A DNA stretch of 64,000 nt, from positions 35,203-99,202 of the forward strand of contig JAFPVC010000037.1 of the NCBI GenBank assembly GCA_017413085.1, in the 5' to 3' direction. Numbering within the stretch: the first letter of the stretch is position 1; every line of letters starts with the position of its first letter. This document shows positions 1 through 64,000 of this stretch, piece after piece. Under the pieces are notes generated by a model that saw only the letters and a program-made list of their open reading frames with translations, was not told the DNA's origin and made no database searches. The translations under genes were made by a program, and so were the position numbers. The stretch comes from Prevotella sp. GTDB lineage: Bacteria; Bacteroidota; Bacteroidia; Bacteroidales; Bacteroidaceae.

Positions 1-94
1 AGCCTCTGAGTTCATAGAGCGCATAACCAAGATGCAGCAGGAGAAAAACCAACTGAAGGATATTCCCAACACTGAAATGCCCAAGGACAATTAA
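1..94 (+). CDS. C-terminal end of an unidentified protein (partial)
   Basis: The reading frame that ends in TAA four bases before pyrF encodes about 30 residues, beginning [17 protein letters not shown] and ending PKDN. The stretch is polar and looks helical. It has no motif I recognise and does not resemble the C-terminus of release factor 1, which I would have considered as a neighbour. The 4-nt gap to the pyrF start suggests co-transcription. The rest of the gene lies outside the window, so no function is assigned. Confidence 0.6.
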
Positions 95-98
95 AATC

Positions 99-929
99 AT
101 GACAAGACAAGAACTTATACAGAACATATTCAAGAAGAAGTCCTTCCTTTGCGTAGGACTGGATGTTGACCTTGCAAAAGTGCCACAGCACCTGCTTGTA
201 GAAGATGACCCGATATTCGAATTCAACAAGCAGATAATAGATGCTACCGCACCTTACTGCGTAGCATATAAGCCAAACCTGGCATTCTATGAGGCATACG
301 GTGTGAAGGGCTTGATATCATTTGAAAAGACTGTGGCATACTTGCAGAAGAACTATCCAGAGCAGTTCATCATTGCAGATGCAAAACGCGGCGACATAGG
401 CAACACTTCAAAGATGTATGCCAAGACCTTCTTCGGTGAATACAGGGTGGATGCCCTTACCGTGGCTCCATATATGGGTGAAGACAGCGTTGTGCCGTTC
501 CTTGAGTATGAAGCAGAGAAAAAGCCTTGGGTCATATTGCTCGCCCTGACGTCAAACAAGGGTTCTTTCGACTTTCAGCAGACTACCGACACAGAGGGAA
601 CACGCCTGTTTGAGAAAGTGATTAAGAAAAGTCAGGAATGGGGAACGCCAGACAACCTTATGTACGTTGTTGGCGCAACACGCGGAGAAATGTTCAAGGA
701 CATACGCTGCGTCGCTCCAGAGCATTTCCTTCTCGTACCGGGTGTAGGTGCACAGGGTGGCTCTCTTGAGGAAGTTTGCAAATATGGCATGACAAAGGAA
801 TGTGGATTGCTCGTTAATTCAAGCCGTGGCATCATCTTTGCAGACAACACCGAGAACTTTGCATCTGTAGCAGCAGAGAAAGCCAAGGAACTGCAGCAGC
901 AGATGGAGGCAGAACTTGCAAAAATATAA
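99..929 (+). CDS. pyrF: Orotidine 5'-phosphate decarboxylase
   Basis: Converts OMP to UMP, the last step of de novo pyrimidine synthesis, in the cytoplasm. The 276 residues fit the longer type 2 OMP decarboxylases rather than the roughly 230-residue type 1 enzymes. The N-terminus has the [10 protein letters not shown] strand, and DAKRGDIG at residues 94-101 contains the catalytic Lys96 and its aspartates. A C-terminal [10 protein letters not shown] segment matches the phosphate-binding loop. It begins four bases after the preceding stop and ends 31 bp before lpxD, so it probably shares a transcript with the lipid A genes. No other pyrimidine gene is nearby. Confidence 0.96.
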
Positions 930-960
930 AAAATTATTTCCACCTTATTATATATAACAA

Positions 961-2001
961 ATGGAATTCACAGCCGAACAAATAGCACAACTGATACAAG
1001 GAACTATTGAGGGAGATCCACAGGCAAAAGTCAACTCTTTCACAAAGATTGAAGAAGGCAAGCCTGGGGCTATCTCATTCCTCGGCAACCAGAAGTATCT
1101 AAACTTCATCTACGACACGAAATCAAGTGTCGTATTGATTGACGAGGGCATCAAACTGGAGCATCCTGTAAAAGCAACACTCATACGCGTCAAGAGCGCA
1201 TACGAGGCTGTTGCCAAACTTATGCAGATGTATGCCTCAATGAAACCTAAGAAGAAAGGCATCGACTCTCTGGCTTTCATTGACCCTACTGCAAAGGTAG
1301 GCAAGGACTGTTATATCGGTCCTTTCGTGGCTATCGGCCCCGGCGTGACCATTGGCGACGGCTGTGTGTTGCATCCACACGTTACTATAGGTGAGAACGC
1401 AACCGTTGGCAACAATACAAAGATATACAGCAATGCCGTAATATACCACGACTGCAAGGTGGGTTCCAACTGCATCCTGCATGCTGGATGCGTGGTAGGA
1501 GCTGACGGTTTCGGCTTCGCTCCAACAGAACACGGATACGACAAGATTCCACAACTCGGCATCGTAGTGATAGAGGATGACGTAGAGATTGGTGCGAACA
1601 CTTGTATCGACCGTTCTACCATGGGCTGCACGTGTGTGCACAAGGGAGTCAAGCTTGACAACCTCGTACAGATTGCCCACAATACCGTCATCGGCGCTAA
1701 CACCGTGATGTCTTCTCAGGTGGGCATTGCCGGCTCCACAAAAGTTGGCGAATGGTGCATGTTTGGCGGACAGGTAGGCATTGCCGGCCACATAACTATC
1801 GGCGACCATGTGCAACTCGGTGCTCAGTCAGGCGTGCCAAGCAGTCTGAAGCCCAACCAAAGCCTTATCGGCACTCCTCCTTTGACGATGACCAACTACT
1901 TCCGCTCACAGGCCATATTTAAACGTCTGCCTGAGATGTATCGTCAAATGAACGAGATGCAGAAGACTATAGACGAACTGAAAAAACAACTTGAAAAATA
2001 A
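961..2001 (+). CDS. lpxD: UDP-3-O-(3-hydroxyacyl)glucosamine N-acyltransferase
   Basis: Adds the second 3-hydroxyacyl chain to UDP-3-O-acylglucosamine in lipid A synthesis (cytoplasmic, acyl-ACP donor). Residues 1-100 form the uridine-binding N-terminal domain. From about residue 105 to 315 there are hexapeptide repeats of the left-handed beta-helix (for example [16 protein letters not shown]). His240 in [11 protein letters not shown] corresponds to the catalytic histidine of the family. A C-terminal helix (from about residue 315, [13 protein letters not shown]) should complete the trimer. At 346 residues the length is normal. It is followed directly by lpxC/fabZ and lpxA, the usual Bacteroidales lipid A cluster. 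Confidence 0.97.
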
Positions 2002-2037
2002 AAAGAAATAATTAACTAATTATTAACTACAATAGAA

Positions 2038-3426
2038 GTGTATAAGCAGAACACCATAAAAGGCAGTTTCTCACTCTGTGGAAAGGGACTGCACACTGGT
2101 CTGAACCTGACAGTGACCTTCAATCCCGCAGCGGAGAACACAGGATACAAAATACAGCGCATTGACCTTGAGGGTATGCCCGTAATTGACGCAGTTGCCG
2201 AGAAAGTGGTTGACACGCAGCGTGGTACTGTGCTTGGAAAGGGTGACAACATCCGCGTAAGCACTGTAGAGCATGCCATGTCAGCCCTCTATGCCATGGG
2301 CATTGACAACTGTCTGATACAAGTCAACGGTCCTGAGTTCCCAATTCTTGACGGTTCTGCCATACAGTATGTGCAGAAAATAAGAGAAGTGGGCATACAA
2401 GAACAGAATGCCCCAAAGGACTACTATATCATACGCAAGAAAATCGAGGTAAAGGACGAAGAGACTGGTTCATGCATCACGATATTACCTGATGAGGACT
2501 TCTCCATCACTGCGATGTGCTCGTTTGAGTCGAAATTCATCAACTCTCAGTTTGCGACCATAGAGAACATGGAGCAGTTCCCCGAAGAAATAGCCTCTGC
2601 ACGCACTTTCGTATTCGTACGCGACATCGTTCCCTTGCTGCAGGCCGGCCTTATCAAGGGCGGCGACATGGATAACGCTATCGTTATCTATGAAAACGAG
2701 CAGTCTCAGGAGAACATTGACAAGCTATGCGACTACCTCGGCGTACCACACATGGATGCCACCAAACTGGGATACCTGCAGCACAAGCCGCTGTCATGGG
2801 AGAATGAGTGTACGCGACATAAGCTACTTGACATAATCGGCGACATGGCTCTCATCGGCAAACCACTGAAAGGACGCATCATCGCCACACGCCCGGGACA
2901 TACCATAAACAACAAGTTTGCCCGCCTGATGCGTCAGGAAATCCGCAAGCATGAGATACAGGCTCCTATTTATGACCCAAACCAAGAACCAGTACTTGAC
3001 GTGAACCGCATACGCGAAGTACTGCCACACCGTTACCCCATGCAGCTTGTCGACAAGGTTATCAGCATCAGCGGTACTACAATCGTGGGTGTGAAGAACG
3101 TCACAAGCAACGAGCCTTTCTTCCAGGGACACTTCCCAGAGGAGCCAGTTATGCCGGGCGTATTGATGATTGAGGCTATGTCGCAGTGCGGTGGCTTACT
3201 GGTATTAAATACGCTTGACGACCCAGAGAAATATTCAACGTACTTCTTGAAAATAGACAACGTAAAATACAGAAAGAAAGTTGTACCCGGAGACACTCTG
3301 ATTTTCAAAGTCGAGCTACTTGCACCTGTACGTCATGGCATATCATCAATGCAGGGCTATATTTTCGTAGGTGACACACTTGTAGCAGAAGCAACATTTA
3401 CTGGGCAAATTATAAAGAACAAATAA
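2038..3426 (+). CDS. lpxC/fabZ: Bifunctional UDP-3-O-acyl-N-acetylglucosamine deacetylase / 3-hydroxyacyl-ACP dehydratase
   Basis: A fusion of two enzymes that compete for the same 3-hydroxyacyl-ACP pool. LpxC (about residues 1-310) is the committed zinc deacetylase of lipid A synthesis: His79 in STVEHAMSAL with His261 and Asp265 in RHKLLD should bind zinc, and His288 follows in RPGHTI. FabZ (about residues 320-462) dehydrates 3-hydroxyacyl-ACP: it starts at IREVLPHRYPMQLVDKV and carries catalytic His365 in FFQGHFPEEPVMPG and Glu379. The start is a GTG. No ATG in frame gives a complete LpxC N-terminus, and the protein begins at the expected NTIKGSFSLCGKGLHTG. This fusion is characteristic of Bacteroidetes. 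Confidence 0.96.
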   Translation: MYKQNTIKGSFSLCGKGLHTGLNLTVTFNPAAENTGYKIQRIDLEGMPVIDAVAEKVVDTQRGTVLGKGDNIRVSTVEHAMSALYAMGIDNCLIQVNGPEFPILDGSAIQYVQKIREVGIQEQNAPKDYYIIRKKIEVKDEETGSCITILPDEDFSITAMCSFESKFINSQFATIENMEQFPEEIASARTFVFVRDIVPLLQAGLIKGGDMDNAIVIYENEQSQENIDKLCDYLGVPHMDATKLGYLQHKPLSWENECTRHKLLDIIGDMALIGKPLKGRIIATRPGHTINNKFARLMRQEIRKHEIQAPIYDPNQEPVLDVNRIREVLPHRYPMQLVDKVISISGTTIVGVKNVTSNEPFFQGHFPEEPVMPGVLMIEAMSQCGGLLVLNTLDDPEKYSTYFLKIDNVKYRKKVVPGDTLIFKVELLAPVRHGISSMQGYIFVGDTLVAEATFTGQIIKNK

Positions 3427-3442
3427 TAAAGCTTTTAGGAAA

Positions 3443-4216
3443 ATGGCAAACCAGATAAGTCCGTTGGCATACGTACATCCCGATGCGAAACTCGGTGATG
3501 GAAACGTGATAGGGCCGTTCTGCTACATCGACAACGATGTGGAGATTGGCGACAACAACATTATGCAGAACAGTGTAACTCTGCACAAAGGTCTGCGCAT
3601 GGGCTCGAACAACGAGATAATGCCTGGAGCAAGTCTGAGCACCAAACCACAAGACCTGAAGTTTCACGGAGAGATTACAACCTGCGAAATTGGCGACAAC
3701 AACTCTATCCGCGAGAATGTAACTATCAGCCGTGGAACATTCTCTAAGGGAAAGACGATAGTAGGCTCAAACAACCTGCTGATGGAAAGCATGCACATCG
3801 CTCACGACTGCGTCATCGGCAACAACTGCATCATCGGCAACTCCACGAAATTCGCAGGTGAGGTGACTGTTGACGACTGTGCCATCATCTCTGCCAGCGT
3901 GCTGGTTCATCAGTTTGTTCACATTGGCGGATATGTCATGGTGCAGGGTGGATGCCGTACCTCACAGGACATTCCACCGTATATCATAGCAGGCAAAGAA
4001 CCTATACGCTTTGCAGGATTGAACTTGATTGGACTGCGACGCCGTGGATTTGCCAACGAAACTATACTGGCACTGCGCGAAGCTTATAACACCATATATT
4101 CAAAGGGAATAATAAAAGAAGGCTTGGATGAAGTGCGCAATACCATGGAACTGACTCCTGAGATAAAATATGTGCTTGACTTCATCGAAAAGGCTGAACG
4201 CGGAATAATCAGGTAA
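3443..4216 (+). CDS. lpxA: Acyl-ACP:UDP-N-acetylglucosamine O-acyltransferase
   Basis: First enzyme of lipid A synthesis, transferring a 3-hydroxyacyl group to UDP-GlcNAc. The first 190 residues or so are hexapeptide repeats (VHPDAKLGDGNVIGPFCYID and following), and the catalytic histidine lies in MESMHIAHDCVIG (His121). The C-terminal helical domain starts near GLRRRGFANETI. At 257 residues it has the usual LpxA length. It is 16 bp after lpxC/fabZ and 3 bp before miaA, so it is clearly operonic. Together with the previous two genes it supplies the first three enzymes acting on UDP-GlcNAc. Confidence 0.97.
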   Translation: MANQISPLAYVHPDAKLGDGNVIGPFCYIDNDVEIGDNNIMQNSVTLHKGLRMGSNNEIMPGASLSTKPQDLKFHGEITTCEIGDNNSIRENVTISRGTFSKGKTIVGSNNLLMESMHIAHDCVIGNNCIIGNSTKFAGEVTVDDCAIISASVLVHQFVHIGGYVMVQGGCRTSQDIPPYIIAGKEPIRFAGLNLIGLRRRGFANETILALREAYNTIYSKGIIKEGLDEVRNTMELTPEIKYVLDFIEKAERGIIR

Positions 4217-4219
4217 CGG

Positions 4220-5149
4220 ATGAAAACACTGGTTGTCATTACGGGACCGACGGGGGTCGGCAAGACGGAACTGTGTTTGTCTCTGGCAGAGCAATACGGC
4301 ATTGACATAATCAATGCTGACTCAAGACAAATATACCAGGAGATACCCATAGGAACAGCCGCTCCAACGCCAGAACAGCAAAAGAGAGTAAAACACCACT
4401 TCGTTGGAACAAAGAGTCTGACCGAATATTACTCTGCTGCCATGTACGAACAGGATGTCATGCAACTATTAGAAGATACTAATGCTGAAGTTGCACTGAT
4501 GACGGGCGGTTCCATGATGTATATTGATGCTGTATGCAACGGCATAGATGATATACCGACGGTAAGCGATGAAATACGAGTTGAAATGAAGCATAGGCTT
4601 GAGACTGAAGGGCTGGACAGTCTGGTGGAGGAACTACACAGACTGGATCCCAAACACTGGGAGACAGTCGACAGAAGGAATCCTCGACGCATCGTTCACG
4701 CTTTAGAAATCTGTCACCAGACGGGGCACCCCTACTCTACCCTGCTGACTGGCAATAAGAAGAAAAGACCTTTTAATATAATAAAAATTGGACTTACACG
4801 TGACAAGATAGCAAAGATAAAACGTGGGCAAATCATATACGACCACAGTGAACTGTATGAACACATAAACTTACGAGTGGAAAACATGATACGCTGCGGT
4901 TTGATTGAAGAAGCCAAAAGCGTTGAAAAACACAGAAATGAGAATGCACTAAACACTGTTGGCTACAAGGAACTGTTTAAATACTTTGACGGAGAAATCG
5001 ACCTCAAAGAGGCTGTAAGGCAAATCCAAAGTCACACACGTGAATATGCACGCAAGCAATTAACATGGTATAAGAAAGACACAGGGATGACATGGTTTCA
5101 CCCTGAACAATTGAACGATATAAAACAACTTATAGAAACTAATCTATGA
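4220..5149 (+). CDS. miaA: tRNA dimethylallyltransferase
   Basis: Transfers a dimethylallyl group to N6 of A37 in tRNAs that read codons starting with U, the first step toward ms2i6A. The nucleotide-binding loop GPTGVGKT is at residues 9-16, followed by the family signature INADSRQIYQEIPIGTA. The later RRNPRRIVHALEI and TREYARKQLTWYK segments match the tRNA-contacting region. Its 309 residues are typical. The stop overlaps the start of the penicillin-binding protein gene by 4 nt (ATGA), so the two are probably translationally coupled. Confidence 0.96.
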   Translation: MKTLVVITGPTGVGKTELCLSLAEQYGIDIINADSRQIYQEIPIGTAAPTPEQQKRVKHHFVGTKSLTEYYSAAMYEQDVMQLLEDTNAEVALMTGGSMMYIDAVCNGIDDIPTVSDEIRVEMKHRLETEGLDSLVEELHRLDPKHWETVDRRNPRRIVHALEICHQTGHPYSTLLTGNKKKRPFNIIKIGLTRDKIAKIKRGQIIYDHSELYEHINLRVENMIRCGLIEEAKSVEKHRNENALNTVGYKELFKYFDGEIDLKEAVRQIQSHTREYARKQLTWYKKDTGMTWFHPEQLNDIKQLIETNL

Positions 5150-7641
5150 AAAAACTCTGGAACATCATCAAAGCCACAGGACGATTATTCACCCGCACAT
5201 GGCAGTTATACAAAGCATGCTTCAAAGGCAGACCTTGGTATATAAAGATTCTCTCAACAATAGCAACATTATTAATACTGTTTCTTCTGTATCTCGGTGC
5301 GGTAGACCTCAACCTGTTCTGGCTGTTCGGTAAATCTCCTGGATGGGCAGAAATCAGCGAGCACAAGACAAGCCAAGCTTCAGAATTGTATTCTGCAGAC
5401 GGAGTTCTGCTCGGTAAGTATTTCAATGAGAACCGCACGCCTGTAGAATATAAGGACGTAAACCCAATGTTCTGGAAAGCACTTATCGACACCGAAGACG
5501 AACGCTTCTATGACCATTGGGGCATAGACCCACTCGGTTTGCTTGGCGCAGCCAAGGATGCAGCCACTGGTGCAGGTGCACGCGGTGCTTCCACTATCAC
5601 CCAGCAACTTGCAAAGAACATGTTCCGTACACGAACACAATACAGTACGGGCTTGCTCGGCAAGATTCCTGGTGTGAAGATGCTGATAATGAAGACTAAG
5701 GAGTGGATTACAGCCATCAAACTGGAACTGTATTTCGCAGCAACGAAGGGAAGGGAAGAAGGCAAGAACGAAATACTGGTGCAATATGCCAACACCGTTG
5801 ACTTCGGACACAATGCCTTCGGCATCAAGACCGCAGCAAAGACTTACTTCAACTGCTCACCCAAAGAACTGACAGTAGAGCAGGCTGCCGTACTGGTGGG
5901 TATGCTAAAGGCAACAACATACTACAATCCTATATCACACCCAGAGAACTCTCTGGCACGCAGAAACGTAGTGCTTGAGAATATGCGCAACCACGGCGAC
6001 CTGAACGCCGAGGAATACGTGAAAGCGAAAAACACAGGTATTGACGTGTCTGAATTTAACGTAGAAGACAACTACGACGGAAAAGCCAAATACTTCCGCG
6101 AGGCGATAGCAAAGCATATCAAGCAGCTGAGCAAGGAAGACGAGAGACTTGAAGGATTGGATTTATATAGCGACGGTCTGAAGATTTATACTACTCTTGA
6201 TACGAAAATGCAAGAGTATGCAGAGCGGGCTGCAATCAAACACATGAAGACGATACAGCAGCGCTTCAACCAGCACTGGAAGGGAATGGAGCCTTGGCAG
6301 GATGAAAACCATCAGGTTATAAAAAACTTCATCGAAGACATAGCGAAGCAACAGCCTGTATATCAATATCTGTCAAATAAGTATAAGGACAACAAGGATT
6401 CCATCGACTACTATCTGAATAAGCCTCACATGGTGAAAGTATTCGACTATGAGAAAGGCGAGGTAGAGAAAGAAATGTCGACAATGGATTCCATACGCTA
6501 TATGGTCAGCTTCATGCACTGCGCCTTTGTGGCAATGGAACCACAGACTGGATATGTAAAGGCATGGGTAGGCGACATTGACTTTGAACACTGGAAGTAT
6601 GACAAAGTAACTGCAATGCGCCAACCAGGCTCTACATTTAAACTATTCGTATATACCGAAGCCATGGAACAGGGACTTACTCCATGCGACCGTAGGCGTG
6701 ACGAATATTTCCAAATGGAAGTATGGGACAAGAAAGAGAAGAAAAACGTCATCTGGCGCCCAACAAACTCCGACGGACGTTTCTCGGGCGACTCCATGCC
6801 TCTTAGGGCTGCCTTTGCCCGAAGCGTAAACTCTGTTGCCGTGCGACTGGGACAACAGATGGGAATTAAGAACATTATAGAGACCGCCCACGACATGGGC
6901 ATCAAGAGCAAACTGGAAGAGGAGCCATCACTTGCCCTCGGTGCCAGTGATGTCAGCCTGCTCGAACTGGCAAATGCCTACAGTTGTATTGCCAACAACG
7001 GCAAGGCTCACGAGCGAGCTATTATGATAACAAAAATCACGAATCGCAAAGGCGAAGTCATATACGAGGCACCTACTGAAACAAAACAGGCTGTAACGAC
7101 ACGCTCTGCTTATCTGGTGCAGCAGATGCTGCATGCAGGCATAATAGAAGCTGGCGGAACGTCACAACCCCTGTGGACATGGGTGGGAAAATATTCTGAC
7201 ACGGATTTTGGAGGAAAGACAGGAACGTCAAACAACCACTCCGACGCATGGTTCGTAGCTACATCGCCAAATCTTGTCTGCGCCACATGGGTAGGTGGAG
7301 AATACAGGTGCATACACTTCAGAACTGGCGCACTTGGACAAGGTTCAAGAGCTGCACTGCCACTATGCGGATACTTCTTCGAGTATTTACTCGCTGACCC
7401 GAACTTTGCAAGGTATCACGGTAAATATGGACAGATTAACGATGCAAGCATAAAACGCTCAGACTATGAATGTTATTACCGCAGCAGCCTGCGTAATGAC
7501 TCGCTCAGCGGCGATTCGCTTGGCACCAGCGGAGTAATGCTTGATGACGAGGGCAATCCGATTGCCCCGGAGAATTCTGGTACTCCACAGCAGGCACCAG
7601 AAGCTACATCTGCAACAGAAAAGACGTCAGAAGAAATTTAA
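5146..7641 (+). CDS. mrcA: Class A penicillin-binding protein 1A (glycosyltransferase and transpeptidase)
   Basis: Bifunctional peptidoglycan synthase anchored in the inner membrane. A short basic cytoplasmic segment precedes a membrane helix at about residues 33-52. The GT51 domain starts with the catalytic glutamate region IDTEDERFYDHWGIDPLG (Glu117) and contains GASTITQQLAKNMFRTR. The transpeptidase domain has the nucleophile motif STFK in RQPGSTFKLF, SVN in ARSVNSVAVRLG, and KTGTS in GGKTGTSNNHSDAWF. The roughly 60 C-terminal residues are Ser/Gly/Pro/Thr/Glu-rich and probably disordered. At 831 residues it is of normal size. It overlaps miaA by 4 nt. Confidence 0.96.
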   Translation: MKKLWNIIKATGRLFTRTWQLYKACFKGRPWYIKILSTIATLLILFLLYLGAVDLNLFWLFGKSPGWAEISEHKTSQASELYSADGVLLGKYFNENRTPVEYKDVNPMFWKALIDTEDERFYDHWGIDPLGLLGAAKDAATGAGARGASTITQQLAKNMFRTRTQYSTGLLGKIPGVKMLIMKTKEWITAIKLELYFAATKGREEGKNEILVQYANTVDFGHNAFGIKTAAKTYFNCSPKELTVEQAAVLVGMLKATTYYNPISHPENSLARRNVVLENMRNHGDLNAEEYVKAKNTGIDVSEFNVEDNYDGKAKYFREAIAKHIKQLSKEDERLEGLDLYSDGLKIYTTLDTKMQEYAERAAIKHMKTIQQRFNQHWKGMEPWQDENHQVIKNFIEDIAKQQPVYQYLSNKYKDNKDSIDYYLNKPHMVKVFDYEKGEVEKEMSTMDSIRYMVSFMHCAFVAMEPQTGYVKAWVGDIDFEHWKYDKVTAMRQPGSTFKLFVYTEAMEQGLTPCDRRRDEYFQMEVWDKKEKKNVIWRPTNSDGRFSGDSMPLRAAFARSVNSVAVRLGQQMGIKNIIETAHDMGIKSKLEEEPSLALGASDVSLLELANAYSCIANNGKAHERAIMITKITNRKGEVIYEAPTETKQAVTTRSAYLVQQMLHAGIIEAGGTSQPLWTWVGKYSDTDFGGKTGTSNNHSDAWFVATSPNLVCATWVGGEYRCIHFRTGALGQGSRAALPLCGYFFEYLLADPNFARYHGKYGQINDASIKRSDYECYYRSSLRNDSLSGDSLGTSGVMLDDEGNPIAPENSGTPQQAPEATSATEKTSEEI

Positions 7642-7659
7642 AAACTGTTCAGCACAACT

Positions 7660-9210
7660 ATGAATAAATATAATTCCTGCAAACATACACTTTTTATCTT
7701 CGCATTACTACTGATAATGCTGTCACCGCAACCATTGTTTACAAATTTAGGATGCGAAGTTTCAATAAAGATGTGTGCCGCAGGAAAAAGAGAATTCAGA
7801 GGTGCATGGATACAATGCGTGAACGGACAGTTTGAGAGCATTGGCACTGAAAAGATGCAGCAGACGCTGACTTATCAGTTGAATGAACTGCAAAAGGATG
7901 GCGTTAATGCGATAATCTTTCAAGTCAGGCCTGAATGTGATGCGCTTTATGAGAGTAGATATGAACCTTGGAGCCGTTTCCTAACGGGAAAGCAGGGTAC
8001 ACAGCCGCAACCCTATTGGGATCCACTGCAATGGATGATAACGGAATGTCATAAACGCGGAATGGAACTGCATGCTTGGATTAACCCTTTCCGTGCCAAG
8101 ACGAAAGTTACAAAAGAACTCTCACGCACACACATAGCAATGAGAAGACCAGACTTGGTCTTCCCCTATGACGGCTTATACATTCTGAACCCGGCAAAAG
8201 CTGAAAACCGTGAATACATCTGCAATGTTACCGCAGACATACTACGCAGATACGACGTTGACGGCCTTCACATGGATGATTATTTCTACCCTTATCCTGC
8301 CGCAGGCTGCACAATACCCGACAACGATGACTTTATAAAAAATCCGAGAGGCTTCATAAACATTGAAGACTGGAGGCGCGACAACGTAAACCAATTCATC
8401 AAGCAACTGCACGACACTATTAGAAGTGTTAAGCCCTGGGTAAAGTTTGGTGTATCACCTTTTGGTATATACCGCAATCAAAAAAGCGATCCCGAACGTG
8501 GTTCTGCAACAAACGGTCTGCAAAACTATGACCAATTATATGCAGATGTCATTCTCTGGGTAAACGAAGGATGGATTGACTATTGCGTGCCACAGCTATA
8601 CTGGGAAATCGGTCATAAAGCAGCAGACTATGATACACTGATTCGCTGGTGGAGCCAGTATGCGTCTAACCGTCCGCTATTCATTGGAGAAGACGTGGAG
8701 CGTACGGTAAAATATGCTGACCTTAACAATCCACAGCAACACCAGATGGCTGCAAAATACTATCTGCATGACTTGCTGCCAAACATAAACGGAACGGTAC
8801 TTTGGTATGCGAAGGCTGCTGTTGACAATATTGGAAACTATGGTACAATGCTGCGCACCAAGTATTGGCGCACACCAGCCTTACAGCCATTGATGCCATT
8901 CATAGATGACACCACCCCCGGAATGGTTACAAAGATAAAACCTGTATGGACGGAAGATGGTTACATGTTGTTTTGGCAGGAGCCAAAGTTCACATCATGG
9001 CGTGACAAAGCCGTGAAATACGTGGTTTATCAGTTTGACAAGAAAGAGGAAATCAACATCGACGACGTATCACATATCATTGGAACAACAACCGACCCAT
9101 GGTTTAAACTGCCATACAACAACGGCAAGACAAAATACATGTATGTAGTAACAGCGCTCAACCGTCTGAGCAATGAAGGTGCGCCAGCGAAGAAAAAAAT
9201 AAAGCTGTAG
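7660..9210 (+). CDS. Secreted glycosyl hydrolase-like family 10 (GHL10 / YngK-type) protein
   Basis: Begins with a signal peptide (hydrophobic residues about 10-24), so it is exported. The catalytic-type TIM-barrel domain begins at REFRGAWIQCVNGQFES and continues to about residue 400. It contains INALIFQVRPECDALY-like strands (here VNAIIFQVRPECDALY), HAWINPFRAK and DVDGLHMDDYFYPYP, a family hallmark whose acidic residues are candidate catalytic groups. The C-terminal 100 residues look like a fibronectin III-type module. The substrate of this family is poorly defined: related proteins are annotated as putative glycan or peptidoglycan hydrolases. It lies 18 bp after the penicillin-binding protein gene, which fits a cell-wall role, but this is inference. 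Confidence 0.85.
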   Translation: MNKYNSCKHTLFIFALLLIMLSPQPLFTNLGCEVSIKMCAAGKREFRGAWIQCVNGQFESIGTEKMQQTLTYQLNELQKDGVNAIIFQVRPECDALYESRYEPWSRFLTGKQGTQPQPYWDPLQWMITECHKRGMELHAWINPFRAKTKVTKELSRTHIAMRRPDLVFPYDGLYILNPAKAENREYICNVTADILRRYDVDGLHMDDYFYPYPAAGCTIPDNDDFIKNPRGFINIEDWRRDNVNQFIKQLHDTIRSVKPWVKFGVSPFGIYRNQKSDPERGSATNGLQNYDQLYADVILWVNEGWIDYCVPQLYWEIGHKAADYDTLIRWWSQYASNRPLFIGEDVERTVKYADLNNPQQHQMAAKYYLHDLLPNINGTVLWYAKAAVDNIGNYGTMLRTKYWRTPALQPLMPFIDDTTPGMVTKIKPVWTEDGYMLFWQEPKFTSWRDKAVKYVVYQFDKKEEINIDDVSHIIGTTTDPWFKLPYNNGKTKYMYVVTALNRLSNEGAPAKKKIKL

Positions 9211-9362
9211 CATACATACATCATTCAAACCACTGAACACTGAAAAATTTCATTCGTTAATACCATTAATACTTTATCCTAAGATTATTAATGACATTAA
9301 TGGTCTACATTAACGACATTAACGATATAAAATATTAATTTCGTCGAATTCACGTTAAGTTA

Positions 9363-9405
9363 AAAAGGAAAAGGGAACCCTATGGATGGATTCCCTTTTC
9401 CTTTT
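9363..9405. terminator. Bidirectional rho-independent terminator
   Basis: A perfect 15-bp inverted repeat (left arm 9363-9377, right arm 9391-9405) with a 13-nt loop. The arms are purine-rich and pyrimidine-rich (AAAAGGAAAAGGGAA and its complement), so either strand ends in a T-rich run. It probably ends the transcript that runs from pyrF to the GHL10 gene. Confidence 0.75.
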
Positions 9406-9447
9406 AATCAGTTCAGCCTTTAAATTATTCAAGCCTATACCATTGAC

Positions 9448-9509
9448 TTCCCCCTCCCCCCACGGGGGTTGCTCTCCCCCGCGAAACGGGGGAGTCTGGA
9501 GGGGGTGAA
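9448..9509. repeat. GC-rich folded element with three nested stems
   Basis: An outer stem pairs CCCCCTCC (9450-9457) with GGAGGGGG (9498-9505). It encloses a short C4/G4 hairpin (9458-9461 with 9464-9467) and an 8-bp perfect hairpin CTCCCCCG/CGGGGGAG (9474-9481 with 9487-9494, loop CGAAA). The fold is a three-way junction, and its base composition differs sharply from the AT-rich surroundings. It resembles the short palindromic intergenic repeats seen in Bacteroidales genomes. I see only one copy in this window. Confidence 0.6.
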
Positions 9510-9531
9510 AAGACTATTGAATAGGTGGGGG

Positions 9532-9984
9532 CTATTTTCCACCTCCCAGGAACATGTTCACTATCTGGTTTGCATCGGCCATGGTAATGCCACCGTCACC
9601 GTTCACGTCGGCACTCTCCACATCGAAGTCTTCTGGCTTATCTGTAGCAAGGTAATAGTTCACCACTGCGTTTGCATCTGCCATGGTGACACTCTCATCT
9701 CCATTTACATCTCCCAATACTGCCAGTATGGCTTCAATATGTGTGAAATCCATCCAATATGCTGCATTTTTGTATGTTTCTATGCTGTTCTTGTGAACTT
9801 GTAATATACATTCTTCCTTGTTGACGTTTATAAAAGCCCTGGAGCCTATTTGTGGTGGAACGTCGGCTTTGCATCTGAACATCCTGAGTGCTTTACTAGT
9901 AAAAGCCTGTGGGGCAATTTGTTCCAACAGGGTGCCACAAGCGAAATATTCCAGATTGGGACAATTCTGGAAAACAGAAGAAAA
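9532..9984 (-). pseudogene. 3' remnant of a BspA-like LRR / dockerin-type secreted protein
   Basis: The frame is open from just after an in-frame TAA at 9985-9987 and has no credible start. It encodes the last repeat of a BspA-type leucine-rich protein (FQNCPNLEYFACGTLLEQIA), the usual closing segment with KNSIETYKNAAYWMDF, and then two dockerin-like calcium loops, GDVNGDESVTMADANAVVNY and ADVNGDGGITMADANQIVN. Intact relatives are large secreted proteins with a signal peptide and many repeats, all missing here. Upstream of the break is a short AT-rich AATTAAGAATTATGAATT-like sequence, not a promoter. I read it as a truncated, non-functional gene end, although a very short product from the TTG at 9927 cannot be excluded. 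Confidence 0.75.
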
Positions 9985-10036
9985 TTAAGAATTATGAATT
10001 AGGAAGTAAGATTTTCGCAAAAATACAACCAACAAT

Positions 10037-10068
10037 AAATCCCTGACACATCACTGCATCAGGGATTT
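10037..10068 (-). terminator. Terminator downstream of queF
   Basis: A 10-bp inverted repeat (AAATCCCTGA at 10037-10046 with its complement at 10059-10068) lies 11 bp beyond the queF stop on the minus strand. Only a short T-rich stretch follows. It plausibly ends the nusB-queF transcript. Confidence 0.6.
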
Positions 10069-10078
10069 AGTCTATTTC

Positions 10079-10540
10079 TTATTTCGTCTGATAGTTTTCT
10101 AAACGATACTGAGCCATTTGCTCGTACTTCGTTCCCGGCCGACCATAGTTGGCAAACGGATAAATGGAAATGCCACCACGAGGCATGAAAATACCCGTCA
10201 CCTCAATATACTTGGGATTCATCAAGCGTATAAGGTCTTTCATTATTATATTGACACAGTCTTCATGAAAATCGCCGTGGTTACGGAACGAAAAGAGATA
10301 AAGCTTCAAACTTTTACTCTCCACCATACGCTTGTCAGGCAAATACATTATCTTTATCTCAGCGAAGTCGGGCTGTCCAGTTATCGGACACAATGACGTA
10401 AACTCGGGACAATTGAACTGTACCCAGTAATCATTCTCCGGGTGCTGGTTTTCAAATGTCTCCAAGACCTCCGGGGCATAATCGCTACAGTATTGCGTTT
10501 CACTGCCGAGGAGTTTCAGTCCTTCATCACTACGCTTCAT
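10079..10540 (-). CDS. queF: NADPH-dependent 7-cyano-7-deazaguanine reductase
   Basis: Reduces preQ0 to preQ1 in queuosine synthesis. The protein is the short, single-domain type (153 residues). Cys51 in [14 protein letters not shown] forms the covalent thioimide with preQ0. The QueF signature [21 protein letters not shown] lies at residues 74-94, with the binding glutamate and histidine. I place the start at the ATG at 10540 ([12 protein letters not shown]), which matches the family N-terminus and overlaps the upstream gene by 11 nt. An upstream in-frame codon would add 11 unsupported residues. Another queuosine gene, queH, is 29 kb away. Confidence 0.95.
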
Positions 10541-10982
10541 TCTCTGCCTCACTATCTTCTTCGTTGTCAGCATTGGCAGACTTCAGCGTTTCCTCAAAAT
10601 CCGTAATCTCTGCCTTAACCAATATGTCGTACCACTGCAGGAGTTTCTTAATATCACTGGCATGAACACGATCACGGTCGAAGTTAGGCAGGAACTGTGA
10701 GAAATACTCCTGCAACTCTGAGTTTGAAGCCTTACGCCAATTTATGCTCACACACTTTCCTTTTTCCATATCACGCAATGCAGCCATAATCTCTCCGAGA
10801 GGCTTATCCTCCTCGTCTGTATACATAGCGATATCAGCCAATGATGTGACACGGTCTGTAGCAAAAGCGGTAGAACGCTTATTAGTACCGTCAAGAGCCT
10901 CAACTATAAGTCCGTTCTTAGAACGTGACACAAGACTGTAAAGTCCTGGTTTGCCACTAATGGCAAGAATTGTCTTTTTCAT
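10530..10982 (-). CDS. DUF5606 domain protein
   Basis: A 150-residue protein of a family found in Bacteroidetes and of unknown function. The conserved part is residues 1-130, opening with [18 protein letters not shown] and containing [19 protein letters not shown]. The last 20 residues are acidic ([11 protein letters not shown]). There is no signal peptide or membrane segment, so it is probably cytoplasmic. It sits between coaE (54 bp upstream) and queF (11-nt overlap) in the nusB operon. The N-terminal segment might be a small beta-rich nucleic-acid- or ligand-binding fold, but nothing in the sequence proves this. Confidence 0.85.
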
Positions 10983-11036
10983 CTTTGTAATTAAAATTCA
11001 ACTATCAATTTTATAATACTTCTATTTATTTCTTAT

Positions 11037-11609
11037 CTATCGTCTAAAACCGAGTTCTGTCATAATATGCTCAATCTGCGGTTCCAAAGGGCTTGCGCCA
11101 TCATTAACAATAATGTGGTCAGCCCTGACAGCTACCTCATCCTGTGGAATCTGTGCTTCTATCCACTCCAAGGCTTTTTCCCTGCATATTCCATCCCTCT
11201 GCATAATCCTCTGTAACCTAACCTCCAACGGAGCCGTCACAGCTATTACCCCATCAACAGTATTTTCCAAATGAGCATCATACAGTATGGCACTCTCCAT
11301 CCAAGCAAGTCCCGACTTTTTGAAGTCATCAATCACTACAGGATGAACTACAGCATTAACTGCCTGCTTATTAGCATCCGACCTTAACAGAAATTCTGCA
11401 ACAACCGGCTTATTCAAAGAACCATCAAGGCGATACGCATCACAGCCTATCAATGACTTTAAACCACGAATAATCTGAGATGAACAGACCATTAACCTTT
11501 TGGCTTCTCTGTCGCAATCATACACCTCAAGTTGATACATCATGTTCAACAGCCTACATACGTATGACTTGCCCGTTCCTATACCACCTGTTATACAATA
11601 ATGTCTCAC
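11037..11609 (-). CDS. coaE: Dephospho-CoA kinase
   Basis: Phosphorylates dephospho-CoA in the last step of coenzyme A synthesis. The P-loop GGIGTGKS is at residues 8-15, followed by YDCDREAKRLM (the family has D-D/E-A-K in this position) and the lid region LQRIMQRDGICREKALEWI. At 190 residues it is of normal size. Its start overlaps the stop of the YbbR-domain gene by 4 nt. The other CoA genes of the window (panD, coaBC, coaX) lie in a separate operon. Confidence 0.95.
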   Translation of the reverse strand: MRHYCITGGIGTGKSYVCRLLNMMYQLEVYDCDREAKRLMVCSSQIIRGLKSLIGCDAYRLDGSLNKPVVAEFLLRSDANKQAVNAVVHPVVIDDFKKSGLAWMESAILYDAHLENTVDGVIAVTAPLEVRLQRIMQRDGICREKALEWIEAQIPQDEVAVRADHIIVNDGASPLEPQIEHIMTELGFRR

Positions 11610-12592
11610 TGCGCAAGATGTTCAATAATGTAATCGACTTCAGATGACTTTAAATAAGCTCTGACAATCCCCTTGGGATGCGACATCAGCTTCAATGGAA
11701 AACGATCATGAGAATTTACAGGCATATCATTGTAATCTGCAACGACAACGAACAAATCCGGTCGTACCACTTTAACATTTGACACGCCTACAGACACTCT
11801 CACATCCATACGCGCCGGAAACGTCTTAAGCAAAACATTCTCAGGTACGTTAACTGTCTTCACCGGTACGCTAACCGTCACCTCTGTTAATCTGTCGACA
11901 ATAGCAGTTAATCTGGCAGGACGCGGCAGAACCACCTTTGTTCCATATACATGCTGCGGCTGCACATTTCTCGACACAGAAGAAACCAGTTCTTCCATTT
12001 CAACAGGTTCTGTATATATAGCACTAATTGTGTCAAATGCCTCATGCGATGCGTATACATCAACGCTGTCAGGAGTCAGCGTCGTACGCAGCACATAATA
12101 ATCGGCAGCAGCCTTCAGCTTCGCATTCAGGATGAAAGGCAGACGATGCTTCTCACCATACGTATAAAAGAAGTCCCAGTGTTCAGCTTTTACATTTGTA
12201 ATAGCAGTAGACTCTGACAACTGTTGCTTCATCAGTTTCTGCACGTCAGAAGGAGTAACAACCCCCTTGCCGCTTTTGGTAGCATAGCGTTGAAAGGATA
12301 CAGAAAGAGGCTGCGGACTACCAAGCAATGTATAACGCAATAGATTAAAACCCTTGTCACGGATAGATACACGTATTGTATCCGGCAGATCATCAGTTAC
12401 GATCACCTTAGCGGGTACGCCATCAAGATTCAGTGGCACCCTAACCTCCATCTCATACGTTTCATTAAGCGTAGACAAAAGCCAGAAGACAGCACTGACT
12501 ACAAGAAAGAAAAAAAACACCAAAACGTCCCTGCTTCTTAACTGAAGCAAGGACTTTCTGATGTCTCTATAGCCTATCCGTAGCATAAGCAC
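11606..12592 (-). CDS. YbbR-like domain membrane protein
   Basis: A 328-residue membrane-anchored protein. A short basic N-terminus precedes one membrane helix (VLVFFFFLVVSAVFWLLS, about residues 24-41). The remainder is beta-rich and carries repeated YbbR-type segments (for example VRVPLNLDGVPAKVIVTDDL and VTVSVPVKTVNVPENVLLK). In Firmicutes, YbbR proteins (CdaR) regulate the diadenylate cyclase CdaA. In Bacteroidetes the homologue typically lies in the nusB-yajC-coaE cluster, as here, and no cyclase gene is adjacent. The role in this organism is therefore open. It overlaps coaE by 4 nt. Confidence 0.85.
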   Translation of the reverse strand: MLMLRIGYRDIRKSLLQLRSRDVLVFFFFLVVSAVFWLLSTLNETYEMEVRVPLNLDGVPAKVIVTDDLPDTIRVSIRDKGFNLLRYTLLGSPQPLSVSFQRYATKSGKGVVTPSDVQKLMKQQLSESTAITNVKAEHWDFFYTYGEKHRLPFILNAKLKAAADYYVLRTTLTPDSVDVYASHEAFDTISAIYTEPVEMEELVSSVSRNVQPQHVYGTKVVLPRPARLTAIVDRLTEVTVSVPVKTVNVPENVLLKTFPARMDVRVSVGVSNVKVVRPDLFVVVADYNDMPVNSHDRFPLKLMSHPKGIVRAYLKSSEVDYIIEHLAQ

Positions 12593-12606
12593 CGTCTTTC
12601 CTATAC

Positions 12607-12885
12607 TTACTTCTGTTGCTGTGAAGCTGCATCGGCAAACACATAACCGCGATCAACGGAAACGACAACGCCGCGTGCCACCTCTACCTCTACGGTATTA
12701 TTCTCAAGGTTTACACGCTTGACCGTGCCATACATACCGCCAGCAGTAATCACCTTGGTTCCTTCCTGCAATGAATTCTGGAACTCACGAATCTTCTTTT
12801 GCTTCTTTTGCTGAGGAAGAATCATAAAGAAGTACATGATGGCAAATATAAGCACCATCATCAACAGCATTGAATAATCTTGCAT
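12607..12885 (-). CDS. yajC: Sec translocon accessory subunit YajC
   Basis: A small (92-residue) inner-membrane protein associated with SecDF in protein export. One membrane helix (MLLMMVLIFAIMYFFMILPQQKKQKK, in part) is followed by the conserved FQNSLQEGTKVITAGGMYG segment and a cytoplasmic beta-rich tail. It lies 14 bp upstream of the YbbR gene and about 70 bp downstream of nusB. Another Sec component, secG, is at 47.2 kb. Confidence 0.94.
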   Translation of the reverse strand: MQDYSMLLMMVLIFAIMYFFMILPQQKKQKKIREFQNSLQEGTKVITAGGMYGTVKRVNLENNTVEVEVARGVVVSVDRGYVFADAASQQQK

Positions 12886-12955
12886 CTTTTTTTCTCAATT
12901 ATAAATTATTATTATTGCTCTATTACTATTAACCTCACATGCTAATGACATGCAT

Positions 12956-13888
12956 CTATGACGGCATAACCTTCATCAGTCTTTTTGTCTTTATCAAGTG
13001 GCGAGCTATAGTATCGAGCATTCCATTAATATAACCTGCCGAGCGCGGCGTTGAATATATCTTTGCCAAGTTTATATATTCATTAATTGTTACATTTATA
13101 GGTATTCCCGGGAATGTAACCATCTCTGCTATCGCCAACTGCATGATAACCACATCCATGTATGCGAGACGCGAGAAGTCCCAATTCCTACTTGCCTCCG
13201 CCATGTATCGCTGGTACTGCTCAGCATTCATTATGGTTGCGCGGAACAATTTACGTGCATACTCTTTGTCTTCTGCATCATCATATTCAGGAAGCAACTG
13301 CTGCTCTTTTTTATTCGCCGGATCAAAACGCTTGATAGTTTTTATAACGAAACTGTCAACTACCTCCTTGTCATCATTCCAATACAAACTTATTTCCTCA
13401 AGGAGTTCATCAAGATCAGGATTCCCCTGCACAAACTGCTTATACAACCTACGCCACAGTTCGCGATGCGCCTCATAACTGTCATCAGACGACTCCATAA
13501 ATTCCTTATAGGTTTCACTCATCTCTATCTGAATGAAGAGATTCTTGACAAACTCAACCTTGTCCTCCCATATATTGTGCTGCTCTTCAGAAAAAGCCAG
13601 AAGTTCCTGATTTTCTTCCAACTGAACAGCAAACTTATTGTAAACGAACCTGTCAGAAGGCATATCAAGGCCCTCACGCTCAGCCTTCGACACAGCCACG
13701 TCATAACGTTTGCGTGCCGCACGAGTTACGGCAACTATTAATAATAATAAAACATTATATAAATGGTAAGCCTTAGAAAGCGAAAACAACAATTCTTTCT
13801 CAGCATTGTCTATATTGTGATTACCATTCTGAAAATAGGCATAGGTTAACTGCACTGCCTTAATACGTATCAATTCTCTGTTTATCAT
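12956..13888 (-). CDS. nusB: Transcription antitermination factor NusB
   Basis: Binds boxA RNA with NusE to promote antitermination on rRNA operons. At 310 residues it is about twice the length of E. coli NusB. The NusB fold is in the C-terminal half (about residues 190-305, containing FRATIMNAEQYQRYMAEAS and ending in INEYINLAKIYS and GYINGMLDTIAR), and a helical N-terminal extension precedes it. The long form is typical of Bacteroidetes. It is the first gene of the leftward operon, and a well-formed promoter lies about 75 bp upstream. Confidence 0.92.
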   Translation of the reverse strand: MINRELIRIKAVQLTYAYFQNGNHNIDNAEKELLFSLSKAYHLYNVLLLLIVAVTRAARKRYDVAVSKAEREGLDMPSDRFVYNKFAVQLEENQELLAFSEEQHNIWEDKVEFVKNLFIQIEMSETYKEFMESSDDSYEAHRELWRRLYKQFVQGNPDLDELLEEISLYWNDDKEVVDSFVIKTIKRFDPANKKEQQLLPEYDDAEDKEYARKLFRATIMNAEQYQRYMAEASRNWDFSRLAYMDVVIMQLAIAEMVTFPGIPINVTINEYINLAKIYSTPRSAGYINGMLDTIARHLIKTKRLMKVMPS

Positions 13889-13961
13889 ACTATGTGTGAG
13901 CTAATAAAATGTAGAACGCTATTCTTACGTTATGTGTTATTTCAAAGTGTAATTTCGACCA

Positions 13962-13992
13962 CAAAGTTACAGAAAAAAGATGAGCGGACAAA
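13962..13992 (-). promoter_or_regulatory. Promoter of the nusB operon
   Basis: On the minus strand, TTTG (13989-13992) is followed after 19 bp by TAACTTTG (13962-13969), matching the Bacteroidetes primary sigma consensus TTTG / TAnnTTTG. It is about 75 bp from the nusB start. Confidence 0.7.
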
Positions 13993-14040
13993 GTTTTAAT
14001 CAAGTTTTTTGCTATACAACGAACTATTTTCATACAATTC

Positions 14041-14072
14041 TTTGCGTATGTCAAAAAAAAACAGTAATTTCG
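14041..14072 (+). promoter_or_regulatory. Promoter of rplY
   Basis: TTTG (14041-14044) and a slightly imperfect TAATTTCG (14065-14072) are separated by 20 bp. The leader to rplY would be about 80 nt. It is divergent from the nusB promoter. Confidence 0.5.
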
Positions 14073-14161
14073 CAGTCGCTTTTACAAAAGCATCCGTGTG
14101 ATGGTGAGTTAAGCATTAGTCAATTTAATTAATTAACAACTTAATTTTAGAGTAACACAAA

Positions 14162-14764
14162 ATGTTAGAAATTAATCTTTCAGGCAAGAAGCGCACCGAC
14201 ATTGGCAAGAAGGCTTCTAAAATGATGCGTAAAGAGGGACTTATCCCATGTAACCTCTATGGTGAAAAGAAGGGCGAGAATGGTCTGCCAGAGGCAATGG
14301 CTTTCTCTATTCCTTTCTCTGAACTGCGCAAGGCTGTGTACACACCAAACATCTACGTTATCAATCTTGACATCGATGGTGAGGCACACATTGCTATCAT
14401 GAAGGAAATTCAGTTCCATCCAGTAACTGACGCCATCCTGCACGTTGACTTCTTCGAGATTACACCAGAGAAGCCTATCACCGTAGGTATCCCTGTAAAC
14501 CTTGTAGGTCTTGCAGCTGGTGTACGCCTTGGTGGTCGCATGAGCCTGTCTATTCGTCAGATTAAAGTCAAAGCTCCTTACAAGCAGATTCCTGAGAAAC
14601 TCGACATCGACGTTACCGCACTTGAAATTGGCAAGAGCATCAAGGTCGGCAGTCTCTCATTTGATGGACTCGAAATCGCTACTCCAGCAGAGGTGGTTGT
14701 ATGCTCTGTCAAGATGACACGTGCAGCTCAGGCTGCCGCAGCAGCTGCCGAAGCAGAGAAATAA
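14162..14764 (+). CDS. rplY: 50S ribosomal protein L25 / general stress protein Ctc
   Basis: Binds 5S rRNA in the large ribosomal subunit. Residues 1-95 form the L25 RNA-binding domain (opening SGKKRTDIGKKASKMMRKEG and including HIAIMKEIQFHPVTDAILHVDF). Residues 100-185 form the Ctc/TL5-type beta domain. The C-terminus is Ala/Glu-rich. The 200-residue length identifies the two-domain CTC form. It is monocistronic by appearance: its own promoter lies upstream and a long hairpin lies before pth. Confidence 0.95.
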   Translation: MLEINLSGKKRTDIGKKASKMMRKEGLIPCNLYGEKKGENGLPEAMAFSIPFSELRKAVYTPNIYVINLDIDGEAHIAIMKEIQFHPVTDAILHVDFFEITPEKPITVGIPVNLVGLAAGVRLGGRMSLSIRQIKVKAPYKQIPEKLDIDVTALEIGKSIKVGSLSFDGLEIATPAEVVVCSVKMTRAAQAAAAAAEAEK

Positions 14765-14790
14765 AACTTTAGAAAGGCAAAAGGACAAAG

Positions 14791-14870
14791 AGGTAATAAA
14801 GTAAAGAGAACATTCCGGCTGATATTCTTGAATATAACACGGAGATTTCTCTTTACTTTCTTACCTTTTT
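14791..14870 (+). terminator. Hairpin between rplY and pth
   Basis: A 19-bp inverted repeat with one mismatch (14791-14809 with 14848-14866) around a 38-nt loop, followed directly by TTTT. The stem is strong but the loop is unusually long, so it may be a terminator or an attenuator ahead of pth, which starts 17 bp later. Confidence 0.55.
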
Positions 14871-14886
14871 ATATTTTCTATCTCAC

Positions 14887-15450
14887 ATGGACAAATTTCT
14901 AATAGTTGGCTTGGGCAATCCCGGCCCCGAGTATCACAATACGAGACACAATGCTGGTTGGATGGTTCTTGATGACTTTGCAAAAGAGCAAGCAGTGAAC
15001 TTCGAGGACCGCCGATATGGCTACATAGCTGAAACGAGTTTGAAAGGCAGGAAACTATTCCTGCTCAAACCTACCACTTTTATGAACCTAAGCGGGAATG
15101 CCGTTCGTTATTGGCTGGAAAAAGAAAACATCCCTAACGAACGCTTACTGGTTGTAGTAGACGACTTAGCCTTACCATTAGGAAAAATGAGGCTGAAAGC
15201 CAATGGTTCAAACGGAGGGCATAACGGATTAGGACACATACAGCAACTTATCGGCCAGAAATATGCACGACTCCGTATAGGAATCGGTGCTGATTTTCAA
15301 CATGGCGGTCAAATAGATTGGGTACTCGGGAAATTCACTGATGAAGAAATAGAAACACTCGCGCCAATACTCAACACCTCCCGTGAGATAATAAAAAGTT
15401 TTTGTCTGGCAGGAGTAGACATAACAATGAATCAATACAACAAAAAATGA
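14887..15450 (+). CDS. pth: Peptidyl-tRNA hydrolase
   Basis: Releases tRNA from peptidyl-tRNA that has dropped off the ribosome. The N-terminal signature [19 protein letters not shown] contains the catalytic His21 and Asn10-type residues, and [15 protein letters not shown] holds the conserved aspartate. [12 protein letters not shown] matches the tRNA-binding loop. At 187 residues it is of normal length. Its stop overlaps the start of the S4-domain gene (ATGA). The rplY-pth-S4 order is common in Bacteroidetes. Confidence 0.96.
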
Positions 15451-15923
15451 CACTCAAGCTACAAGAAACTGCACGTCTTGACAAATGGCTTTGGGCATCA
15501 AGGATTTTCAAGACGAGAACCATTGCCGCTGATGCTTGCAAAAACGGCAGAGTGACCGTTTCTGACAACAAGCCCGTAGCCAACGGTCAAGTAGGTGGAA
15601 GCATGGGAGCAAAACCTTCACGCACAGTCAAAATAGGAGACACCATACACGTAAGGAAGCCCCCCATTACATATTCGTTCAAGATACTGAACGCCATCGA
15701 AACACGTGTTGGAGCGAAGTTCATACCAGAAGTTTATGAGAATGTCACAGACGCCAAGCAGTATGAGTTACTTGAAATGTCACGAATAAGTGGTTTCGTT
15801 GACAGAGCCAAAGGAACAGGACGACCAACGAAGAAGGACAGACGAGCAATGGAATCTTTTGTCGAACCAGCCCTGTTTGGATGGGAAGAAGATGACGAAA
15901 TGTTTGACTTATACGATGAATAG
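15447..15923 (+). CDS. S4-domain RNA-binding protein (Hsp15/HslR type)
   Basis: The start is taken as the ATG at 15447, overlapping the pth stop by 4 nt. It gives a 158-residue protein that opens [20 protein letters not shown], the typical beginning of an S4 domain (residues about 9-70, with [17 protein letters not shown]). The C-terminal part is basic and then acidic ([16 protein letters not shown], ending [12 protein letters not shown]). HslR in E. coli recycles free 50S subunits that carry nascent chains. A similar ribosome-rescue role next to pth is plausible but inferred. Confidence 0.88.
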
Positions 15924-15948
15924 ATATCACACATAAAAACAATTTGTT

Positions 15949-16965
15949 ATGAAAACACTTATAACATATATAGTCACCGTCATTGCAACAATGCATGTTC
16001 TGACTGTCACGGCACAAAAAAACCCCATTTTACCCGATTTCCATGCAGATCCAGAAATACTCTATGCAGAGCAAACAAAAAACTACTACATTTACAGTAC
16101 AACCGACGGTTATCCTGGATGGGGTGGCTGGACATTCAACGTATTCTCATCTAAAAACTTGAAGAAATGGAAGAACTGTGGCACAATTTTAGACGTCAAA
16201 AGCGACCAAGTGCCATGGGCAAATGGTTATGCGTGGGCTCCCTGCATAATAGAACGGAAACAAAGCGACGATACTTATAAATACTATTTGTATTTCTCCG
16301 CAAACAATCCCGTCACCAAACGCAAAGAAATCAGCTGTGCAATCGCCAATCATCCAGAAGGGCCATTTAAAGCATTAGATCATCCCATCATAACTGACAA
16401 GGACAGACCATCCGAATTTAAAGGAGGCCAAGCTATTGACGTTGACGTATTTCAAGACCCAACATCAGGCAAATACTACCTTTACTGGGGCAATGGATTT
16501 ATGGCTGGAGCCGAACTAAATGATGATATGACAAGCATAAAGGAAGACACAAAGGTCAATCTTACGCCAGAAGGCGGCTCCCTTGACACATGGAGATACC
16601 GCGAGGGTGCATACGTATTCTACAGAAAAGGCAAATACTATTTCCTATGGTCTGTGGATGACACAGGTTCACCCAACTATCACGTATGCTATGCAACATC
16701 AAAATCGCCACTCGGACCACTGGAAATAGACCCAGACAACTACCTTGTCATTCGACAGTTACCCGAAAAGAAAATATATGGTACTGCCCATAATTCAATC
16801 CTGCAATTACCAAACAAGGACAAATGGTACATAGTATACCACCGCATCAACGAATACTACATTGACGGAGGCAAAGGCATACCAGGCACGCACCGCGAAG
16901 TGTGCATAGACCGCATGACTTTTGACAAACAAGGGAATATCAAAACCGTGATGCCAACAAAGTAA
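15949..16965 (+). CDS. Secreted glycoside hydrolase family 43 protein
   Basis: A signal peptide (about residues 1-22, ending VTAQ) is followed by a five-bladed propeller of the GH43 type. The general base aspartate should be in PILPDFHADPEILY, the pKa-modulating aspartate in QAIDVDVFQDPTSGKYYLYW, and the acid glutamate in WRYREGAYVFYRKGKYYFLW. GH43 enzymes are mainly arabinofuranosidases and xylosidases acting on plant hemicellulose or pectin. The subfamily cannot be fixed by eye. The gene stands alone among housekeeping genes, 25 bp after the S4 gene, with no susC/susD partners. Confidence 0.87.
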   Translation: MKTLITYIVTVIATMHVLTVTAQKNPILPDFHADPEILYAEQTKNYYIYSTTDGYPGWGGWTFNVFSSKNLKKWKNCGTILDVKSDQVPWANGYAWAPCIIERKQSDDTYKYYLYFSANNPVTKRKEISCAIANHPEGPFKALDHPIITDKDRPSEFKGGQAIDVDVFQDPTSGKYYLYWGNGFMAGAELNDDMTSIKEDTKVNLTPEGGSLDTWRYREGAYVFYRKGKYYFLWSVDDTGSPNYHVCYATSKSPLGPLEIDPDNYLVIRQLPEKKIYGTAHNSILQLPNKDKWYIVYHRINEYYIDGGKGIPGTHREVCIDRMTFDKQGNIKTVMPTK

Positions 16966-17015
16966 ACTACATGGTGCTAATTACAGTGCTACAGAACACA
17001 AAACCACTTTTTTGC

Positions 17016-17029
17016 AACCTAATTAGGTT
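17016..17029. promoter_or_regulatory. Perfect 14-bp palindrome upstream of the glycogen-synthase-like gene
   Basis: AACCTAATTAGGTT reads the same on both strands and lies 52 bp upstream of a -7 promoter element. Its position suits an operator for a dimeric regulator. No second copy was noticed in the window, so this is only a candidate. Confidence 0.35.
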
Positions 17030-17080
17030 AAATTTCCGTAAACTATTAGCATAAATGCCATTAGTTTGCGGATTTTTTTG

Positions 17081-17088
17081 TAACTTTG
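17081..17088 (+). promoter_or_regulatory. Promoter -7 element of the glycogen-synthase-like gene
   Basis: TAACTTTG 56 bp before the start codon matches the Bacteroidetes -7 element. No TTTG occurs at the right distance (the nearest is only 12 bp upstream), so the promoter may depend on an activator. Confidence 0.5.
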
Positions 17089-17143
17089 CATCTGATTTAC
17101 GCACTTTGGCAACACAACCGCCATCGAACACAATAATTATACA

Positions 17144-17938
17144 ATGAAGAGAATACTTTTCGTCAATCAAGACATCACACCTTACGTTGAAGAAACGGAA
17201 CTGTCACGTATGGGGAAACTCGCGCCACACAAGATACAGGGAAGCGGTGCTGAGATTCGCACTTTTATGCCCAGCTGGGGAAATATAAACAAACGCAGAG
17301 GCCAGTTGCATGAAGTAATCCGACTGTCTGGTCAAAACATCCCAGTAGACGACACAGATCATCCATTGATAATAAAAGTAGCGAGCATAACCGGCACAAA
17401 AGTCCAAGTATACTTCATTGACAACGAAGAACTGTTTGCGAGGAAGGGACAGATGACCGACGCAGACGGCAACTATTATACTGACAATGGTGAAAGAATG
17501 GCCTTTTTCGCACGCGGTGTAATCGAAACCATAAAGAAACTACGCTGGGTGCCAGACATCATACACTGTCAGGGGCAGATGGCCTCACTCATTCCTCTTT
17601 ACGTCAAGAAAGCATACAACAACGATCCTGCAATAAAAGACGCAAAAGTAATAACTTCATTGTTCAGCGAAATGCAGGACACCCTGTTTGAGAAGAATTT
17701 CAAGCAATGTATGCTTTTCAACGACATAACATTGGAAGATCTTGAAAAATACAATAACGACATTGACAGTAAAGAACTTGCTAAAATAGCAATAGACTTC
17801 TCAGACGGTCTCATCATTGCATCCAACGACATGGATGACGACATCATTTCATACGCAAAGGGCAGCGGAATAAAAACGCTGTCAAGCATGGATGAAGACT
17901 TTGCAAACAACTACATCGATTTCTATGAATCTCTTTAA
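17144..17938 (+). CDS. Glycogen/starch synthase-like N-terminal (GT5) domain protein
   Basis: 264 residues resembling only the N-terminal Rossmann half of GT5 glycogen synthases. It has VNQDITPYVEETELSRMGKLAPHKIQGSGAEIR (in part), where full-length synthases carry the ADP-glucose-binding KTGGL loop. Here the corresponding stretch is ELSRMGKL, so that loop is not conserved. WVPDIIHCQGQMASLIPLYV matches the HxHDW region with substitutions. The C-terminal GT1-type half is absent. A complete synthase activity is therefore unlikely from this chain alone. Standalone proteins of this type occur in Bacteroidales beside a DUF4270 gene, as here, and their function is unknown to me. Confidence 0.75.
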   Translation: MKRILFVNQDITPYVEETELSRMGKLAPHKIQGSGAEIRTFMPSWGNINKRRGQLHEVIRLSGQNIPVDDTDHPLIIKVASITGTKVQVYFIDNEELFARKGQMTDADGNYYTDNGERMAFFARGVIETIKKLRWVPDIIHCQGQMASLIPLYVKKAYNNDPAIKDAKVITSLFSEMQDTLFEKNFKQCMLFNDITLEDLEKYNNDIDSKELAKIAIDFSDGLIIASNDMDDDIISYAKGSGIKTLSSMDEDFANNYIDFYESL

Positions 17939-19421
17939 ATCCAAACACATATACATCTTTAGCATATTGCTTAACACACTTGTGTTGATTTCGTGTGATG
18001 ACACCACTGACACAATCGGTACATCACTACTCGCCGGCACAGATATAGTCAATACAAGTGCTGAGGAATTTAACATTATATCACGCTCCGTTCCTGCCGG
18101 CAACGTTGTGTCAAGGACGGCTGGCGGATACATCGGCAAAATAAAAGATAACGAAACCGGCGACTATATTACATGCAGCTATATGACCCAGTTCCGCATT
18201 ATGGATAGTCACCAGTTCCCAAGCGCAGACACTGTATACATCGAAGAAAGCAAATATGACCCATTAAAAAGCCGGGGCAGCCAAGTAGAGGCAGACTCAT
18301 GCTCGTTAGTACTCTACATAGCAGGAGCCACAGGCGACTCACTGGCACTGATGAAGGTGACGGCAAACGAAATGCAAGAACCTTATGAGGAAAGCGAAAC
18401 GTACACAACCGATTTCAATCCAGAGACTGAAGGTATGATACGCGAAAAAAGTGGCAGCATGCATTCTCAAATGTCATACACAATATCAAACCGAAATTAT
18501 TCTGACACTCAGCGCAACTCCAGCTCTTACGTGAACAAAATCAACATATCGCTGAATGCTCCATATACAGACAGGGAAGGTAACACCTACAACAACTATG
18601 GCACCTACCTGATGCGCAAATATTTTGATCCAGCCCACGCGAAGAGTTACCAAAACTCCTATACTTTCGCACATGACATCTGTCCTGGATTCTACATCAA
18701 GAACACTGGTGGAATCGGTAGCATAGCCTATATCGACCGTGCACAAATAATCGTAAACTTCCGAGGCGTGATTAATGGAGACTCCGTTGTTAAATTCAGC
18801 AGTTCATTCGCAGGAACGGAAGAGGTAATGCAAAGGTCTTACATCAAGAAAGACAACAGCAAATACGAAGAACTAACAAACGATGCAGAGGCAACATATC
18901 TAAAGACCCCTGCCGGACTATTCACAGAACTCACGCTCCCCGTTGAAGAAATCATGTCAGCACACACTGGCGATACTATAAACGCTGCGCACTTGTTCAT
19001 TCCAAGAATCAATAATGACAGCAGCAACGATTACTCTTTCTCCATACCGCAAACCTTATTGTTAATTCCGACAGACAGCGTAGAGACATTCTTCAAGAAT
19101 AAGCAGATAGCGGATTACCGAACAACATATCTTACCAACTATTCATCACAGACAAACGGATATACATTCGGTAATATCTCATTACTTATTTCTAAACTGA
19201 ACAGCATAAAAGAACAGAGAAAAGGTGAAGCACTTTCGGAAAACTGGAACAAAGTGATGCTGATACCAGTTTCAGCCACATATACAACAGTATCATCATC
19301 CACATCAATACTGACAAAAGTAACGCATGACATGTCGTTCACAAGTACTAAGCTGAAAAAAGGCACTGATGGAACAGACAATATAAAACTAAGCGTTATA
19401 TATTCTAAATTCAACAAATAA
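17925..19421 (+). CDS. DUF4270 lipoprotein
   Basis: The ATG at 17925 is preferred because it puts a lipoprotein signal at the N-terminus (ILLNTLVLISC, with the lipobox cysteine followed by DDTTDTIG). The ATG at 17892 would prepend 11 residues. The mature 480 or so residues are beta-rich and match the Bacteroidetes DUF4270 family, with features such as GDYITCSYMTQFRIMDSHQF and FAHDICPGFYIKNTGGIG. The protein is expected in the periplasm or outer membrane, and the family function is not established. It overlaps the preceding gene by 14 nt and the following small gene by 1 nt, so the three are likely co-translated. Confidence 0.85.
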   Translation: MNLFKSKHIYIFSILLNTLVLISCDDTTDTIGTSLLAGTDIVNTSAEEFNIISRSVPAGNVVSRTAGGYIGKIKDNETGDYITCSYMTQFRIMDSHQFPSADTVYIEESKYDPLKSRGSQVEADSCSLVLYIAGATGDSLALMKVTANEMQEPYEESETYTTDFNPETEGMIREKSGSMHSQMSYTISNRNYSDTQRNSSSYVNKINISLNAPYTDREGNTYNNYGTYLMRKYFDPAHAKSYQNSYTFAHDICPGFYIKNTGGIGSIAYIDRAQIIVNFRGVINGDSVVKFSSSFAGTEEVMQRSYIKKDNSKYEELTNDAEATYLKTPAGLFTELTLPVEEIMSAHTGDTINAAHLFIPRINNDSSNDYSFSIPQTLLLIPTDSVETFFKNKQIADYRTTYLTNYSSQTNGYTFGNISLLISKLNSIKEQRKGEALSENWNKVMLIPVSATYTTVSSSTSILTKVTHDMSFTSTKLKKGTDGTDNIKLSVIYSKFNK

Positions 19422-19549
19422 TGGCCGACAACTTTCTGGAGTACCACCGCGAGGAGTATGAAAAGCGCAAAGCCAAATGGCTCGCGAAGAAAAGACACAC
19501 CGCAGTTGTAAAGACAAACATACAGAAACCCGAAGACGAGGCTTTATAA
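19421..19549 (+). CDS. Small basic protein of 42 residues
   Basis: An open frame starts at an ATG that shares a base with the stop of the DUF4270 gene (TAATG) and ends 36 bp before thrS. It encodes a highly charged peptide, MADNFLEYHREEYEKRKAKW and then LAKKRHTAVV, ending KPEDEAL. It is predicted helical, with no membrane segment or cysteines. The tight coupling, the absence of any other use of this interval, and its amphipathic lysine/glutamate pattern support a real gene. I do not recognise its function. Comparison with other Prevotella genomes at the thrS locus would settle whether it is conserved. Confidence 0.7.
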   Translation: MADNFLEYHREEYEKRKAKWLAKKRHTAVVKTNIQKPEDEAL

Positions 19550-19585
19550 GAAAACAAACACACATTATATTATATAATAAGAAAC

Positions 19586-21556
19586 ATGGTAAAGATAACC
19601 TTTCCCGATGGTAGCATCCGCGAATATGAGAACGGTGTTACTGGTCTGCAGATAGCAGAGAGCATATCACCTGCACTGGCACGCAATGTTGTGGCATGTG
19701 GCGTGAATGGTGAAACGACGGAATTGAACCGCCCCATAGATACTGATGCGAAAATTGCACTGTACCGTTTTGACGACGAAGAAGGTAAGCACGCATTCTG
19801 GCACACATCAGCACACTTGCTGGCTGAAGCACTTCAAGAACTCTATCCCGGCATACAGTTCGGATTCGGCCCTGCCGTAGAGGCAGGTTTCTTCTATGAC
19901 GTACTTCTGCCTGACGGAGAGATGATTAAAGAGGGAGACTTCAAGAAAATAGAGGACAAGATGCTTGAACTGGCTCGCAAGGACGAAGCAGTCGTACGCA
20001 AGGAAGTCAGCAAAGCCGATGCCGTAGCACAATTCTCTGCAGCAGGCCAAACATATAAAGTGGAACATATAGAACAGGATCTTGAAGATGGCTCAATAAC
20101 CACATACACACAAGGCAACTTCACCGATTTGTGTAAGGGTCCACACATTGTCAGCACAGGTATAATCAAAGCCGTGAAACTGACCAGCATAGCAGGAGCA
20201 TTCTGGAGAGGCGATGCCTCAAAGGCGCAGTTGCAGCGTCTTTACGGTATCACATTCCCAAAGAAAAAGATGCTTGACGAATACCTCGTTATGCTTGAGG
20301 AGGCCAAGAAACGCGACCACCGCAAGATAGGCAAGGAAATGGAACTCTTCATGTTCTCAGAACGTGTCGGCAAAGGTCTGCCAATATGGTTGCCAAAGGG
20401 TACCGACCTGCGTCTGCGCCTGCAGGAGATGCTGCGCACCATACAGAAACGCTTCGGCTATCAAGAGGTTATCACACCTCATATCGGTTCAAAGAACCTT
20501 TATGTCACTTCTGGTCACTGGGCACATTATGGCAAGGACTCTTTCCAACCGATTCATACACCCGAAGAAGACGAGGAGTATATGCTGAAGCCAATGAACT
20601 GCCCTCACCACTGTGAGGTATTTGCTTCCAAGCCACGCTCATACCGTGAATTGCCATTCCGCTGCGCAGAGTTCGGTACGGTTTATCGTTATGAGCAGTC
20701 AGGTGAACTTCACGGACTAACACGTGTACGCTCATTCACACAGGATGACGCACATATCTTCTGTCGTCCTGACCAAGTAAAGCAAGAGTTCCTGCGCGTA
20801 CTCGACATTATTCAGGCCGTATTCTCAATCTTCGGTTTCAAGGACGACCAGGTGGAGTTCCAAATCTCACTGCGCGATCCTGACGATAAAGAGAAATACA
20901 TTGGCACCGACGAAATGTGGGCTTCTGCTGAGCAGGCTATTATCGATGCTTGTGCTGACCGCGGTCTTAACGCACGCACCGAGACTGGCGAGGCAGCATT
21001 CTACGGCCCAAAGCTCGATTGTATGGTGAAAGACGCCATTGGTCGCCGCTGGCAGCTGGGCACCATTCAGGTAGACTATAACCTGCCTCAGCGTTTCGAG
21101 TTGGAGTACACCGCCGAAGATAACACAAAACAGCGTCCTGTGATGATTCACCGCGCACCATTCGGTTCGATGGAACGTTTTACCGCTGTGCTTATCGAAC
21201 ATACAGCCGGGCACTTCCCATTGTGGCTGACACCAGAGCAGGTTGCTATTCTGCCTATATCAGAGAAATATAATGATTACGCAGAGAAAGTACAGGACTA
21301 CCTGTCTACTGTAGGTGTTCGCGCAGTTGTAGACAACCGCAACGAGAAAATTGGACGTAAAGTTCGTGACAATGAGATTAAACGCATCCCTTACATGGTT
21401 ATCGTTGGCGAAAAGGAGGCAGCCGACGGCAATGTTGCCATGCGCCAGCAGGGCGGTGGTGAGCAGGCTGTTATGTCTATGCAGGACTTCGGTAAGCGAA
21501 TCAACGACGAAGTAGCAGAGCAACTGCAAGCCATGAACATACGTCCACGCGATTAA
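19586..21556 (+). CDS. thrS: Threonine-tRNA ligase
   Basis: Charges tRNA-Thr. Domains in order: a TGS domain (about residues 1-62), an editing domain with [11 protein letters not shown] and CKGPH for hydrolysis of Ser-tRNA-Thr, a class II catalytic core (motif 2 region [20 protein letters not shown], then [10 protein letters not shown]) with the zinc ligands (cysteine in [10 protein letters not shown] and later histidines), and a C-terminal anticodon-binding domain from about residue 545. At 656 residues it is full length. In many bacteria infC-rpmI-rplT follow; here glyA does. Confidence 0.97.
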
Positions 21557-21613
21557 AATAATTATCAGACAAGAATACTACAGGATAATAATAACAAAAT
21601 AACAATAAAGAAA

Positions 21614-22894
21614 ATGGAAAGAGACCAGAAAATCTTCGATCTCATTGAGAACGAACACCAGCGTCAGCTTAAAGGCATTGAGCTTATCGCTTCAGAGAAC
21701 TTCGTAAGTGACCAGGTAATGGAGGCCATGGGGTCTTACTGCACCAACAAATATGCTGAGGGATATCCCGGCCACCGCTATTACGGCGGATGTCAAGTAG
21801 TTGACCAGATTGAGCAGTTGGCTATTGACCGTGCTTGTCAGCTCTTCGGTGCTGAATATGCTAATGTACAGCCGCACTCAGGCGCACAAGCAAACGCCGC
21901 CGTACTTCTAGCAGTACTGAAGCCCGGCGACTGCTTCATGGGTCTCAACCTTGACCACGGCGGTCACCTCTCACATGGCTCACTCGTCAATACTTCTGGT
22001 ATTCTCTACCGTCCTATCGGCTACAATATCAATAAGGAAACAGGCCGTGTCGACTATGACGAGATGGAGAAGCTTGCCAAGGAGAACAAGCCAAAACTCA
22101 TCATCGGCGGCGGCTCTGCATACAGCCGCGAATGGGATTATGCCCGTATGCGCAAGATTGCTGACGAAGTCGGTGCGCTCTTGATGATTGACATGGCACA
22201 CCCTGCCGGACTCATCGCAGCCGGACTGCTTGAGAACCCTGTGAAATATGCACATATCGTAACTACAACAACCCACAAGACACTTCGTGGTCCACGTGGT
22301 GGACTTATCCTTTTGGGTAAGGACTTTGACAACCCATGGGGATATACCACTCCAAAGGGTGTTGTGAAAAAGATGTCGCAGTTACTTAACTCAGCAGTAT
22401 TCCCTGGTCAGCAGGGTGGTCCGCTTGAGCATGTAATCGCAGCCAAGGCCGTTGCCTTCGGCGAGGCTTTGAAGCCGGAATTCAAGGAGTATGCCATGCA
22501 GGTTAAGAAGAATGCAGCCGTATTGGCAGAGGAACTCACAAAGCGTGGCTTCGCCATCGTATCTGGCGGAACAGATAACCACTCAATGCTCGTTGACCTG
22601 CGTACCAAGTACCCAGACCTGACTGGTAAGGTTGCAGAGAACGCACTCGTAGCAGCAGACATCACCATAAACAAAAACATGGTGCCATTCGACACTCGCT
22701 CAGCATTCCAGACTTCTGGTTTCCGTCTCGGCACACCAGCCATAACAACACGTGGTGCCAAGGAAGACCTGATGATCAAGATTGCTGCTTGGATTGAGGA
22801 AGTCCTCAACGATCCTGAAAACGAGGCTGTAATAGCCAAAGTTCGTGGTGAGGTGAACGAGGAGATGAAAAAGTATCCTCTCTTTGCTTGGTGA
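21614..22894 (+). CDS. glyA: Serine hydroxymethyltransferase
   Basis: Interconverts serine and glycine with transfer of a one-carbon unit to tetrahydrofolate (PLP enzyme, cytoplasmic). Lys222 in [16 protein letters not shown] is the PLP Schiff-base lysine. [23 protein letters not shown] and [13 protein letters not shown] are the expected substrate- and cofactor-binding segments. At 426 residues the length is normal. It follows thrS after 57 bp with no visible terminator, so co-transcription is possible. Confidence 0.97.
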
Positions 22895-22988
22895 TTTAGT
22901 CATTTAGGAAATTAATCGTTTAGTCGTTTAGGGATAGGTAACACACTCATCCCCTGACGGCTAAGCGATTATACAACATAACAGAGTA
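22895..22988. repeat. Short intergenic TTTAGTC-type near-repeats
   Basis: Between glyA and map the sequence contains GATTTAGTCATTTAGG, then CGTTTAGTCGTTTAGGG and later GGCTAAGCGATTA on the opposite sense. These are three imperfect copies of a TTTAGTCGTTTAG unit, the last inverted. No promoter of the usual form is visible here. Confidence 0.4.
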
Positions 22989-23852
22989 ATGGCACAAAAA
23001 AAGAAAAGGCGTTGGCACTGTCTGCCAGGTGTTCCCCCGACAGAGATGGACAAGAAAATAATGTATTGGGAGAGCAAAAACAAATTAGTGCCTACACGCG
23101 ACTTAATAAAAACACCGGAACAAATTGAAGGCATACGTCGCGCCGGCGTAATCAACACGGGAGTGTTGGATGCCGTTGCTGCCGCAATACGTCCGGGCAT
23201 GAGTACCCAGGAGATTGACGACATCTGCATGAAATACTGCGAAGAGAATGACGCAACACCGGCATGTTTAAACTATGAAGGCTTTCCGAAAAGTGTATGC
23301 ACTTCCATCAATGAAGTGGTATGTCACGGCATACCAAAAGAGGAAGACATTCTACAAGAAGGTGATATCATCAATGTCGACTTCACAACAATAAAAGACG
23401 GCTACTATGCCGATGCTTCACGTATGTTCATCATAGGCAAGACCACTCCAGAAAAGGAACAGCTTGTCCGCGTAGCAAAGGAATGCCTTGAGATTGGCAT
23501 GGAAGCAGCAAAGCCATACGGCTTTGTCGGCGACATAGGACATGCAATTGAGAAGCACTGCAAGAAATATCATTACGGTGTAGTACGTGATTTGGCTGGC
23601 CACGGCGTAGGACTGAAGTTTCATGAAGAACCAGACGTAAACCACTACGGACACCGTGGTGAAGGTATGTTGCTTGTGCCAGGCATGGTCTTCACCATAG
23701 AACCAATGATTAACATGGGTTCCTACAAGGTTTTCATCGATGCCGACGACCCGTATGAATGGGAAGTAATATCCGAAGACGAACTCCCTTCCGCACAATG
23801 GGAGCACACACTGCTCATGACTGAGCACGGCGTGGAAATACTGACATACTAA
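22989..23852 (+). CDS. map: Methionine aminopeptidase, type I
   Basis: Removes the initiator methionine from new proteins. The pita-bread domain starts near residue 40 (IKTPEQIEGIRRAGVINTGV). Metal ligands are expected in NVDFTTIKDGYYADASR (two Asp), GHGVGLKFHEEP (His), MVFTIEPMINMG (Glu) and QWEHTLLMTEHGVEI (Glu). A basic N-terminal extension of about 40 residues (KKKRRWHCLPGVPPTEMDKK) contains only one cysteine, so it lacks the SEC-C-type zinc motif found in some long MetAPs. Its stop and the tsaD start share a base (TAATG). Confidence 0.95.
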   Translation: MAQKKKRRWHCLPGVPPTEMDKKIMYWESKNKLVPTRDLIKTPEQIEGIRRAGVINTGVLDAVAAAIRPGMSTQEIDDICMKYCEENDATPACLNYEGFPKSVCTSINEVVCHGIPKEEDILQEGDIINVDFTTIKDGYYADASRMFIIGKTTPEKEQLVRVAKECLEIGMEAAKPYGFVGDIGHAIEKHCKKYHYGVVRDLAGHGVGLKFHEEPDVNHYGHRGEGMLLVPGMVFTIEPMINMGSYKVFIDADDPYEWEVISEDELPSAQWEHTLLMTEHGVEILTY

Positions 23853-24901
23853 TGGAAGGAAAGTATATATTAGCAATAGAGTCATCATGTGACGACACTT
23901 CAGCAGCAGTTATGCGCGACACTGTGTTGCTCAGCAATGTCACTGCCTCACAAGACGTGCACAAGGCATACGGAGGTGTCGTTCCTGAACTGGCATCCCG
24001 CGCGCACCAGCAAAACATTCTGCCTGTCGTCGATCAGGCCCTGAAACGAGCAGGCATATCAAAAGAGCAACTGGCTGCAATTGCATTTACACGTGGACCG
24101 GGACTCATGGGGTCTCTACTCGTAGGAGTGAATTTTGCAAAGGGATTTGCACAAGCACTTGGAATACCACTAATTGATGTGAACCACCTACAAGGACACG
24201 TCATGGCACATTTCATCGACGAACCATTGGCGGACAATCCCGACATGGTAAACCCTGAAACGAAACATCCTCCCCTACCCTTTTTGTGCCTGCTGGTGTC
24301 TGGAGGCAACTCGCAGATAGTAAAAGTAAATGCCTATAACGACATGGAGGTATTAGGCCAGACCATAGACGATGCAGCCGGTGAGGCAATCGACAAATGC
24401 TCCAAGGTAATGGGACTCGGATATCCTGGCGGCCCGATTATCGACAAACTGGCACGAAAGGGAAATCCAAAAGCATACACATTCTCTGAGCCTCACATCC
24501 CAGGACTGGACTACAGTTTCTCTGGCTTAAAGACATCATTTCTCTATAGTCTGCAAAAATGGGTGCAGGATGACGCAGATTTCATAGAACACCACAAAGA
24601 AGATATTGCCGCAAGCCTTGAATGGACGATAGTCGACATTCTTATGAAGAAACTGAAACTTGCAGTAAAACAAACAGGAATAAAGCATGTGGCAGTTGCT
24701 GGAGGCGTATCAGCCAATAACGGATTGCGCAACGCATTCCATGATTATGCGAAACGGTACGGCTGGACTGTATACATACCGAAATTCTCATACACAACTG
24801 ACAATGCGGCAATGATTGGCTGTGTGGCATCTTACAAACTCAAGGACAAGGATTTTTGCCATGTAGATGCACCAGCTTTCTCAAAAGTGACTTTCCAATA
24901 G
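23852..24901 (+). CDS. tsaD: tRNA N6-adenosine threonylcarbamoyltransferase
   Basis: Catalytic subunit that transfers threonylcarbamoyl to A37 of ANN-decoding tRNAs (t6A). It has the ASKHA fold start ILAIESSCDDTSAAVM, the iron-binding histidines in NHLQGHVMAH (residues about 111 and 115), and LLVSGGNSQIVKV and DDAAGEAIDKCSKVMGLGYPGG. A later conserved stretch is VAVAGGVSANNGLR. At 349 residues it is full length. It is translationally coupled to map by a 1-nt overlap. Confidence 0.96.
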   Translation: MEGKYILAIESSCDDTSAAVMRDTVLLSNVTASQDVHKAYGGVVPELASRAHQQNILPVVDQALKRAGISKEQLAAIAFTRGPGLMGSLLVGVNFAKGFAQALGIPLIDVNHLQGHVMAHFIDEPLADNPDMVNPETKHPPLPFLCLLVSGGNSQIVKVNAYNDMEVLGQTIDDAAGEAIDKCSKVMGLGYPGGPIIDKLARKGNPKAYTFSEPHIPGLDYSFSGLKTSFLYSLQKWVQDDADFIEHHKEDIAASLEWTIVDILMKKLKLAVKQTGIKHVAVAGGVSANNGLRNAFHDYAKRYGWTVYIPKFSYTTDNAAMIGCVASYKLKDKDFCHVDAPAFSKVTFQ

Positions 24902-24977
24902 CACTTGCCGCCAAGCATACGCTATCCACTTAACGACAGAACGTTTTTATTATTAATTCCTTAATTATATTACCAAG

Positions 24978-25511
24978 ATGGAATTTAAAAACAAAATACT
25001 CAGCAAAGAGATTCTTTATAAACTCTATGAGAAGGGGAAAACGATAAGCACCGCAGAATCATGCACAAGTGGCCGTTTGGGCGAGGTCATTACCTCTGTG
25101 CCAGGTGCTTCCGCATATTACAAAGGTGGCACTATCTGCTATTCTGATGAAGCAAAAGCAAAGGTTTTGAGTATAGATGTCGAACTCATTGCAGAGAAGA
25201 ATGCCGTTAGCGAAGAAGTTGCCATCGAAATGGTTAAGGGCGTCACAAAACTGCTTGAGACTGACTATGCAATCGCCACAACGGGATTTGCCGGCCCTGG
25301 TGCTGACGAAGGGATTCCCGTGGGTACAATATGGATAGCATGCGGTTCGGCTGACGACATACGCACCATGAAACTTGAAGGCGATGAAGGTCGCGAGGAG
25401 AACCTAAAGAATGCCACGCACCGTGCGCTACAATTTTTCGTAAACTACCTCAACGACTTGTATCCTGAGCCGTCTGACATGGATCAGGTACCAAAACCCG
25501 AAGCAAAATAA
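24978..25511 (+). CDS. pncC: CinA-family nicotinamide-nucleotide amidohydrolase (PncC)
   Basis: A single CinA C-terminal domain of 177 residues, likely deamidating NMN to nicotinate mononucleotide in pyridine nucleotide recycling. The signature STAESCTSGRLGEVITSVPG is at about residues 21-40, followed by YYKGGTICYSDEAKAKVL and ATTGFAGPGADEGIPVGTIW. The N-terminal molybdopterin-like domain of full CinA is missing, as is usual for PncC. The C-terminal tail is Pro/Lys/Glu-rich. It lies 76 bp after tsaD and 37 bp before ilvD. Confidence 0.88.
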   Translation: MEFKNKILSKEILYKLYEKGKTISTAESCTSGRLGEVITSVPGASAYYKGGTICYSDEAKAKVLSIDVELIAEKNAVSEEVAIEMVKGVTKLLETDYAIATTGFAGPGADEGIPVGTIWIACGSADDIRTMKLEGDEGREENLKNATHRALQFFVNYLNDLYPEPSDMDQVPKPEAK

Positions 25512-25548
25512 AAGAGAAGAAAAGAATAACTAAATACAAAAACACATT

Positions 25549-27351
25549 ATGAAGAACAAACTCCGCAGTTCGGTCTGCACAGAAGGTCGTCGTATGGCAG
25601 GAGCACGCGCTCTGTGGGTAGCCAACGGCATGAAAAGAGAACAGTTTGGGAAACCAATTATCGCTATAGTAAACTCATTCACTCAGTTTGTGCCTGGTCA
25701 CACCCATCTGCATGAGATAGGACAGATTGTCAAGGCTGAGATTGAAAAACTTGGCTGCTACGCTGCTGAATTCAACACTATAGCCGTTGACGACGGCATA
25801 GCAATGGGACATGACGGCATGCTTTACTCTCTGCCGTCACGTGACGTAATTGCTGACTCTGTGGAGTATATGATTAACGCCCACAAGGCCGATGCTATGG
25901 TATGCATATCTAATTGCGACAAGGTTACACCAGGTATGCTTATGGCAGCCATGCGTCTGAACATCCCTGCGGTGTTCGTAAGCGGTGGTCCTATGGAGGC
26001 AGGAAAGGTAAACGGTGAGAATGCCGACCTTATCACTGCCATGATTAAGGGTGGTGACCCAACTGTAAGCGATGAGGAACTGGATATCGTAGAACACTCA
26101 GCTTGTCCAGGCTGCGGTGCTTGCTCTGGCATGTTCACTGCAAACTCAATGAACTCATTGACCGAGGCAATCGGTCTTTCATTGCCTGGCAATGGTTCTA
26201 TCCTTGCCACTCACGTGAACCGCATACAACTTTTCAAAGATGCTGCTAAACTTATCGTAAAGAACGCAATGGCATACTATGAGGACGGCGACGACTCCGT
26301 TCTGCCACGCTCTATCGCAACACGTCAGGCTTTCCTTAATGCAATGACACTCGACATTGCCATGGGTGCTTCTACCAACACCGTACTTCACCTGCTTGCA
26401 GTAGCACAGGAGGCTGAGGTTGATTTCAAGATGTCAGATATCGACGCACTGAGCCGCAAGGTTCCGTTCCTCTGCAAACTTGCTCCTAACTGGCAGAAAT
26501 ACAGCATACAGGAAGAGAATCGTGCCGGTGGTATCCTCGGTATTCTCGGTGAGTTGGCAAAAGGCAACCTGCTCGACCTTTCATGCAAACGCGTCAACGG
26601 CGCCACACTTGGCGAAGACATAGAAAAGTATTCTATACTCAAAGACAATATAGATCCTGAAGCAGACCGCATTTACCATTCTGCTCCTGGTGGCAAATTC
26701 TCCACGAAGATGGGTTCACAGGACACACGTTGGGAGTCGCTTGACACCGACCGTGAAAACGGCTGCATCCGCGACATTGAGCATGCTTACACCAAGGATG
26801 GCGGTATGGCTGTGCTCTTCGGCAACATCGCACAGGATGGCTGCGTAGTGAAGACAGCCGGCGTAGCACCTGAATTGTGGCACTTTGAAGGTCCAGCCGT
26901 TGTCTTCGACTCACAGGAAGACGCTTGCGAGGGCATACTTGGCGGCAAGGTCAAGAAAGGCGACTGCGTGGTAATCACACATGAAGGTCCTAAGGGAGGT
27001 CCTGGTATGCAGGAGATGCTCTACCCCACCTCGTACATCAAGTCAATGCACATGGGTAAAGAATGTGCTCTGATTACTGACGGACGTTTCTCTGGTGGTA
27101 CGTCAGGACTGTCCATTGGCCATATCTCACCAGAGGCTGCATCAGGCGGCAATATCGGTAAAATAAAGGATGGCGACATCATCGTCATCGACATACCAAG
27201 CCGTTCAATCAACGTTAAACTCTCTGACGAAGAATTGGCTGCTCGTCCACAACAGCCATTGAAGCGCAAGCGTGTCGTCAGCAAGGCTCTGCGTGCATAC
27301 GCTCAGAGCGTGGCTTCTGCAGATAAAGGTGGAGTAAGAATTATTGACTAA
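25549..27351 (+). CDS. ilvD: Dihydroxy-acid dehydratase
   Basis: Dehydrates 2,3-dihydroxy acids to the 2-keto acids of isoleucine and valine synthesis. Cysteines for the iron-sulfur cluster lie in [15 protein letters not shown] and in [17 protein letters not shown]. The C-terminal catalytic serine region is [17 protein letters not shown]. At 600 residues it is full length. It is the first gene of ilvD-ilvB-ilvN-thioesterase-ilvC. No leader peptide or riboswitch is visible in the 37 bp upstream. Confidence 0.97.
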
Positions 27352-27353
27352 AG

Positions 27354-27438
27354 CATAATGCATAATTAATAATGCATAGTGCATAATTAATCCAGAAAGA
27401 GTCAGTCTGTTAGAATTTTGAATTTTGAATTCTAAATT
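27354..27438. repeat. AT-rich near-repeat spacer between ilvD and ilvB
   Basis: The spacer contains two imperfect copies of GCATAATGCATAATTAAT followed by GAATTTTGAATTTTGAATT and CTAAATTATGAATTG. These are direct and inverted low-complexity copies with no promoter consensus. Similar AATTAAGAATTATGAATT sequence borders the gene remnant near 9.99 kb, suggesting a dispersed intergenic sequence class. Confidence 0.5.
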
Positions 27439-29151
27439 ATGAATTGTAATATTACCGGTGCTGAAGCACTGATGCTCTCACTCAAGGCTGAGGGAGTTGA
27501 AACCATATTCGGTTACCCTGGTGGTGCTATCATGCCCACCTACGATGCATTATACGATTACACACGTGGCGAAAAGAAAGCCTTTGAGCACATTCTTGTG
27601 CGCCATGAGCAGGCGGCAGCACATGCAGCGGAAGGATATGCACGCATAAGCGGTAAGGTAGGTGTTACACTTGTAACATCTGGTCCTGGCGTGACAAACA
27701 CGCTCACAGGCGTGGCAGACGCCATGATGGATTCCACACCTATCATCGTCATTGCCGGACAGGTGGCTACAAGCGTTTTGGGTTCAGATGCTTTTCAGGA
27801 GGTTGACCTCGTTGACGTGGCTCAGCCTATCACAAAGTGGGCATACCAAATCCGTTCTGCAAAAGACATTGCATGGGCTGTAAGCCGTGCATTCTACATT
27901 GCAAGGAACGGACGTCCCGGTCCTGTCGTTCTCGACTTTACCAAGAATGCACAGGTCGAGAAAATTGATTACGAACCAGCAAAAGTTGAGTTCATACGCA
28001 GTTATGTTCCCTACCCTGAACCTAAGCAGGAAAAGATACAGGCTGCCGCAGAACTCATCAACAATGCAAAGAAGCCCCTGGCACTCGTAGGTCAGGGTGT
28101 GGAACTGGGCAATGCGCAATCAGAGTTAAGAGATTTCCTTGAAAAAGCCGACATTCCTGCCGGCCGCACGCTCATGGGTCTCTCTGCCCTCCCCTCCGAC
28201 CATCCTCTAAACATGGGTATGCTCGGCATGCACGGCAACTATGCCGTAAACCTCAAAGAGCAAGAAGCTGATGTAATCATCGCCATTGGCATGCGTTTCT
28301 CTGACCGTGTAACGGGCGACCTCAAGCGATATGCCAAGCAGGCAAAAGTGATACACCTTGATATTGACCGCTCAGAGATAGACAAGTGTGTGAAGACTAC
28401 TGTCGCTGTGGTGGGCGACTGCAAGGTAACACTGCCGGCACTCACCTCCCTCGTAAACAAAAACGACCATACAGAGTGGAAAGACTCTTTCAAGCCTCTG
28501 CACGACAAAGAGAAAGAAAGTGTCATCATTCCAGCCACCATGCCTAAGGACGGACCGTTGCTTATGGGCGAGGTAGCCCACAAAGTTGCCGAACTCAGTG
28601 CCGACGATGCTTTCCTCGTTACCGACGTGGGACAAAATCAGCTGATGTCTGCACGCTACTTCAAATATCTGAAGAACCGTTCCATCGCGACCTCAGGCGG
28701 TATGGGAACCATGGGTTATGGTTTGCCGGCAGCCATGGGTGCTACATACGGTGCACCTGGGCGCACTGTCTGCTGCTTCATGGGCGACGGTGGTCTGCAG
28801 ATGATGATTCAGGAATTTGGCACCATTATGGAGCACCACATTCCTGTGAAGATGATTCTGCTCAATAACAACTACCTCGGCAACGTGCGCCAGTGGCAGG
28901 ACATGTTCTTTGGCAAGCGTCAGTCGTTCACTCCAATGACGAATCCCGACTTCGGCAAAGTGGCCGAGGCCTACGGCATACCTTACAGGCGTGTGGCTGA
29001 CCGCACAGAGTTGAAGGAAGCAATCAATGAGATGCTGACGACAAAAGGCCCGTTCCTGCTCGAGACCATCATCAAACCAGATGCAAACGTAGAACCAATG
29101 ACCGCACCCGGCAAGGCTGTTGACGAAATGGTGCTCAACATCGATTGCTAA
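27439..29151 (+). CDS. ilvB: Acetolactate synthase, large (catalytic) subunit
   Basis: A thiamine diphosphate enzyme condensing pyruvate with pyruvate or 2-ketobutyrate. The PYR domain opens ETIFGYPGGAIMPTYDAL with the activating glutamate in VRHEQAAAHAAEGYAR. The central FAD-binding domain spans about residues 190-340. The PP domain has the diphosphate motif GDGGLQMMIQEFGT to LNNNYLGNVRQWQ. At 570 residues it is full length. The regulatory subunit follows after 29 bp. Confidence 0.97.
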   Translation: MNCNITGAEALMLSLKAEGVETIFGYPGGAIMPTYDALYDYTRGEKKAFEHILVRHEQAAAHAAEGYARISGKVGVTLVTSGPGVTNTLTGVADAMMDSTPIIVIAGQVATSVLGSDAFQEVDLVDVAQPITKWAYQIRSAKDIAWAVSRAFYIARNGRPGPVVLDFTKNAQVEKIDYEPAKVEFIRSYVPYPEPKQEKIQAAAELINNAKKPLALVGQGVELGNAQSELRDFLEKADIPAGRTLMGLSALPSDHPLNMGMLGMHGNYAVNLKEQEADVIIAIGMRFSDRVTGDLKRYAKQAKVIHLDIDRSEIDKCVKTTVAVVGDCKVTLPALTSLVNKNDHTEWKDSFKPLHDKEKESVIIPATMPKDGPLLMGEVAHKVAELSADDAFLVTDVGQNQLMSARYFKYLKNRSIATSGGMGTMGYGLPAAMGATYGAPGRTVCCFMGDGGLQMMIQEFGTIMEHHIPVKMILLNNNYLGNVRQWQDMFFGKRQSFTPMTNPDFGKVAEAYGIPYRRVADRTELKEAINEMLTTKGPFLLETIIKPDANVEPMTAPGKAVDEMVLNIDC

Positions 29152-29180
29152 ATTCAGTTACGGTTTAACACATTATACAG

Positions 29181-29732
29181 ATGGAAAATCAAGACAAACA
29201 GATATTCACACTTCAGGTATATACTGAGAACGTAGCTGGTATGCTGAGCCAGATTACCGCAGTATTCACACGCCGTCAGATAAACATTGAAAGCCTCAAT
29301 GTTTCTCCGTCGAGCATCAAGGGCATACACAAATATACCATCACCGCATACAGCGATGAAGACACCATGAAGAAGGTGGTGAAAGGAATTGAAAAAAAGA
29401 TTGATGTTGTCAAGGCTCATTTTTATACCAATGCCGACCTGTTTCTCGTGGAGGTGGCACTGCTCAAACTATCCACCCCATTTGTCATGGCGACGCCTGA
29501 GATATCACGCATCATCCGCCATGCAAACGCACGAATCACAGAGGTAAACGACACTTTCTGCATTGTCGTGGCACAAGGCACCACTGACCAGATTCTCGAT
29601 GTATTCCACAGCATACGCAACACCAACAAGGAGTGCATCCTGCAGTTCACACGTTCTGGCCGTATTGCCGTTACACGCAGTTGTCAGGAGGAGGTAAGCA
29701 AATTCCTTCACGAACGCGGTGAAGAGATATAA
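29181..29732 (+). CDS. ilvN: Acetolactate synthase, small (regulatory) subunit
   Basis: Regulatory partner of IlvB that confers valine feedback inhibition. Two ACT-type domains are visible: residues about 7-80 (FTLQVYTENVAGMLSQITAVFTRR) and about 92-165 (VATPEISRIIRHANARITEVN and following). At 183 residues it is the longer type with a C-terminal extension. A very strong hairpin follows immediately, so transcription from ilvD probably ends or is attenuated here before the thioesterase and ilvC. Confidence 0.94.
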   Translation: MENQDKQIFTLQVYTENVAGMLSQITAVFTRRQINIESLNVSPSSIKGIHKYTITAYSDEDTMKKVVKGIEKKIDVVKAHFYTNADLFLVEVALLKLSTPFVMATPEISRIIRHANARITEVNDTFCIVVAQGTTDQILDVFHSIRNTNKECILQFTRSGRIAVTRSCQEEVSKFLHERGEEI

Positions 29733-29739
29733 TAAATAT

Positions 29740-29801
29740 GAATAGTATAATGTAAAAACGGCACGCCAGTTAAGACGTGCCGTTTTTACATTATACTATT
29801 C
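29740..29801. terminator. Strong hairpin after ilvN
   Basis: A perfect 26-bp inverted repeat (29740-29765 with 29776-29801) with a 10-nt loop. The stem contains AAAAACGGCACG and its complement CGTGCCGTTTTT, so a T run sits inside the stem on either strand. It is clearly a terminator-type structure separating ilvDBN from the downstream genes. Confidence 0.85.
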
Positions 29802-29988
29802 TTACCACTACATTCCTCGTCTGATAAAATGCTTGTAAGACGGGGATTATTCATAGCAAAGTGTCAGATTGGAAAGTTCTGGTTTGCGGAGCGAAATAGA
29901 AAAAAGGACTGGTTCTGCTTTTGTCTTTTTCTCTTATTTTCTATTCTTCAATTCTTCATTTTTTCAGTTTTAATATTATGGACGGTGC

Positions 29989-30098
29989 AATCAGGCTGCT
30001 TTTAGGAGGTAATCAGGTTGCGATTGCACCGCAATCAGATAGCGATTACAATGTAATCAGGCTGCGATTATACCATAATCAGGTGCTGATTACAATGC
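29989..30098. repeat. Array of five 22-bp dyad repeats (copy A)
   Basis: Units begin with AATC at 29989, 30011, 30033, 30055 and 30077, exactly 22 bp apart. The shared pattern is AATCAGG, four variable bases, GATTACA, four variable bases. AATCAG and the following CTGATT/CGATT are arranged as an inverted repeat within each unit. The first unit is degenerate in its second half. The same syntax recurs at 56210-56319. Confidence 0.85.
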
Positions 30099-30300
30099 AG
30101 GGAAATAGCTTAAAAAGCGAACTTGCTGACTATCTGTACATTAACAATCACACCATAATTCCGCTGTACGAAGCCAGCGGGAAAAAAATTTCAAATACGC
30201 GAGTATTTCAGCGGTTTGCAAAATCAATTTGTAAGAAAAAATGCCCGAAACGTGACACAGTGATTATCATAAGAAACAATCCATATTTATCATGCGAAAA

Positions 30301-30332
30301 CTTGTGGAATTGGAAATAAAACACTAACTTTG
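30301..30332 (+). promoter_or_regulatory. Promoter of the acyl-ACP thioesterase gene
   Basis: CTTG (30301-30304) and TAACTTTG (30325-30332) are separated by 20 bp, matching the Bacteroidetes consensus with one mismatch. The leader is about 30 nt. Confidence 0.65.
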
Positions 30333-30366
30333 CAGATGTTTTTCACCAATAATATATTACAAAGAC

Positions 30367-31134
30367 ATGGAAGAAGATAAAACTACGCCGTTATATCATA
30401 CTTCAGCGGATGCCTTTCACTGCGACTTCACCAAGAAGCTGTGCATGGGACACCTTGGCAACGATCTGCTGAACGCATCAGACATGCACTCAACTGCACG
30501 TGGCTTCGGCATGACCTATCTGTGGACACTAAACAAGACATGGGTTCTCTCACGCCTTGCACTGGAACTGAACGACATACCACGCGAACACGACAAATTC
30601 GTTATCGAGACATGGGTAGAGAACGCAATGAAGTTCTTCACGAAACGAAACTGGGAAATACGTTCCGAAGACGGCAGCAAGACCTACGGATATGCCAAAA
30701 GCATCTGGGCAATGATAGATACCGTTTCGCGCGAGCCACAGGACATTCTCGCCATCAACGATGGCAAGATAAAGGACTATCTATTTTCAGAAAAACAATG
30801 CCCTATAAAAGACGTTTCGCGCGTGAAGACTCCAGAAATGCATGAGTACACAGAATTCAGGGTGCTCTATGGCGACCTTGACGTAAACGGACACCTGAAC
30901 TCCATGCGATACATAGACCATGTGATGGACACCTTCGCTCCGGATTTTTTCATGTCACACCAAGTCAACAGAATAGAGATAGCCTACGTGGCTGAAGGCC
31001 ACTGGGGCGATACCGTGCGCATATACCACAAGGAAGGAGACGATGGAATGCATTATTTCCGACTTGAACGCTATAATGAAGGCGAAGATGCCACTGAATT
31101 GGCACGTGTAATGATGAAATTCAAAACAAACTGA
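30367..31134 (+). CDS. Acyl-[acyl-carrier-protein] thioesterase
   Basis: Hydrolyses acyl-ACP to release free fatty acids (FatA/FatB-like double hot-dog fold). The first hot-dog domain is about residues 10-140 (SARGFG-like segment STARGFGMTYLW, then ETWVENAMKFFTKRNWEI). The second domain starts near residue 160 and holds the catalytic-type residues in YGDLDVNGHLNSMRYID (Asp172, Asn174, His176). At 255 residues it is the bacterial size. Its position between ilvN and ilvC is seen in related Bacteroidales; it might help adjust branched-chain acyl composition, which is inference. It has its own promoter. Confidence 0.9.
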   Translation: MEEDKTTPLYHTSADAFHCDFTKKLCMGHLGNDLLNASDMHSTARGFGMTYLWTLNKTWVLSRLALELNDIPREHDKFVIETWVENAMKFFTKRNWEIRSEDGSKTYGYAKSIWAMIDTVSREPQDILAINDGKIKDYLFSEKQCPIKDVSRVKTPEMHEYTEFRVLYGDLDVNGHLNSMRYIDHVMDTFAPDFFMSHQVNRIEIAYVAEGHWGDTVRIYHKEGDDGMHYFRLERYNEGEDATELARVMMKFKTN

Positions 31135-31141
31135 ACATTTA

Positions 31142-31173
31142 TTTGTTTATTCAAAAATAAATTAGTACCTTTG
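31142..31173 (+). promoter_or_regulatory. Promoter of ilvC
   Basis: TTTG (31142-31145) and TACCTTTG (31166-31173) with a 20-bp spacer, a full match to the Bacteroidetes consensus, 54 bp before ilvC. ilvC can therefore be expressed independently of ilvDBN. Confidence 0.75.
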
Positions 31174-31226
31174 CAGTTTGAAAAGCATAATAATTAAAAA
31201 TCCATATAAAACAAAAGAAAAAAACT

Positions 31227-32270
31227 ATGGCAAAAATGAATTTTGGTGGCGTTATCGAAGAGGTAATGACACGTGAGGAGTTCCCACTTGAGAAAGCTCG
31301 TGAGATCCTGAAAGACGAAACTATCGCAGTTATCGGTTATGGCGTGCAGGGCCCAGGTCAGGCATGCAACCTTCGTGACAACGGTTTCAACGTAATCGTT
31401 GGCCAGCGTCAGGGTAAGACCTTCGAGAAGGCAATCAACGACGGCTGGGTTCCAGGTGAGACTCTGTTCTCTATCGAGGAGGCTGCAGACAAGGGCACAA
31501 TCATCATGTGTCTGCTTTCTGACGCTGCAGTAATGTCAGTATGGCCTACACTGCAGAAGTATCTGACTCCAGGCAAGGCACTCTACTTCTCACACGGTTT
31601 CGCTATCACATGGTCTGACCGCACAGGTTGTGTACCTTCTAAGGATATCGACGTTATCATGGTTGCTCCTAAGGGTTCTGGTACTTCTCTCCGCACCATG
31701 TTCCTTGAGGGCCGTGGCCTCAACTCTTCATACGCTGTATACAACGATGCTACAGGCAAGGCTCTTGACCGCACTCTCGCCCTCGGTATCGGCATCGGCT
31801 CTGGCTACCTGTTCGAGACAACATTCCAGCGCGAGGCTACATCTGACCTCACCGGCGAGCGCGGCTCACTGATGGGTGCTATCCAGGGTCTGCTGCTTGC
31901 ACAGTATGAGGTTCTCCGTGAGAACGGACACACTCCTTCTGAGGCATTCAATGAGACCGTTGAGGAGTTGACACAGTCACTCATGCCTCTCTTCGCAGAG
32001 AAGGGTATGGACTGGATGTATGCTAACTGCTCTACAACTGCACAGCGTGGCGCTCTTGACTGGTATCCACGTTTCCATGATGCTATCAAGCCTGTTGTTC
32101 AGCAGCTCTATGATTCTGTAAAGTCTGGCAACGAGGCACAGATTTCTATTGATGCAAACTCTAAGCCTGACTACCGCGTAGGTCTGGAGAAGGAGCTCAA
32201 GGCTCTGCACGACTCTGAGATGTGGCGCACTGCTGAGACTGTTCGCCAGCTCCGTCCTGAGAACAACTAA
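31227..32270 (+). CDS. ilvC: Ketol-acid reductoisomerase (NADP+)
   Basis: Isomerises and reduces acetohydroxy acids to 2,3-dihydroxy acids in isoleucine and valine synthesis. The Rossmann motif is GYGVQGPGQACNLRDNGF, with QRQGK downstream where NADPH specificity is set. The magnesium-binding domain has DLTGERGSLMGAIQG and the conserved FNETVEELTQSLMPL. At 347 residues it is the short class I enzyme. Its codon use is strongly biased toward C/T-ending favoured codons, suggesting high expression. A perfect palindrome follows. Confidence 0.97.
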   Translation: MAKMNFGGVIEEVMTREEFPLEKAREILKDETIAVIGYGVQGPGQACNLRDNGFNVIVGQRQGKTFEKAINDGWVPGETLFSIEEAADKGTIIMCLLSDAAVMSVWPTLQKYLTPGKALYFSHGFAITWSDRTGCVPSKDIDVIMVAPKGSGTSLRTMFLEGRGLNSSYAVYNDATGKALDRTLALGIGIGSGYLFETTFQREATSDLTGERGSLMGAIQGLLLAQYEVLRENGHTPSEAFNETVEELTQSLMPLFAEKGMDWMYANCSTTAQRGALDWYPRFHDAIKPVVQQLYDSVKSGNEAQISIDANSKPDYRVGLEKELKALHDSEMWRTAETVRQLRPENN

Positions 32271-32298
32271 TTAGACATCTTATTACATCAATAATGTT

Positions 32299-32336
32299 TA
32301 CAGCCTTAATACCTCGATCGAGGTATTAAGGCTGTA
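32299..32336. terminator. Perfect 38-bp palindrome after ilvC
   Basis: TACAGCCTTAATACCTCGA (32299-32317) is followed with no loop by its exact complement (32318-32336). As RNA it can form a long hairpin closed by CGATCG, but only weak T content follows (ACGTTATTGT), so it is not a textbook intrinsic terminator. Its place 29 bp after the ilvC stop makes transcript 3'-end formation the likeliest role. Confidence 0.65.
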
Positions 32337-32452
32337 ACGTTATTGTAGGCAGGTAGTACACAGTCGCGCCCCGAAAAAAGTTGTCATAGTTGTCTATGTT
32401 GTCTTTAAAAAGAATGTAGGAAATGATTTTACGCACTAAAAAACAAAAAACA

Positions 32453-32484
32453 TTTGTCTAATTCGGAAGAATTAATTAACTTTG
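32453..32484 (+). promoter_or_regulatory. Promoter of the acidic protein / retropepsin pair
   Basis: TTTG (32453-32456) and TAACTTTG (32477-32484) with a 20-bp spacer, 27 bp before the start codon at 32511. Confidence 0.75.
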
Positions 32485-32510
32485 CCGATGACTGGACGGT
32501 TATCTAAAGC

Positions 32511-32927
32511 ATGAACAAGAAGAAACTAATAAAATACATATTATTGGGCATGTGGATTGTCTATATGTGCGTTGGCGTATATTGTTTCATACAGGACGAG
32601 AATAGCAAGGACAATGCCACTACGGAGGTGCAGGACGACAACCTAACGGTGACACCAACCACAGACTCTGTTGCAGACAAAAATACGGACACCCCCCAAA
32701 AACTCACCCACACGCAGCATGACAAGAGCAATACGAGTGAGCATAAAGACAATGGTGAGGATGACGATGAGAAAGAGGCAATAGCACACGAAATGGGCGA
32801 AATAGAAGGTTATGAGGTGACTAACTTCGATGACCAAGTCCCTGGAGATGAATACGAACCAGAGTTTGTGGAAGGTGACCGTCCAGACCCGGAACTGTAT
32901 ATTCAGGACGATGATGAGAAAAAGTAA
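32511..32927 (+). CDS. Membrane-anchored acidic protein of unknown function
   Basis: 138 residues. A short lysine-rich start is followed by one hydrophobic helix (YILLGMWIVYMCVGVYCFI, about residues 9-27), acting as an anchor or uncleaved signal. The rest is Thr/Asp/Glu-rich and of low complexity (NGEDDDEKEAIAHEMGEIEG, then EYEPEFVEGDRPDPELYIQ) and probably disordered outside the cytoplasm. No domain is recognised. It has its own promoter, and its last 17 bases overlap the start of a secreted protease gene, so the two products are probably made together. The acidic tail could be a substrate or an inhibitory partner of the protease, which is speculation. Confidence 0.75.
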   Translation: MNKKKLIKYILLGMWIVYMCVGVYCFIQDENSKDNATTEVQDDNLTVTPTTDSVADKNTDTPQKLTHTQHDKSNTSEHKDNGEDDDEKEAIAHEMGEIEGYEVTNFDDQVPGDEYEPEFVEGDRPDPELYIQDDDEKK

Positions 32928-33927
32928 AAGGAAATCATACATTCAGTTGCTGACGGCACTGCTGCTGAGCCTCAATGCCATGATGCTCCATGCACAGCAG
33001 GATGCTGACACGGTAGATATAGAGACCGTAGGCAACTATATCACCATGCCCGTGACGCTGAACGGAAAGCCCATGCGCTTCATACTCGACACAGGATGCG
33101 GGGCAAACGTGGTGTTCCGGCATGCTGTGGACAATACTGTGCAGGTGACTGCTGACGGTGACTCGATAGAGAGCAGCACCGGCAGGACGGAGGCGGCAGA
33201 GAAGATGATGGGATGCCTGAAAGTATGCAAGTATGACGGTGACGACACGGTGCCACTGTATGTCGCCACTGTGGACAGCATCATGATGCTGCGCGGCGAC
33301 GGCATCGTGGGAATGCAGTATATACTGGAGCGCGACGGCATGAACATGAAGATTGACGTGCAGGGCAAGCAAGTGATATTCACGAGAGACAAACACATGT
33401 TTGACAAGGAGGAAGGCAGGAAATACCGCACCAGACAGACCGACAAGCGCCTGGCGATAAAGACAAAGGTGAGTCCGGGCATTAAGATAAAGGACGTAGT
33501 GATAGACACCGGTTGTGACCATCTGTTTAGCATGAACTCAGCAGACTTAGAGGCGATAATGAACGGCAAGCACCGCGAAAGGTTCGCGCACCAGGTGCAG
33601 GGATTGAAGGCATCAGGCATGGGAGGGATGTTCGGACTCGCAGAAGAATCCGTGACGGCACTGAGGCTGGAAGAACTCACGGTGGCAGGACTAAGATTCC
33701 ACGATGTGGATGTGGAAACCGGCAGGGAGTCGCTGTTAGGCTTCCCCTTCCTGCAGACGGCCAGCGTGGTGTTTTACCACAAGGGAAAGCGCATAAAGGT
33801 GGAGCCATATACGGCAACACAAGACTACAGGATAGTGCGCCAGGAAGAAAAGGTAAAACAAGGAGGATATACCATGACATATAACAAGGAAACTGTTGTA
33901 GAACACTACATTTCAGGGAAAAAGTAA
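32911..33927 (+). CDS. Secreted retropepsin-like aspartic protease with two DTG motifs
   Basis: 338 residues from the ATG at 32911, which lies inside the end of the preceding gene with AGGA just upstream. A longer frame upstream is unlikely because the signal peptide (LLTALLLSLNAMMLHAQ) would then be internal. Two aspartic protease half-sites are visible: FILDTGCGANVVF (Asp60) and VVIDTGCDHLFSM (Asp199), each followed by a beta-rich segment. Domain 1 ends in GDGIVGMQYI and domain 2 in LLGFPFLQTASVVF, the equivalents of the family's hydrophobic-hydrophobic-Gly element. One chain could thus form the complete two-aspartate active site that retropepsins build by dimerising. The location is periplasm or outer membrane, and the substrate is unknown. 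Confidence 0.85.
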   Translation: MMRKSKRKSYIQLLTALLLSLNAMMLHAQQDADTVDIETVGNYITMPVTLNGKPMRFILDTGCGANVVFRHAVDNTVQVTADGDSIESSTGRTEAAEKMMGCLKVCKYDGDDTVPLYVATVDSIMMLRGDGIVGMQYILERDGMNMKIDVQGKQVIFTRDKHMFDKEEGRKYRTRQTDKRLAIKTKVSPGIKIKDVVIDTGCDHLFSMNSADLEAIMNGKHRERFAHQVQGLKASGMGGMFGLAEESVTALRLEELTVAGLRFHDVDVETGRESLLGFPFLQTASVVFYHKGKRIKVEPYTATQDYRIVRQEEKVKQGGYTMTYNKETVVEHYISGKK

Positions 33928-33944
33928 GAAAATAGCTAAGAAAT

Positions 33945-33975
33945 TTTGCCATGACAATAATTATTGCTAACTTTG
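33945..33975 (+). promoter_or_regulatory. Promoter of the panD-coaBC-coaX operon
   Basis: TTTG (33945-33948) and TAACTTTG (33968-33975) with a 19-bp spacer, 54 bp before panD. Confidence 0.75.
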
Positions 33976-34029
33976 CATTTTATTAGTCGTTAGGGAAACA
34001 CTCTATATGACATTCAACAAAGAAAAGTA

Positions 34030-34419
34030 ATGAACATAACACTACTTAAATCAAAGATTCACCGTGCTGTGGTGACACAGGCGGAACTCGACTATGTGGG
34101 CAGTGTGACCATTGACACGGCACTGCTGCGCGAGGCTGGCATCATGGAATACGAAAAGGTGCAGATAGCCGACGTGAACAATGGAAACCGTCTGGAGACC
34201 TACGCCATAGCAGGCGAGGAAGGTTCGGGCGTGATATGCCTAAACGGTGCGGCGGCGAAATGTGTCAGCGTGGGCGACAAGGTAATCATCATGTCGTATG
34301 CCGATATGACACCCGAGGAAGCTGCAAACCATAAGCCTACCGTAGTATTCGTAGATGACGACAACAAGATTGTGCGTAAGGCACACTACGAAAAACACGG
34401 TCAACTCATAGGAAACTGA
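34030..34419 (+). CDS. panD: Aspartate 1-decarboxylase proenzyme
   Basis: Makes beta-alanine for pantothenate. The proenzyme self-cleaves between Gly24 and Ser25 in DYVGSVTID to create the pyruvoyl cofactor. The fold continues with [22 protein letters not shown] and ends with [11 protein letters not shown]. At 129 residues the size is typical. It leads a coenzyme A operon with coaBC 13 bp downstream. panB and panC are not in the window. Confidence 0.96.
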
Positions 34420-34432
34420 GGGAAAGAAAAAT

Positions 34433-35629
34433 ATGCTTACAGGAAAGACCATAGTGCTCGGAGTGACTGGCAGCATCGCCGCATACAAGACGGCAATGCT
34501 TGCGTCAATGCTTGTGAAACAACATGCAGAGGTGCACGTCATCATGACACGCAATGCCACGAACTTTATCGCCCCCATGACTTTCGAGACTCTGACAGGC
34601 AATAAATGCATCGTCGATACCTTTGACCGCAACTTCGACTTCGAGGTCAAGCATGTGTCGCTTGCCAAGAAAGCCGACCTCATACTCGTTGCTCCATGCA
34701 CGGCCAATGTGATAGGCAAGATGGCCGGCGGCATCTGTGACGACATGCTGACCACAACACTGTGTGCCACGAAAGCCAAGATACTGATAGCACCTGCCAT
34801 GAACACCGGTATGTGGGAGAACCCCATAGTGCAGGACAATATCAGTAAGCTGCAGAAGTATGGCTGCCATGTGATAACTCCTGTGGTGGGCAGACTGGCA
34901 TGTGGCGACACCGGCAGCGGCAAGATGCCTGAGCCGGAGGTGCTGATGGAACACATACTGCTGCAGGCGGCAAGGGAGAAAACACTCTCTGGCAAGCGCG
35001 TGCTGATAAGTGCAGGTCCTACACAGGAGGCCATAGACCCCGTGCGCTATATCACCAACCACTCATCAGGCAAGATGGGCTACGCACTGGCGAAGATGGC
35101 TGCACTGAAAGGGGCAGGCGTTACACTCGTAAGCGGTCCGGTAAGCATAAAGGCCTTCAGCGGCATTGACGTGGTGCCGGTTAAGAGTGCGCAGGATATG
35201 TATGAGGCAGTGACCAGCCGCAGTGCCGAGGCAGACATCATAATAATGTGCAGTGCCGTGGCAGACTATACACCGGCAGAATACTTTGACCAGAAGGTGA
35301 AGAAAAAAGACGAAGACCTGTCTATACCACTCAAGCGCACACAGGACATACTGAAATATCTTGGTGAGCACAAGCTTGGCGGTCAGATGCTGATAGGATT
35401 CTCAATGGAGACAGAGAACCTAATGGAGAATTCGCGCAAGAAACTGACGAAGAAGAACGCAGACATCATCTGCGCCAATTCAGTGAGCGAAAACAAGACC
35501 GGCTTTGCCGTTGACACCAACCAGGTGACGCTGATAACGCAGGAGGAAGTGAAGGAACTGCCGCTGTGTTCAAAGGAAGAGACGGCGGAAATGATATTGG
35601 ATTATGCATATACTTATCGACATAGGTAA
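34433..35629 (+). CDS. coaBC: Bifunctional phosphopantothenoylcysteine decarboxylase / phosphopantothenate-cysteine ligase
   Basis: Carries out two consecutive steps of CoA synthesis. The N-terminal FMN-binding CoaC half (about residues 1-180) has GSIAAYKTA, the active-site His region VKHVSLAKKADLILVAPCTAN, the PAMNTGMW motif and a catalytic cysteine in GRLACGDTGSGKMPEP. The C-terminal CoaB half (from about 187) has KRVLISAGPTQEAIDPVRYI and TNHSSGKMGYALA. At 398 residues it is full length. The end overlaps the coaX start by 26 nt. Confidence 0.96.
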   Translation: MLTGKTIVLGVTGSIAAYKTAMLASMLVKQHAEVHVIMTRNATNFIAPMTFETLTGNKCIVDTFDRNFDFEVKHVSLAKKADLILVAPCTANVIGKMAGGICDDMLTTTLCATKAKILIAPAMNTGMWENPIVQDNISKLQKYGCHVITPVVGRLACGDTGSGKMPEPEVLMEHILLQAAREKTLSGKRVLISAGPTQEAIDPVRYITNHSSGKMGYALAKMAALKGAGVTLVSGPVSIKAFSGIDVVPVKSAQDMYEAVTSRSAEADIIIMCSAVADYTPAEYFDQKVKKKDEDLSIPLKRTQDILKYLGEHKLGGQMLIGFSMETENLMENSRKKLTKKNADIICANSVSENKTGFAVDTNQVTLITQEEVKELPLCSKEETAEMILDYAYTYRHR

Positions 35630-36377
35630 CTCCACGATTGTCATTGCCATGGCAGACAACCAAGGCAACATAACCAGCGCATGGAGATTCAAGACGCTGA
35701 AAGACGAGACTGTGAGTTTCTTTCGCTACGAACTGAAAGCGGGGATGAAGAAATACGGCATTGCCACCGATGACATAGACGGCATTGCCATTTCGTCAGT
35801 CGTGCCAGAAGTGAACGACTATATAGCACAGGCAATAATAGACATCACAGGCATCACGCCACACTTCTTCACGCTCGATGACGCACAGAGATTTCTCAGC
35901 ATAGACATAGAGTCGCCATCGCAGTTGGGCAAGGACAGGCTGGCAGATGCAGTGGGAGCAGTGGCATGTCATGGTGCACCGGCAATAATCATTGACATGG
36001 GCACGGCAACAACCGTAGGAGTGGTAACGGAGAACCGTACATTCATAGGCGGCATGATAATACCAGGAGTGAAGACTTCACTGAAAGCATTAAGCAATAA
36101 GGCATCGCAACTGCCAATGGTCAACATAGAGAAACCCGCTAACATTATCGGACGCAACACTCTGGAATGTATGCAAAGCGGCATACTTTACGGGAATGCT
36201 GCAATGGTTGACGGTATCGTCGACCGCATACGCCCAACCTTGCAGGGCGACGTGAAGATAATAGCCACAGGAGGCATGGCACAAAAGATTATTCCATTCT
36301 GCCACAATAAGATAACCATCGACCCTGCACTGCAACTCAAAGGTCTGCTATATGCGACATTAGGGATTAATAATTAA
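35604..36377 (+). CDS. coaX: Type III pantothenate kinase
   Basis: Phosphorylates pantothenate, the first step of CoA synthesis. It has ASKHA-type motifs IDIGNSTIVIAMADN at the N-terminus and IIDMGTATTVGVV near residue 130, with VIPGV-like IIPGVKTSLKAL. At 257 residues it is typical. The start at 35604 is the only ATG that keeps the N-terminal DIGNS strand intact, so the 26-nt overlap with coaBC appears real and implies coupled translation. Type III enzymes are generally not inhibited by CoA. Confidence 0.94.
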   Translation: MHILIDIGNSTIVIAMADNQGNITSAWRFKTLKDETVSFFRYELKAGMKKYGIATDDIDGIAISSVVPEVNDYIAQAIIDITGITPHFFTLDDAQRFLSIDIESPSQLGKDRLADAVGAVACHGAPAIIIDMGTATTVGVVTENRTFIGGMIIPGVKTSLKALSNKASQLPMVNIEKPANIIGRNTLECMQSGILYGNAAMVDGIVDRIRPTLQGDVKIIATGGMAQKIIPFCHNKITIDPALQLKGLLYATLGINN

Positions 36378-36399
36378 AAACTGCCACATATCGCAAAAC

Positions 36400-37194
36400 A
36401 TGAATTGTGAACTGGTAATACTTGGCTCCGGTAATCTGGCTACCCAATTGTCGATGGCACTAAAATCGGCTGGATGGTCTGTCAGGCTGGTTTACAGTCC
36501 AACAATGGAACACGCACAAGAATTGGCGGAGAAGTTGGATTGCAAATACACATCTGACATCAGTGGAATATATGCCAACGCTGATGCTTACATAGTATCG
36601 GTAAAAGATGACGCAGTGGAAAGCGTAGCAGCGCGCCTGAAGGACCATATCAACCCTAATGCTACGATAATACACACGGCAGGCAGCGTGCCAATGAAAG
36701 CCCTGCATAACCACTTCTGCAACTGCGGTGTTCTGTATCCCATGCAATCATTCTCAAAATCAAGAAAGGTGAACTTCAAGGAGATACATTGTTTTCTTGA
36801 GGCTTCATGCAACAAAGCAATGACCTTGATACGCCAACTGGCAGAAAGCATATCCGACAACATACATTGTGCCGACAGCGAAACACGCAAGAGAATACAT
36901 CTGGCAGCCGTATTGGCAAGCAATCTCGCCAACCACTGCTATCGTCTCGGTGAGCGTGTGCTTGAAGAGACTGGCATCGATTTCAATATCCTTCTTCCTT
37001 TGATACAGGAAACGGCTCGAAAGGTCACGGAGATGTCGCCACGCGAAGCACAGACCGGGCCAATGGTGCGATATGACACCGGCGTGATGAGCCGCCAGAT
37101 AGAACTGCTACACGACGAGCGCACTCGGCAGATATACAGGCTCATGGCAGAAAGCATACATGATGACAACAATAACAAAAAAACAAAAAAATGA
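36400..37194 (+). CDS. Rossmann-fold and DUF2520 domain protein
   Basis: 264 residues. An N-terminal NAD(P)-binding domain starts [22 protein letters not shown] (in part; GxGxxA pattern near residues 8-13). The C-terminal helical DUF2520 domain starts around residue 130 and contains [19 protein letters not shown]. The arrangement resembles ProC-like and 6-phosphogluconate dehydrogenase-like reductases, but the substrate is unknown. It lies 22 bp after coaX and overlaps the arabinofuranosidase gene by 4 nt. Confidence 0.85.
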
Positions 37195-38741
37195 ATTTAA
37201 AGAATCTACTACTTTGCTGCGCCATAGCAGCAACTACAGTCTCGTCAGCACAGACCGTGACAATCCACGGCGATAAGCCCGGTGACATTATCCCAAAAGA
37301 GATTTACGGACAGTTTGCAGAGCATCTCGGTACCTGCATATATGGAGGTCTTTGGGTAGGCAAAGACTCCAAAATTCCAAACCAGGACGGTTATCGCACT
37401 GACGTGCTCAACGCATTGAAGGAACTGAAAGTGCCTGTACTGCGCTGGCCCGGTGGATGCTTTGCCGATGAATACCATTGGATGGATGGCATCGGTCCGA
37501 AGGAGAAACGCCCAAAGATGGTGAACAATAACTGGGGCGGCACCGTGGAGGATAACTCATTCGGTACGCATGAGTTTTTCAATCTCTGCGAACTTATCGG
37601 TGCAGAGCCATACTTGAGCGGCAACGTAGGCAGCGGTACGGTAGAGGAACTTGCCAAGTGGGTGGAATACATTACATCAGATGGTGACTCTCCAATGGCA
37701 AACCTGCGCCGTCAGAATGGTCGCGAGAAGTCATGGAACCTTAAATACCTCGGTGTAGGCAATGAGTCATGGGGCTGCGGCGGTTCTATGCGCCCAGAAT
37801 ACTACAGCGATCTCTTCCGTCGCTATTCAACATATTGTCGCAATTATGACGGTCACAACCTGTTCAAGATTGCTTCCGGTGCATCAGACTATGACTACAA
37901 CTGGACAAAGGTGCTGATGGACAATGCCGGTGGCAACATGGCAGGACTGTCGCTACACTACTATACCGTACCTGGCTGGACGGGCAGCAAAGGCTCTGCG
38001 ACAGACTTCACAAAAGACCAGTACTACTGGACAATAGGCAAGTGCCGCGAGATAGAAGATGTGCTGAAGAAACACATAGACATAATGGACGAGAAAGACC
38101 CTAAGAACCGCGTGGCACTGTTGCTCGATGAATGGGGAACATGGTGGGATGAGGAACCCGGCACAATAAAGGGCCATCTGTTCCAGCAGAACTCCATGCG
38201 CGATGCTGTGGTGGCAAGTACATCGCTCGACATCTTCCATAAATACACACGCCGACTGAAGATGTGTAACATAGCACAGATTGTCAACGTACTCCAGTCA
38301 ATGATTCTCACCAAGGACGAGAAGATGGTGCTCACGCCAACATACTTTGTGTTCAAGCAATATCAAGTGCATCAGAATGCTACATACATACCCACCGACG
38401 TGGAGTGTGAGACTATGGACATCAAGGGTGCAAACCGCCATTTCGACGGCAAGCTGCCTCTTGTGTCTGCCACAGCATCAAAAGACAAGAACGGCGTGTA
38501 CCACGTATCGCTCACCAACGTAAGCGTTGACAAGGAGCAGACAGTCACAGTGAACCTTGAAGGCATAAAGGCCACAAAAGCCGCAGGCACCATACTGGCA
38601 ACATCGAAGATAGAAGACCTCAACACCTTTGACCAACCAAACAAGGTGAAGAATGACACATTCAAGGAGATAAAGATAAAGAATGGACAGATGCAGGTGA
38701 AGATGCCTAAAAATTCCATTGTAACGCTTGAGTTGAAATGA
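37191..38741 (+). CDS. Secreted alpha-L-arabinofuranosidase, glycoside hydrolase family 51
   Basis: A signal peptide (residues about 1-20, ending SSAQ) is followed by the GH51 TIM barrel: [20 protein letters not shown] and [21 protein letters not shown] near the start, the acid/base glutamate in [11 protein letters not shown], and the nucleophile glutamate in [12 protein letters not shown]-terminal beta domain covers about residues 405-516. It removes arabinose from arabinan or arabinoxylan, probably in the periplasm. Its 516 residues are normal. It overlaps the genes on both sides by 4 nt (DUF2520 and prmC), an odd place for a secreted hydrolase. Confidence 0.93.
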
Positions 38742-39571
38742 CAATAAGGGAACTTGCCGCAAGGCTGAAACAATACGATGAGCAGGAGGCGCGCAGCATA
38801 GTGCGTCTCCTGCTTTATGATTGTTTCGGAATGACCATGACAGATATCTGCACAGGTGCACTTGAGCATCTGCCAAACGAGGATTCCAAACGCCTGGAGC
38901 AATATATGCAGCGCCTTGAACAGGGAGAACCGGTGCAGTACGTCACAGGCAAGACGGTATTCTGCGGAAGGGTTTTCCACGTGGAGAAAGGAGTCTTAAT
39001 CCCGCGGCCTGAGACAGAAGAACTCTGCGAACTTATTATTAACGGCAACACTGTGGCAGCACCACGCATCCTTGACATCGGTACAGGTTCTGGCTGCATA
39101 GCCATAACACTGGCATCAGAACTCCCCCACTCCACAGTGTCAGCATGGGATGTCAGTGACGATGCCCTGCGCATAGCATCTGGGAACGCAGACAACATGA
39201 AAGTACATGTGGCATTTGAGAAAAAAGATATTCTGAAAGTTTGTAATGACGGTTGCCGCAACTTTGACATAATAGTGTCAAACCCACCATATATCTGCGA
39301 CAAAGAAGCGGCAGACATGGAACCGCATGTATTGTGCCACGAACCACATCTTGCCCTGTTCGTACCAGATAACGCCCCCCTACTCTTCTATCGAAGTATA
39401 ACGATGTTTGCAAAAGACAAACTCACTACAGTCGGAAAGCTTTATTTTGAAATCAATCCATTATATTCCAAAGAAATACAGGAACTACTCAAAGCAAACG
39501 GACTACAAGACATCACATTACACCAAGACCAATTCGGCAGGCAACGTTTTGTCAGTGCTACCGCATACTGA
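38738..39571 (+). CDS. prmC: Peptide chain release factor N5-glutamine methyltransferase
   Basis: Methylates the GGQ glutamine of release factors 1 and 2 using S-adenosylmethionine. An N-terminal helical domain (about residues 1-85, with [18 protein letters not shown]) precedes the methyltransferase domain: [14 protein letters not shown], the SAM-binding [16 protein letters not shown], and the glutamine-binding [12 protein letters not shown]. At 277 residues it is full length. Its last 14 bases overlap the convergent queH gene. Confidence 0.95.
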
Positions 39572-40118
39572 ATTCACAACCACAATATAACTGATTATAG
39601 AAGTTGTTTTCCTTTAGCAACTGGTTTCTGCGTTCTTGCAGTCCACCCTTGCGCCAGTTACGATTCCAGAACGTTACCCCGCCGACATGTTCGGCAGCCC
39701 ACGTACCGGCCTCATTAATCTGGTCGAGTGATTTCCATCGACTGGATGCCAATGTAGTGGTGAATTCCGCATGTCCCAGTTCCTTACATTTCTGTGCGCT
39801 ACGTGTCAGACGGTAACGGAAACACTCCAGACAGCGACCTCCACGTTCTGGTTGTGTCTCCATGTCGATACCCTGCGGACAAAGCCTACCAGCTATATAC
39901 TGCCTCCATGCTTCGTGATTATAATCATCGTCAATGATTTCGAGACCTAACTGTGCAGCATAGCGCGTAATCTCATTTTTGCGTATGATGTATTCCTGCT
40001 CGGGATAGATGTTGGGATTGCAATAAAAAATCACCGGACGGATGTCGTTTGCCAACATCCATTCAATGATTGCACTTGAACACGGAGCGCAACAGCTATG
40101 CAACAATAACTCTTTCAT
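39558..40118 (-). CDS. queH: Epoxyqueuosine reductase QueH
   Basis: Reduces epoxyqueuosine to queuosine in tRNA, the non-orthologous replacement for QueG. The former DUF208 signature is clear: CCAPC at residues 9-13 and CLECF at 96-100. Cys9, Cys10, Cys96 and Cys99 are expected to hold the [4Fe-4S] cluster. ERGGRCLECFRYRL and the HEAWRQYIAG segment are typical. At 186 residues it is normal. It is convergent with prmC and 15 bp downstream of an OmpA-like gene. With queF it indicates a working queuosine pathway. Confidence 0.93.
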   Translation of the reverse strand: MKELLLHSCCAPCSSAIIEWMLANDIRPVIFYCNPNIYPEQEYIIRKNEITRYAAQLGLEIIDDDYNHEAWRQYIAGRLCPQGIDMETQPERGGRCLECFRYRLTRSAQKCKELGHAEFTTTLASSRWKSLDQINEAGTWAAEHVGGVTFWNRNWRKGGLQERRNQLLKENNFYNQLYCGCEFSMR

Positions 40119-40133
40119 TCAAAATACCTACTG

Positions 40134-40514
40134 CTATTTCTTGAAGAACTCAACCTTCTCATTGAACTCATCCATATCGGCCTTAGTGCTCACACCAACA
40201 CCTATAGCGAAAATGTGTGTGCAATCTACACCATACTTATCCTGCAGCATGATACGAACAGCCTGTGCACGTTGTTCACACACAGCATCAACACGTTCCT
40301 GAGGCGTACTCTTTGAAGTGAACCCACCAATGAAAAACATCTCTTTTGGATGAGCCTTGAAATAACTTGCCATCATCTCAAGCATGGCAAACTGCGACTC
40401 ATCAACAGTCACAGAATCCTTCTTGAAGATAACCCTCTGTCCTATCATCTCCTGCGCATAAGCATGAACTGCAAACCCTACGCAGATAAATAACATCAAT
40501 ATTAATTTTCTCAT
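40134..40514 (-). CDS. Small exported OmpA-like domain protein
   Basis: 126 residues from the ATG at 40514, which puts a signal peptide (LILMLFICVGFAVHAYAQ) directly at the N-terminus. An upstream ATG would add 11 residues before it. The mature part resembles a shortened OmpA C-terminal domain: VIFKKDSVTVDESQFAMLEMM, then FIGGFTSKSTPQERVDAVCEQRAQAV, where the peptidoglycan-binding Asp/Arg signature would lie. No beta-barrel is present. It may bind the cell wall. This is a moderate-confidence family call based on pattern only. It is upstream of queH on the same strand. Confidence 0.65.
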   Translation of the reverse strand: MRKLILMLFICVGFAVHAYAQEMIGQRVIFKKDSVTVDESQFAMLEMMASYFKAHPKEMFFIGGFTSKSTPQERVDAVCEQRAQAVRIMLQDKYGVDCTHIFAIGVGVSTKADMDEFNEKVEFFKK

Positions 40515-40590
40515 AATATGCATTCCTAATTTATTTTTTAAATTCATTATAGTATTATTATTCCTTGTATGGTTTTCCTTGTTCCGGCTG

Positions 40591-40598
40591 CAAAGTTA
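40591..40598 (-). promoter_or_regulatory. -7 element upstream of the OmpA-like / queH pair
   Basis: TAACTTTG on the minus strand, 77 bp from the start at 40514. No clear TTTG lies at the expected distance. Confidence 0.45.
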
Positions 40599-40655
40599 CA
40601 CATTTATTCCCAATAAGCCGCTTATCATTAACATACATTAAAAATATTTTTATTT

Positions 40656-40687
40656 TTTGGTTGTTTCATGTTTTTTTTGTAACTTTG
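40656..40687 (+). promoter_or_regulatory. Promoter of the lysS operon
   Basis: TTTG (40656-40659) and TAACTTTG (40680-40687) with a 20-bp spacer in a T-rich context, 49 bp before the lysS start. Confidence 0.75.
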
Positions 40688-40735
40688 CATTTAAAACATA
40701 AATTTCTAAGAACGAAATACGCAAATATAGAACAA

Positions 40736-42517
40736 ATGAATATTCTCGAACTATCAGAACAAGAAATCGGCCGCAGAGAGAGCCTGCAAGAACTACGCAA
40801 CATGGGCATTGACCCATACCCCGCAGCCGAATATATCACCGATGCATTCTCTACGGAGATTATAGGAAGTTTCACGGACTTGCCAACGGAAAAAGACGAA
40901 GAAGGCAATGACGTACCGGGAAAAGCAACACCTGAGAACAGCAGAATAGTCTCAATTGCAGGACGCATGATGAGCCGCCGCATCATGGGCAAGGCTGGTT
41001 TCATGGAACTGCAGGACTCAAAGGGACGCATACAGATTTATGTGCAGCGCGATGCCATTTGTCCTGATGAGAACAAGGACCTATATAATAAGGTGTTCAA
41101 GAAATTAATGGACATTGGAGACTTCGTTGGAGTAAAGGGATATGTATTCCGCACACAGACAGGCGAAATATCAGTCCATGCCATGGAACTGACGATGTTG
41201 TCAAAATCACTTAAGCCATTGCCAATCGTAAAATACAAGGACGGAGTGGCATACGACAAATTTGACGACCCAGAACTGCGCTACCGCCAGCGTTATGTCG
41301 ACCTTGTGGTAAATGACGGCGTAAAAGATACATTTCTGAAACGTGCAACAGTAATTCGGACACTTCGTCGCGTACTTGACGAAGCAGGATATACAGAAGT
41401 GGAGACTCCGACACTGCAGAGCATTGCAGGCGGCGCAAGTGCACGTCCTTTCATCACTCACTTCAATGCGCTCAACATTCCCATGTACATGCGCATCGCC
41501 ACGGAGCTTTACCTGAAACGACTCATCGTAGGCGGATTTGAAGGTGTATACGAAATAGGAAAGAACTTCCGCAACGAGGGAATGGACAAAAACCACAATC
41601 CTGAGTTCACATGTATGGAACTATACGTGAGCTACAAGGATTATAATTGGATGATGTCGTTCACAGAGAAGCTGCTTGAAGAAATATGTACTGCAGTAAA
41701 CGGCAAGCCCGAAACAGAAATTGACGGAAAAGTAATATCATTCAAGGCTCCTTTCCGCCGTCTGCCAATACTTGATGCCATCAAGGAGAAGACAGGCTTC
41801 GACTGCAACGGCAAGAGCGAAGAAGACATACGCACATTCTGCAAAGAAAAAGGAATGGAAGTAGACGAGACCATGGGCAAGGGAAAGCTTATCGACGAAC
41901 TCTTTGGAGAGTTCTGCGAGGGTACGTTCATACAGCCCACATTCATCACGGACTACCCAGTTGAGATGTCACCGCTGACAAAGATGCACCGTTCAAAGCC
42001 AGGATTGACAGAACGTTTTGAATTAATGGTCAATGGTAAAGAACTTGCCAACGCATACTCAGAACTTAATGACCCTATAGATCAAGAGGAACGTTTCGTA
42101 GAGCAGATGAAACTGGCTGACAAGGGCGATGATGAAGCAATGATAATTGACCATGACTTCCTGCGTGCGTTGCAGTATGGTATGCCTCCGACATCTGGCA
42201 TAGGCATAGGTATAGACCGCTTGGTAATGCTGATGACTGGTAACGCATTCATACAGGAAGTGCTGTTCTTCCCACAGATGAAACCCGAAGCAAAGACTCC
42301 ACAAAGCAGCGTAGCTGAATGGAGCGAAATTGGCGTAGGCGAAGAATGGGTTCCTGTTCTGCGTAAGGCAGGATTTAACATGGTGCAGAATATAAAAGAC
42401 GAGAAAGCGCAGGGACTGCAACAGAAGATTGGTGACATTGTCAAGAAATACAAACTTGATATGCAAAAGCCTTCTGTGGCAGAAATTCAAGATTGGATAG
42501 ACAAACTGCAAGGATGA
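40736..42517 (+). CDS. lysS: Lysine-tRNA ligase (class II)
   Basis: Charges tRNA-Lys. I start it at the ATG at 40736 ([20 protein letters not shown]), downstream of the promoter. The frame is open for 57 more codons upstream, but these overlap the promoter. An OB-fold anticodon-binding domain (about residues 60-170, [11 protein letters not shown]-like [18 protein letters not shown]) precedes the class II core: motif 2 in [20 protein letters not shown] and motif 3 in [15 protein letters not shown]. The protein has 593 residues, with a C-terminal extension of about 80 residues beyond motif 3. The stop overlaps rlmN by 4 nt. Confidence 0.96.
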
Positions 42518-43578
42518 ACGAAGCCAGCAACCCACTTCCGCTGTTAGGCATGACACCTGCCGAGCTGAAAAATATTGCCATCAGCCTTAAAATGCCTTCC
42601 TTCACAGGAAAACAGATTGCAGAATGGTTATATAAGACGCAAGTAGGGAATATTGATGAGATGACAAACATCTCAAAAATTAACCGTCAGAAACTCTCTG
42701 CCAACTACAGCATAGGCAATATGCCACATATTGAAGTACAAACTTCACGTGACGGCACAAAGAAATACCTGTTTCCTACATCTACAGGTAAGTACGTAGA
42801 GACGGTTTTCATACCTGAAGGCGACCGCGCCACGCTGTGCGTGAGCTGCCAAGTGGGATGCAAAATGAATTGTCTGTTCTGCCAAACTGGCAAACAAGGA
42901 TTTGAAGGTTCATTGACCGCCGCAGATATTCTGAACCAAATATATTCCCTGCCAGAGCGGGAGTTACTTACCAACATAGTATTCATGGGGCAAGGCGAAC
43001 CGATGGACAACCTTGACAACGTGATGCGAGCAACAGAAGTACTGACAGCGGAATGGGGATATGCTTGGAGTCCGAAGCGCATAACAGTAAGCACCGTAGG
43101 CATTAAGAACGGTCTGAAGCGCTTTATCGAAGAGAGCCAGTGTCATCTTGCAATTTCGTTACATTCAGCGATACACGAACAACGCGCAATGCTCATGCCG
43201 GCAGAGAAAGCGATGCCAATAAAGGACGTTATCGACATGCTACGCTCATATCCGTTCTTCAGAAAAAATGATGCAAGTACAGCGCACCAGCGCCGTTTGT
43301 CATTTGAATACATCGTTTTTGACGGACTTAACGATTCTATGACACACGCAAGGGAAATCACAAATCTGCTAAACGGTTTGGACTGTCGGGTTAATCTGAT
43401 ACGTTTCCACACGATTCCCGACACGCCACTGAAAACGAGCAATGAGAAACGTATGGAGACGCTGCGCGACTATCTGACCAGCCATGGTATATTCACAACC
43501 ATAAGAGCTTCACGAGGACAAGATATATTTGCTGCATGCGGACTACTGTCTACCGCAAAACGTAAACAGGAAACTTGA
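42514..43578 (+). CDS. rlmN: 23S rRNA (adenine-2503-C2)-methyltransferase
   Basis: A radical SAM enzyme that methylates A2503 of 23S rRNA and A37 of some tRNAs. The start at 42514 overlaps the lysS stop (ATGA) and yields 354 residues. The CxxxCxxC motif is C116, C120 and C123 in [26 protein letters not shown] and [11 protein letters not shown] are family segments. The C-terminal cysteine that takes part in catalysis is in IFAACGLLS. The protein lacks a Cfr-like N-terminus, so antibiotic resistance methylation is not implied. Confidence 0.95.
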
Positions 43579-43601
43579 CAATAAAGAATAAACTTGAATA
43601 A

Positions 43602-44573
43602 ATGAATATACCCAACATAGCACTTGTAGGAAATGCTCCACGTGACAAGCACGACATACTGAATGCGATGCTTGCAGAGGACGATTTAACCGATCTCTGC
43701 TCTATCACTCTGTATGGTGCCGACGGACAGCCTGAAATGGAAGCACTAAAGGATGCCGTCGAGGACTGGCGCACAGGCGAGATACAAGGTATAGTTTGTC
43801 TACCTATGCAGACGTCATTGCGCAAAGCAATGAACCATGCGGGAATAAATACTGACAACATATTACTTATAAATGCTACTGGCAATCTTCTTTTCTCTAC
43901 TACAAACAACAGTAAGAGTGCAGAAGAGACCACCGGGCTTCTAAACAGCGATACCATCGTCAACCGTGCAGAAATGCTTGCAAGAAATCTGCGCAGGGAT
44001 TTCAGAATACAAAATCCGCGCATAGCTATCACTTCCCTAAACCAACAAATAGACACCGACGAGGAAAGTGTGGAAATGAAAGTGATAGTGCCAGCAATAA
44101 CAGAGACTGTAAATAAAGGGATTCAAACTTTCGGCCCTTATACTGTGGAAAACCTATTTCCTGCAAATTCACCCTCATGTGCGGCAGAAAGCTATGACTG
44201 CATAATGACGATGTATGACGGACAATGCTCTAATCAATCGAAATGTCTAAGCGACAAACCATACGTATGCATAGCATCTGGTGCAGAGATCCCCATCACT
44301 CAATCAGAGCCAGCAGGAATACTAAACGCCATATACGCTGTAATAGACATAATGCGTAACCGTCAAGAATATGACGCCCCTTTCGCTAATCCCTTGGAAA
44401 AGTTGTATCACGAACGCAAGGAAGGGAGCGATAAAACTCGGTTCACAGTAAAAAAGAAAGGATTCAATCCCGCAGAACACCGTCGCGAGAATATTACATA
44501 CGTTACAAAAAAGAAAGACGACAAGGACACTACGGACAATAAAGAAAACACCGACAATACACAAGACAATTAA
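43602..44573 (+). CDS. Degenerate PdxA-family protein (4-hydroxythreonine-4-phosphate dehydrogenase fold)
   Basis: 323 residues with recognisable PdxA framework: LRRDFRIQNPRIAITSLNQQ (about 129-149), GIQTFGPYTVENLF, and IMTMYDGQCSNQSKC (201-215). Family members have metal-binding histidines in GHTE, MYHDQG and DHGTA. Here these read as unrelated sequence near residue 80, MYDGQC (204-209) and QSEPAG (234-239), and LNPHAG is SLNQQI, so catalysis as a dehydrogenase is unlikely. The frame is intact, with a lysine/aspartate-rich tail. PdxA normally occupies this operon slot between rlmN and the sigma-54 regulator in relatives as I recall. A retained non-enzymatic role is inferred. Confidence 0.7.
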   Translation: MNIPNIALVGNAPRDKHDILNAMLAEDDLTDLCSITLYGADGQPEMEALKDAVEDWRTGEIQGIVCLPMQTSLRKAMNHAGINTDNILLINATGNLLFSTTNNSKSAEETTGLLNSDTIVNRAEMLARNLRRDFRIQNPRIAITSLNQQIDTDEESVEMKVIVPAITETVNKGIQTFGPYTVENLFPANSPSCAAESYDCIMTMYDGQCSNQSKCLSDKPYVCIASGAEIPITQSEPAGILNAIYAVIDIMRNRQEYDAPFANPLEKLYHERKEGSDKTRFTVKKKGFNPAEHRRENITYVTKKKDDKDTTDNKENTDNTQDN

Positions 44574-44601
44574 CTACAACCGACAGATATTTTAGAGAGT
44601 A

Positions 44602-45789
44602 ATGGACTTAAAAGAACTGCAGGCAATAAAACAAAGATACAACATCGTAGGAAACTGCGATGCGTTGAATCATGCTCTTGATATTGCATTGCAAGTGGCA
44701 CACACAAGCCTGTCTGTACTCATTGTCGGAGAAAGCGGTGTAGGCAAAGAGATAATACCACGGGTGATGCACGACAATTCACCACGCAGAAGAGAAAAAT
44801 ACTTTGCGATTAACTGCGGTGCAATACCCGAGGGAACAATTGATGCTGAACTGTTCGGCCATGAAAAAGGTTCTTTTACTGGTGCCATAGGCGAAAGCGA
44901 AGGATATTTCGGTGCAGCCAATAAAGGAACTCTGTTTCTTGACGAAGTGGGTGAATTACCCTTAGCGACACAGGCACGTCTGCTACGCGTATTGGAAACA
45001 GGTGAATACATTCGCGTTGGCGGTCAGGAAATAAGAAAAACAGATGTAAGAATAGTAGCTGCCACAAACGTAAATATGCGCAAGGCCATTAGCGAAGGAC
45101 GCTTCCGCGAGGATCTGTTTTACAGATTAAACACAATTCCTATCCAGATGCCACCGTTGCGTGACCGTGGAGAAGACATTGTTTTATTATTCAGGCTATT
45201 TGCCATGCAGATGTCTGAAAAATATCATCTGCCACGCATAGAACTGACAGAAAACGCAAAACAGGTTCTGAAGAAATACAAATGGCCTGGCAACGTTAGG
45301 CAATTGAAGAACGTGACAGAACAGATGTCTGTATTATGCAAGGAAAGGCGAGTTGATGTTGATGAACTGCTGCAATACATTCCTGAGGATGAGGAGAGCA
45401 CACAATTAGCAGTAATACAGCCACAAAGCGGTGGAAGCAGGACTTATGAGAACGAGCGTGAGATGTTGTTCAAGATTTTATTTGAAATGCGGAGCAGTGT
45501 GTCTGACATGCGACATGAGCTAAACTCTCTGCGCAAGCAAATAGATGAGGCGACCTACCCTGCCAGTTCTCTTACAACTAGCTACCACGCAAGTAATGCT
45601 CCACAGCAGTATGACACAATGGCACAAGAAATAACCGAGCCAGAGAATTTAAATCTCAACGACTTAAGCAAAGTCGTTTTGGAAAAAGCACTTGAGCGAA
45701 ATGGGGGCAACAGAGCAAAAGCGGCAAATGACCTCGGAATTTCTACACGCACGCTATATAGAAGACTTAAGGACTATGGCATTAACTGA
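44602..45789 (+). CDS. Sigma-54-dependent transcriptional activator without receiver domain
   Basis: 395 residues beginning almost directly with the AAA+ domain: Walker A GESGVGKE (43-50), the sigma-54-contacting loop as GSFTGAIGESEGYFG, Walker B GTLFLDEVGELP, and the sensor/arginine region RFREDLFYRLNTIPI. A linker follows (about 270-350). The C-terminal Fis-type helix-turn-helix is NRAKAANDLGISTRTLYRRL. There is no response-regulator or GAF domain, so control must come from partners or expression level. It lies between the PdxA-like gene and lptE. Envelope or translation-linked targets are possible but not shown. Confidence 0.92.
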   Translation: MDLKELQAIKQRYNIVGNCDALNHALDIALQVAHTSLSVLIVGESGVGKEIIPRVMHDNSPRRREKYFAINCGAIPEGTIDAELFGHEKGSFTGAIGESEGYFGAANKGTLFLDEVGELPLATQARLLRVLETGEYIRVGGQEIRKTDVRIVAATNVNMRKAISEGRFREDLFYRLNTIPIQMPPLRDRGEDIVLLFRLFAMQMSEKYHLPRIELTENAKQVLKKYKWPGNVRQLKNVTEQMSVLCKERRVDVDELLQYIPEDEESTQLAVIQPQSGGSRTYENEREMLFKILFEMRSSVSDMRHELNSLRKQIDEATYPASSLTTSYHASNAPQQYDTMAQEITEPENLNLNDLSKVVLEKALERNGGNRAKAANDLGISTRTLYRRLKDYGIN

Positions 45790-45799
45790 CAGACGAATA

Positions 45800-46321
45800 A
45801 TGAATAGAGAACCGAACATAATACTATTAGTCTGTGTATCCATATTTCTGCTTGTGGTTACAGCATGTTCCGTATCATACAAATTTAATGGTGCGAGCAT
45901 TGACTACACAAAAACGAAAACCATACAGATTAAGGATTTCCCAATCCGCTCTGCATTCGTATGGGGACCGATGGCATCCATTTTCAATAATCAGCTAAAG
46001 GATCTGTATGGCACACAAACAAAACTGCAGCAGGTAAAACGCGATGGAGATCTCAAGATTGAAGGTGAGATAACGCAGTACCAGCAGAGAAACAAGTCTG
46101 TAGCAGCTGACGGATACTCGTCACAAACAGAACTTTCAATGACAGTAAATGTCAGGTTTACGAACACAAAAAAGCATGATGAAGACTTCGAACGCGCTTT
46201 CACCGCTACCGAAACATTCATGAATACACAGAGTCTGAGCTCTGTACAAGAAGAATTAGTAACAAAGATGTCGGAAAATATCTGTGAGCAGATATTTAAC
46301 GCAACTGTAGCAAACTGGTAA
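45800..46321 (+). CDS. lptE: LptE-like lipopolysaccharide-assembly lipoprotein
   Basis: 173 residues from the ATG at 45800, which places a lipoprotein signal (ILLVCVSIFLLVVTAC) at the N-terminus. A longer frame that starts inside the regulator gene is rejected. The mature protein begins SVSYKFNGASIDYTKTKTIQ, typical of Bacteroidetes LptE, and contains DLKIEGEITQYQQRNKSVAADG and an amphipathic C-terminal half. LptE plugs the LptD barrel that inserts LPS in the outer membrane. It is 11 bp after the regulator stop and adjoins the next gene without a gap. Confidence 0.85.
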   Translation: MNREPNIILLVCVSIFLLVVTACSVSYKFNGASIDYTKTKTIQIKDFPIRSAFVWGPMASIFNNQLKDLYGTQTKLQQVKRDGDLKIEGEITQYQQRNKSVAADGYSSQTELSMTVNVRFTNTKKHDEDFERAFTATETFMNTQSLSSVQEELVTKMSENICEQIFNATVANW

Positions 46322-47149
46322 ATGAGTATACAAGAACTGACACAACATCCCGAGAATCTTAACCGCGAAACTCTGTATGAGCTCCGCAGGATTATTGCAG
46401 CATACCCATACTATCAGCCCGCCAGGTTGCTGATGTTGAAAAATCTCTATCTGCTACATGATCCAACGTTTGACGAAGAACTCAGACGTTCATCCATATA
46501 TTTCTCCGACAGACAAATATTATTCAATCTTGTAGAATCAGCACACTACAGACTGAAGCGTCGTTCAGCACAAAGTTTCTCATCACAACCCGACCGACGC
46601 ACTGCCGTTACACAGAACGGAGAAACAGAATCAAGGACGGTGTCACTGATTAACAGTTTCCTGAGTTCCGTGCCAGAGGAAGATCCAAGCAAGACTGAAA
46701 ACGACAACGAAAAGAAGAAAGAACACCGCAAACCCACTGCCGCCGATGCGACAATTGACTATGTGGCATATCTTTTGTCTACAGATTTCGAGGAGCTCAA
46801 CAACGCCGACGAAGACACTACACGCGAAAAAAATAATACTATAACGAAAATGAATGGCGGCGATTTAATAGAAGCATTCATTAAAAATGATGGTGGACGT
46901 TTCACGCTGCAAGAAGAACCTGAGATACATCCTGAAATCTCAAACACAATGGAAGGAAGCGATGAACAGGAAGAAGAACTCATCACAGAAACCATGGCAG
47001 GAATATATATAAAACAAGGAAGATATCAAAAGGCTCTTGACATAATAGACAAATTAAACGACACAAACAAACAGAAAAACAGATTCGCAGAAGACCAGCA
47101 AAGGTTTCTGAAGAAACTCATTATGATACAAAACAATAATAAAAAATAA
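46322..47149 (+). CDS. Conserved TPR-like protein of unknown function
   Basis: 275 residues, starting immediately after the lptE stop. No signal peptide. The N-terminal 80 residues are helical (LNRETLYELRRIIAAYPYYQ and LLMLKNLYLLHDPTFDEELR), resembling tetratricopeptide packing. The middle is polar and low-complexity (KTENDNEKKKEHRKPTAADA). A final TPR-like hairpin is TMAGIYIKQGRYQKALDIID. Proteins with this layout occur between lptE and secG in Bacteroidales. It may scaffold envelope-assembly factors, but there is no direct evidence. Confidence 0.75.
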   Translation: MSIQELTQHPENLNRETLYELRRIIAAYPYYQPARLLMLKNLYLLHDPTFDEELRRSSIYFSDRQILFNLVESAHYRLKRRSAQSFSSQPDRRTAVTQNGETESRTVSLINSFLSSVPEEDPSKTENDNEKKKEHRKPTAADATIDYVAYLLSTDFEELNNADEDTTREKNNTITKMNGGDLIEAFIKNDGGRFTLQEEPEIHPEISNTMEGSDEQEEELITETMAGIYIKQGRYQKALDIIDKLNDTNKQKNRFAEDQQRFLKKLIMIQNNNKK

Positions 47150-47160
47150 ACAACAAAAAA

Positions 47161-47568
47161 ATGTACACACTTTTAGTAATTTTAATTGCACTGGCATCAG
47201 TGCTTATGATTGGCATCGTACTCATTCAAGAGTCAAAAGGCGGCGGTTTGGCCTCAGGTTTCTCAAGTGCAAACAGCGTTGCTGGCGTAAGGCAGACAAC
47301 AAAATTCATTGAGAAACTCACATGGTCACTCGCTGGAGCAATGGTTGTTATCTCAATTGCTTGCGCATGGACAGCACCTTCTGCTAACGCCGCTGGCTCT
47401 GTCATTGAGAATGCAGCTACAGAACAGGCCACAACAAATCCTAACAATGTGCAAGGATTCGGAGCTACAAAGCAAAACCAGAATGCTCCTAAGCAGGATG
47501 CAAAAGCAGCTGGCAATGCAGCGCCTACAAATACTGGCAACGCAGCACCAGAAACACCTGCAAAATAA
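47161..47568 (+). CDS. secG: Protein translocase subunit SecG
   Basis: Small membrane subunit of SecYEG. Two membrane helices (residues about 2-22 and 54-72) flank the conserved loop IVLIQESKGGGLASGFSSAN. The C-terminal 55 residues are Ala/Asn/Gln-rich and low-complexity (AAPTNTGNAAPETPAK), a common Bacteroidetes feature. At 135 residues it is longer than E. coli SecG for this reason. It ends the lysS-to-secG run, and a phosphoesterase gene follows 7 bp later. Confidence 0.93.
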   Translation: MYTLLVILIALASVLMIGIVLIQESKGGGLASGFSSANSVAGVRQTTKFIEKLTWSLAGAMVVISIACAWTAPSANAAGSVIENAATEQATTNPNNVQGFGATKQNQNAPKQDAKAAGNAAPTNTGNAAPETPAK

Positions 47569-47575
47569 AAAACAC

Positions 47576-48715
47576 ATGGTTCGCCTATTTGTACCTATAC
47601 TACTCATAAGTCTCGGACTTCTGAGTGATTTGTACATATTCCACCGCTACATCAACACTTCGTCGACGTGGCGGTGGACTTGGTGGGCACCATCGATTAT
47701 CGTCATCGGTTTCTTCATAAAATTCCTATTCTTCAATCGTGGCTGGGCGGAAGAATACAGCACAACAAACATCTTCCTGCTTATCATGACGTTGGTATGT
47801 ATACCCAAAATGATATTTGCTTTGTTGTCACTGATTCCCAAAATAGGAACATACATAGGTTTAGCTGCCGGCACAGGAATTGTATGGATAATATTATGGG
47901 GTATAACCTGGGGATTCTTACAATTTAAAATAAAAGAGATTACCGTAGAGAGTGAGTATGTGCCAAAAAGTTTTGACAACTATCGCATAGTACAGTTTTC
48001 TGACGCACACGTAGGTTCCTTTTATGGGCCATACAAACATTTGCTGCAGGAAAGCATTGACTCAATAAACAAGTTGAAACCCGACATGGTGTGTTTTGTC
48101 GGAGACATAGAGAATTTCACACCAGAAGAGTTAGAGAAACACAAACATGCTTTTTCCAGTCTTCGCGCACGCGATGGAGTGTTTTCCATTATGGGAAACC
48201 ACGACTATTCTTCATATATTAAGGTAACAGACAGAGAAAGAGCAGCATCAGTAGAACGCACACGCAACATGCAACGCTCATTCGGTTGGCAATTATTAGA
48301 AAATGAAAACAGAATTATAAAGCGTTGTAATGACTCCATAATAGTTGTCGGGGAGGAAAACTGGGGGAAGCCGCCATTCCCTCAATATGGCAATCTGAAG
48401 AAAGCATTACAAGGGGTTGACAAGAATTCATTCACTGTGATGCTCAGCCATGACCCCACGGCATGGAAAGCACACATTCTTCCAGTCTTTACCCCTGACA
48501 TAACATTGAGCGGACACACCCACGGAACACAATTCTCCATTTTTGGATGGTCACCTTCATCAATGGTTTACGACGAATGGGGCGGTCTTTACAAAATGAA
48601 TGCAAACGGCAAGAATTGCATACTGAATGTATCAACTGGCATAGGAGGAAACTTCCCATTCCGTTTTGGAATGCCACGTGAAGCCGTTGTCATAACACTT
48701 AAACATAAAAAATAG
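47576..48715 (+). CDS. Membrane-bound metallophosphoesterase (YkuE-like)
   Basis: 379 residues from the ATG at 47576. The longer frame upstream runs through secG and is not coding. Three or four membrane helices occupy residues 1-120 (LFVPILLISLGLLSDLYIF, then helices around 30-45, 60-78 and 85-105). A calcineurin-like phosphoesterase domain follows: VQFSDAHVGSFYG, CFVGDIENF, IMGNHDYSS, MLSHDPTAW and LSGHTHGTQF supply the two-metal site. Related proteins hydrolyse UDP-diacylglucosamine-type or other phospholipid headgroups, but the substrate here is unknown. Confidence 0.88.
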   Translation: MVRLFVPILLISLGLLSDLYIFHRYINTSSTWRWTWWAPSIIVIGFFIKFLFFNRGWAEEYSTTNIFLLIMTLVCIPKMIFALLSLIPKIGTYIGLAAGTGIVWIILWGITWGFLQFKIKEITVESEYVPKSFDNYRIVQFSDAHVGSFYGPYKHLLQESIDSINKLKPDMVCFVGDIENFTPEELEKHKHAFSSLRARDGVFSIMGNHDYSSYIKVTDRERAASVERTRNMQRSFGWQLLENENRIIKRCNDSIIVVGEENWGKPPFPQYGNLKKALQGVDKNSFTVMLSHDPTAWKAHILPVFTPDITLSGHTHGTQFSIFGWSPSSMVYDEWGGLYKMNANGKNCILNVSTGIGGNFPFRFGMPREAVVITLKHKK

Positions 48716-48726
48716 CTCTACCAACT

Positions 48727-49419
48727 ATGAAAAAACTCTTATTGCAGACAATTCTCCTAACAATGACAATACTTGGTTGCCATGCAGAAACAGATGACTG
48801 GCAACCTACTCCAGAGTGGCCTTTCATCTACGCTGACTTCAAATCGGCAGTCATAACCACCACTCAAAACAAAATAATAAAAGCACAAGCAAATGTCCAC
48901 ATAGGACGACACTTCCTATGGTATAAATCAGCGAGCAACCAAAACCTTGAGGCAAAACACGGCACATTCAAGGAAATAAAATTCTCAGACGGCTCAAGGT
49001 TTATCGAGGCAGAAGGGAAAGCCTGCCGCATAGTCAGCGAAGACACTGTAAGCGGAAAAATACGCCGCTTACTTGTTTCAAAAGAGATTGACATGGAGCA
49101 ATACAACGAAACAGTACGCAATAGGAAAAGAGCAGAAAGCAGCAGCGGCATCGACATCATAGGATTAAACGATTTAAACATTGACATGTCAGTAAGGGCT
49201 ACAGCAGGAAATGCTGACTCTGAGCCACTTCCACTACGCGAGGTATACTATATACAGGTAGATAACGACACTTTTGAAGCGACAGAAAGCAAGATATTGA
49301 AACACCTTGCAAACAAGGAAGAGCGCACTGCTTACAGAGTATACACCCGCAAGGCAGAAATCATAACAGGCTCGTTAAAGTCCATGTATGATCTATACAC
49401 AACATTCTTCTTAAAATAA
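48727..49419 (+). CDS. Exported protein of unknown function
   Basis: 230 residues. A signal peptide is clear (LLLQTILLTMTILGCHA; a cysteine precedes HA, so a lipoprotein is possible but the lipobox is weak). The mature protein has an N-terminal segment WQPTPEWPFIYADFKSAVIT followed by beta-strand-rich sequence and a charged helix around NRKRAESSSGIDI. No catalytic motif was recognised. It is 11 bp after the phosphoesterase gene and 36 bp before an esterase gene, so it may be exported with them. Confidence 0.75.
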   Translation: MKKLLLQTILLTMTILGCHAETDDWQPTPEWPFIYADFKSAVITTTQNKIIKAQANVHIGRHFLWYKSASNQNLEAKHGTFKEIKFSDGSRFIEAEGKACRIVSEDTVSGKIRRLLVSKEIDMEQYNETVRNRKRAESSSGIDIIGLNDLNIDMSVRATAGNADSEPLPLREVYYIQVDNDTFEATESKILKHLANKEERTAYRVYTRKAEIITGSLKSMYDLYTTFFLK

Positions 49420-49455
49420 CTATTTGCTAATACAAAACACAACTGTACAAAAAAC

Positions 49456-51261
49456 ATGAGAACTATCTTCATTCTGATTACAACACTGCTAATTACATTA
49501 AACTCTACATTTGCCCAAAATGCACAAGACGAGATATGGCTTGACATCAACGGTGTAAGAGACCTTACCGCTGATTCAATTGCCCTTGCCAACACGGCAC
49601 GTCCGATACCTGGGTCTTCACGCAAAGGCAACAACCCGGTGTTATTTCTCGTTGGCAATTCTACCATGCGCACCGGCACCATGGGCAATGGAAATAACGG
49701 TCAGTGGGGATGGGGATATTTTGAACACGAATACTTCGATGAAAACAAGATAACCGTAGAGAACCATGCGCTTGGAGGCACATCACCACGCACGTTCTAC
49801 AAGTCACCAGACCTTTGGGCACGCACACTGAAAGGTGTACGCAAGGGTGACTACGTGTTCTTAGAATTAGGACACAACGACAACGGGCCTATAGACAGCA
49901 TAAGAGCACGCTCCAGTTATCGTCCAGACGGTAAACTATGCTTGTCTGACGACTCTATCATAATATATAATAAAGTGAGGAAATGTCAGGACACGGTCTA
50001 CACCTTTGGAGGATACACACGCAGATTCATAAATGAAGTAAGGGCCAAGGGAGCATTCCCTGTTCTGTTTACCCTGACTCCACGCAATGACTATGAGAAT
50101 GACGGAAAGACCATACAACGGAAACTAACCGATTTCACACCTGCCATTTTTGCCATAGGCAAAGAAATGAATGTACCGGTAATAGACCTTAACGATATTT
50201 CCGCAAGGAAATTAGAGCAGTATGGTCCATGGAAAACAGACTATCACTTTTTCCTTGACAAGATACATTCATCAGCATTCGGCGCACGCATGAATGCTGC
50301 CTCTGCTGCAGAGGGACTTGATGCAAACAATGACCCGCGACTGAAAGAACTGAAATCTTACCTGATACAGGAGAAGGTACACCCAGACTATGAAGCGAAA
50401 CTGTTAGAATGGGAACCTGAGAATTATAACCAAAAAGGTAAAATAGTACCTAAAACAAAGACCGAAACAGAAAAGAAGCAGAAGACAAGAATTTTCCTTT
50501 GCGGTGATTCTACCGGCAAGAACAAGGATAAAGACATTGATGGAATGTGGGGCTGGGGTTCTCAGGCATACACAGTCTTTGATGAAAGCAAATGCACATT
50601 TATCAACTGCGCAAAGGCAGGACGTTCTACTCGCACATATTTAAATGATAACCGATGGGAAGAGGTGTACCGCACGCTGCGTCCAGGCGACTATGTGCTG
50701 ATTCAGTTCGGACACAACGACATTGGCGGCATTGACAACGAAAAGGAACGCGGTGTTATAGCTGCCGGCCATGACACCTGCCATGTATACTGTTCAAAGG
50801 CTTCAGGCAAGTATGAAGTGGTTTTCTCTTTTGGATGGTATCTTAAGAAAATGATACAGGATTGCAAAGAGAAAGGAGCTACCCCCATCATTTTGTCATT
50901 CACTCCACGCAACGAATGGCATACTGGAGCAGGTAAAACCGTAGGTAAATTATACCCAATAGAGGAAGTGACCAACAGGCAATACATTGAACGACGTAAC
51001 GACAACTACATAGTTGAATGGGACAAGAAAGTGGCAAAGGAAATGAATGTGGAATTTGTTGACGTGCATAACATAGCAGCTGATGCGCTTGACAAAAAAT
51101 GCGGTAAAGCTAAAAACACCAAGAAAGCGATAAAAAAGGCATCTGCATATTTCAACCACGACCACACACACACCTCACTACTCGGTGCACGTAATAACGC
51201 ACTGAGCTTGGCTATAGGGCTACGAGCAAATTATTCACCACTAAAACAATATCTGAAATGA
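49456..51261 (+). CDS. Secreted protein with two SGNH (rhamnogalacturonan acetylesterase-like) domains
   Basis: 601 residues with a signal peptide (ending STFAQ) and two tandem CE12-like SGNH hydrolase domains. Domain 1 (about 55-300) has block I as FLVGNSTMR, block III GHNDNG, and a DxxH-type DKIHSSAFGAR. Domain 2 (about 345-600) has block I IFLCGDSTGKN, GHNDIGG, and HDHTHTSLLGAR. Both thus keep the Ser, Asn and His of the SGNH set. Relatives deacetylate pectin or xylan side groups. The next gene is another SGNH hydrolase, overlapping by 4 nt. Confidence 0.87.
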   Translation: MRTIFILITTLLITLNSTFAQNAQDEIWLDINGVRDLTADSIALANTARPIPGSSRKGNNPVLFLVGNSTMRTGTMGNGNNGQWGWGYFEHEYFDENKITVENHALGGTSPRTFYKSPDLWARTLKGVRKGDYVFLELGHNDNGPIDSIRARSSYRPDGKLCLSDDSIIIYNKVRKCQDTVYTFGGYTRRFINEVRAKGAFPVLFTLTPRNDYENDGKTIQRKLTDFTPAIFAIGKEMNVPVIDLNDISARKLEQYGPWKTDYHFFLDKIHSSAFGARMNAASAAEGLDANNDPRLKELKSYLIQEKVHPDYEAKLLEWEPENYNQKGKIVPKTKTETEKKQKTRIFLCGDSTGKNKDKDIDGMWGWGSQAYTVFDESKCTFINCAKAGRSTRTYLNDNRWEEVYRTLRPGDYVLIQFGHNDIGGIDNEKERGVIAAGHDTCHVYCSKASGKYEVVFSFGWYLKKMIQDCKEKGATPIILSFTPRNEWHTGAGKTVGKLYPIEEVTNRQYIERRNDNYIVEWDKKVAKEMNVEFVDVHNIAADALDKKCGKAKNTKKAIKKASAYFNHDHTHTSLLGARNNALSLAIGLRANYSPLKQYLK

Positions 51262-52007
51262 AAAAAACACTCACACTTATAGCACTGATTGGCGCCGCAC
51301 TCACGGCATGTGCAGAAGGAAATCTCAAGATTTCTATATTTGGAGACAGTTATTCCACATACGAAGGATATCTGACCCCCGATACAAATGAAATATGGTA
51401 TTTCAAACCAGAGAATCCACAACTGCACAAGAATAACGACGTGCGCACCGTGGAGGAAACATGGTGGCATCAGGTAATCAGCAACATGAAAGCCGAACTG
51501 GAAGTTAATAACGCTTTTTCCGGCTCCACAATCTGCCATACTGGCTATCCCAAAGGACCAGAACCAAGTGTTCCGATAGCAGGACTGGAGAAACACCGTG
51601 ATTATACCAACCGCTCTTTTGAGAACCGCAGCAACCGCCTTGGCAACCCCGATGTAATATTGATTTGTGGTGGAACTAACGATTCCTGGTGCGGTGCTCC
51701 TATAGGCGATTACATTTATGGCAATCAAACTACGGAACAGCTATACTACTTCCGACCTGCTATGGCAAAGTTGCTGGCAGACTTGCGCACAAACTATCCA
51801 AAAGCACAACTGCTATTCATTCTCAATTCTGAACTGAAACAGGAAATTAACGAGTCGGTACACACCATCTGCAATCACTATGGTGTAAGCTGTCTTGACC
51901 TGAAAGACATAGACAAGCAGCAGGGGCATCCATCAGTAAAAGGTATGAAGGCTATTGCAGACCAAGTAACTGCATGGCTTAAGAAAAATGCAATAAAGAA
52001 AAACTAA
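51258..52007 (+). CDS. Secreted SGNH/GDSL hydrolase
   Basis: 249 residues. A signal peptide ends near TACAEG (possible lipobox LTAC). Block I is ISIFGDSYSTYEGYL with the nucleophile serine, NNAFSGSTICHTG supplies the block II glycine, ICGGTNDSW is block III, and the catalytic Asp/His pair should be in KQQGHPSVKGMKAI. It is a different subfamily from the two-domain protein just upstream. A role in removing acetyl or other acyl groups from polysaccharide is inferred from the neighbour. Confidence 0.85.
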   Translation: MKKTLTLIALIGAALTACAEGNLKISIFGDSYSTYEGYLTPDTNEIWYFKPENPQLHKNNDVRTVEETWWHQVISNMKAELEVNNAFSGSTICHTGYPKGPEPSVPIAGLEKHRDYTNRSFENRSNRLGNPDVILICGGTNDSWCGAPIGDYIYGNQTTEQLYYFRPAMAKLLADLRTNYPKAQLLFILNSELKQEINESVHTICNHYGVSCLDLKDIDKQQGHPSVKGMKAIADQVTAWLKKNAIKKN

Positions 52008-52034
52008 CAAACTAAACAATTAAACAAGAAGAAG

Positions 52035-53192
52035 ATGAAAAGACTGATTATCGCAACAATTGCAGGCATAATGTCAGCAAATTTTGCCATGGCTCAGACA
52101 GACTATGCCTCACTCGACTTACAGACACTGCTGGAAATGTCATCAAACGGTGATGCGTGTGCTACAGATGCCATCGGCGACTGCTACTATGTAGGTAAAG
52201 GCGGTGCAAAAATAGATGAAGACGTGGCAATGACTTACTATAAGAAGGCACTGCCGGGACTGGAGCGCATGGCACGCGAAGGCAATCCAGAGGCTATGAA
52301 CCGTCTGGCCGGTGCCAATACCATTGCAGCAGTATGCGGCACTGTAGACTATGACAAGGCATTCAGCCTGTATACAAAAGCCGCAAACATGGGGCATGCA
52401 GCTGCACAGAACAACCTCGGCACATGCTACCAGTTTGGCAACGGCACATCAATTGACTATGACAAGGCATTTTACTGGTATCTTAAATCATCTGACCAAG
52501 GCTATGCTGGTGCTATGCTAAGCCTTGGCTTCATGTATGAATCAGGTCAGGGCTTTGACGTAGACATGCACAAAGCCATTGAATGGTATGAAAAAGCCGC
52601 AGATTTGGGCAACTTCACAGCCATAAAAAATCTGGGCTACATTTATTGGAGCGGTAAAAACGGTATTCCTGTTGATTATGTGAAGAGCCGCCACTACTAT
52701 GAGTTGCTGGCTGAACGCGGTGATGCAGAGGCTCTGAACTATGTTGGCTTCTTCTATCACGACGGACGCGGTGTGGAACAAGACGATGACAAGGCTATAT
52801 CATACTATATCAAATCGGCAAACGCAGGAGACCCGCTGGGGCAGTACAATCTGGGCAACAGCTATCAATATGGCAGAGGCATAGAAATGGACTATAAAAA
52901 GGCTTTCGAATGGTATGAGAAATCAGCCAAGCAAGGTAGCGAATATGGACAAACAAGCCTTGGCGACTGCTATAACTATGGTATAGGCACAACTAAAAAC
53001 CCATATCAAGCATACGTTTGGTATCAGAAAGCAGCAGACCAAAACCATCCCGACGCATTAAACAAACTCGGTATACTGTTTCGTGACGGCATAGGCGTTC
53101 ACGCTAATGCAGCAAAAGCAAAGGAATTGTTCAGGCGCGCTGCAAACATGGGAAACCAAAGTGCACAGACCAACTTGAACAACATGCCGTAA
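52035..53192 (+). CDS. Exported Sel1-repeat protein
   Basis: 385 residues: a signal peptide (ending NFAMAQ) and then about eight to nine Sel1-like repeats of 36 residues, for example AAQNNLGTCYQFGNGTSIDY and DPLGQYNLGNSYQYGRGIEM, spanning residues 35-380. Sel1 repeats form helical scaffolds for protein-protein contacts. It is 27 bp after the SGNH gene and followed by a strong terminator. The partner is unknown. Confidence 0.9.
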   Translation: MKRLIIATIAGIMSANFAMAQTDYASLDLQTLLEMSSNGDACATDAIGDCYYVGKGGAKIDEDVAMTYYKKALPGLERMAREGNPEAMNRLAGANTIAAVCGTVDYDKAFSLYTKAANMGHAAAQNNLGTCYQFGNGTSIDYDKAFYWYLKSSDQGYAGAMLSLGFMYESGQGFDVDMHKAIEWYEKAADLGNFTAIKNLGYIYWSGKNGIPVDYVKSRHYYELLAERGDAEALNYVGFFYHDGRGVEQDDDKAISYYIKSANAGDPLGQYNLGNSYQYGRGIEMDYKKAFEWYEKSAKQGSEYGQTSLGDCYNYGIGTTKNPYQAYVWYQKAADQNHPDALNKLGILFRDGIGVHANAAKAKELFRRAANMGNQSAQTNLNNMP

Positions 53193-53215
53193 ACTGGAAA
53201 AATAAAACTAAATAG

Positions 53216-53251
53216 AAAAATCCTGATAAACCAACGTTTATCAGGATTTTT
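53216..53251. terminator. Terminator between the Sel1 gene and tRNA-fMet
   Basis: A perfect 15-bp stem (53216-53230 with 53237-53251), loop CCAACG, flanked by A and T runs on the two sides, so it can work for both the Sel1 gene (+) and the initiator tRNA (-). Confidence 0.85.
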
Positions 53252-53259
53252 TTATTTAG

Positions 53260-53332
53260 TTGCGGAGGCTCGACTCGAACGAACGACCTCCAGGTTATGA
53301 GCCTGGCGAGCTACCAACTGCTCCACTCCGCG
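53260..53332 (-). tRNA. Initiator tRNA-fMet (anticodon CAT)
   Basis: A 73-nt cloverleaf on the minus strand. Acceptor arm CGCGGAG pairs with CTCCGCA, with an unpaired C1 opposite A72, the hallmark of initiator tRNA. The anticodon loop is CTCATAA on a CCAGG/CCTGG stem, and the T loop is TTCGAGT. The discriminator base is A and no CCA is encoded. Confidence 0.93.
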
Positions 53333-53366
53333 ATGTATCAAATTCTTATGTGCGATTTTGCGAGTG

Positions 53367-53398
53367 CAAAGGTAGTATTTTTTTTTCTACCATGCAAA
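53367..53398 (-). promoter_or_regulatory. Promoter of tRNA-fMet
   Basis: On the minus strand TTTG (53395-53398) and TACCTTTG (53367-53374) are separated by 20 bp, about 35 bp upstream of the tRNA. Confidence 0.75.
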
Positions 53399-53460
53399 CT
53401 TTTTCCTATCCAATCAATAGAGGATAGCAATATTCTTGACATAGAGCAACCAGTAATCCC

Positions 53461-54264
53461 CTACTCTTCCTCCTCTTTAATCGTAAGTTGTTTTAAATCG
53501 TAATATGAACCATTATAAATATTAAAATCAACATATCCACTTATTCCAGGCAAACGCCCCGCATCTGTGTGCTGCCAGAACTTCCACTCACCCTTGTATT
53601 CCAGTTTGCTTGCATAATAGTGTGCAATCCAATAGGGATAATCCTCAAACCGGCTGTCTGAAAGATACTGTTGCTTAAACTTATAATAGGTATAAATTAT
53701 GGGTTTAACATGATAACGGTCTTCTACAATATGCAGCCATGTCAGCACATCCTTTTGGAAATCTTCCGTAGACTGCTCTTGCGGCTTATGCTCCACATCA
53801 AGTACCGGCGGCAAATCACCTTCTTCAAGTTTCACCTTGTCAAGGAAGAAATATGCCTGACTACGTGCCTCCGACTTAACACTGTAGAAATGATATGCTC
53901 CACGTATAAAACCGTATTCACGCGCATTATAGAAATTCTGCTTGAAATTCTCATCCACGACACTTGCACCTTCCGTAGCCTTTACGATGACAAAACGCAC
54001 AGGAGCCTTGCCTATCATCGCATTGCGCAACTTTTCCCAATCTATGTCGCCTTGATAATGGCTCACGTCAATGCCCTGAATCTCAAATCCCTCAGGATAG
54101 TTAGTGTCACCATATAACGCATGCCACCGAAAGCCCGTAGGGCCGACAAAGAAATAATAAAAAGCTGCCACATACACTAAGACAACAAAAAATCCACCCA
54201 TCCACCAATACTTACGACTCGGTGGACGGGAGGATTTCTTTTTATTTCTTGTATTTCTTGACAA
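53461..54264 (-). CDS. Membrane-anchored glycoside hydrolase family 25 lysozyme
   Basis: 267 residues. A basic start (NTRNKKKSSRPPSRKYWW) is followed by one membrane helix (about residues 20-42), making it an anchored exported protein. The GH25 domain begins FEIQGIDVSHYQGDIDWEKL, with the first catalytic aspartate, and has VIVKATEGASVVDENF, RGAYHFYSV and PPVLDVEHKP, where the catalytic Asp/Glu pair lies. GH25 enzymes cleave the MurNAc-GlcNAc bond of peptidoglycan. It follows pfp on the same strand with a 28-bp gap. Confidence 0.92.
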   Translation of the reverse strand: MSRNTRNKKKSSRPPSRKYWWMGGFFVVLVYVAAFYYFFVGPTGFRWHALYGDTNYPEGFEIQGIDVSHYQGDIDWEKLRNAMIGKAPVRFVIVKATEGASVVDENFKQNFYNAREYGFIRGAYHFYSVKSEARSQAYFFLDKVKLEEGDLPPVLDVEHKPQEQSTEDFQKDVLTWLHIVEDRYHVKPIIYTYYKFKQQYLSDSRFEDYPYWIAHYYASKLEYKGEWKFWQHTDAGRLPGISGYVDFNIYNGSYYDLKQLTIKEEEE

Positions 54265-54292
54265 AATCTATATGCCCTTTACAGAGTAATAA

Positions 54293-55936
54293 TCACTGAT
54301 GCTCGAGCTGCAGTGTCTTCGTAGGCTGGTCGCAAACCTCTGCCGGACCGAAATACTGTATCGGGCCAGGGTATACGTAGCAGGTGTTGCGAGCCCACTC
54401 TGTACGGTGCGCCACGAAATACTTATATGGCTTACCGTCAAGCTCAACGAGTGCTTTCTTGATTACAGGCTTCATCTCGCCGCTGCGCTTTTCCATGTTC
54501 ATCATCATGGTGATAGGTATACCGCCTGCTATCCACTCATCCACTGGCTTTGAAGTATTCTTCACTGAAGACATATAGCCAGTCTTACCGGCAGCAATAA
54601 GCATAGAGGCATTGAAACCAAGTGAGTAGCAATAGTCTGCATCAAAGTTTGACGGTGCTGCACAACGTCCTTCGTAGCCGAAGAAATGATGCTGCGTAGC
54701 AAACTTGCCATGATACAGTCCGTCTCTCTTCCACTGCTCCAGTTTCTTGCCAACCATCTCAGCCAAGAGTTGCTCGGTGTCGATAAGTGAAACCTGCACG
54801 TTACCGTGTGGGTCACGATCAAGAGCGAGCTGACGGCTTACAGTCTCAGGAAGTGAACGGAATATTGCGGCATTCTCCGCTGACAGGTGCTGCAATACGT
54901 AGTCTATCTTCTTATCATCAGCAATAAGTTCAAAGTCCTTCTGGTTAGCTGCAAGCATATCGTTGAGCTCGGCGATGAGAGCCTTTATGGCTGGAATGAA
55001 CTCAATCAAACCTTCCGGAACAAGCACTACGCCATAATTCATTCCACGTGTAGCACGGTCAGCAACGGCATCTGCAATATACGTAACTACATCATCAAGA
55101 GTCTGGTTCTTAGCCTCTACCTCTTCACCTATCAGTGTGATGTTAGGATGTGTCTGCAGAGCACACTCAAGAGTAACATGTGAAGCCGAGCGTCCCATCA
55201 GCTTGATAAAGTGCCAGTACTTCTTAGCCGAGTTACAGTCACGCATTATATTGCCGATAACTTCAGAATACACCTTCGTCGCAGTGTCGAAACCGAATGA
55301 AGTCTCAATTTCTGAGTTCTTCAGGTCACCGTCAATAGTCTTCGGACATCCGATAACCTGCACGCCTGCGCCAATAGCCTTGTAGTATTCAGCAAGCACG
55401 CACGCATTGGTGTTAGAGTCGTCACCACCGATGATAACGAGAGCCTTGATGTTGAGAGCCTTCAGTATTTCCAGACCCTTATCAAACTGATCCTTCTTCT
55501 CCAGCTTTGTACGACCAGAACCAATAATGTCAAATCCACCGGTATTGCGGTATTCATCTACAATCTCAGCTGTCAGTTCCATATAATTATGGTCTACCAA
55601 GCCTCCAGGTCCAAGGATAAAACCGAAAAGACGGTTCTCTGGATTCAGTCTCTTCACGCCGTCAAAGAGTCCAGATATAACGTTGTGTCCACCAGGAGCC
55701 TGACCGCCTGAGAGTATCACACCTACATTAATGGCAGTAGCAGTCATTTCACCCTTCGTAGGCTCAAACTTCAGATACGGCATACCGTATGTATTCGGGA
55801 AGAGTTTCTGCACTTCCTCCTGATCTGCAACTGACTGGGTAGGCTCACCCTCAACAGCCTTCAATGCACCGCGCAGAGCCTTTGGCAACTTGGGCTGATA
55901 GGCAGCACGTGCAATCTGTAATGCGCTTTTTTCCAT
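54293..55936 (-). CDS. pfp: Diphosphate-fructose-6-phosphate 1-phosphotransferase
   Basis: PPi-dependent phosphofructokinase that replaces or complements the ATP enzyme in glycolysis and runs reversibly. GGDDSNTNACVLAEYY carries the aspartate that prevents ATP use. PKTIDGDLKN holds the catalytic aspartates, and MGRSASHVTLECAL contacts fructose 6-phosphate. At 547 residues it is the long beta-like form common in Bacteroidetes. It leads a leftward unit with the lysozyme gene. Confidence 0.95.
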   Translation of the reverse strand: MEKSALQIARAAYQPKLPKALRGALKAVEGEPTQSVADQEEVQKLFPNTYGMPYLKFEPTKGEMTATAINVGVILSGGQAPGGHNVISGLFDGVKRLNPENRLFGFILGPGGLVDHNYMELTAEIVDEYRNTGGFDIIGSGRTKLEKKDQFDKGLEILKALNIKALVIIGGDDSNTNACVLAEYYKAIGAGVQVIGCPKTIDGDLKNSEIETSFGFDTATKVYSEVIGNIMRDCNSAKKYWHFIKLMGRSASHVTLECALQTHPNITLIGEEVEAKNQTLDDVVTYIADAVADRATRGMNYGVVLVPEGLIEFIPAIKALIAELNDMLAANQKDFELIADDKKIDYVLQHLSAENAAIFRSLPETVSRQLALDRDPHGNVQVSLIDTEQLLAEMVGKKLEQWKRDGLYHGKFATQHHFFGYEGRCAAPSNFDADYCYSLGFNASMLIAAGKTGYMSSVKNTSKPVDEWIAGGIPITMMMNMEKRSGEMKPVIKKALVELDGKPYKYFVAHRTEWARNTCYVYPGPIQYFGPAEVCDQPTKTLQLEHQ

Positions 55937-56012
55937 GATTTTCTTTTTCTGTTTATTTTATTTTAGCATATTAATAATTTCCGGTATTAATAGAACAAGT
56001 TAATTCGGTGCA

Positions 56013-56041
56013 CAAAGTTACAAAAAAAAAATCACAACAAA
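56013..56041 (-). promoter_or_regulatory. Promoter of pfp
   Basis: TAACTTTG on the minus strand at 56013-56020. The nearest TTTG (56038-56041) is 17 bp away, shorter than the usual 19-21 bp. The leader would be about 70 nt. Confidence 0.5.
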
Positions 56042-56209
56042 GAACAAAACTAAAAAATAATGTCAGTAAAATGTTGTATTAAAATGGCGTTTCCTTGCGA
56101 TAGAAATCAAGAAACTGCATTTTGACCTCAAATACGCCAAAATTTCGCGTTTTAGATAACATACTTATATATAACAGTTTACCCACAAAGCGACTAACCG
56201 CCACAAACT

Positions 56210-56319
56210 AATCAGGCCCTGATTACAGTGTAATTAGCACCCGATTACACTGTAATCAGGGCCTGATTGGTTTGCAATCTGCACTTGATAATCTTGTAAT
56301 CAGTATGCAATTAGTCTAA
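56210..56319. repeat. Array of five 22-bp dyad repeats (copy B)
   Basis: Units begin with AAT at 56210, 56232, 56254, 56276 and 56298, exactly 22 bp apart, with GATTA/GATT/GATAA at 56221, 56243, 56265 and 56287. The best unit is AATCAGG, CCCT, GATTACA, GTGT. The pattern is the same as at 29989-30098, with units four and five degenerate. The sequence around AATCAGGGCCTGATT (56254-56268) is a perfect palindrome. Confidence 0.85.
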
Positions 56320-56453
56320 CAAAGATATTTTTTCTCTGAAAAATGGGGAAAAAAGACATAAAAAACCGCTCGTTTAACAGTTATTAACACGTAGTTTGAT
56401 TTTTTTTTCGTGCGTCATTTGTTCACAAATTTCATTGTGTAAAGACACAAGAA

Positions 56454-56485
56454 TTTGGTTGTTTCAAGAATATTTCGTAACTTTG
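56454..56485 (+). promoter_or_regulatory. Promoter of mtgA-uvrD
   Basis: TTTG (56454-56457) and TAACTTTG (56478-56485) with a 20-bp spacer, 26 bp before mtgA. Confidence 0.75.
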
Positions 56486-56510
56486 CACTCTTCTAAAGAA
56501 CGAACTTGAA

Positions 56511-57215
56511 ATGACATTTTTAAAATACATACTGAAAACACTAAAGTGGCTTTTTATCATACTCATTGCATCATCGCTACTGTCGGTGGTGTTATTCAAG
56601 GTCATGCCGGTATGGTTTACTCCACTAATGTTCATAAGATGCTATGAACAAGCAGAAGCAGGCAAGAAACTAACCATGCACCACCGCTGGGTTCCACTGT
56701 CAGACATGCCGGAAAACATGCCTAAGGCTGTGATGGCAAGCGAAGACTCAAAATTTCTCAAGCACCACGGCTTTGACTTCGATGCAATACAGAAGGCAGC
56801 AGAGCACAACCGTCACTCAGAGCAAAAACGCGGTGCAAGCACCATTAGCCAGCAAACAGCAAAAAACGTTTTCCTGTGGCCTGGACGTTCATGGATGCGC
56901 AAGGGACTGGAAATGTATTTTACGACACTGATAGAATTCGTATGGGGAAAGGAACGTATCATGGAGGTATACCTTAACTCCATAGAGATGGGCGACGGGA
57001 TATATGGCATTGCAGCCGTAGCCCAATATCACTTCAACAAAACACCAAAGGAACTAACGCAACGCGAATGTGCGCTAATAGCGGCAACACTGCCTAACCC
57101 ACGCAGATTCTCAAGCAAGGAGCCGTCCGACTATATGAGGAAACGCCAAAGAAGAATTACACGCGACATAAAGTTTGTGGATTGGGGCAAAAAAACGAAA
57201 GACGAAACAAAATGA
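56511..57215 (+). CDS. mtgA: Monofunctional peptidoglycan glycosyltransferase
   Basis: Polymerises lipid II glycan chains (GT51) at the inner membrane. One membrane helix is at about residues 14-33 (LFIILIASSLLSVVLFKVMP). The catalytic glutamate is in VMASEDSKFLKHHGFDF, followed by GASTISQQTAKNVFLWPGR and VYLNSIEMGDGIYGI. At 234 residues with no transpeptidase domain, it is MtgA-type. Its stop overlaps the helicase start (ATGA). It complements the bifunctional enzyme at 5.1 kb. Confidence 0.94.
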   Translation: MTFLKYILKTLKWLFIILIASSLLSVVLFKVMPVWFTPLMFIRCYEQAEAGKKLTMHHRWVPLSDMPENMPKAVMASEDSKFLKHHGFDFDAIQKAAEHNRHSEQKRGASTISQQTAKNVFLWPGRSWMRKGLEMYFTTLIEFVWGKERIMEVYLNSIEMGDGIYGIAAVAQYHFNKTPKELTQRECALIAATLPNPRRFSSKEPSDYMRKRQRRITRDIKFVDWGKKTKDETK

Positions 57216-59536
57216 TGAACACCACAGAACCCGATTTCCTGAAAGACCTGAATGAAGCCCAGCGCAATGCCGTCATATACAAAGACGGGCCGCAACTAGT
57301 AATAGCCGGAGCAGGCTCTGGAAAAACCCGAGTGCTGACATATAAGATTGCCTATCTGCTCACGCAGGGCTACAAGCCATGGGAAATAATGGCACTGACT
57401 TTCACAAACAAGGCAGCAAAAGAAATGAAAGCACGCATCGCTACACTTGTTGGCGAGGACGTGGCACGATACCTGCGTATGGGCACCTTCCACTCCGTGT
57501 TTGCATGGCTGCTGAGAAATGAGGCCAGCCTCGTTGGCTACAACTCTAATTTCACCATATACGACGATGCAGACTCACGCTCTCTGTGCAAGACAATAAT
57601 CAAGGAGATGGGATTAGACGACAAGATATACAAGCCTTCCACCATTAGGAATTATATATCCGACGCAAAAAACAATCTTATCACCCCCGACCTTTATGCT
57701 GAAAACACAACACTGAGAGAGCGAGACCAACGCGAAAAAATCCCGCAGACCTATGCCATCTATAATGCGTATATGACCCGATGCCGCAACTGTAATGCGA
57801 TGGACTTTGACGACTTGCTGCTCTACACATACTTTCTGTTCTATAATCACCCTGATGTATGCAAAACCTATGCAGAAAGATTTCTCTATTTTCTGATAGA
57901 CGAGTATCAGGACACAAACAAGGTGCAGCAACAAATAATACAACTGCTCGCATCCCACCACTATCATATATGCGCCGTAGGTGATGATGCCCAGAGCATT
58001 TACGCATTCCGCGGTGCAAACATTGACAACATTCTCGACTTTCAAAACCAATATCCTAATACAAAACTGTACAAGCTTGAGCAAAACTATCGTTCAACGA
58101 AATGTATTGTTGAGGCAGCTAACAGTCTGATAGAAAAGAACCAACGACAGATAAGGAAGGCAGTCTACAGTATGGGAGACGAAGGCGACAGGATAGACCT
58201 GACGCAATTAAGCAGCGACAAGGAAGAAGCACTGTTCGTAGCACGTGACATAAAACAGAAGATGCGCGCAGAAGGACTTGACTACTCCGACTTTGCCGTG
58301 CTTTATCGCACAAACTATCAGAGCCGTGCCTTCGAGGAACAATTCATGAAGTCAGCCATGCCATATCGCATTTATGGTGGAATGAGTTTCTATCAACGCA
58401 AGGAAATAAAGGATATTATAGCCTATTTCAGACTGATAGTCAACCATTATGATGAGGAAGCACTCAAACGTGTGATTAACTACCCGGCACGCGGAATCGG
58501 CAACACCACAATAGACAAAATAGCAATAGCGGCAGCCGACAACCCAGACAACTGGGGCATGTGGGATATTATATGCTATCCCGTGGAAGCAGGGCTAAAC
58601 GTAAACAAGGCCACAATGACGAAACTGACAAACTTCCGTGCAATGATTGAAGGCTTTGCCGACCAGCTGGACACAGCAGACGCATACGAACTGGGCAGAA
58701 ACGTAATCAAGACATCTGGCATATCAAACGACATATACTCAAGCAACGATGCAGAATACATATCCAAGCAAGAGCATGTAGACGAATTTCTTAATTCGAT
58801 GCATGAGTTCGTAGAAAACCAACGCGAACAGGAAGAGCCTGCCACATTGACCGACTTCCTGCATGACGTGTCGCTTCTCAGCGACCGCGAAGACGAAACC
58901 GACAATGCCCCCAAAATAAACCTTATGACAGTACACAGCGCCAAGGGACTGGAGTTTCCATGTGTTTACATCGTAGGATTGGAGGAAAACATTTTCCCTT
59001 CACAACAATCCACTTCAAGCATGAGGGCATTAGAGGAAGAACGCAGATTACTTTATGTGGCTATCACAAGAGCCGAACGTTATTGTCATCTTACACATGC
59101 AAAGATGCGTTTCAGATATGGCAAACAAGAATGGGCTTCACAGAGCAGATTCATAAGAGACATCAACGCAAAATTGATTAACACGAACTATGCTGAATCT
59201 TCTTTTGAAGAACGCACTGCACAAGCTCGGTTTGCACAAAGGCCACACAACACTTACGGGCAGCAGAAAGACTTCAGCGCATTGCGAAGGATTACCAATT
59301 ACGGAAGTACCCCCATCGCAAAACAAAATGGCACGCCAGGGAAAAATTCAATGGACACTAATGCCGAATACAACTTGTCTGTAGGCGACACCGTAAGACA
59401 TGACCGATTCGGACAGGGAACGGTAATAGAACTGGAGGGGAAAGGCAGCAGTTCTAAGGCCACGATTGATTTCAAGGAAGTCGGAAAGAAAACTCTACTC
59501 CTCAGTTTTGCACGCCTAAAGGTCGTAAATAGGTAG
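57212..59536 (+). CDS. UvrD/PcrA-type ATP-dependent DNA helicase
   Basis: 774 residues from the ATG at 57212, which overlaps the mtgA stop and precedes the conserved FLKDLNEAQRNAV motif. A start 30 bp upstream is less likely. Superfamily 1A motifs are present: GAGSGKT (33-39), TFTNKAAKEMKARI, FLIDEYQDTNKVQQ, LEQNYRST, and TVHSAKGLEFPCVYIVGLEE. The C-terminal 60 residues hold the VGDTVRHDRFGQGTVIE segment typical of PcrA/UvrD tails. Roles are in nucleotide excision and mismatch repair or replication-conflict resolution. I cannot separate UvrD from PcrA by eye. Confidence 0.94.
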   Translation: MMNTTEPDFLKDLNEAQRNAVIYKDGPQLVIAGAGSGKTRVLTYKIAYLLTQGYKPWEIMALTFTNKAAKEMKARIATLVGEDVARYLRMGTFHSVFAWLLRNEASLVGYNSNFTIYDDADSRSLCKTIIKEMGLDDKIYKPSTIRNYISDAKNNLITPDLYAENTTLRERDQREKIPQTYAIYNAYMTRCRNCNAMDFDDLLLYTYFLFYNHPDVCKTYAERFLYFLIDEYQDTNKVQQQIIQLLASHHYHICAVGDDAQSIYAFRGANIDNILDFQNQYPNTKLYKLEQNYRSTKCIVEAANSLIEKNQRQIRKAVYSMGDEGDRIDLTQLSSDKEEALFVARDIKQKMRAEGLDYSDFAVLYRTNYQSRAFEEQFMKSAMPYRIYGGMSFYQRKEIKDIIAYFRLIVNHYDEEALKRVINYPARGIGNTTIDKIAIAAADNPDNWGMWDIICYPVEAGLNVNKATMTKLTNFRAMIEGFADQLDTADAYELGRNVIKTSGISNDIYSSNDAEYISKQEHVDEFLNSMHEFVENQREQEEPATLTDFLHDVSLLSDREDETDNAPKINLMTVHSAKGLEFPCVYIVGLEENIFPSQQSTSSMRALEEERRLLYVAITRAERYCHLTHAKMRFRYGKQEWASQSRFIRDINAKLINTNYAESSFEERTAQARFAQRPHNTYGQQKDFSALRRITNYGSTPIAKQNGTPGKNSMDTNAEYNLSVGDTVRHDRFGQGTVIELEGKGSSSKATIDFKEVGKKTLLLSFARLKVVNR

Positions 59537-59576
59537 TAGATTAAAAAACAACGTTCCAAAATACCTACATCTGAGT

Positions 59577-59608
59577 ATTGCGCACAAAATAAAAAATGTA
59601 TAACTTTG
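59577..59608 (+). promoter_or_regulatory. Promoter of the hemerythrin-LuxR gene
   Basis: ATTG (59577-59580) and TAACTTTG (59601-59608) with a 20-bp spacer; one mismatch in the -33 box. It is 36 bp before the start codon. Confidence 0.65.
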
Positions 59609-59643
59609 CATCAAAGTAACATTATTTTTATTACAAGCAGAGC

Positions 59644-60597
59644 ATGAAGAGACTGAAAATGTATGAGCGTAACGACAAGATGCTCGCACTTATTAGAGAC
59701 AACTACAACGTGCTGCAAAGCCTTGGAGCCTTTGGCATCAGCCTCGGTTTCGGCGACAAGACCGTAGCAGAAGTATGCGAAGAACAAAATGTTGACACGT
59801 TCACTTTCCTCGCAGTTGTCAATCTCACGATAAATGAATACTACTCGCAAGACTCCATTGCAAAATATGACATCCCTACCCTGCTAAAATACCTGAGGGC
59901 ATCCCACAACTACTACATTGATTTCCAACTACCTTTCCTACGTCGTGAACTGTCAGAAGCCCTTGACGAAGGCAACAATCTCGGAAAGTTGATTCTAAAA
60001 ATCTTCGATGAATACGCACGCTTCATTACTCATCACATGAAATTCGAGGAGCAGACATTGTTCCCATACGTAGAAGGATTACTCAAAGGGGAGAAGAATG
60101 AGAAATACGACATCGAGACCTTCTCTAAACATCATGGACAGACTAACGAGAAACTCAAAGAGCTGAAAAGCATCATAATTAAGTATCTGCCGTCTGATCC
60201 GATGCGCAACAATATGCTGACCGCCACACTCTATGACATATACAATCTGGAGGAGTGGCTTCGTCTACATGCTAATGTGGAAGAAAAAATATTTGAGCCT
60301 GCAATAAAAATGCTGGAGAAAAACCAAAACAACGAAAGCGTTTCAATCAAGATATCCAACATGCTCAGTTCCTCCGACAGTTCCGATGCTTTGTCTGACA
60401 GAGAAAAAGATGTCGTTGTAGGAGTTGTACAGGGACTTACGAATAAGGAAATAGCCGAAAAACTCTTCATTGCTCCTAACACCGTTATCACACATCGCCG
60501 CAACATTGCAAGGAAACTACAGATACACACGACTGCAGGACTTACGATTTATGCAATTGTGAATAAACTGGTAGACTTGTCAAATGTTGATTTGTAA
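59644..60597 (+). CDS. Hemerythrin-domain LuxR-family regulator
   Basis: 317 residues. Residues 15-65 resemble the small N-terminal domain of iron-sulfur repair (ScdA/RIC) proteins (LGFGDKTVAEVCEEQNVDTFTF), but without its usual cysteine pattern: the only cysteine is in VAEVCEEQN. Residues 80-225 form a hemerythrin-like four-helix bundle with iron-ligand candidates His88, His130/131 with Glu135, His163/164, and His209 with Glu213. Residues 250-315 are a LuxR-type helix-turn-helix (LSDREKDVVVGVVQGLTNKE and NTVITHRRNIARKL). This suggests a one-component sensor of oxygen, nitric oxide or iron state that binds DNA directly. It has its own promoter, a terminator follows, and no target is adjacent. 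Confidence 0.85.
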   Translation: MKRLKMYERNDKMLALIRDNYNVLQSLGAFGISLGFGDKTVAEVCEEQNVDTFTFLAVVNLTINEYYSQDSIAKYDIPTLLKYLRASHNYYIDFQLPFLRRELSEALDEGNNLGKLILKIFDEYARFITHHMKFEEQTLFPYVEGLLKGEKNEKYDIETFSKHHGQTNEKLKELKSIIIKYLPSDPMRNNMLTATLYDIYNLEEWLRLHANVEEKIFEPAIKMLEKNQNNESVSIKISNMLSSSDSSDALSDREKDVVVGVVQGLTNKEIAEKLFIAPNTVITHRRNIARKLQIHTTAGLTIYAIVNKLVDLSNVDL

Positions 60598-60655
60598 TCG
60601 TTCTGCCAACCGCACACCGCCACCACAGCATTGCAATGCAACATATATTATAACG

Positions 60656-60691
60656 AAAAAGGATGAATTTCGCTTGAAATTCATCCTTTTT
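60656..60691. terminator. Terminator between the LuxR gene and tRNA-Cys
   Basis: A perfect 15-bp stem (60656-60670 with 60677-60691), loop CGCTTG, A run on the left and T run on the right, so it can serve both converging transcripts. Confidence 0.85.
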
Positions 60692-60697
60692 TTGTAG

Positions 60698-60769
60698 AGG
60701 TGCGTGGCGGAGTCGAACCGCCTTGGCTGGTTTTGCAGACCAGAGACTAAACCGTTCATCCAACGCACC
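60698..60769 (-). tRNA. tRNA-Cys (anticodon GCA)
   Basis: A 72-nt cloverleaf on the minus strand. Acceptor GGTGCGT pairs with ACGCACC. The anticodon stem-loop is CTGGT-CTGCAAA-ACCAG with anticodon GCA, and the T loop is TTCGACT. The discriminator base is U, a known identity element of tRNA-Cys. No CCA is encoded. Confidence 0.95.
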
Positions 60770-60809
60770 AAAAAAGCACTGCGAGAGGTCTATTTCTCAA
60801 TTGCGAGTG

Positions 60810-60841
60810 CAAAGGTACAAAGAATATTTGAAACTCACAAA
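60810..60841 (-). promoter_or_regulatory. Promoter of tRNA-Cys
   Basis: On the minus strand TTTG (60838-60841) and TACCTTTG (60810-60817) with a 20-bp spacer, about 40 bp from the tRNA. Confidence 0.75.
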
Positions 60842-60892
60842 TTTTTTTACACTTTTTTTCATAATTTTCTTTCATATTCCGATTTTTCTTTG

Positions 60893-60900
60893 TACCTTTG
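60893..60900 (+). promoter_or_regulatory. -7 element of tRNA-Leu
   Basis: TACCTTTG 16 bp before the tRNA-Leu 5' end. The upstream region is T-rich and holds no clear TTTG at the standard spacing. Confidence 0.55.
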
Positions 60901-60916
60901 CACCAGATTTAGAAAA

Positions 60917-60998
60917 GCGCCTGTGGCGAAATTGGTAGACGCGCCAGACTTAGGATCTGGTGTCTTGCGATGTGCAGGTTCGAGTCCTGTCAGGCGCA
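60917..60998 (+). tRNA. tRNA-Leu (anticodon TAG)
   Basis: An 82-nt class II tRNA with a long variable arm. Acceptor GCGCCTG pairs with CAGGCGC. The anticodon loop is CTTAGGA on CCAGA/TCTGG, giving TAG. The T loop is TTCGAGT and the discriminator is A, as expected for leucine. No CCA is encoded. Confidence 0.95.
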
Positions 60999-61009
60999 CA
61001 ACCACAAAC

Positions 61010-61062
61010 AGCATAATTGAAATCCCTCCGAGCAACTTGCTTGGAGGGATTTCAATTATGCT
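61010..61062. terminator. Long bidirectional hairpin between tRNA-Leu and tRNA-Arg
   Basis: A perfect 20-bp stem (61010-61029 with 61043-61062), extended by a small inner AGCAA/TTGCT stem. It separates two convergent tRNA genes. T-rich flanks are weak, so termination may rely on the stem. Confidence 0.75.
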
Positions 61063-61065
61063 TAG

Positions 61066-61139
61066 TGACCCCGCTGGGATTCAAACCCAGGACCTTCAGA
61101 ACCGGAATCTGACGCTCTATTCAGCTAAGCTACGGAGCC
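61066..61139 (-). tRNA. tRNA-Arg (anticodon CCG)
   Basis: A 74-nt cloverleaf on the minus strand. Acceptor GGCTCCG pairs with CGGGGTC using G-T wobbles. The anticodon loop is TTCCGGT on a TCAGA/TCTGA stem, giving CCG for the CGG codon. The T arm is CTGGG-TTTGAAT-CCCAG and the discriminator is A. Confidence 0.93.
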
Positions 61140-61205
61140 ATAAAATAATGTATTGCGTTTCGTGACAGAACAGAAAAAAGTCTTATTTCTACCACTAAAC
61201 AAATG

Positions 61206-61213
61206 CAAAGTTA
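61206..61213 (-). promoter_or_regulatory. -7 element of tRNA-Arg
   Basis: TAACTTTG on the minus strand, about 67 bp from the tRNA. The nearest TTTG is 23 bp upstream, slightly too far. Confidence 0.5.
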
Positions 61214-61297
61214 CGAAAAAGATTTTAATTTCGCAACAAAAGTTATAAAAAATGTATATAACACAGATGAAATATCTATTTTCTCATTTTTTTTTTG

Positions 61298-61305
61298 TAA
61301 CTTTG
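61298..61305 (+). promoter_or_regulatory. -7 element of the parAB operon
   Basis: TAACTTTG preceded by a T-run, 62 bp before parA. No good -33 TTTG is seen. Confidence 0.55.
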
Positions 61306-61366
61306 CAACAATATTGAGGATTTTACTAGGATACAAAGAGAGGATTAAAAACGCTTTCATCACAAA

Positions 61367-62143
61367 ATGGAAAAGAAACTCGGAAAAATAATATCATTGT
61401 CCAACCAAAAAGGTGGCGTTGGAAAAACAACCACGACAATTAATCTGGCAGCATCACTGGCCACACTGGAAAAATCCGTACTCGTGATTGATGCGGATCC
61501 ACAGGCCAATGCGTCAAGTGGCTTGGGCGTCGACCTGCAGGAAGTTGATTGTTCAATATATGAATGCATCATTGACCATGCCGACGTGCGTGATGCCATA
61601 TACACCACCGACATCAACGGGCTGGACATAATACCAAGCCACATCAACCTCGTAGGTGCAGAAATTGAAATGCTGACCGTGCCAAACAGGGAAAAGGTTT
61701 TGAAAAACCTGCTTGAGCCAATCAGATATGACTATGACTACATCTTGATAGACTGCTCGCCATCACTGGGACTGATTACAGTCAATGCCCTCACCGCTGC
61801 AGATTCTGTCATAATACCTGTGCAATGCGAATACTTTGCCCTTGAAGGCATAGGAAAACTTCTTAACACAATCAAGATTATCAAGAGCAAACTTAATCCA
61901 CAGTTAGAAATAGAGGGATTCCTGCTGACAATGTATGACAACCGACTGAAACTGGCAAATCAGATTTACGATGAGGTAAAACGCCATTTCCAAGAACTTG
62001 TATTCAAGACAGTGATACAGCGTAACGTAAAATTGTCAGAAAGTCCAAGCCACGGTTTGCCAGTAATATTGTACGATGCCGATGCTGCCGGTACGAAGAA
62101 CCATTTGGCTTTGGCAAAGGAAATTGTAAGCAGAGAGAAGTAA
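61367..62143 (+). CDS. parA: Chromosome-partitioning ATPase ParA (Soj)
   Basis: A deviant Walker A ATPase that moves the ParB-parS complex during chromosome segregation. SNQKGGVGKTTTTINLA has the KGGVGKT loop at residues 15-21. VIDADPQANASSGLG follows, and DYILIDCSPSLGLITVNAL is the Walker B region. At 258 residues with no N-terminal helix-turn-helix, it is the chromosomal Soj type. parB starts 42 bp downstream. Confidence 0.95.
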   Translation: MEKKLGKIISLSNQKGGVGKTTTTINLAASLATLEKSVLVIDADPQANASSGLGVDLQEVDCSIYECIIDHADVRDAIYTTDINGLDIIPSHINLVGAEIEMLTVPNREKVLKNLLEPIRYDYDYILIDCSPSLGLITVNALTAADSVIIPVQCEYFALEGIGKLLNTIKIIKSKLNPQLEIEGFLLTMYDNRLKLANQIYDEVKRHFQELVFKTVIQRNVKLSESPSHGLPVILYDADAAGTKNHLALAKEIVSREK

Positions 62144-62184
62144 TCCTAAAGAACACAGCAAAAATAATTTTTACTTAAACAACA

Positions 62185-63072
62185 ATGGCCGTTAAGAAAA
62201 AATTCAATGCTCTCGGAAGAGGATTGGATGCACTGATATCTACAGAAGAAGTGCGTCCTCAGGGTTCTTCCACCATCAATGAAATAGCTATTGACATGAT
62301 TGAGGCAAACCCCAATCAGCCACGACGTGAATTTGATGAAGAGGCATTGCAAGAGTTGGCAGCAAGCATACGCGAACTCGGTATTATACAACCCATCACG
62401 CTGCGACAAATTGAAGACCACCGTTTTCAGATTATTGCCGGCGAACGCCGATGGAGAGCATCACAGATTGCCGGTCTGAAAGCCATTCCCGCCTACATAC
62501 GCACTATCAGCGACGAGACAGTAATGGAACTGGCTCTCGTAGAGAACATACAGCGCCAAGACCTCAATGCAATAGAAATAGCCTTGGCTTACCAGCATCT
62601 TCTTGACACAGAAGGCATGACGCAAGAGAAAATGTCGGAACGTGTCGGCAAAAGCCGTGCTGCGATAGCCAATTACTTGAGATTATTACGTCTCCCTGCA
62701 CAGATTCAACTGTCATTACAGAAAAAAGAAATTGACATGGGACACGCAAGAGCATTGCTGTCACTTGAGTCACCTTCACTGCAAGTTAAGCTGTACAAGG
62801 AAATCATGGCTAACGGTTATTCCGTACGCAAGGTGGAAGAATTAGTAAAAAGTCTGAACAACGGTGATGACATAAAGATCGCAAACAAGAAGATAAAGGG
62901 TAAATCCACCCTGCCACAGGAATATGAGGATGTCAAAAACAGAATCAGTTCTTTGATTGGCACCAATATACAGATGGCTTGCACAAATGGCGGTAAAGGA
63001 AAAATAACCATTCCTTTCGCCTCTGCCGAAGATTTGGAAAGGCTCAAGTCGATATTTGAGAGATTACAGTAA
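62185..63072 (+). CDS. parB: Chromosome-partitioning protein ParB (Spo0J)
   Basis: Binds parS and spreads as a CTP-dependent clamp. An N-terminal ParA-contacting region (KKFNALGRGLDALIS) is followed by the ParB/Srx CTPase domain (EANPNQPRREFDEEALQELA to IAGERRWRASQIAGLKAIPA), the helix-turn-helix (EKMSERVGKSRAAIANYLRL), and a C-terminal dimerisation domain from about residue 245. At 295 residues it is normal. I did not find a full parS (TGTTTCACGTGAAACA) in the window by reading. Confidence 0.95.
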   Translation: MAVKKKFNALGRGLDALISTEEVRPQGSSTINEIAIDMIEANPNQPRREFDEEALQELAASIRELGIIQPITLRQIEDHRFQIIAGERRWRASQIAGLKAIPAYIRTISDETVMELALVENIQRQDLNAIEIALAYQHLLDTEGMTQEKMSERVGKSRAAIANYLRLLRLPAQIQLSLQKKEIDMGHARALLSLESPSLQVKLYKEIMANGYSVRKVEELVKSLNNGDDIKIANKKIKGKSTLPQEYEDVKNRISSLIGTNIQMACTNGGKGKITIPFASAEDLERLKSIFERLQ

Positions 63073-63117
63073 TCGCATTTACACCTTATTATATAATACA
63101 AGGCTAAGGGTCTACTT

Positions 63118-63798
63118 GTGAAGAAATCATTTTATTTACTGATTATAACAGCATTGCTATGCCTCACGCCATGCGCAGCATCCGCCAGGCACAACGAGAG
63201 TGACAGTACGAGCATAATGCTTGCCAAGGAGGATTCCATTGCTCTTGCGAAACTTGAGAAACAAGCAAAAGTCAAGTTAAAACGCGACTGGACAAACTGG
63301 AAACCGGATCCCAAGCGTGCTATGTGGCTTGCTATCGTAATACCAGGGGCTGGACAGATATACAACCGCAAATACTGGAAACTGCCCATCGTATATGGAG
63401 GATTCTTAGGATGTGCATACGCCATGCGCTGGAACAACCAGATGTATATGGATTATTCACAGGCATATCTTGACATAATGGATAATGACCCGTCGACAAA
63501 AAGTTATGCGCAGTTCCTACATCTCGGCACTCAGATAACATCTGCAAACGAAGATCGATACAAACAGATATTCAAATCGAGGAAAAACAAATACAGACGA
63601 TGGCGAGACTTGAGTTTCTTTTGCATGCTCGGTGTCTACGCTCTCTCTATTGTCGACGCATACGTTGATGCCTCACTGTCATCATTCGACATAAGCGACG
63701 ACTTAACTTTGCAGGTAGAACCTGCAGTAATAGGAAACAGCATACCAGGCAGTGGCCACGCATCATCCATTGGAGTGCACGGCTCATTAAATTTCTGA
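63118..63798 (+). CDS. DUF5683 membrane protein
   Basis: 226 residues from a GTG start at 63118, which places a signal peptide (FYLLIITALLCLTPCAASA) at the N-terminus. The DUF5683 core begins WKPDPKRAMWLAIVIPGAGQ and includes IYNRKYWKLPIVYGGFLG, with a later helix near FFCMLGVYALSIVDAYVDA. Function is unknown. In Bacteroidales the gene commonly follows parB, as here, and precedes a cell-wall enzyme, so a morphogenesis-related role is possible. Confidence 0.87.
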   Translation: MKKSFYLLIITALLCLTPCAASARHNESDSTSIMLAKEDSIALAKLEKQAKVKLKRDWTNWKPDPKRAMWLAIVIPGAGQIYNRKYWKLPIVYGGFLGCAYAMRWNNQMYMDYSQAYLDIMDNDPSTKSYAQFLHLGTQITSANEDRYKQIFKSRKNKYRRWRDLSFFCMLGVYALSIVDAYVDASLSSFDISDDLTLQVEPAVIGNSIPGSGHASSIGVHGSLNF

Positions 63799-63839
63799 TA
63801 TGCAAACAATAACAACAAGAAAATATCCAATTAATAATA

Positions 63840-64000
63840 ATGACAACAAGAAACATTAAGTATTACATCATTGCGCTTGCCATATTATTTGGCTTGTCGC
63901 CGTTTATTTCAAAAACGTTAGCAATACGCAGCATTCCAAACATTCTGTTGGCTATTGACGACAACCAGCAGGACGAGGATGATGACGAGGAAGACGAAGA
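63840..64000 (+). CDS. Start of an exported protein (partial)
   Basis: The ATG at 63840 opens a frame that runs off the window. The first 53 residues comprise a basic start and a hydrophobic signal or anchor (YIIALAILFGLSPFISKTLA), and then an acidic run (DDNQQDEDDDEEDE). In related Bacteroidales a LysM-type lytic transglycosylase gene occupies this place after the parB and DUF5683 genes, but the fragment is too short to confirm that. Confidence 0.65.
   Translation, partial: MTTRNIKYYIIALAILFGLSPFISKTLAIRSIPNILLAIDDNQQDEDDDEEDE

Follow-up and report, generated by a model that had tools for sequence, protein, structure and literature searches.

The repeat described here most likely represents a new intergenic repeat family of high copy number, to which BrickBuilt, BIME/REP and BOX elements are the closest known systems. 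BOX elements of Streptococcus pneumoniae are modular intergenic repeats with a tandem middle module, like the arrays here, and differ from them in unit size, phylum and sequence. Plasmid iterons, such as those of R6K, are tandem sites of about 22 bp, whereas the arrays here are dispersed on the chromosome. Lrp/AsnC-type wrapped arrays hold several dimer sites in helix phase, with four dimers per octamer; set beside them by description, our arrays may be alike in manner of working only. Porphyromonas, the genus in which BrickBuilt was described, is of the same order as Prevotella. BrickBuilt, a MITE of P. gingivalis, is reported to have a 23-nt unit repeated 1 to 22.8 times in each element, predicted long stem loops and 19 copies in strain ATCC 33277; its authors found it in P. 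gingivalis and P. gulae, and two Prevotella gave no more than weak matches to its tail (PMC4596501). The likeness to our repeat lies in intergenic, multicopy, spacerless short tandem repeats, which in composite copies of the genome analyzed here are likewise flanked by a leader and a tail whose ends are inverted; in contrast, the repeat here has mostly four near-dyad units of 22 bp, occurs in bare copies too, is genus-wide with changing sequence, and reaches an estimated 230 or so copies in one genome (RGIG8630) compared to the 19 of ATCC 33277 (PMC4596501). REP/BIME repeats with RAYT (PMC3733652) are likewise high-copy intergenic palindromic units that also form mosaics. However, the arrays here differ from them in their strict 22-bp tandem register and lack of hairpin covariation. 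Full-text literature searches, which returned titles and abstract openings and mostly covered papers outside subscription, gave no description of such arrays.

The window is the whole stretch of DNA analyzed, 64,000 nucleotides of a Prevotella sp. assembly (G000; 2.83 Mb, 62 contigs, 79% complete). Its first array lies between ilvN and a thioesterase gene. The features are as follows.

29181..29732, plus strand: ilvN, acetolactate synthase small subunit.
29733..30366, no strand assigned: the whole ilvN-thioesterase gap, 634 bp, which holds the array, leader, terminator-like hairpin and promoter-like site.
29740..29801, no strand assigned: perfect 26-bp inverted repeat with a 10-nt loop, 3' of ilvN, terminator-like by eye.
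29987..30096, minus strand (that of the composite element): 22-bp array of five units, starting at 29987, 30009, 30031, 30053 and 30075.
30097..30239, minus strand: composite (type A) leader, common to other copies in the genome; the shared DNA runs to about 30264.
30224..30235, minus strand: element end motif CTKACANNNTGA.
30303..30332, plus strand: promoter-like site TTG ... TAACTTTG, 5' of the thioesterase gene, sequence read by eye.
30367..31134, plus strand: acyl-ACP thioesterase gene.
56208..56317, no strand assigned: second 22-bp array of the window, five units of similar kind, from tandem repeat finding.

The site at 30303..30332 resembles the Bacteroidetes promoter consensus and is a putative promoter.

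The initial annotation described the first array as five exact 22-bp repeats, each unit holding AATCAGG and GATTA(CA) as an inverted pair. All nine of its coordinates were correct (AATC at 29989, 30011, 30033, 30055 and 30077; GATT at 30022, 30044, 30066 and 30088), and the spacing is exactly 22 bp. The letters, however, are similar rather than identical, with 11 to 19 of 22 positions agreeing in pairwise comparisons of the five units, and the inverted pair is missing from the terminal unit (29987-30008), which has CTTTTA in place of the GATT arm. TRF gave a period of 22 with 73% matches and 3% indels. The best lag-22 identity over 66 bp was 0.68, a value that 100 simulations of the window under a first-order Markov model never approached (highest, 0.53), and no lag from 10 to 60 exceeded 0.59 except 22 and its double, 44. 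A chance origin was rejected on these simulations, with which a sequence-blind scan, described below, agrees. A CRISPR array was also rejected, since the units are contiguous and have no spacers. The array is spanned by a 132-aa ORF that passes through repeated DNA common to other, non-coding copies, and as far as seen the array appears to be non-coding, so that the initial judgment that it was neither CRISPR nor coding held. No RNA family was matched in an Rfam search at the window's arrays, and a known RNA family was rejected there on that result.

A blast of the window array against its own genome gave 48 matches. In 61 fetched loci plus the window we counted 60 in-register arrays with 255 units, four units being the commonest number (31 of 60 arrays; five in 18, three in 7, six in 3 and two in 1). 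Spacings were 22 (168), 44 (14), 66 (1) and 32 (1), so that 183 of 184 were multiples of 22; the array with the spacing of 32 (L025), which is off register, was left out of the 60. A shuffled control gave one cluster in 244 kb (first 4,100 bases per locus). Thirteen further arrays came from loci found by the end motif, two of them with two units near contig ends, and the genome holds at least 74 arrays in total. One of these arrays found no match when searched in phages and plasmids, one strict array pattern found none in viral contigs, and there was no sign of a phage or plasmid origin for that array. Bare four-unit arrays (8 of G000 and 9 of a relative, G020) had no slot-specific likeness between places and are therefore not recent block copies. 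Units were somewhat more alike within arrays than between them (0.88 vs 0.79 and 0.82 vs 0.78 for the 8 G000 and 9 G020 arrays).

Blast of 60 genomes (G000 and 59 relatives) found arrays in G000, G020 and, weakly, G015. A pattern scan matched four MAGs: RGIG8630 (G343), SUG853 (G344), SRR7188234_bin.28 (G020) and SRR873599_bin.37 (G345, the same as G198). A 4-unit sequence model, for which no more than 22 candidates were scored in any genome, matched 37 of 200 genomes of the genus, G000 included, and in a family sample the 4-unit model matched 5 of 121 genomes, in 2 of 30 genera. Later scoring with the model took 150 candidates per genome, and its match numbers are therefore not copy numbers. 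Because the unit sequence differs between genomes, a scan without sequence was run on 760 kb, made up of 38 stretches set at arbitrary places in 13 genomes; one all-N stretch was discounted in this work. Lag 22 gave 28 matches in 21 stretches, compared to 1.7 on average at the 50 other lags, of which the harmonic at 44 was highest (16), followed by lag 21 (12) and the rest at 10 or fewer, with none at lag 23. The 28 are an upper count for this array family, since some lag-22 matches (e.g., in G007 and G009) are not dyad-like. Six of the 13 genomes had been chosen in knowledge of their model matches and gave 19 lag-22 matches in 400 kb; the seven genomes without model matches gave 9 in 360 kb. 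The spread was uneven, with 8 matches in 120 kb of G015, 5 per 60 kb in G187 and in G002, and none in the arbitrary stretches of G003, G018, G019 and G155 (three without and one with a model match). Two other genera of the family gave one lag-22 match in 80 kb, and eight other families of the order gave none in 240 kb. With other letters and the same 22-bp period, arrays occur across Prevotella.

In RGIG8630, 200 kb of arbitrary stretches held 24 arrays, 18 of them with four units, at spacings of 22 (53) and 44 (2); a shuffled control of these stretches gave no arrays. This amounts to about one array per 8 kb or, by proportion, about 230 in 1.9 Mb. Four units were also found in 13 of 15 arrays of G020 (a lenient count), 7 of 9 at pattern-chosen loci of RGIG8630 and 2 of 4 at such loci of SUG853.

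The explanation that we favor, with slightly better than even confidence, is a high-copy, non-coding intergenic repeat family with a core on which a dimeric DNA-binding protein would dock in phase. The dispersed repeat family itself is shown by the counts above. Its core is a short tandem set, mostly of four, of 22-bp near-dyad units (a 19-bp dyad plus a 3-bp linker), standing bare or inside larger composites that also have a leader, inverted ends and a terminator-like hairpin. The outer half-sites, GTAAT/ATTAC, are held and the inner bases turn over between species and subfamilies, with the 22-bp register kept. Each unit would bind a dimeric protein, and because neighboring units are two helical turns apart, the dimers would sit side by side on one face of the DNA; this docking would be what selection keeps, and it may serve spread of the element, chromosome organization or both. 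We infer a docking core from the register, the half-sites, the lack of hairpin covariation and partial evidence of constraint. No candidate protein for the arrays was found, which we counted against this explanation. Of the three readings first offered for this DNA (an operator array, a nucleoid-protein site or a selfish short repeat), a protein-binding array and a dispersed repeat both survive, combined in the docking explanation; an operator at the promoter is not supported.

That the geometry is kept across the genus as the letters change suggests a conserved protein whose site evolves. A larger proposal, which we put forward tentatively and consider doubtful, is that the arrays are sites of a Prevotella chromosome-organizing protein, each array taking up about four dimers and some species having hundreds of such intergenic sites; the recognition sequence would co-evolve in each species with the 22-bp geometry fixed, and mobile composites would have captured and spread the sites. 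Prevotella is a major gut genus, and to our knowledge little is known of its chromosome organization; the arrays are a concrete and abundant DNA bait.

In G000 the most conserved columns were the AAT and ATT of the half-sites, at 1.5-2 bits, compared to 0-0.9 for the inner and linker columns. Fitted units had GTAAT..ATTAC or ATTGC in G000, G020, RGIG8630, SUG853 and G198 and more weakly in G015 and G070, and GTAAA..TTTAC in G209, with likenesses in G187 and G092; this likeness is partly built in, as the G000 model guided the choice of the stretches of G187, G092, G070 and G198 and of part of those of G015 and G209, and the consensus frames were fitted for symmetry, with three or four arrays in several species. 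The column conservation within G000 is free of this between-species selection. The fitted unit of G002 was indistinct, and the single array of G023 had its half-sites at another distance. Since the half-sites also form a dyad, ATTACAnTGTAAT, across the linker, the true site may be centered on the linker rather than inside the unit as initially drawn. In RGIG8630, SUG853 and G020, an AAAAG-type outermost half-site was found in 16 and 19 of 61 at the two ends and in only 1 to 5 at the slots between them; the arrays of these genomes thus tend to have marked ends. In 24 four-unit arrays of G000 the count of such ends was 0 at both ends.

The rival that survives best, although we think it considerably less probable, is a passive minisatellite in a non-autonomous mobile element (MITE), in which there is no binding role and 22 bp is an accident of slippage. 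An all-against-all comparison of flanks in G000 distinguished bare arrays (e.g., L020, L028, L033 and L039) from arrays within larger repeats. Among the latter, the type A composite, which includes the window copy, is made up of the array, a leader some 150-200 bp long and the end motif, and its fuller copies also have a terminator-like hairpin; by eye, such hairpins often adjoin arrays in this genome. A 16-base form of the end motif had 43 matches in G000 compared to 3 for a reversed control, and five clean inverted pairs spanned 371 to 415 bp, which is too short for a transposase gene and fits the MITE reading. Non-coding sequence, terminal inverted repeats and multiple copies, as in a MITE, were found together in the type A composite copies of G000 only. 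The period is 22 rather than the 23 nt of BrickBuilt, and the leader and tail with inverted ends belong to the G000 composites, with an end motif unlike that of BrickBuilt, and were not seen at bare arrays. A separate composite subfamily of G000, A4 (L109, L110, L111, L112, L114 and L115), has similar flanks on several contigs.

The association of end motif and array also suits a passive passenger, as 13 of 17 further end-motif loci held an array of the main unit and three (L268, L276 and L277) a 22-bp array of another unit, with none at L279. These last three arrays indicate that the 22-bp period is kept within G000 even where the unit differs. Gain and loss of units in steps of 22 likewise fits this reading: 8 of 12 array indels were multiples of 22 (4 were not), compared to 0 of 28 flank indels. 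Arrays in G000 were not slower than their flanks, at 0.165 vs 0.151 substitutions per site over five subfamilies (arrays lower in four and higher in B), in a comparison that left out flank columns below 55% local identity and in which pairs are not independent. The indel-to-substitution ratio was 0.013 in arrays and flanks alike, which together with the substitution rates counts against the docking explanation.

Three results stand against passivity. The period of 22 is also seen in genomes that yielded no type A leader (a search of 40 genomes found the leader in 2, G000 and one weak match), the half-sites are conserved within G000, and in G187 the arrays are far more alike than the flanks. 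Two groups of G187 composite copies had array identities of 0.976 and 0.937 compared to 0.69-0.81 for flanks, with 0 gap columns in arrays and 64 and 34 in flanks; one of the nine copies, L159a, lies outside both groups, and gene conversion or a recent spread of the element could also account for the high identity. An orthologous array of G020 and RGIG8630, 9 bp 3' of the same gene in both, was identical at 75 of 88 positions, compared to 32 of 53 in the next non-coding DNA and 92 of 111 in adjacent coding DNA. G020 and SUG853 also share an array position (6 and 4 bp 3' of a gene), and the RGIG8630 array is 224 bp from that gene; orthologous conservation thus refers to these two close pairs only. 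Array-gene distances differed in pairs of G000 with relatives.

Less probable again, and in our view improbable, is a REP/BIME-type hairpin repeat that acts as RNA or single-stranded DNA, whether as terminator, mRNA stabilizer or RAYT substrate. The units resemble such repeats in being near-palindromic, mostly intergenic, high in copy number and, in G000, often near terminator-like hairpins, and a two-unit form in RGIG8630 (L254:9383) is a long perfect stem. However, pairing of the arms did not rise above shuffles. It was at or below expectation within units, for the unit pairs 1-2 and 2-3 and for the array as a whole; paired cells made up 76.3% compared to 78.4% in shuffles, and 500 of 500 shuffles were at least as high. 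Within units, z was -11.0 for 61 arrays of relatives and -1.0 for 24 arrays of G000, the strongly negative value being at least partly due to units that are asymmetric and lie in both directions; an array present in two orientations could count twice. One of 10 comparisons (units 3-4 in G000) was slightly above shuffles, at z 0.9. A repeat kept as a hairpin was rejected on this lack of compensatory change between the arms. The lack of an Rfam family at the window's arrays also counts against an RNA role. As to RAYT, Y1_Tnp was above cut-off in three of five genomes (G000, G015 and G009) and absent from G020 (half complete) and from G023 (99% complete), the latter despite its model matches. The presence of arrays is not clearly matched by that of Y1 transposases, and a RAYT-driven REP is not supported in these five genomes. 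The Y1 (IS200-like) transposase of G000 is borderline (23.9 and 22 bits against a cut-off of 23), and the 3.3-kb locus around it has no array; it is 326 aa long (L102:2044-3024), lies near a contig end and adjoins a short tandem repeat that stays in frame.

The initial annotation had proposed a search for further arrays in Prevotella genomes. The outcome it named as refuting, either a lack of other arrays or a scatter of arrays within genes at no fixed period, was not seen. Further arrays proved numerous and kept their period, and they lie mostly between genes: 125 of 128 arrays in eleven sets of loci were outside predicted ORFs and three inside, and in RGIG8630, 20 of 24 were clear of predicted ORFs and 4 overlapped one. 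Neighboring genes were tandem at 68 arrays, convergent at 30 and divergent at 24, compared to 150, 61 and 80 background gaps, respectively; the background includes array-holding gaps, and three arrays were at locus edges. As orientation is near background, the arrays have no promoter bias. In RGIG8630, on small numbers, arrays somewhat favored convergent gaps (5 of 13; tandem, 11 of 57; divergent, 3 of 18). Genes common near arrays of G000 and G020 were about as many as a rough, uncomputed estimate of chance.

The thioesterase loci of 21 relatives of the same genus (L065-L085) were compared, 12 of which had ilvN on the locus. The gap between the two genes was 15 bp or less in 10 of these 12, and 121 bp and 1323 bp in the other two, compared to 634 bp here; in the nearest relative, G007, whose thioesterase is 74% identical, it was 15 bp. 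An operator array for a transcription factor that would control the thioesterase gene and a regulon is very unlikely: the array does lie 5' of a gene with a promoter-like site, and dyad sites two turns apart would suit a regulator, but arrays are not enriched at promoters, the density in RGIG8630 was judged too high for a regulon, and the junction has no room for such an operator in those 10 relatives.

The thioesterase gene directly follows ilvN in most relatives compared, and the junction that is empty there is occupied in the window. The simplest reading of these gap lengths is that the element inserted into an operon-like ilvN-thioesterase junction. The window copy retains its leader end (30224-30235, minus strand), and its tail looks truncated or replaced. 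The arrays also bear on gene order and operon structure, here by standing between ilvN and its usual direct follower. Upstream of ilvN, ORFs 25549-27351 and 27439-29151 are ilvD- and ilvB-like by eye, and TRF found short 7-bp tandem repeats between them (27349-27445).

In RGIG8630, a second palindromic repeat, GGACGCACCAAGGTGCGTCC, stands beside arrays (L248 and L249; e.g., in the left flanks, L248:11951 and L249:2403), and a motif near GTAACGCATTGAAT also recurs there (L248, L249). Rfam matches to RF01687 (Acido-Lenti-1 RNA) were found at L254:18056-18101, L254:9524-9569 and L254:18325-18370, and also at L253:16105-16150 and L253:16374-16419. Two of the L254 matches lie some 100 bp or less from 22-bp arrays, as though both belonged to a single mosaic.
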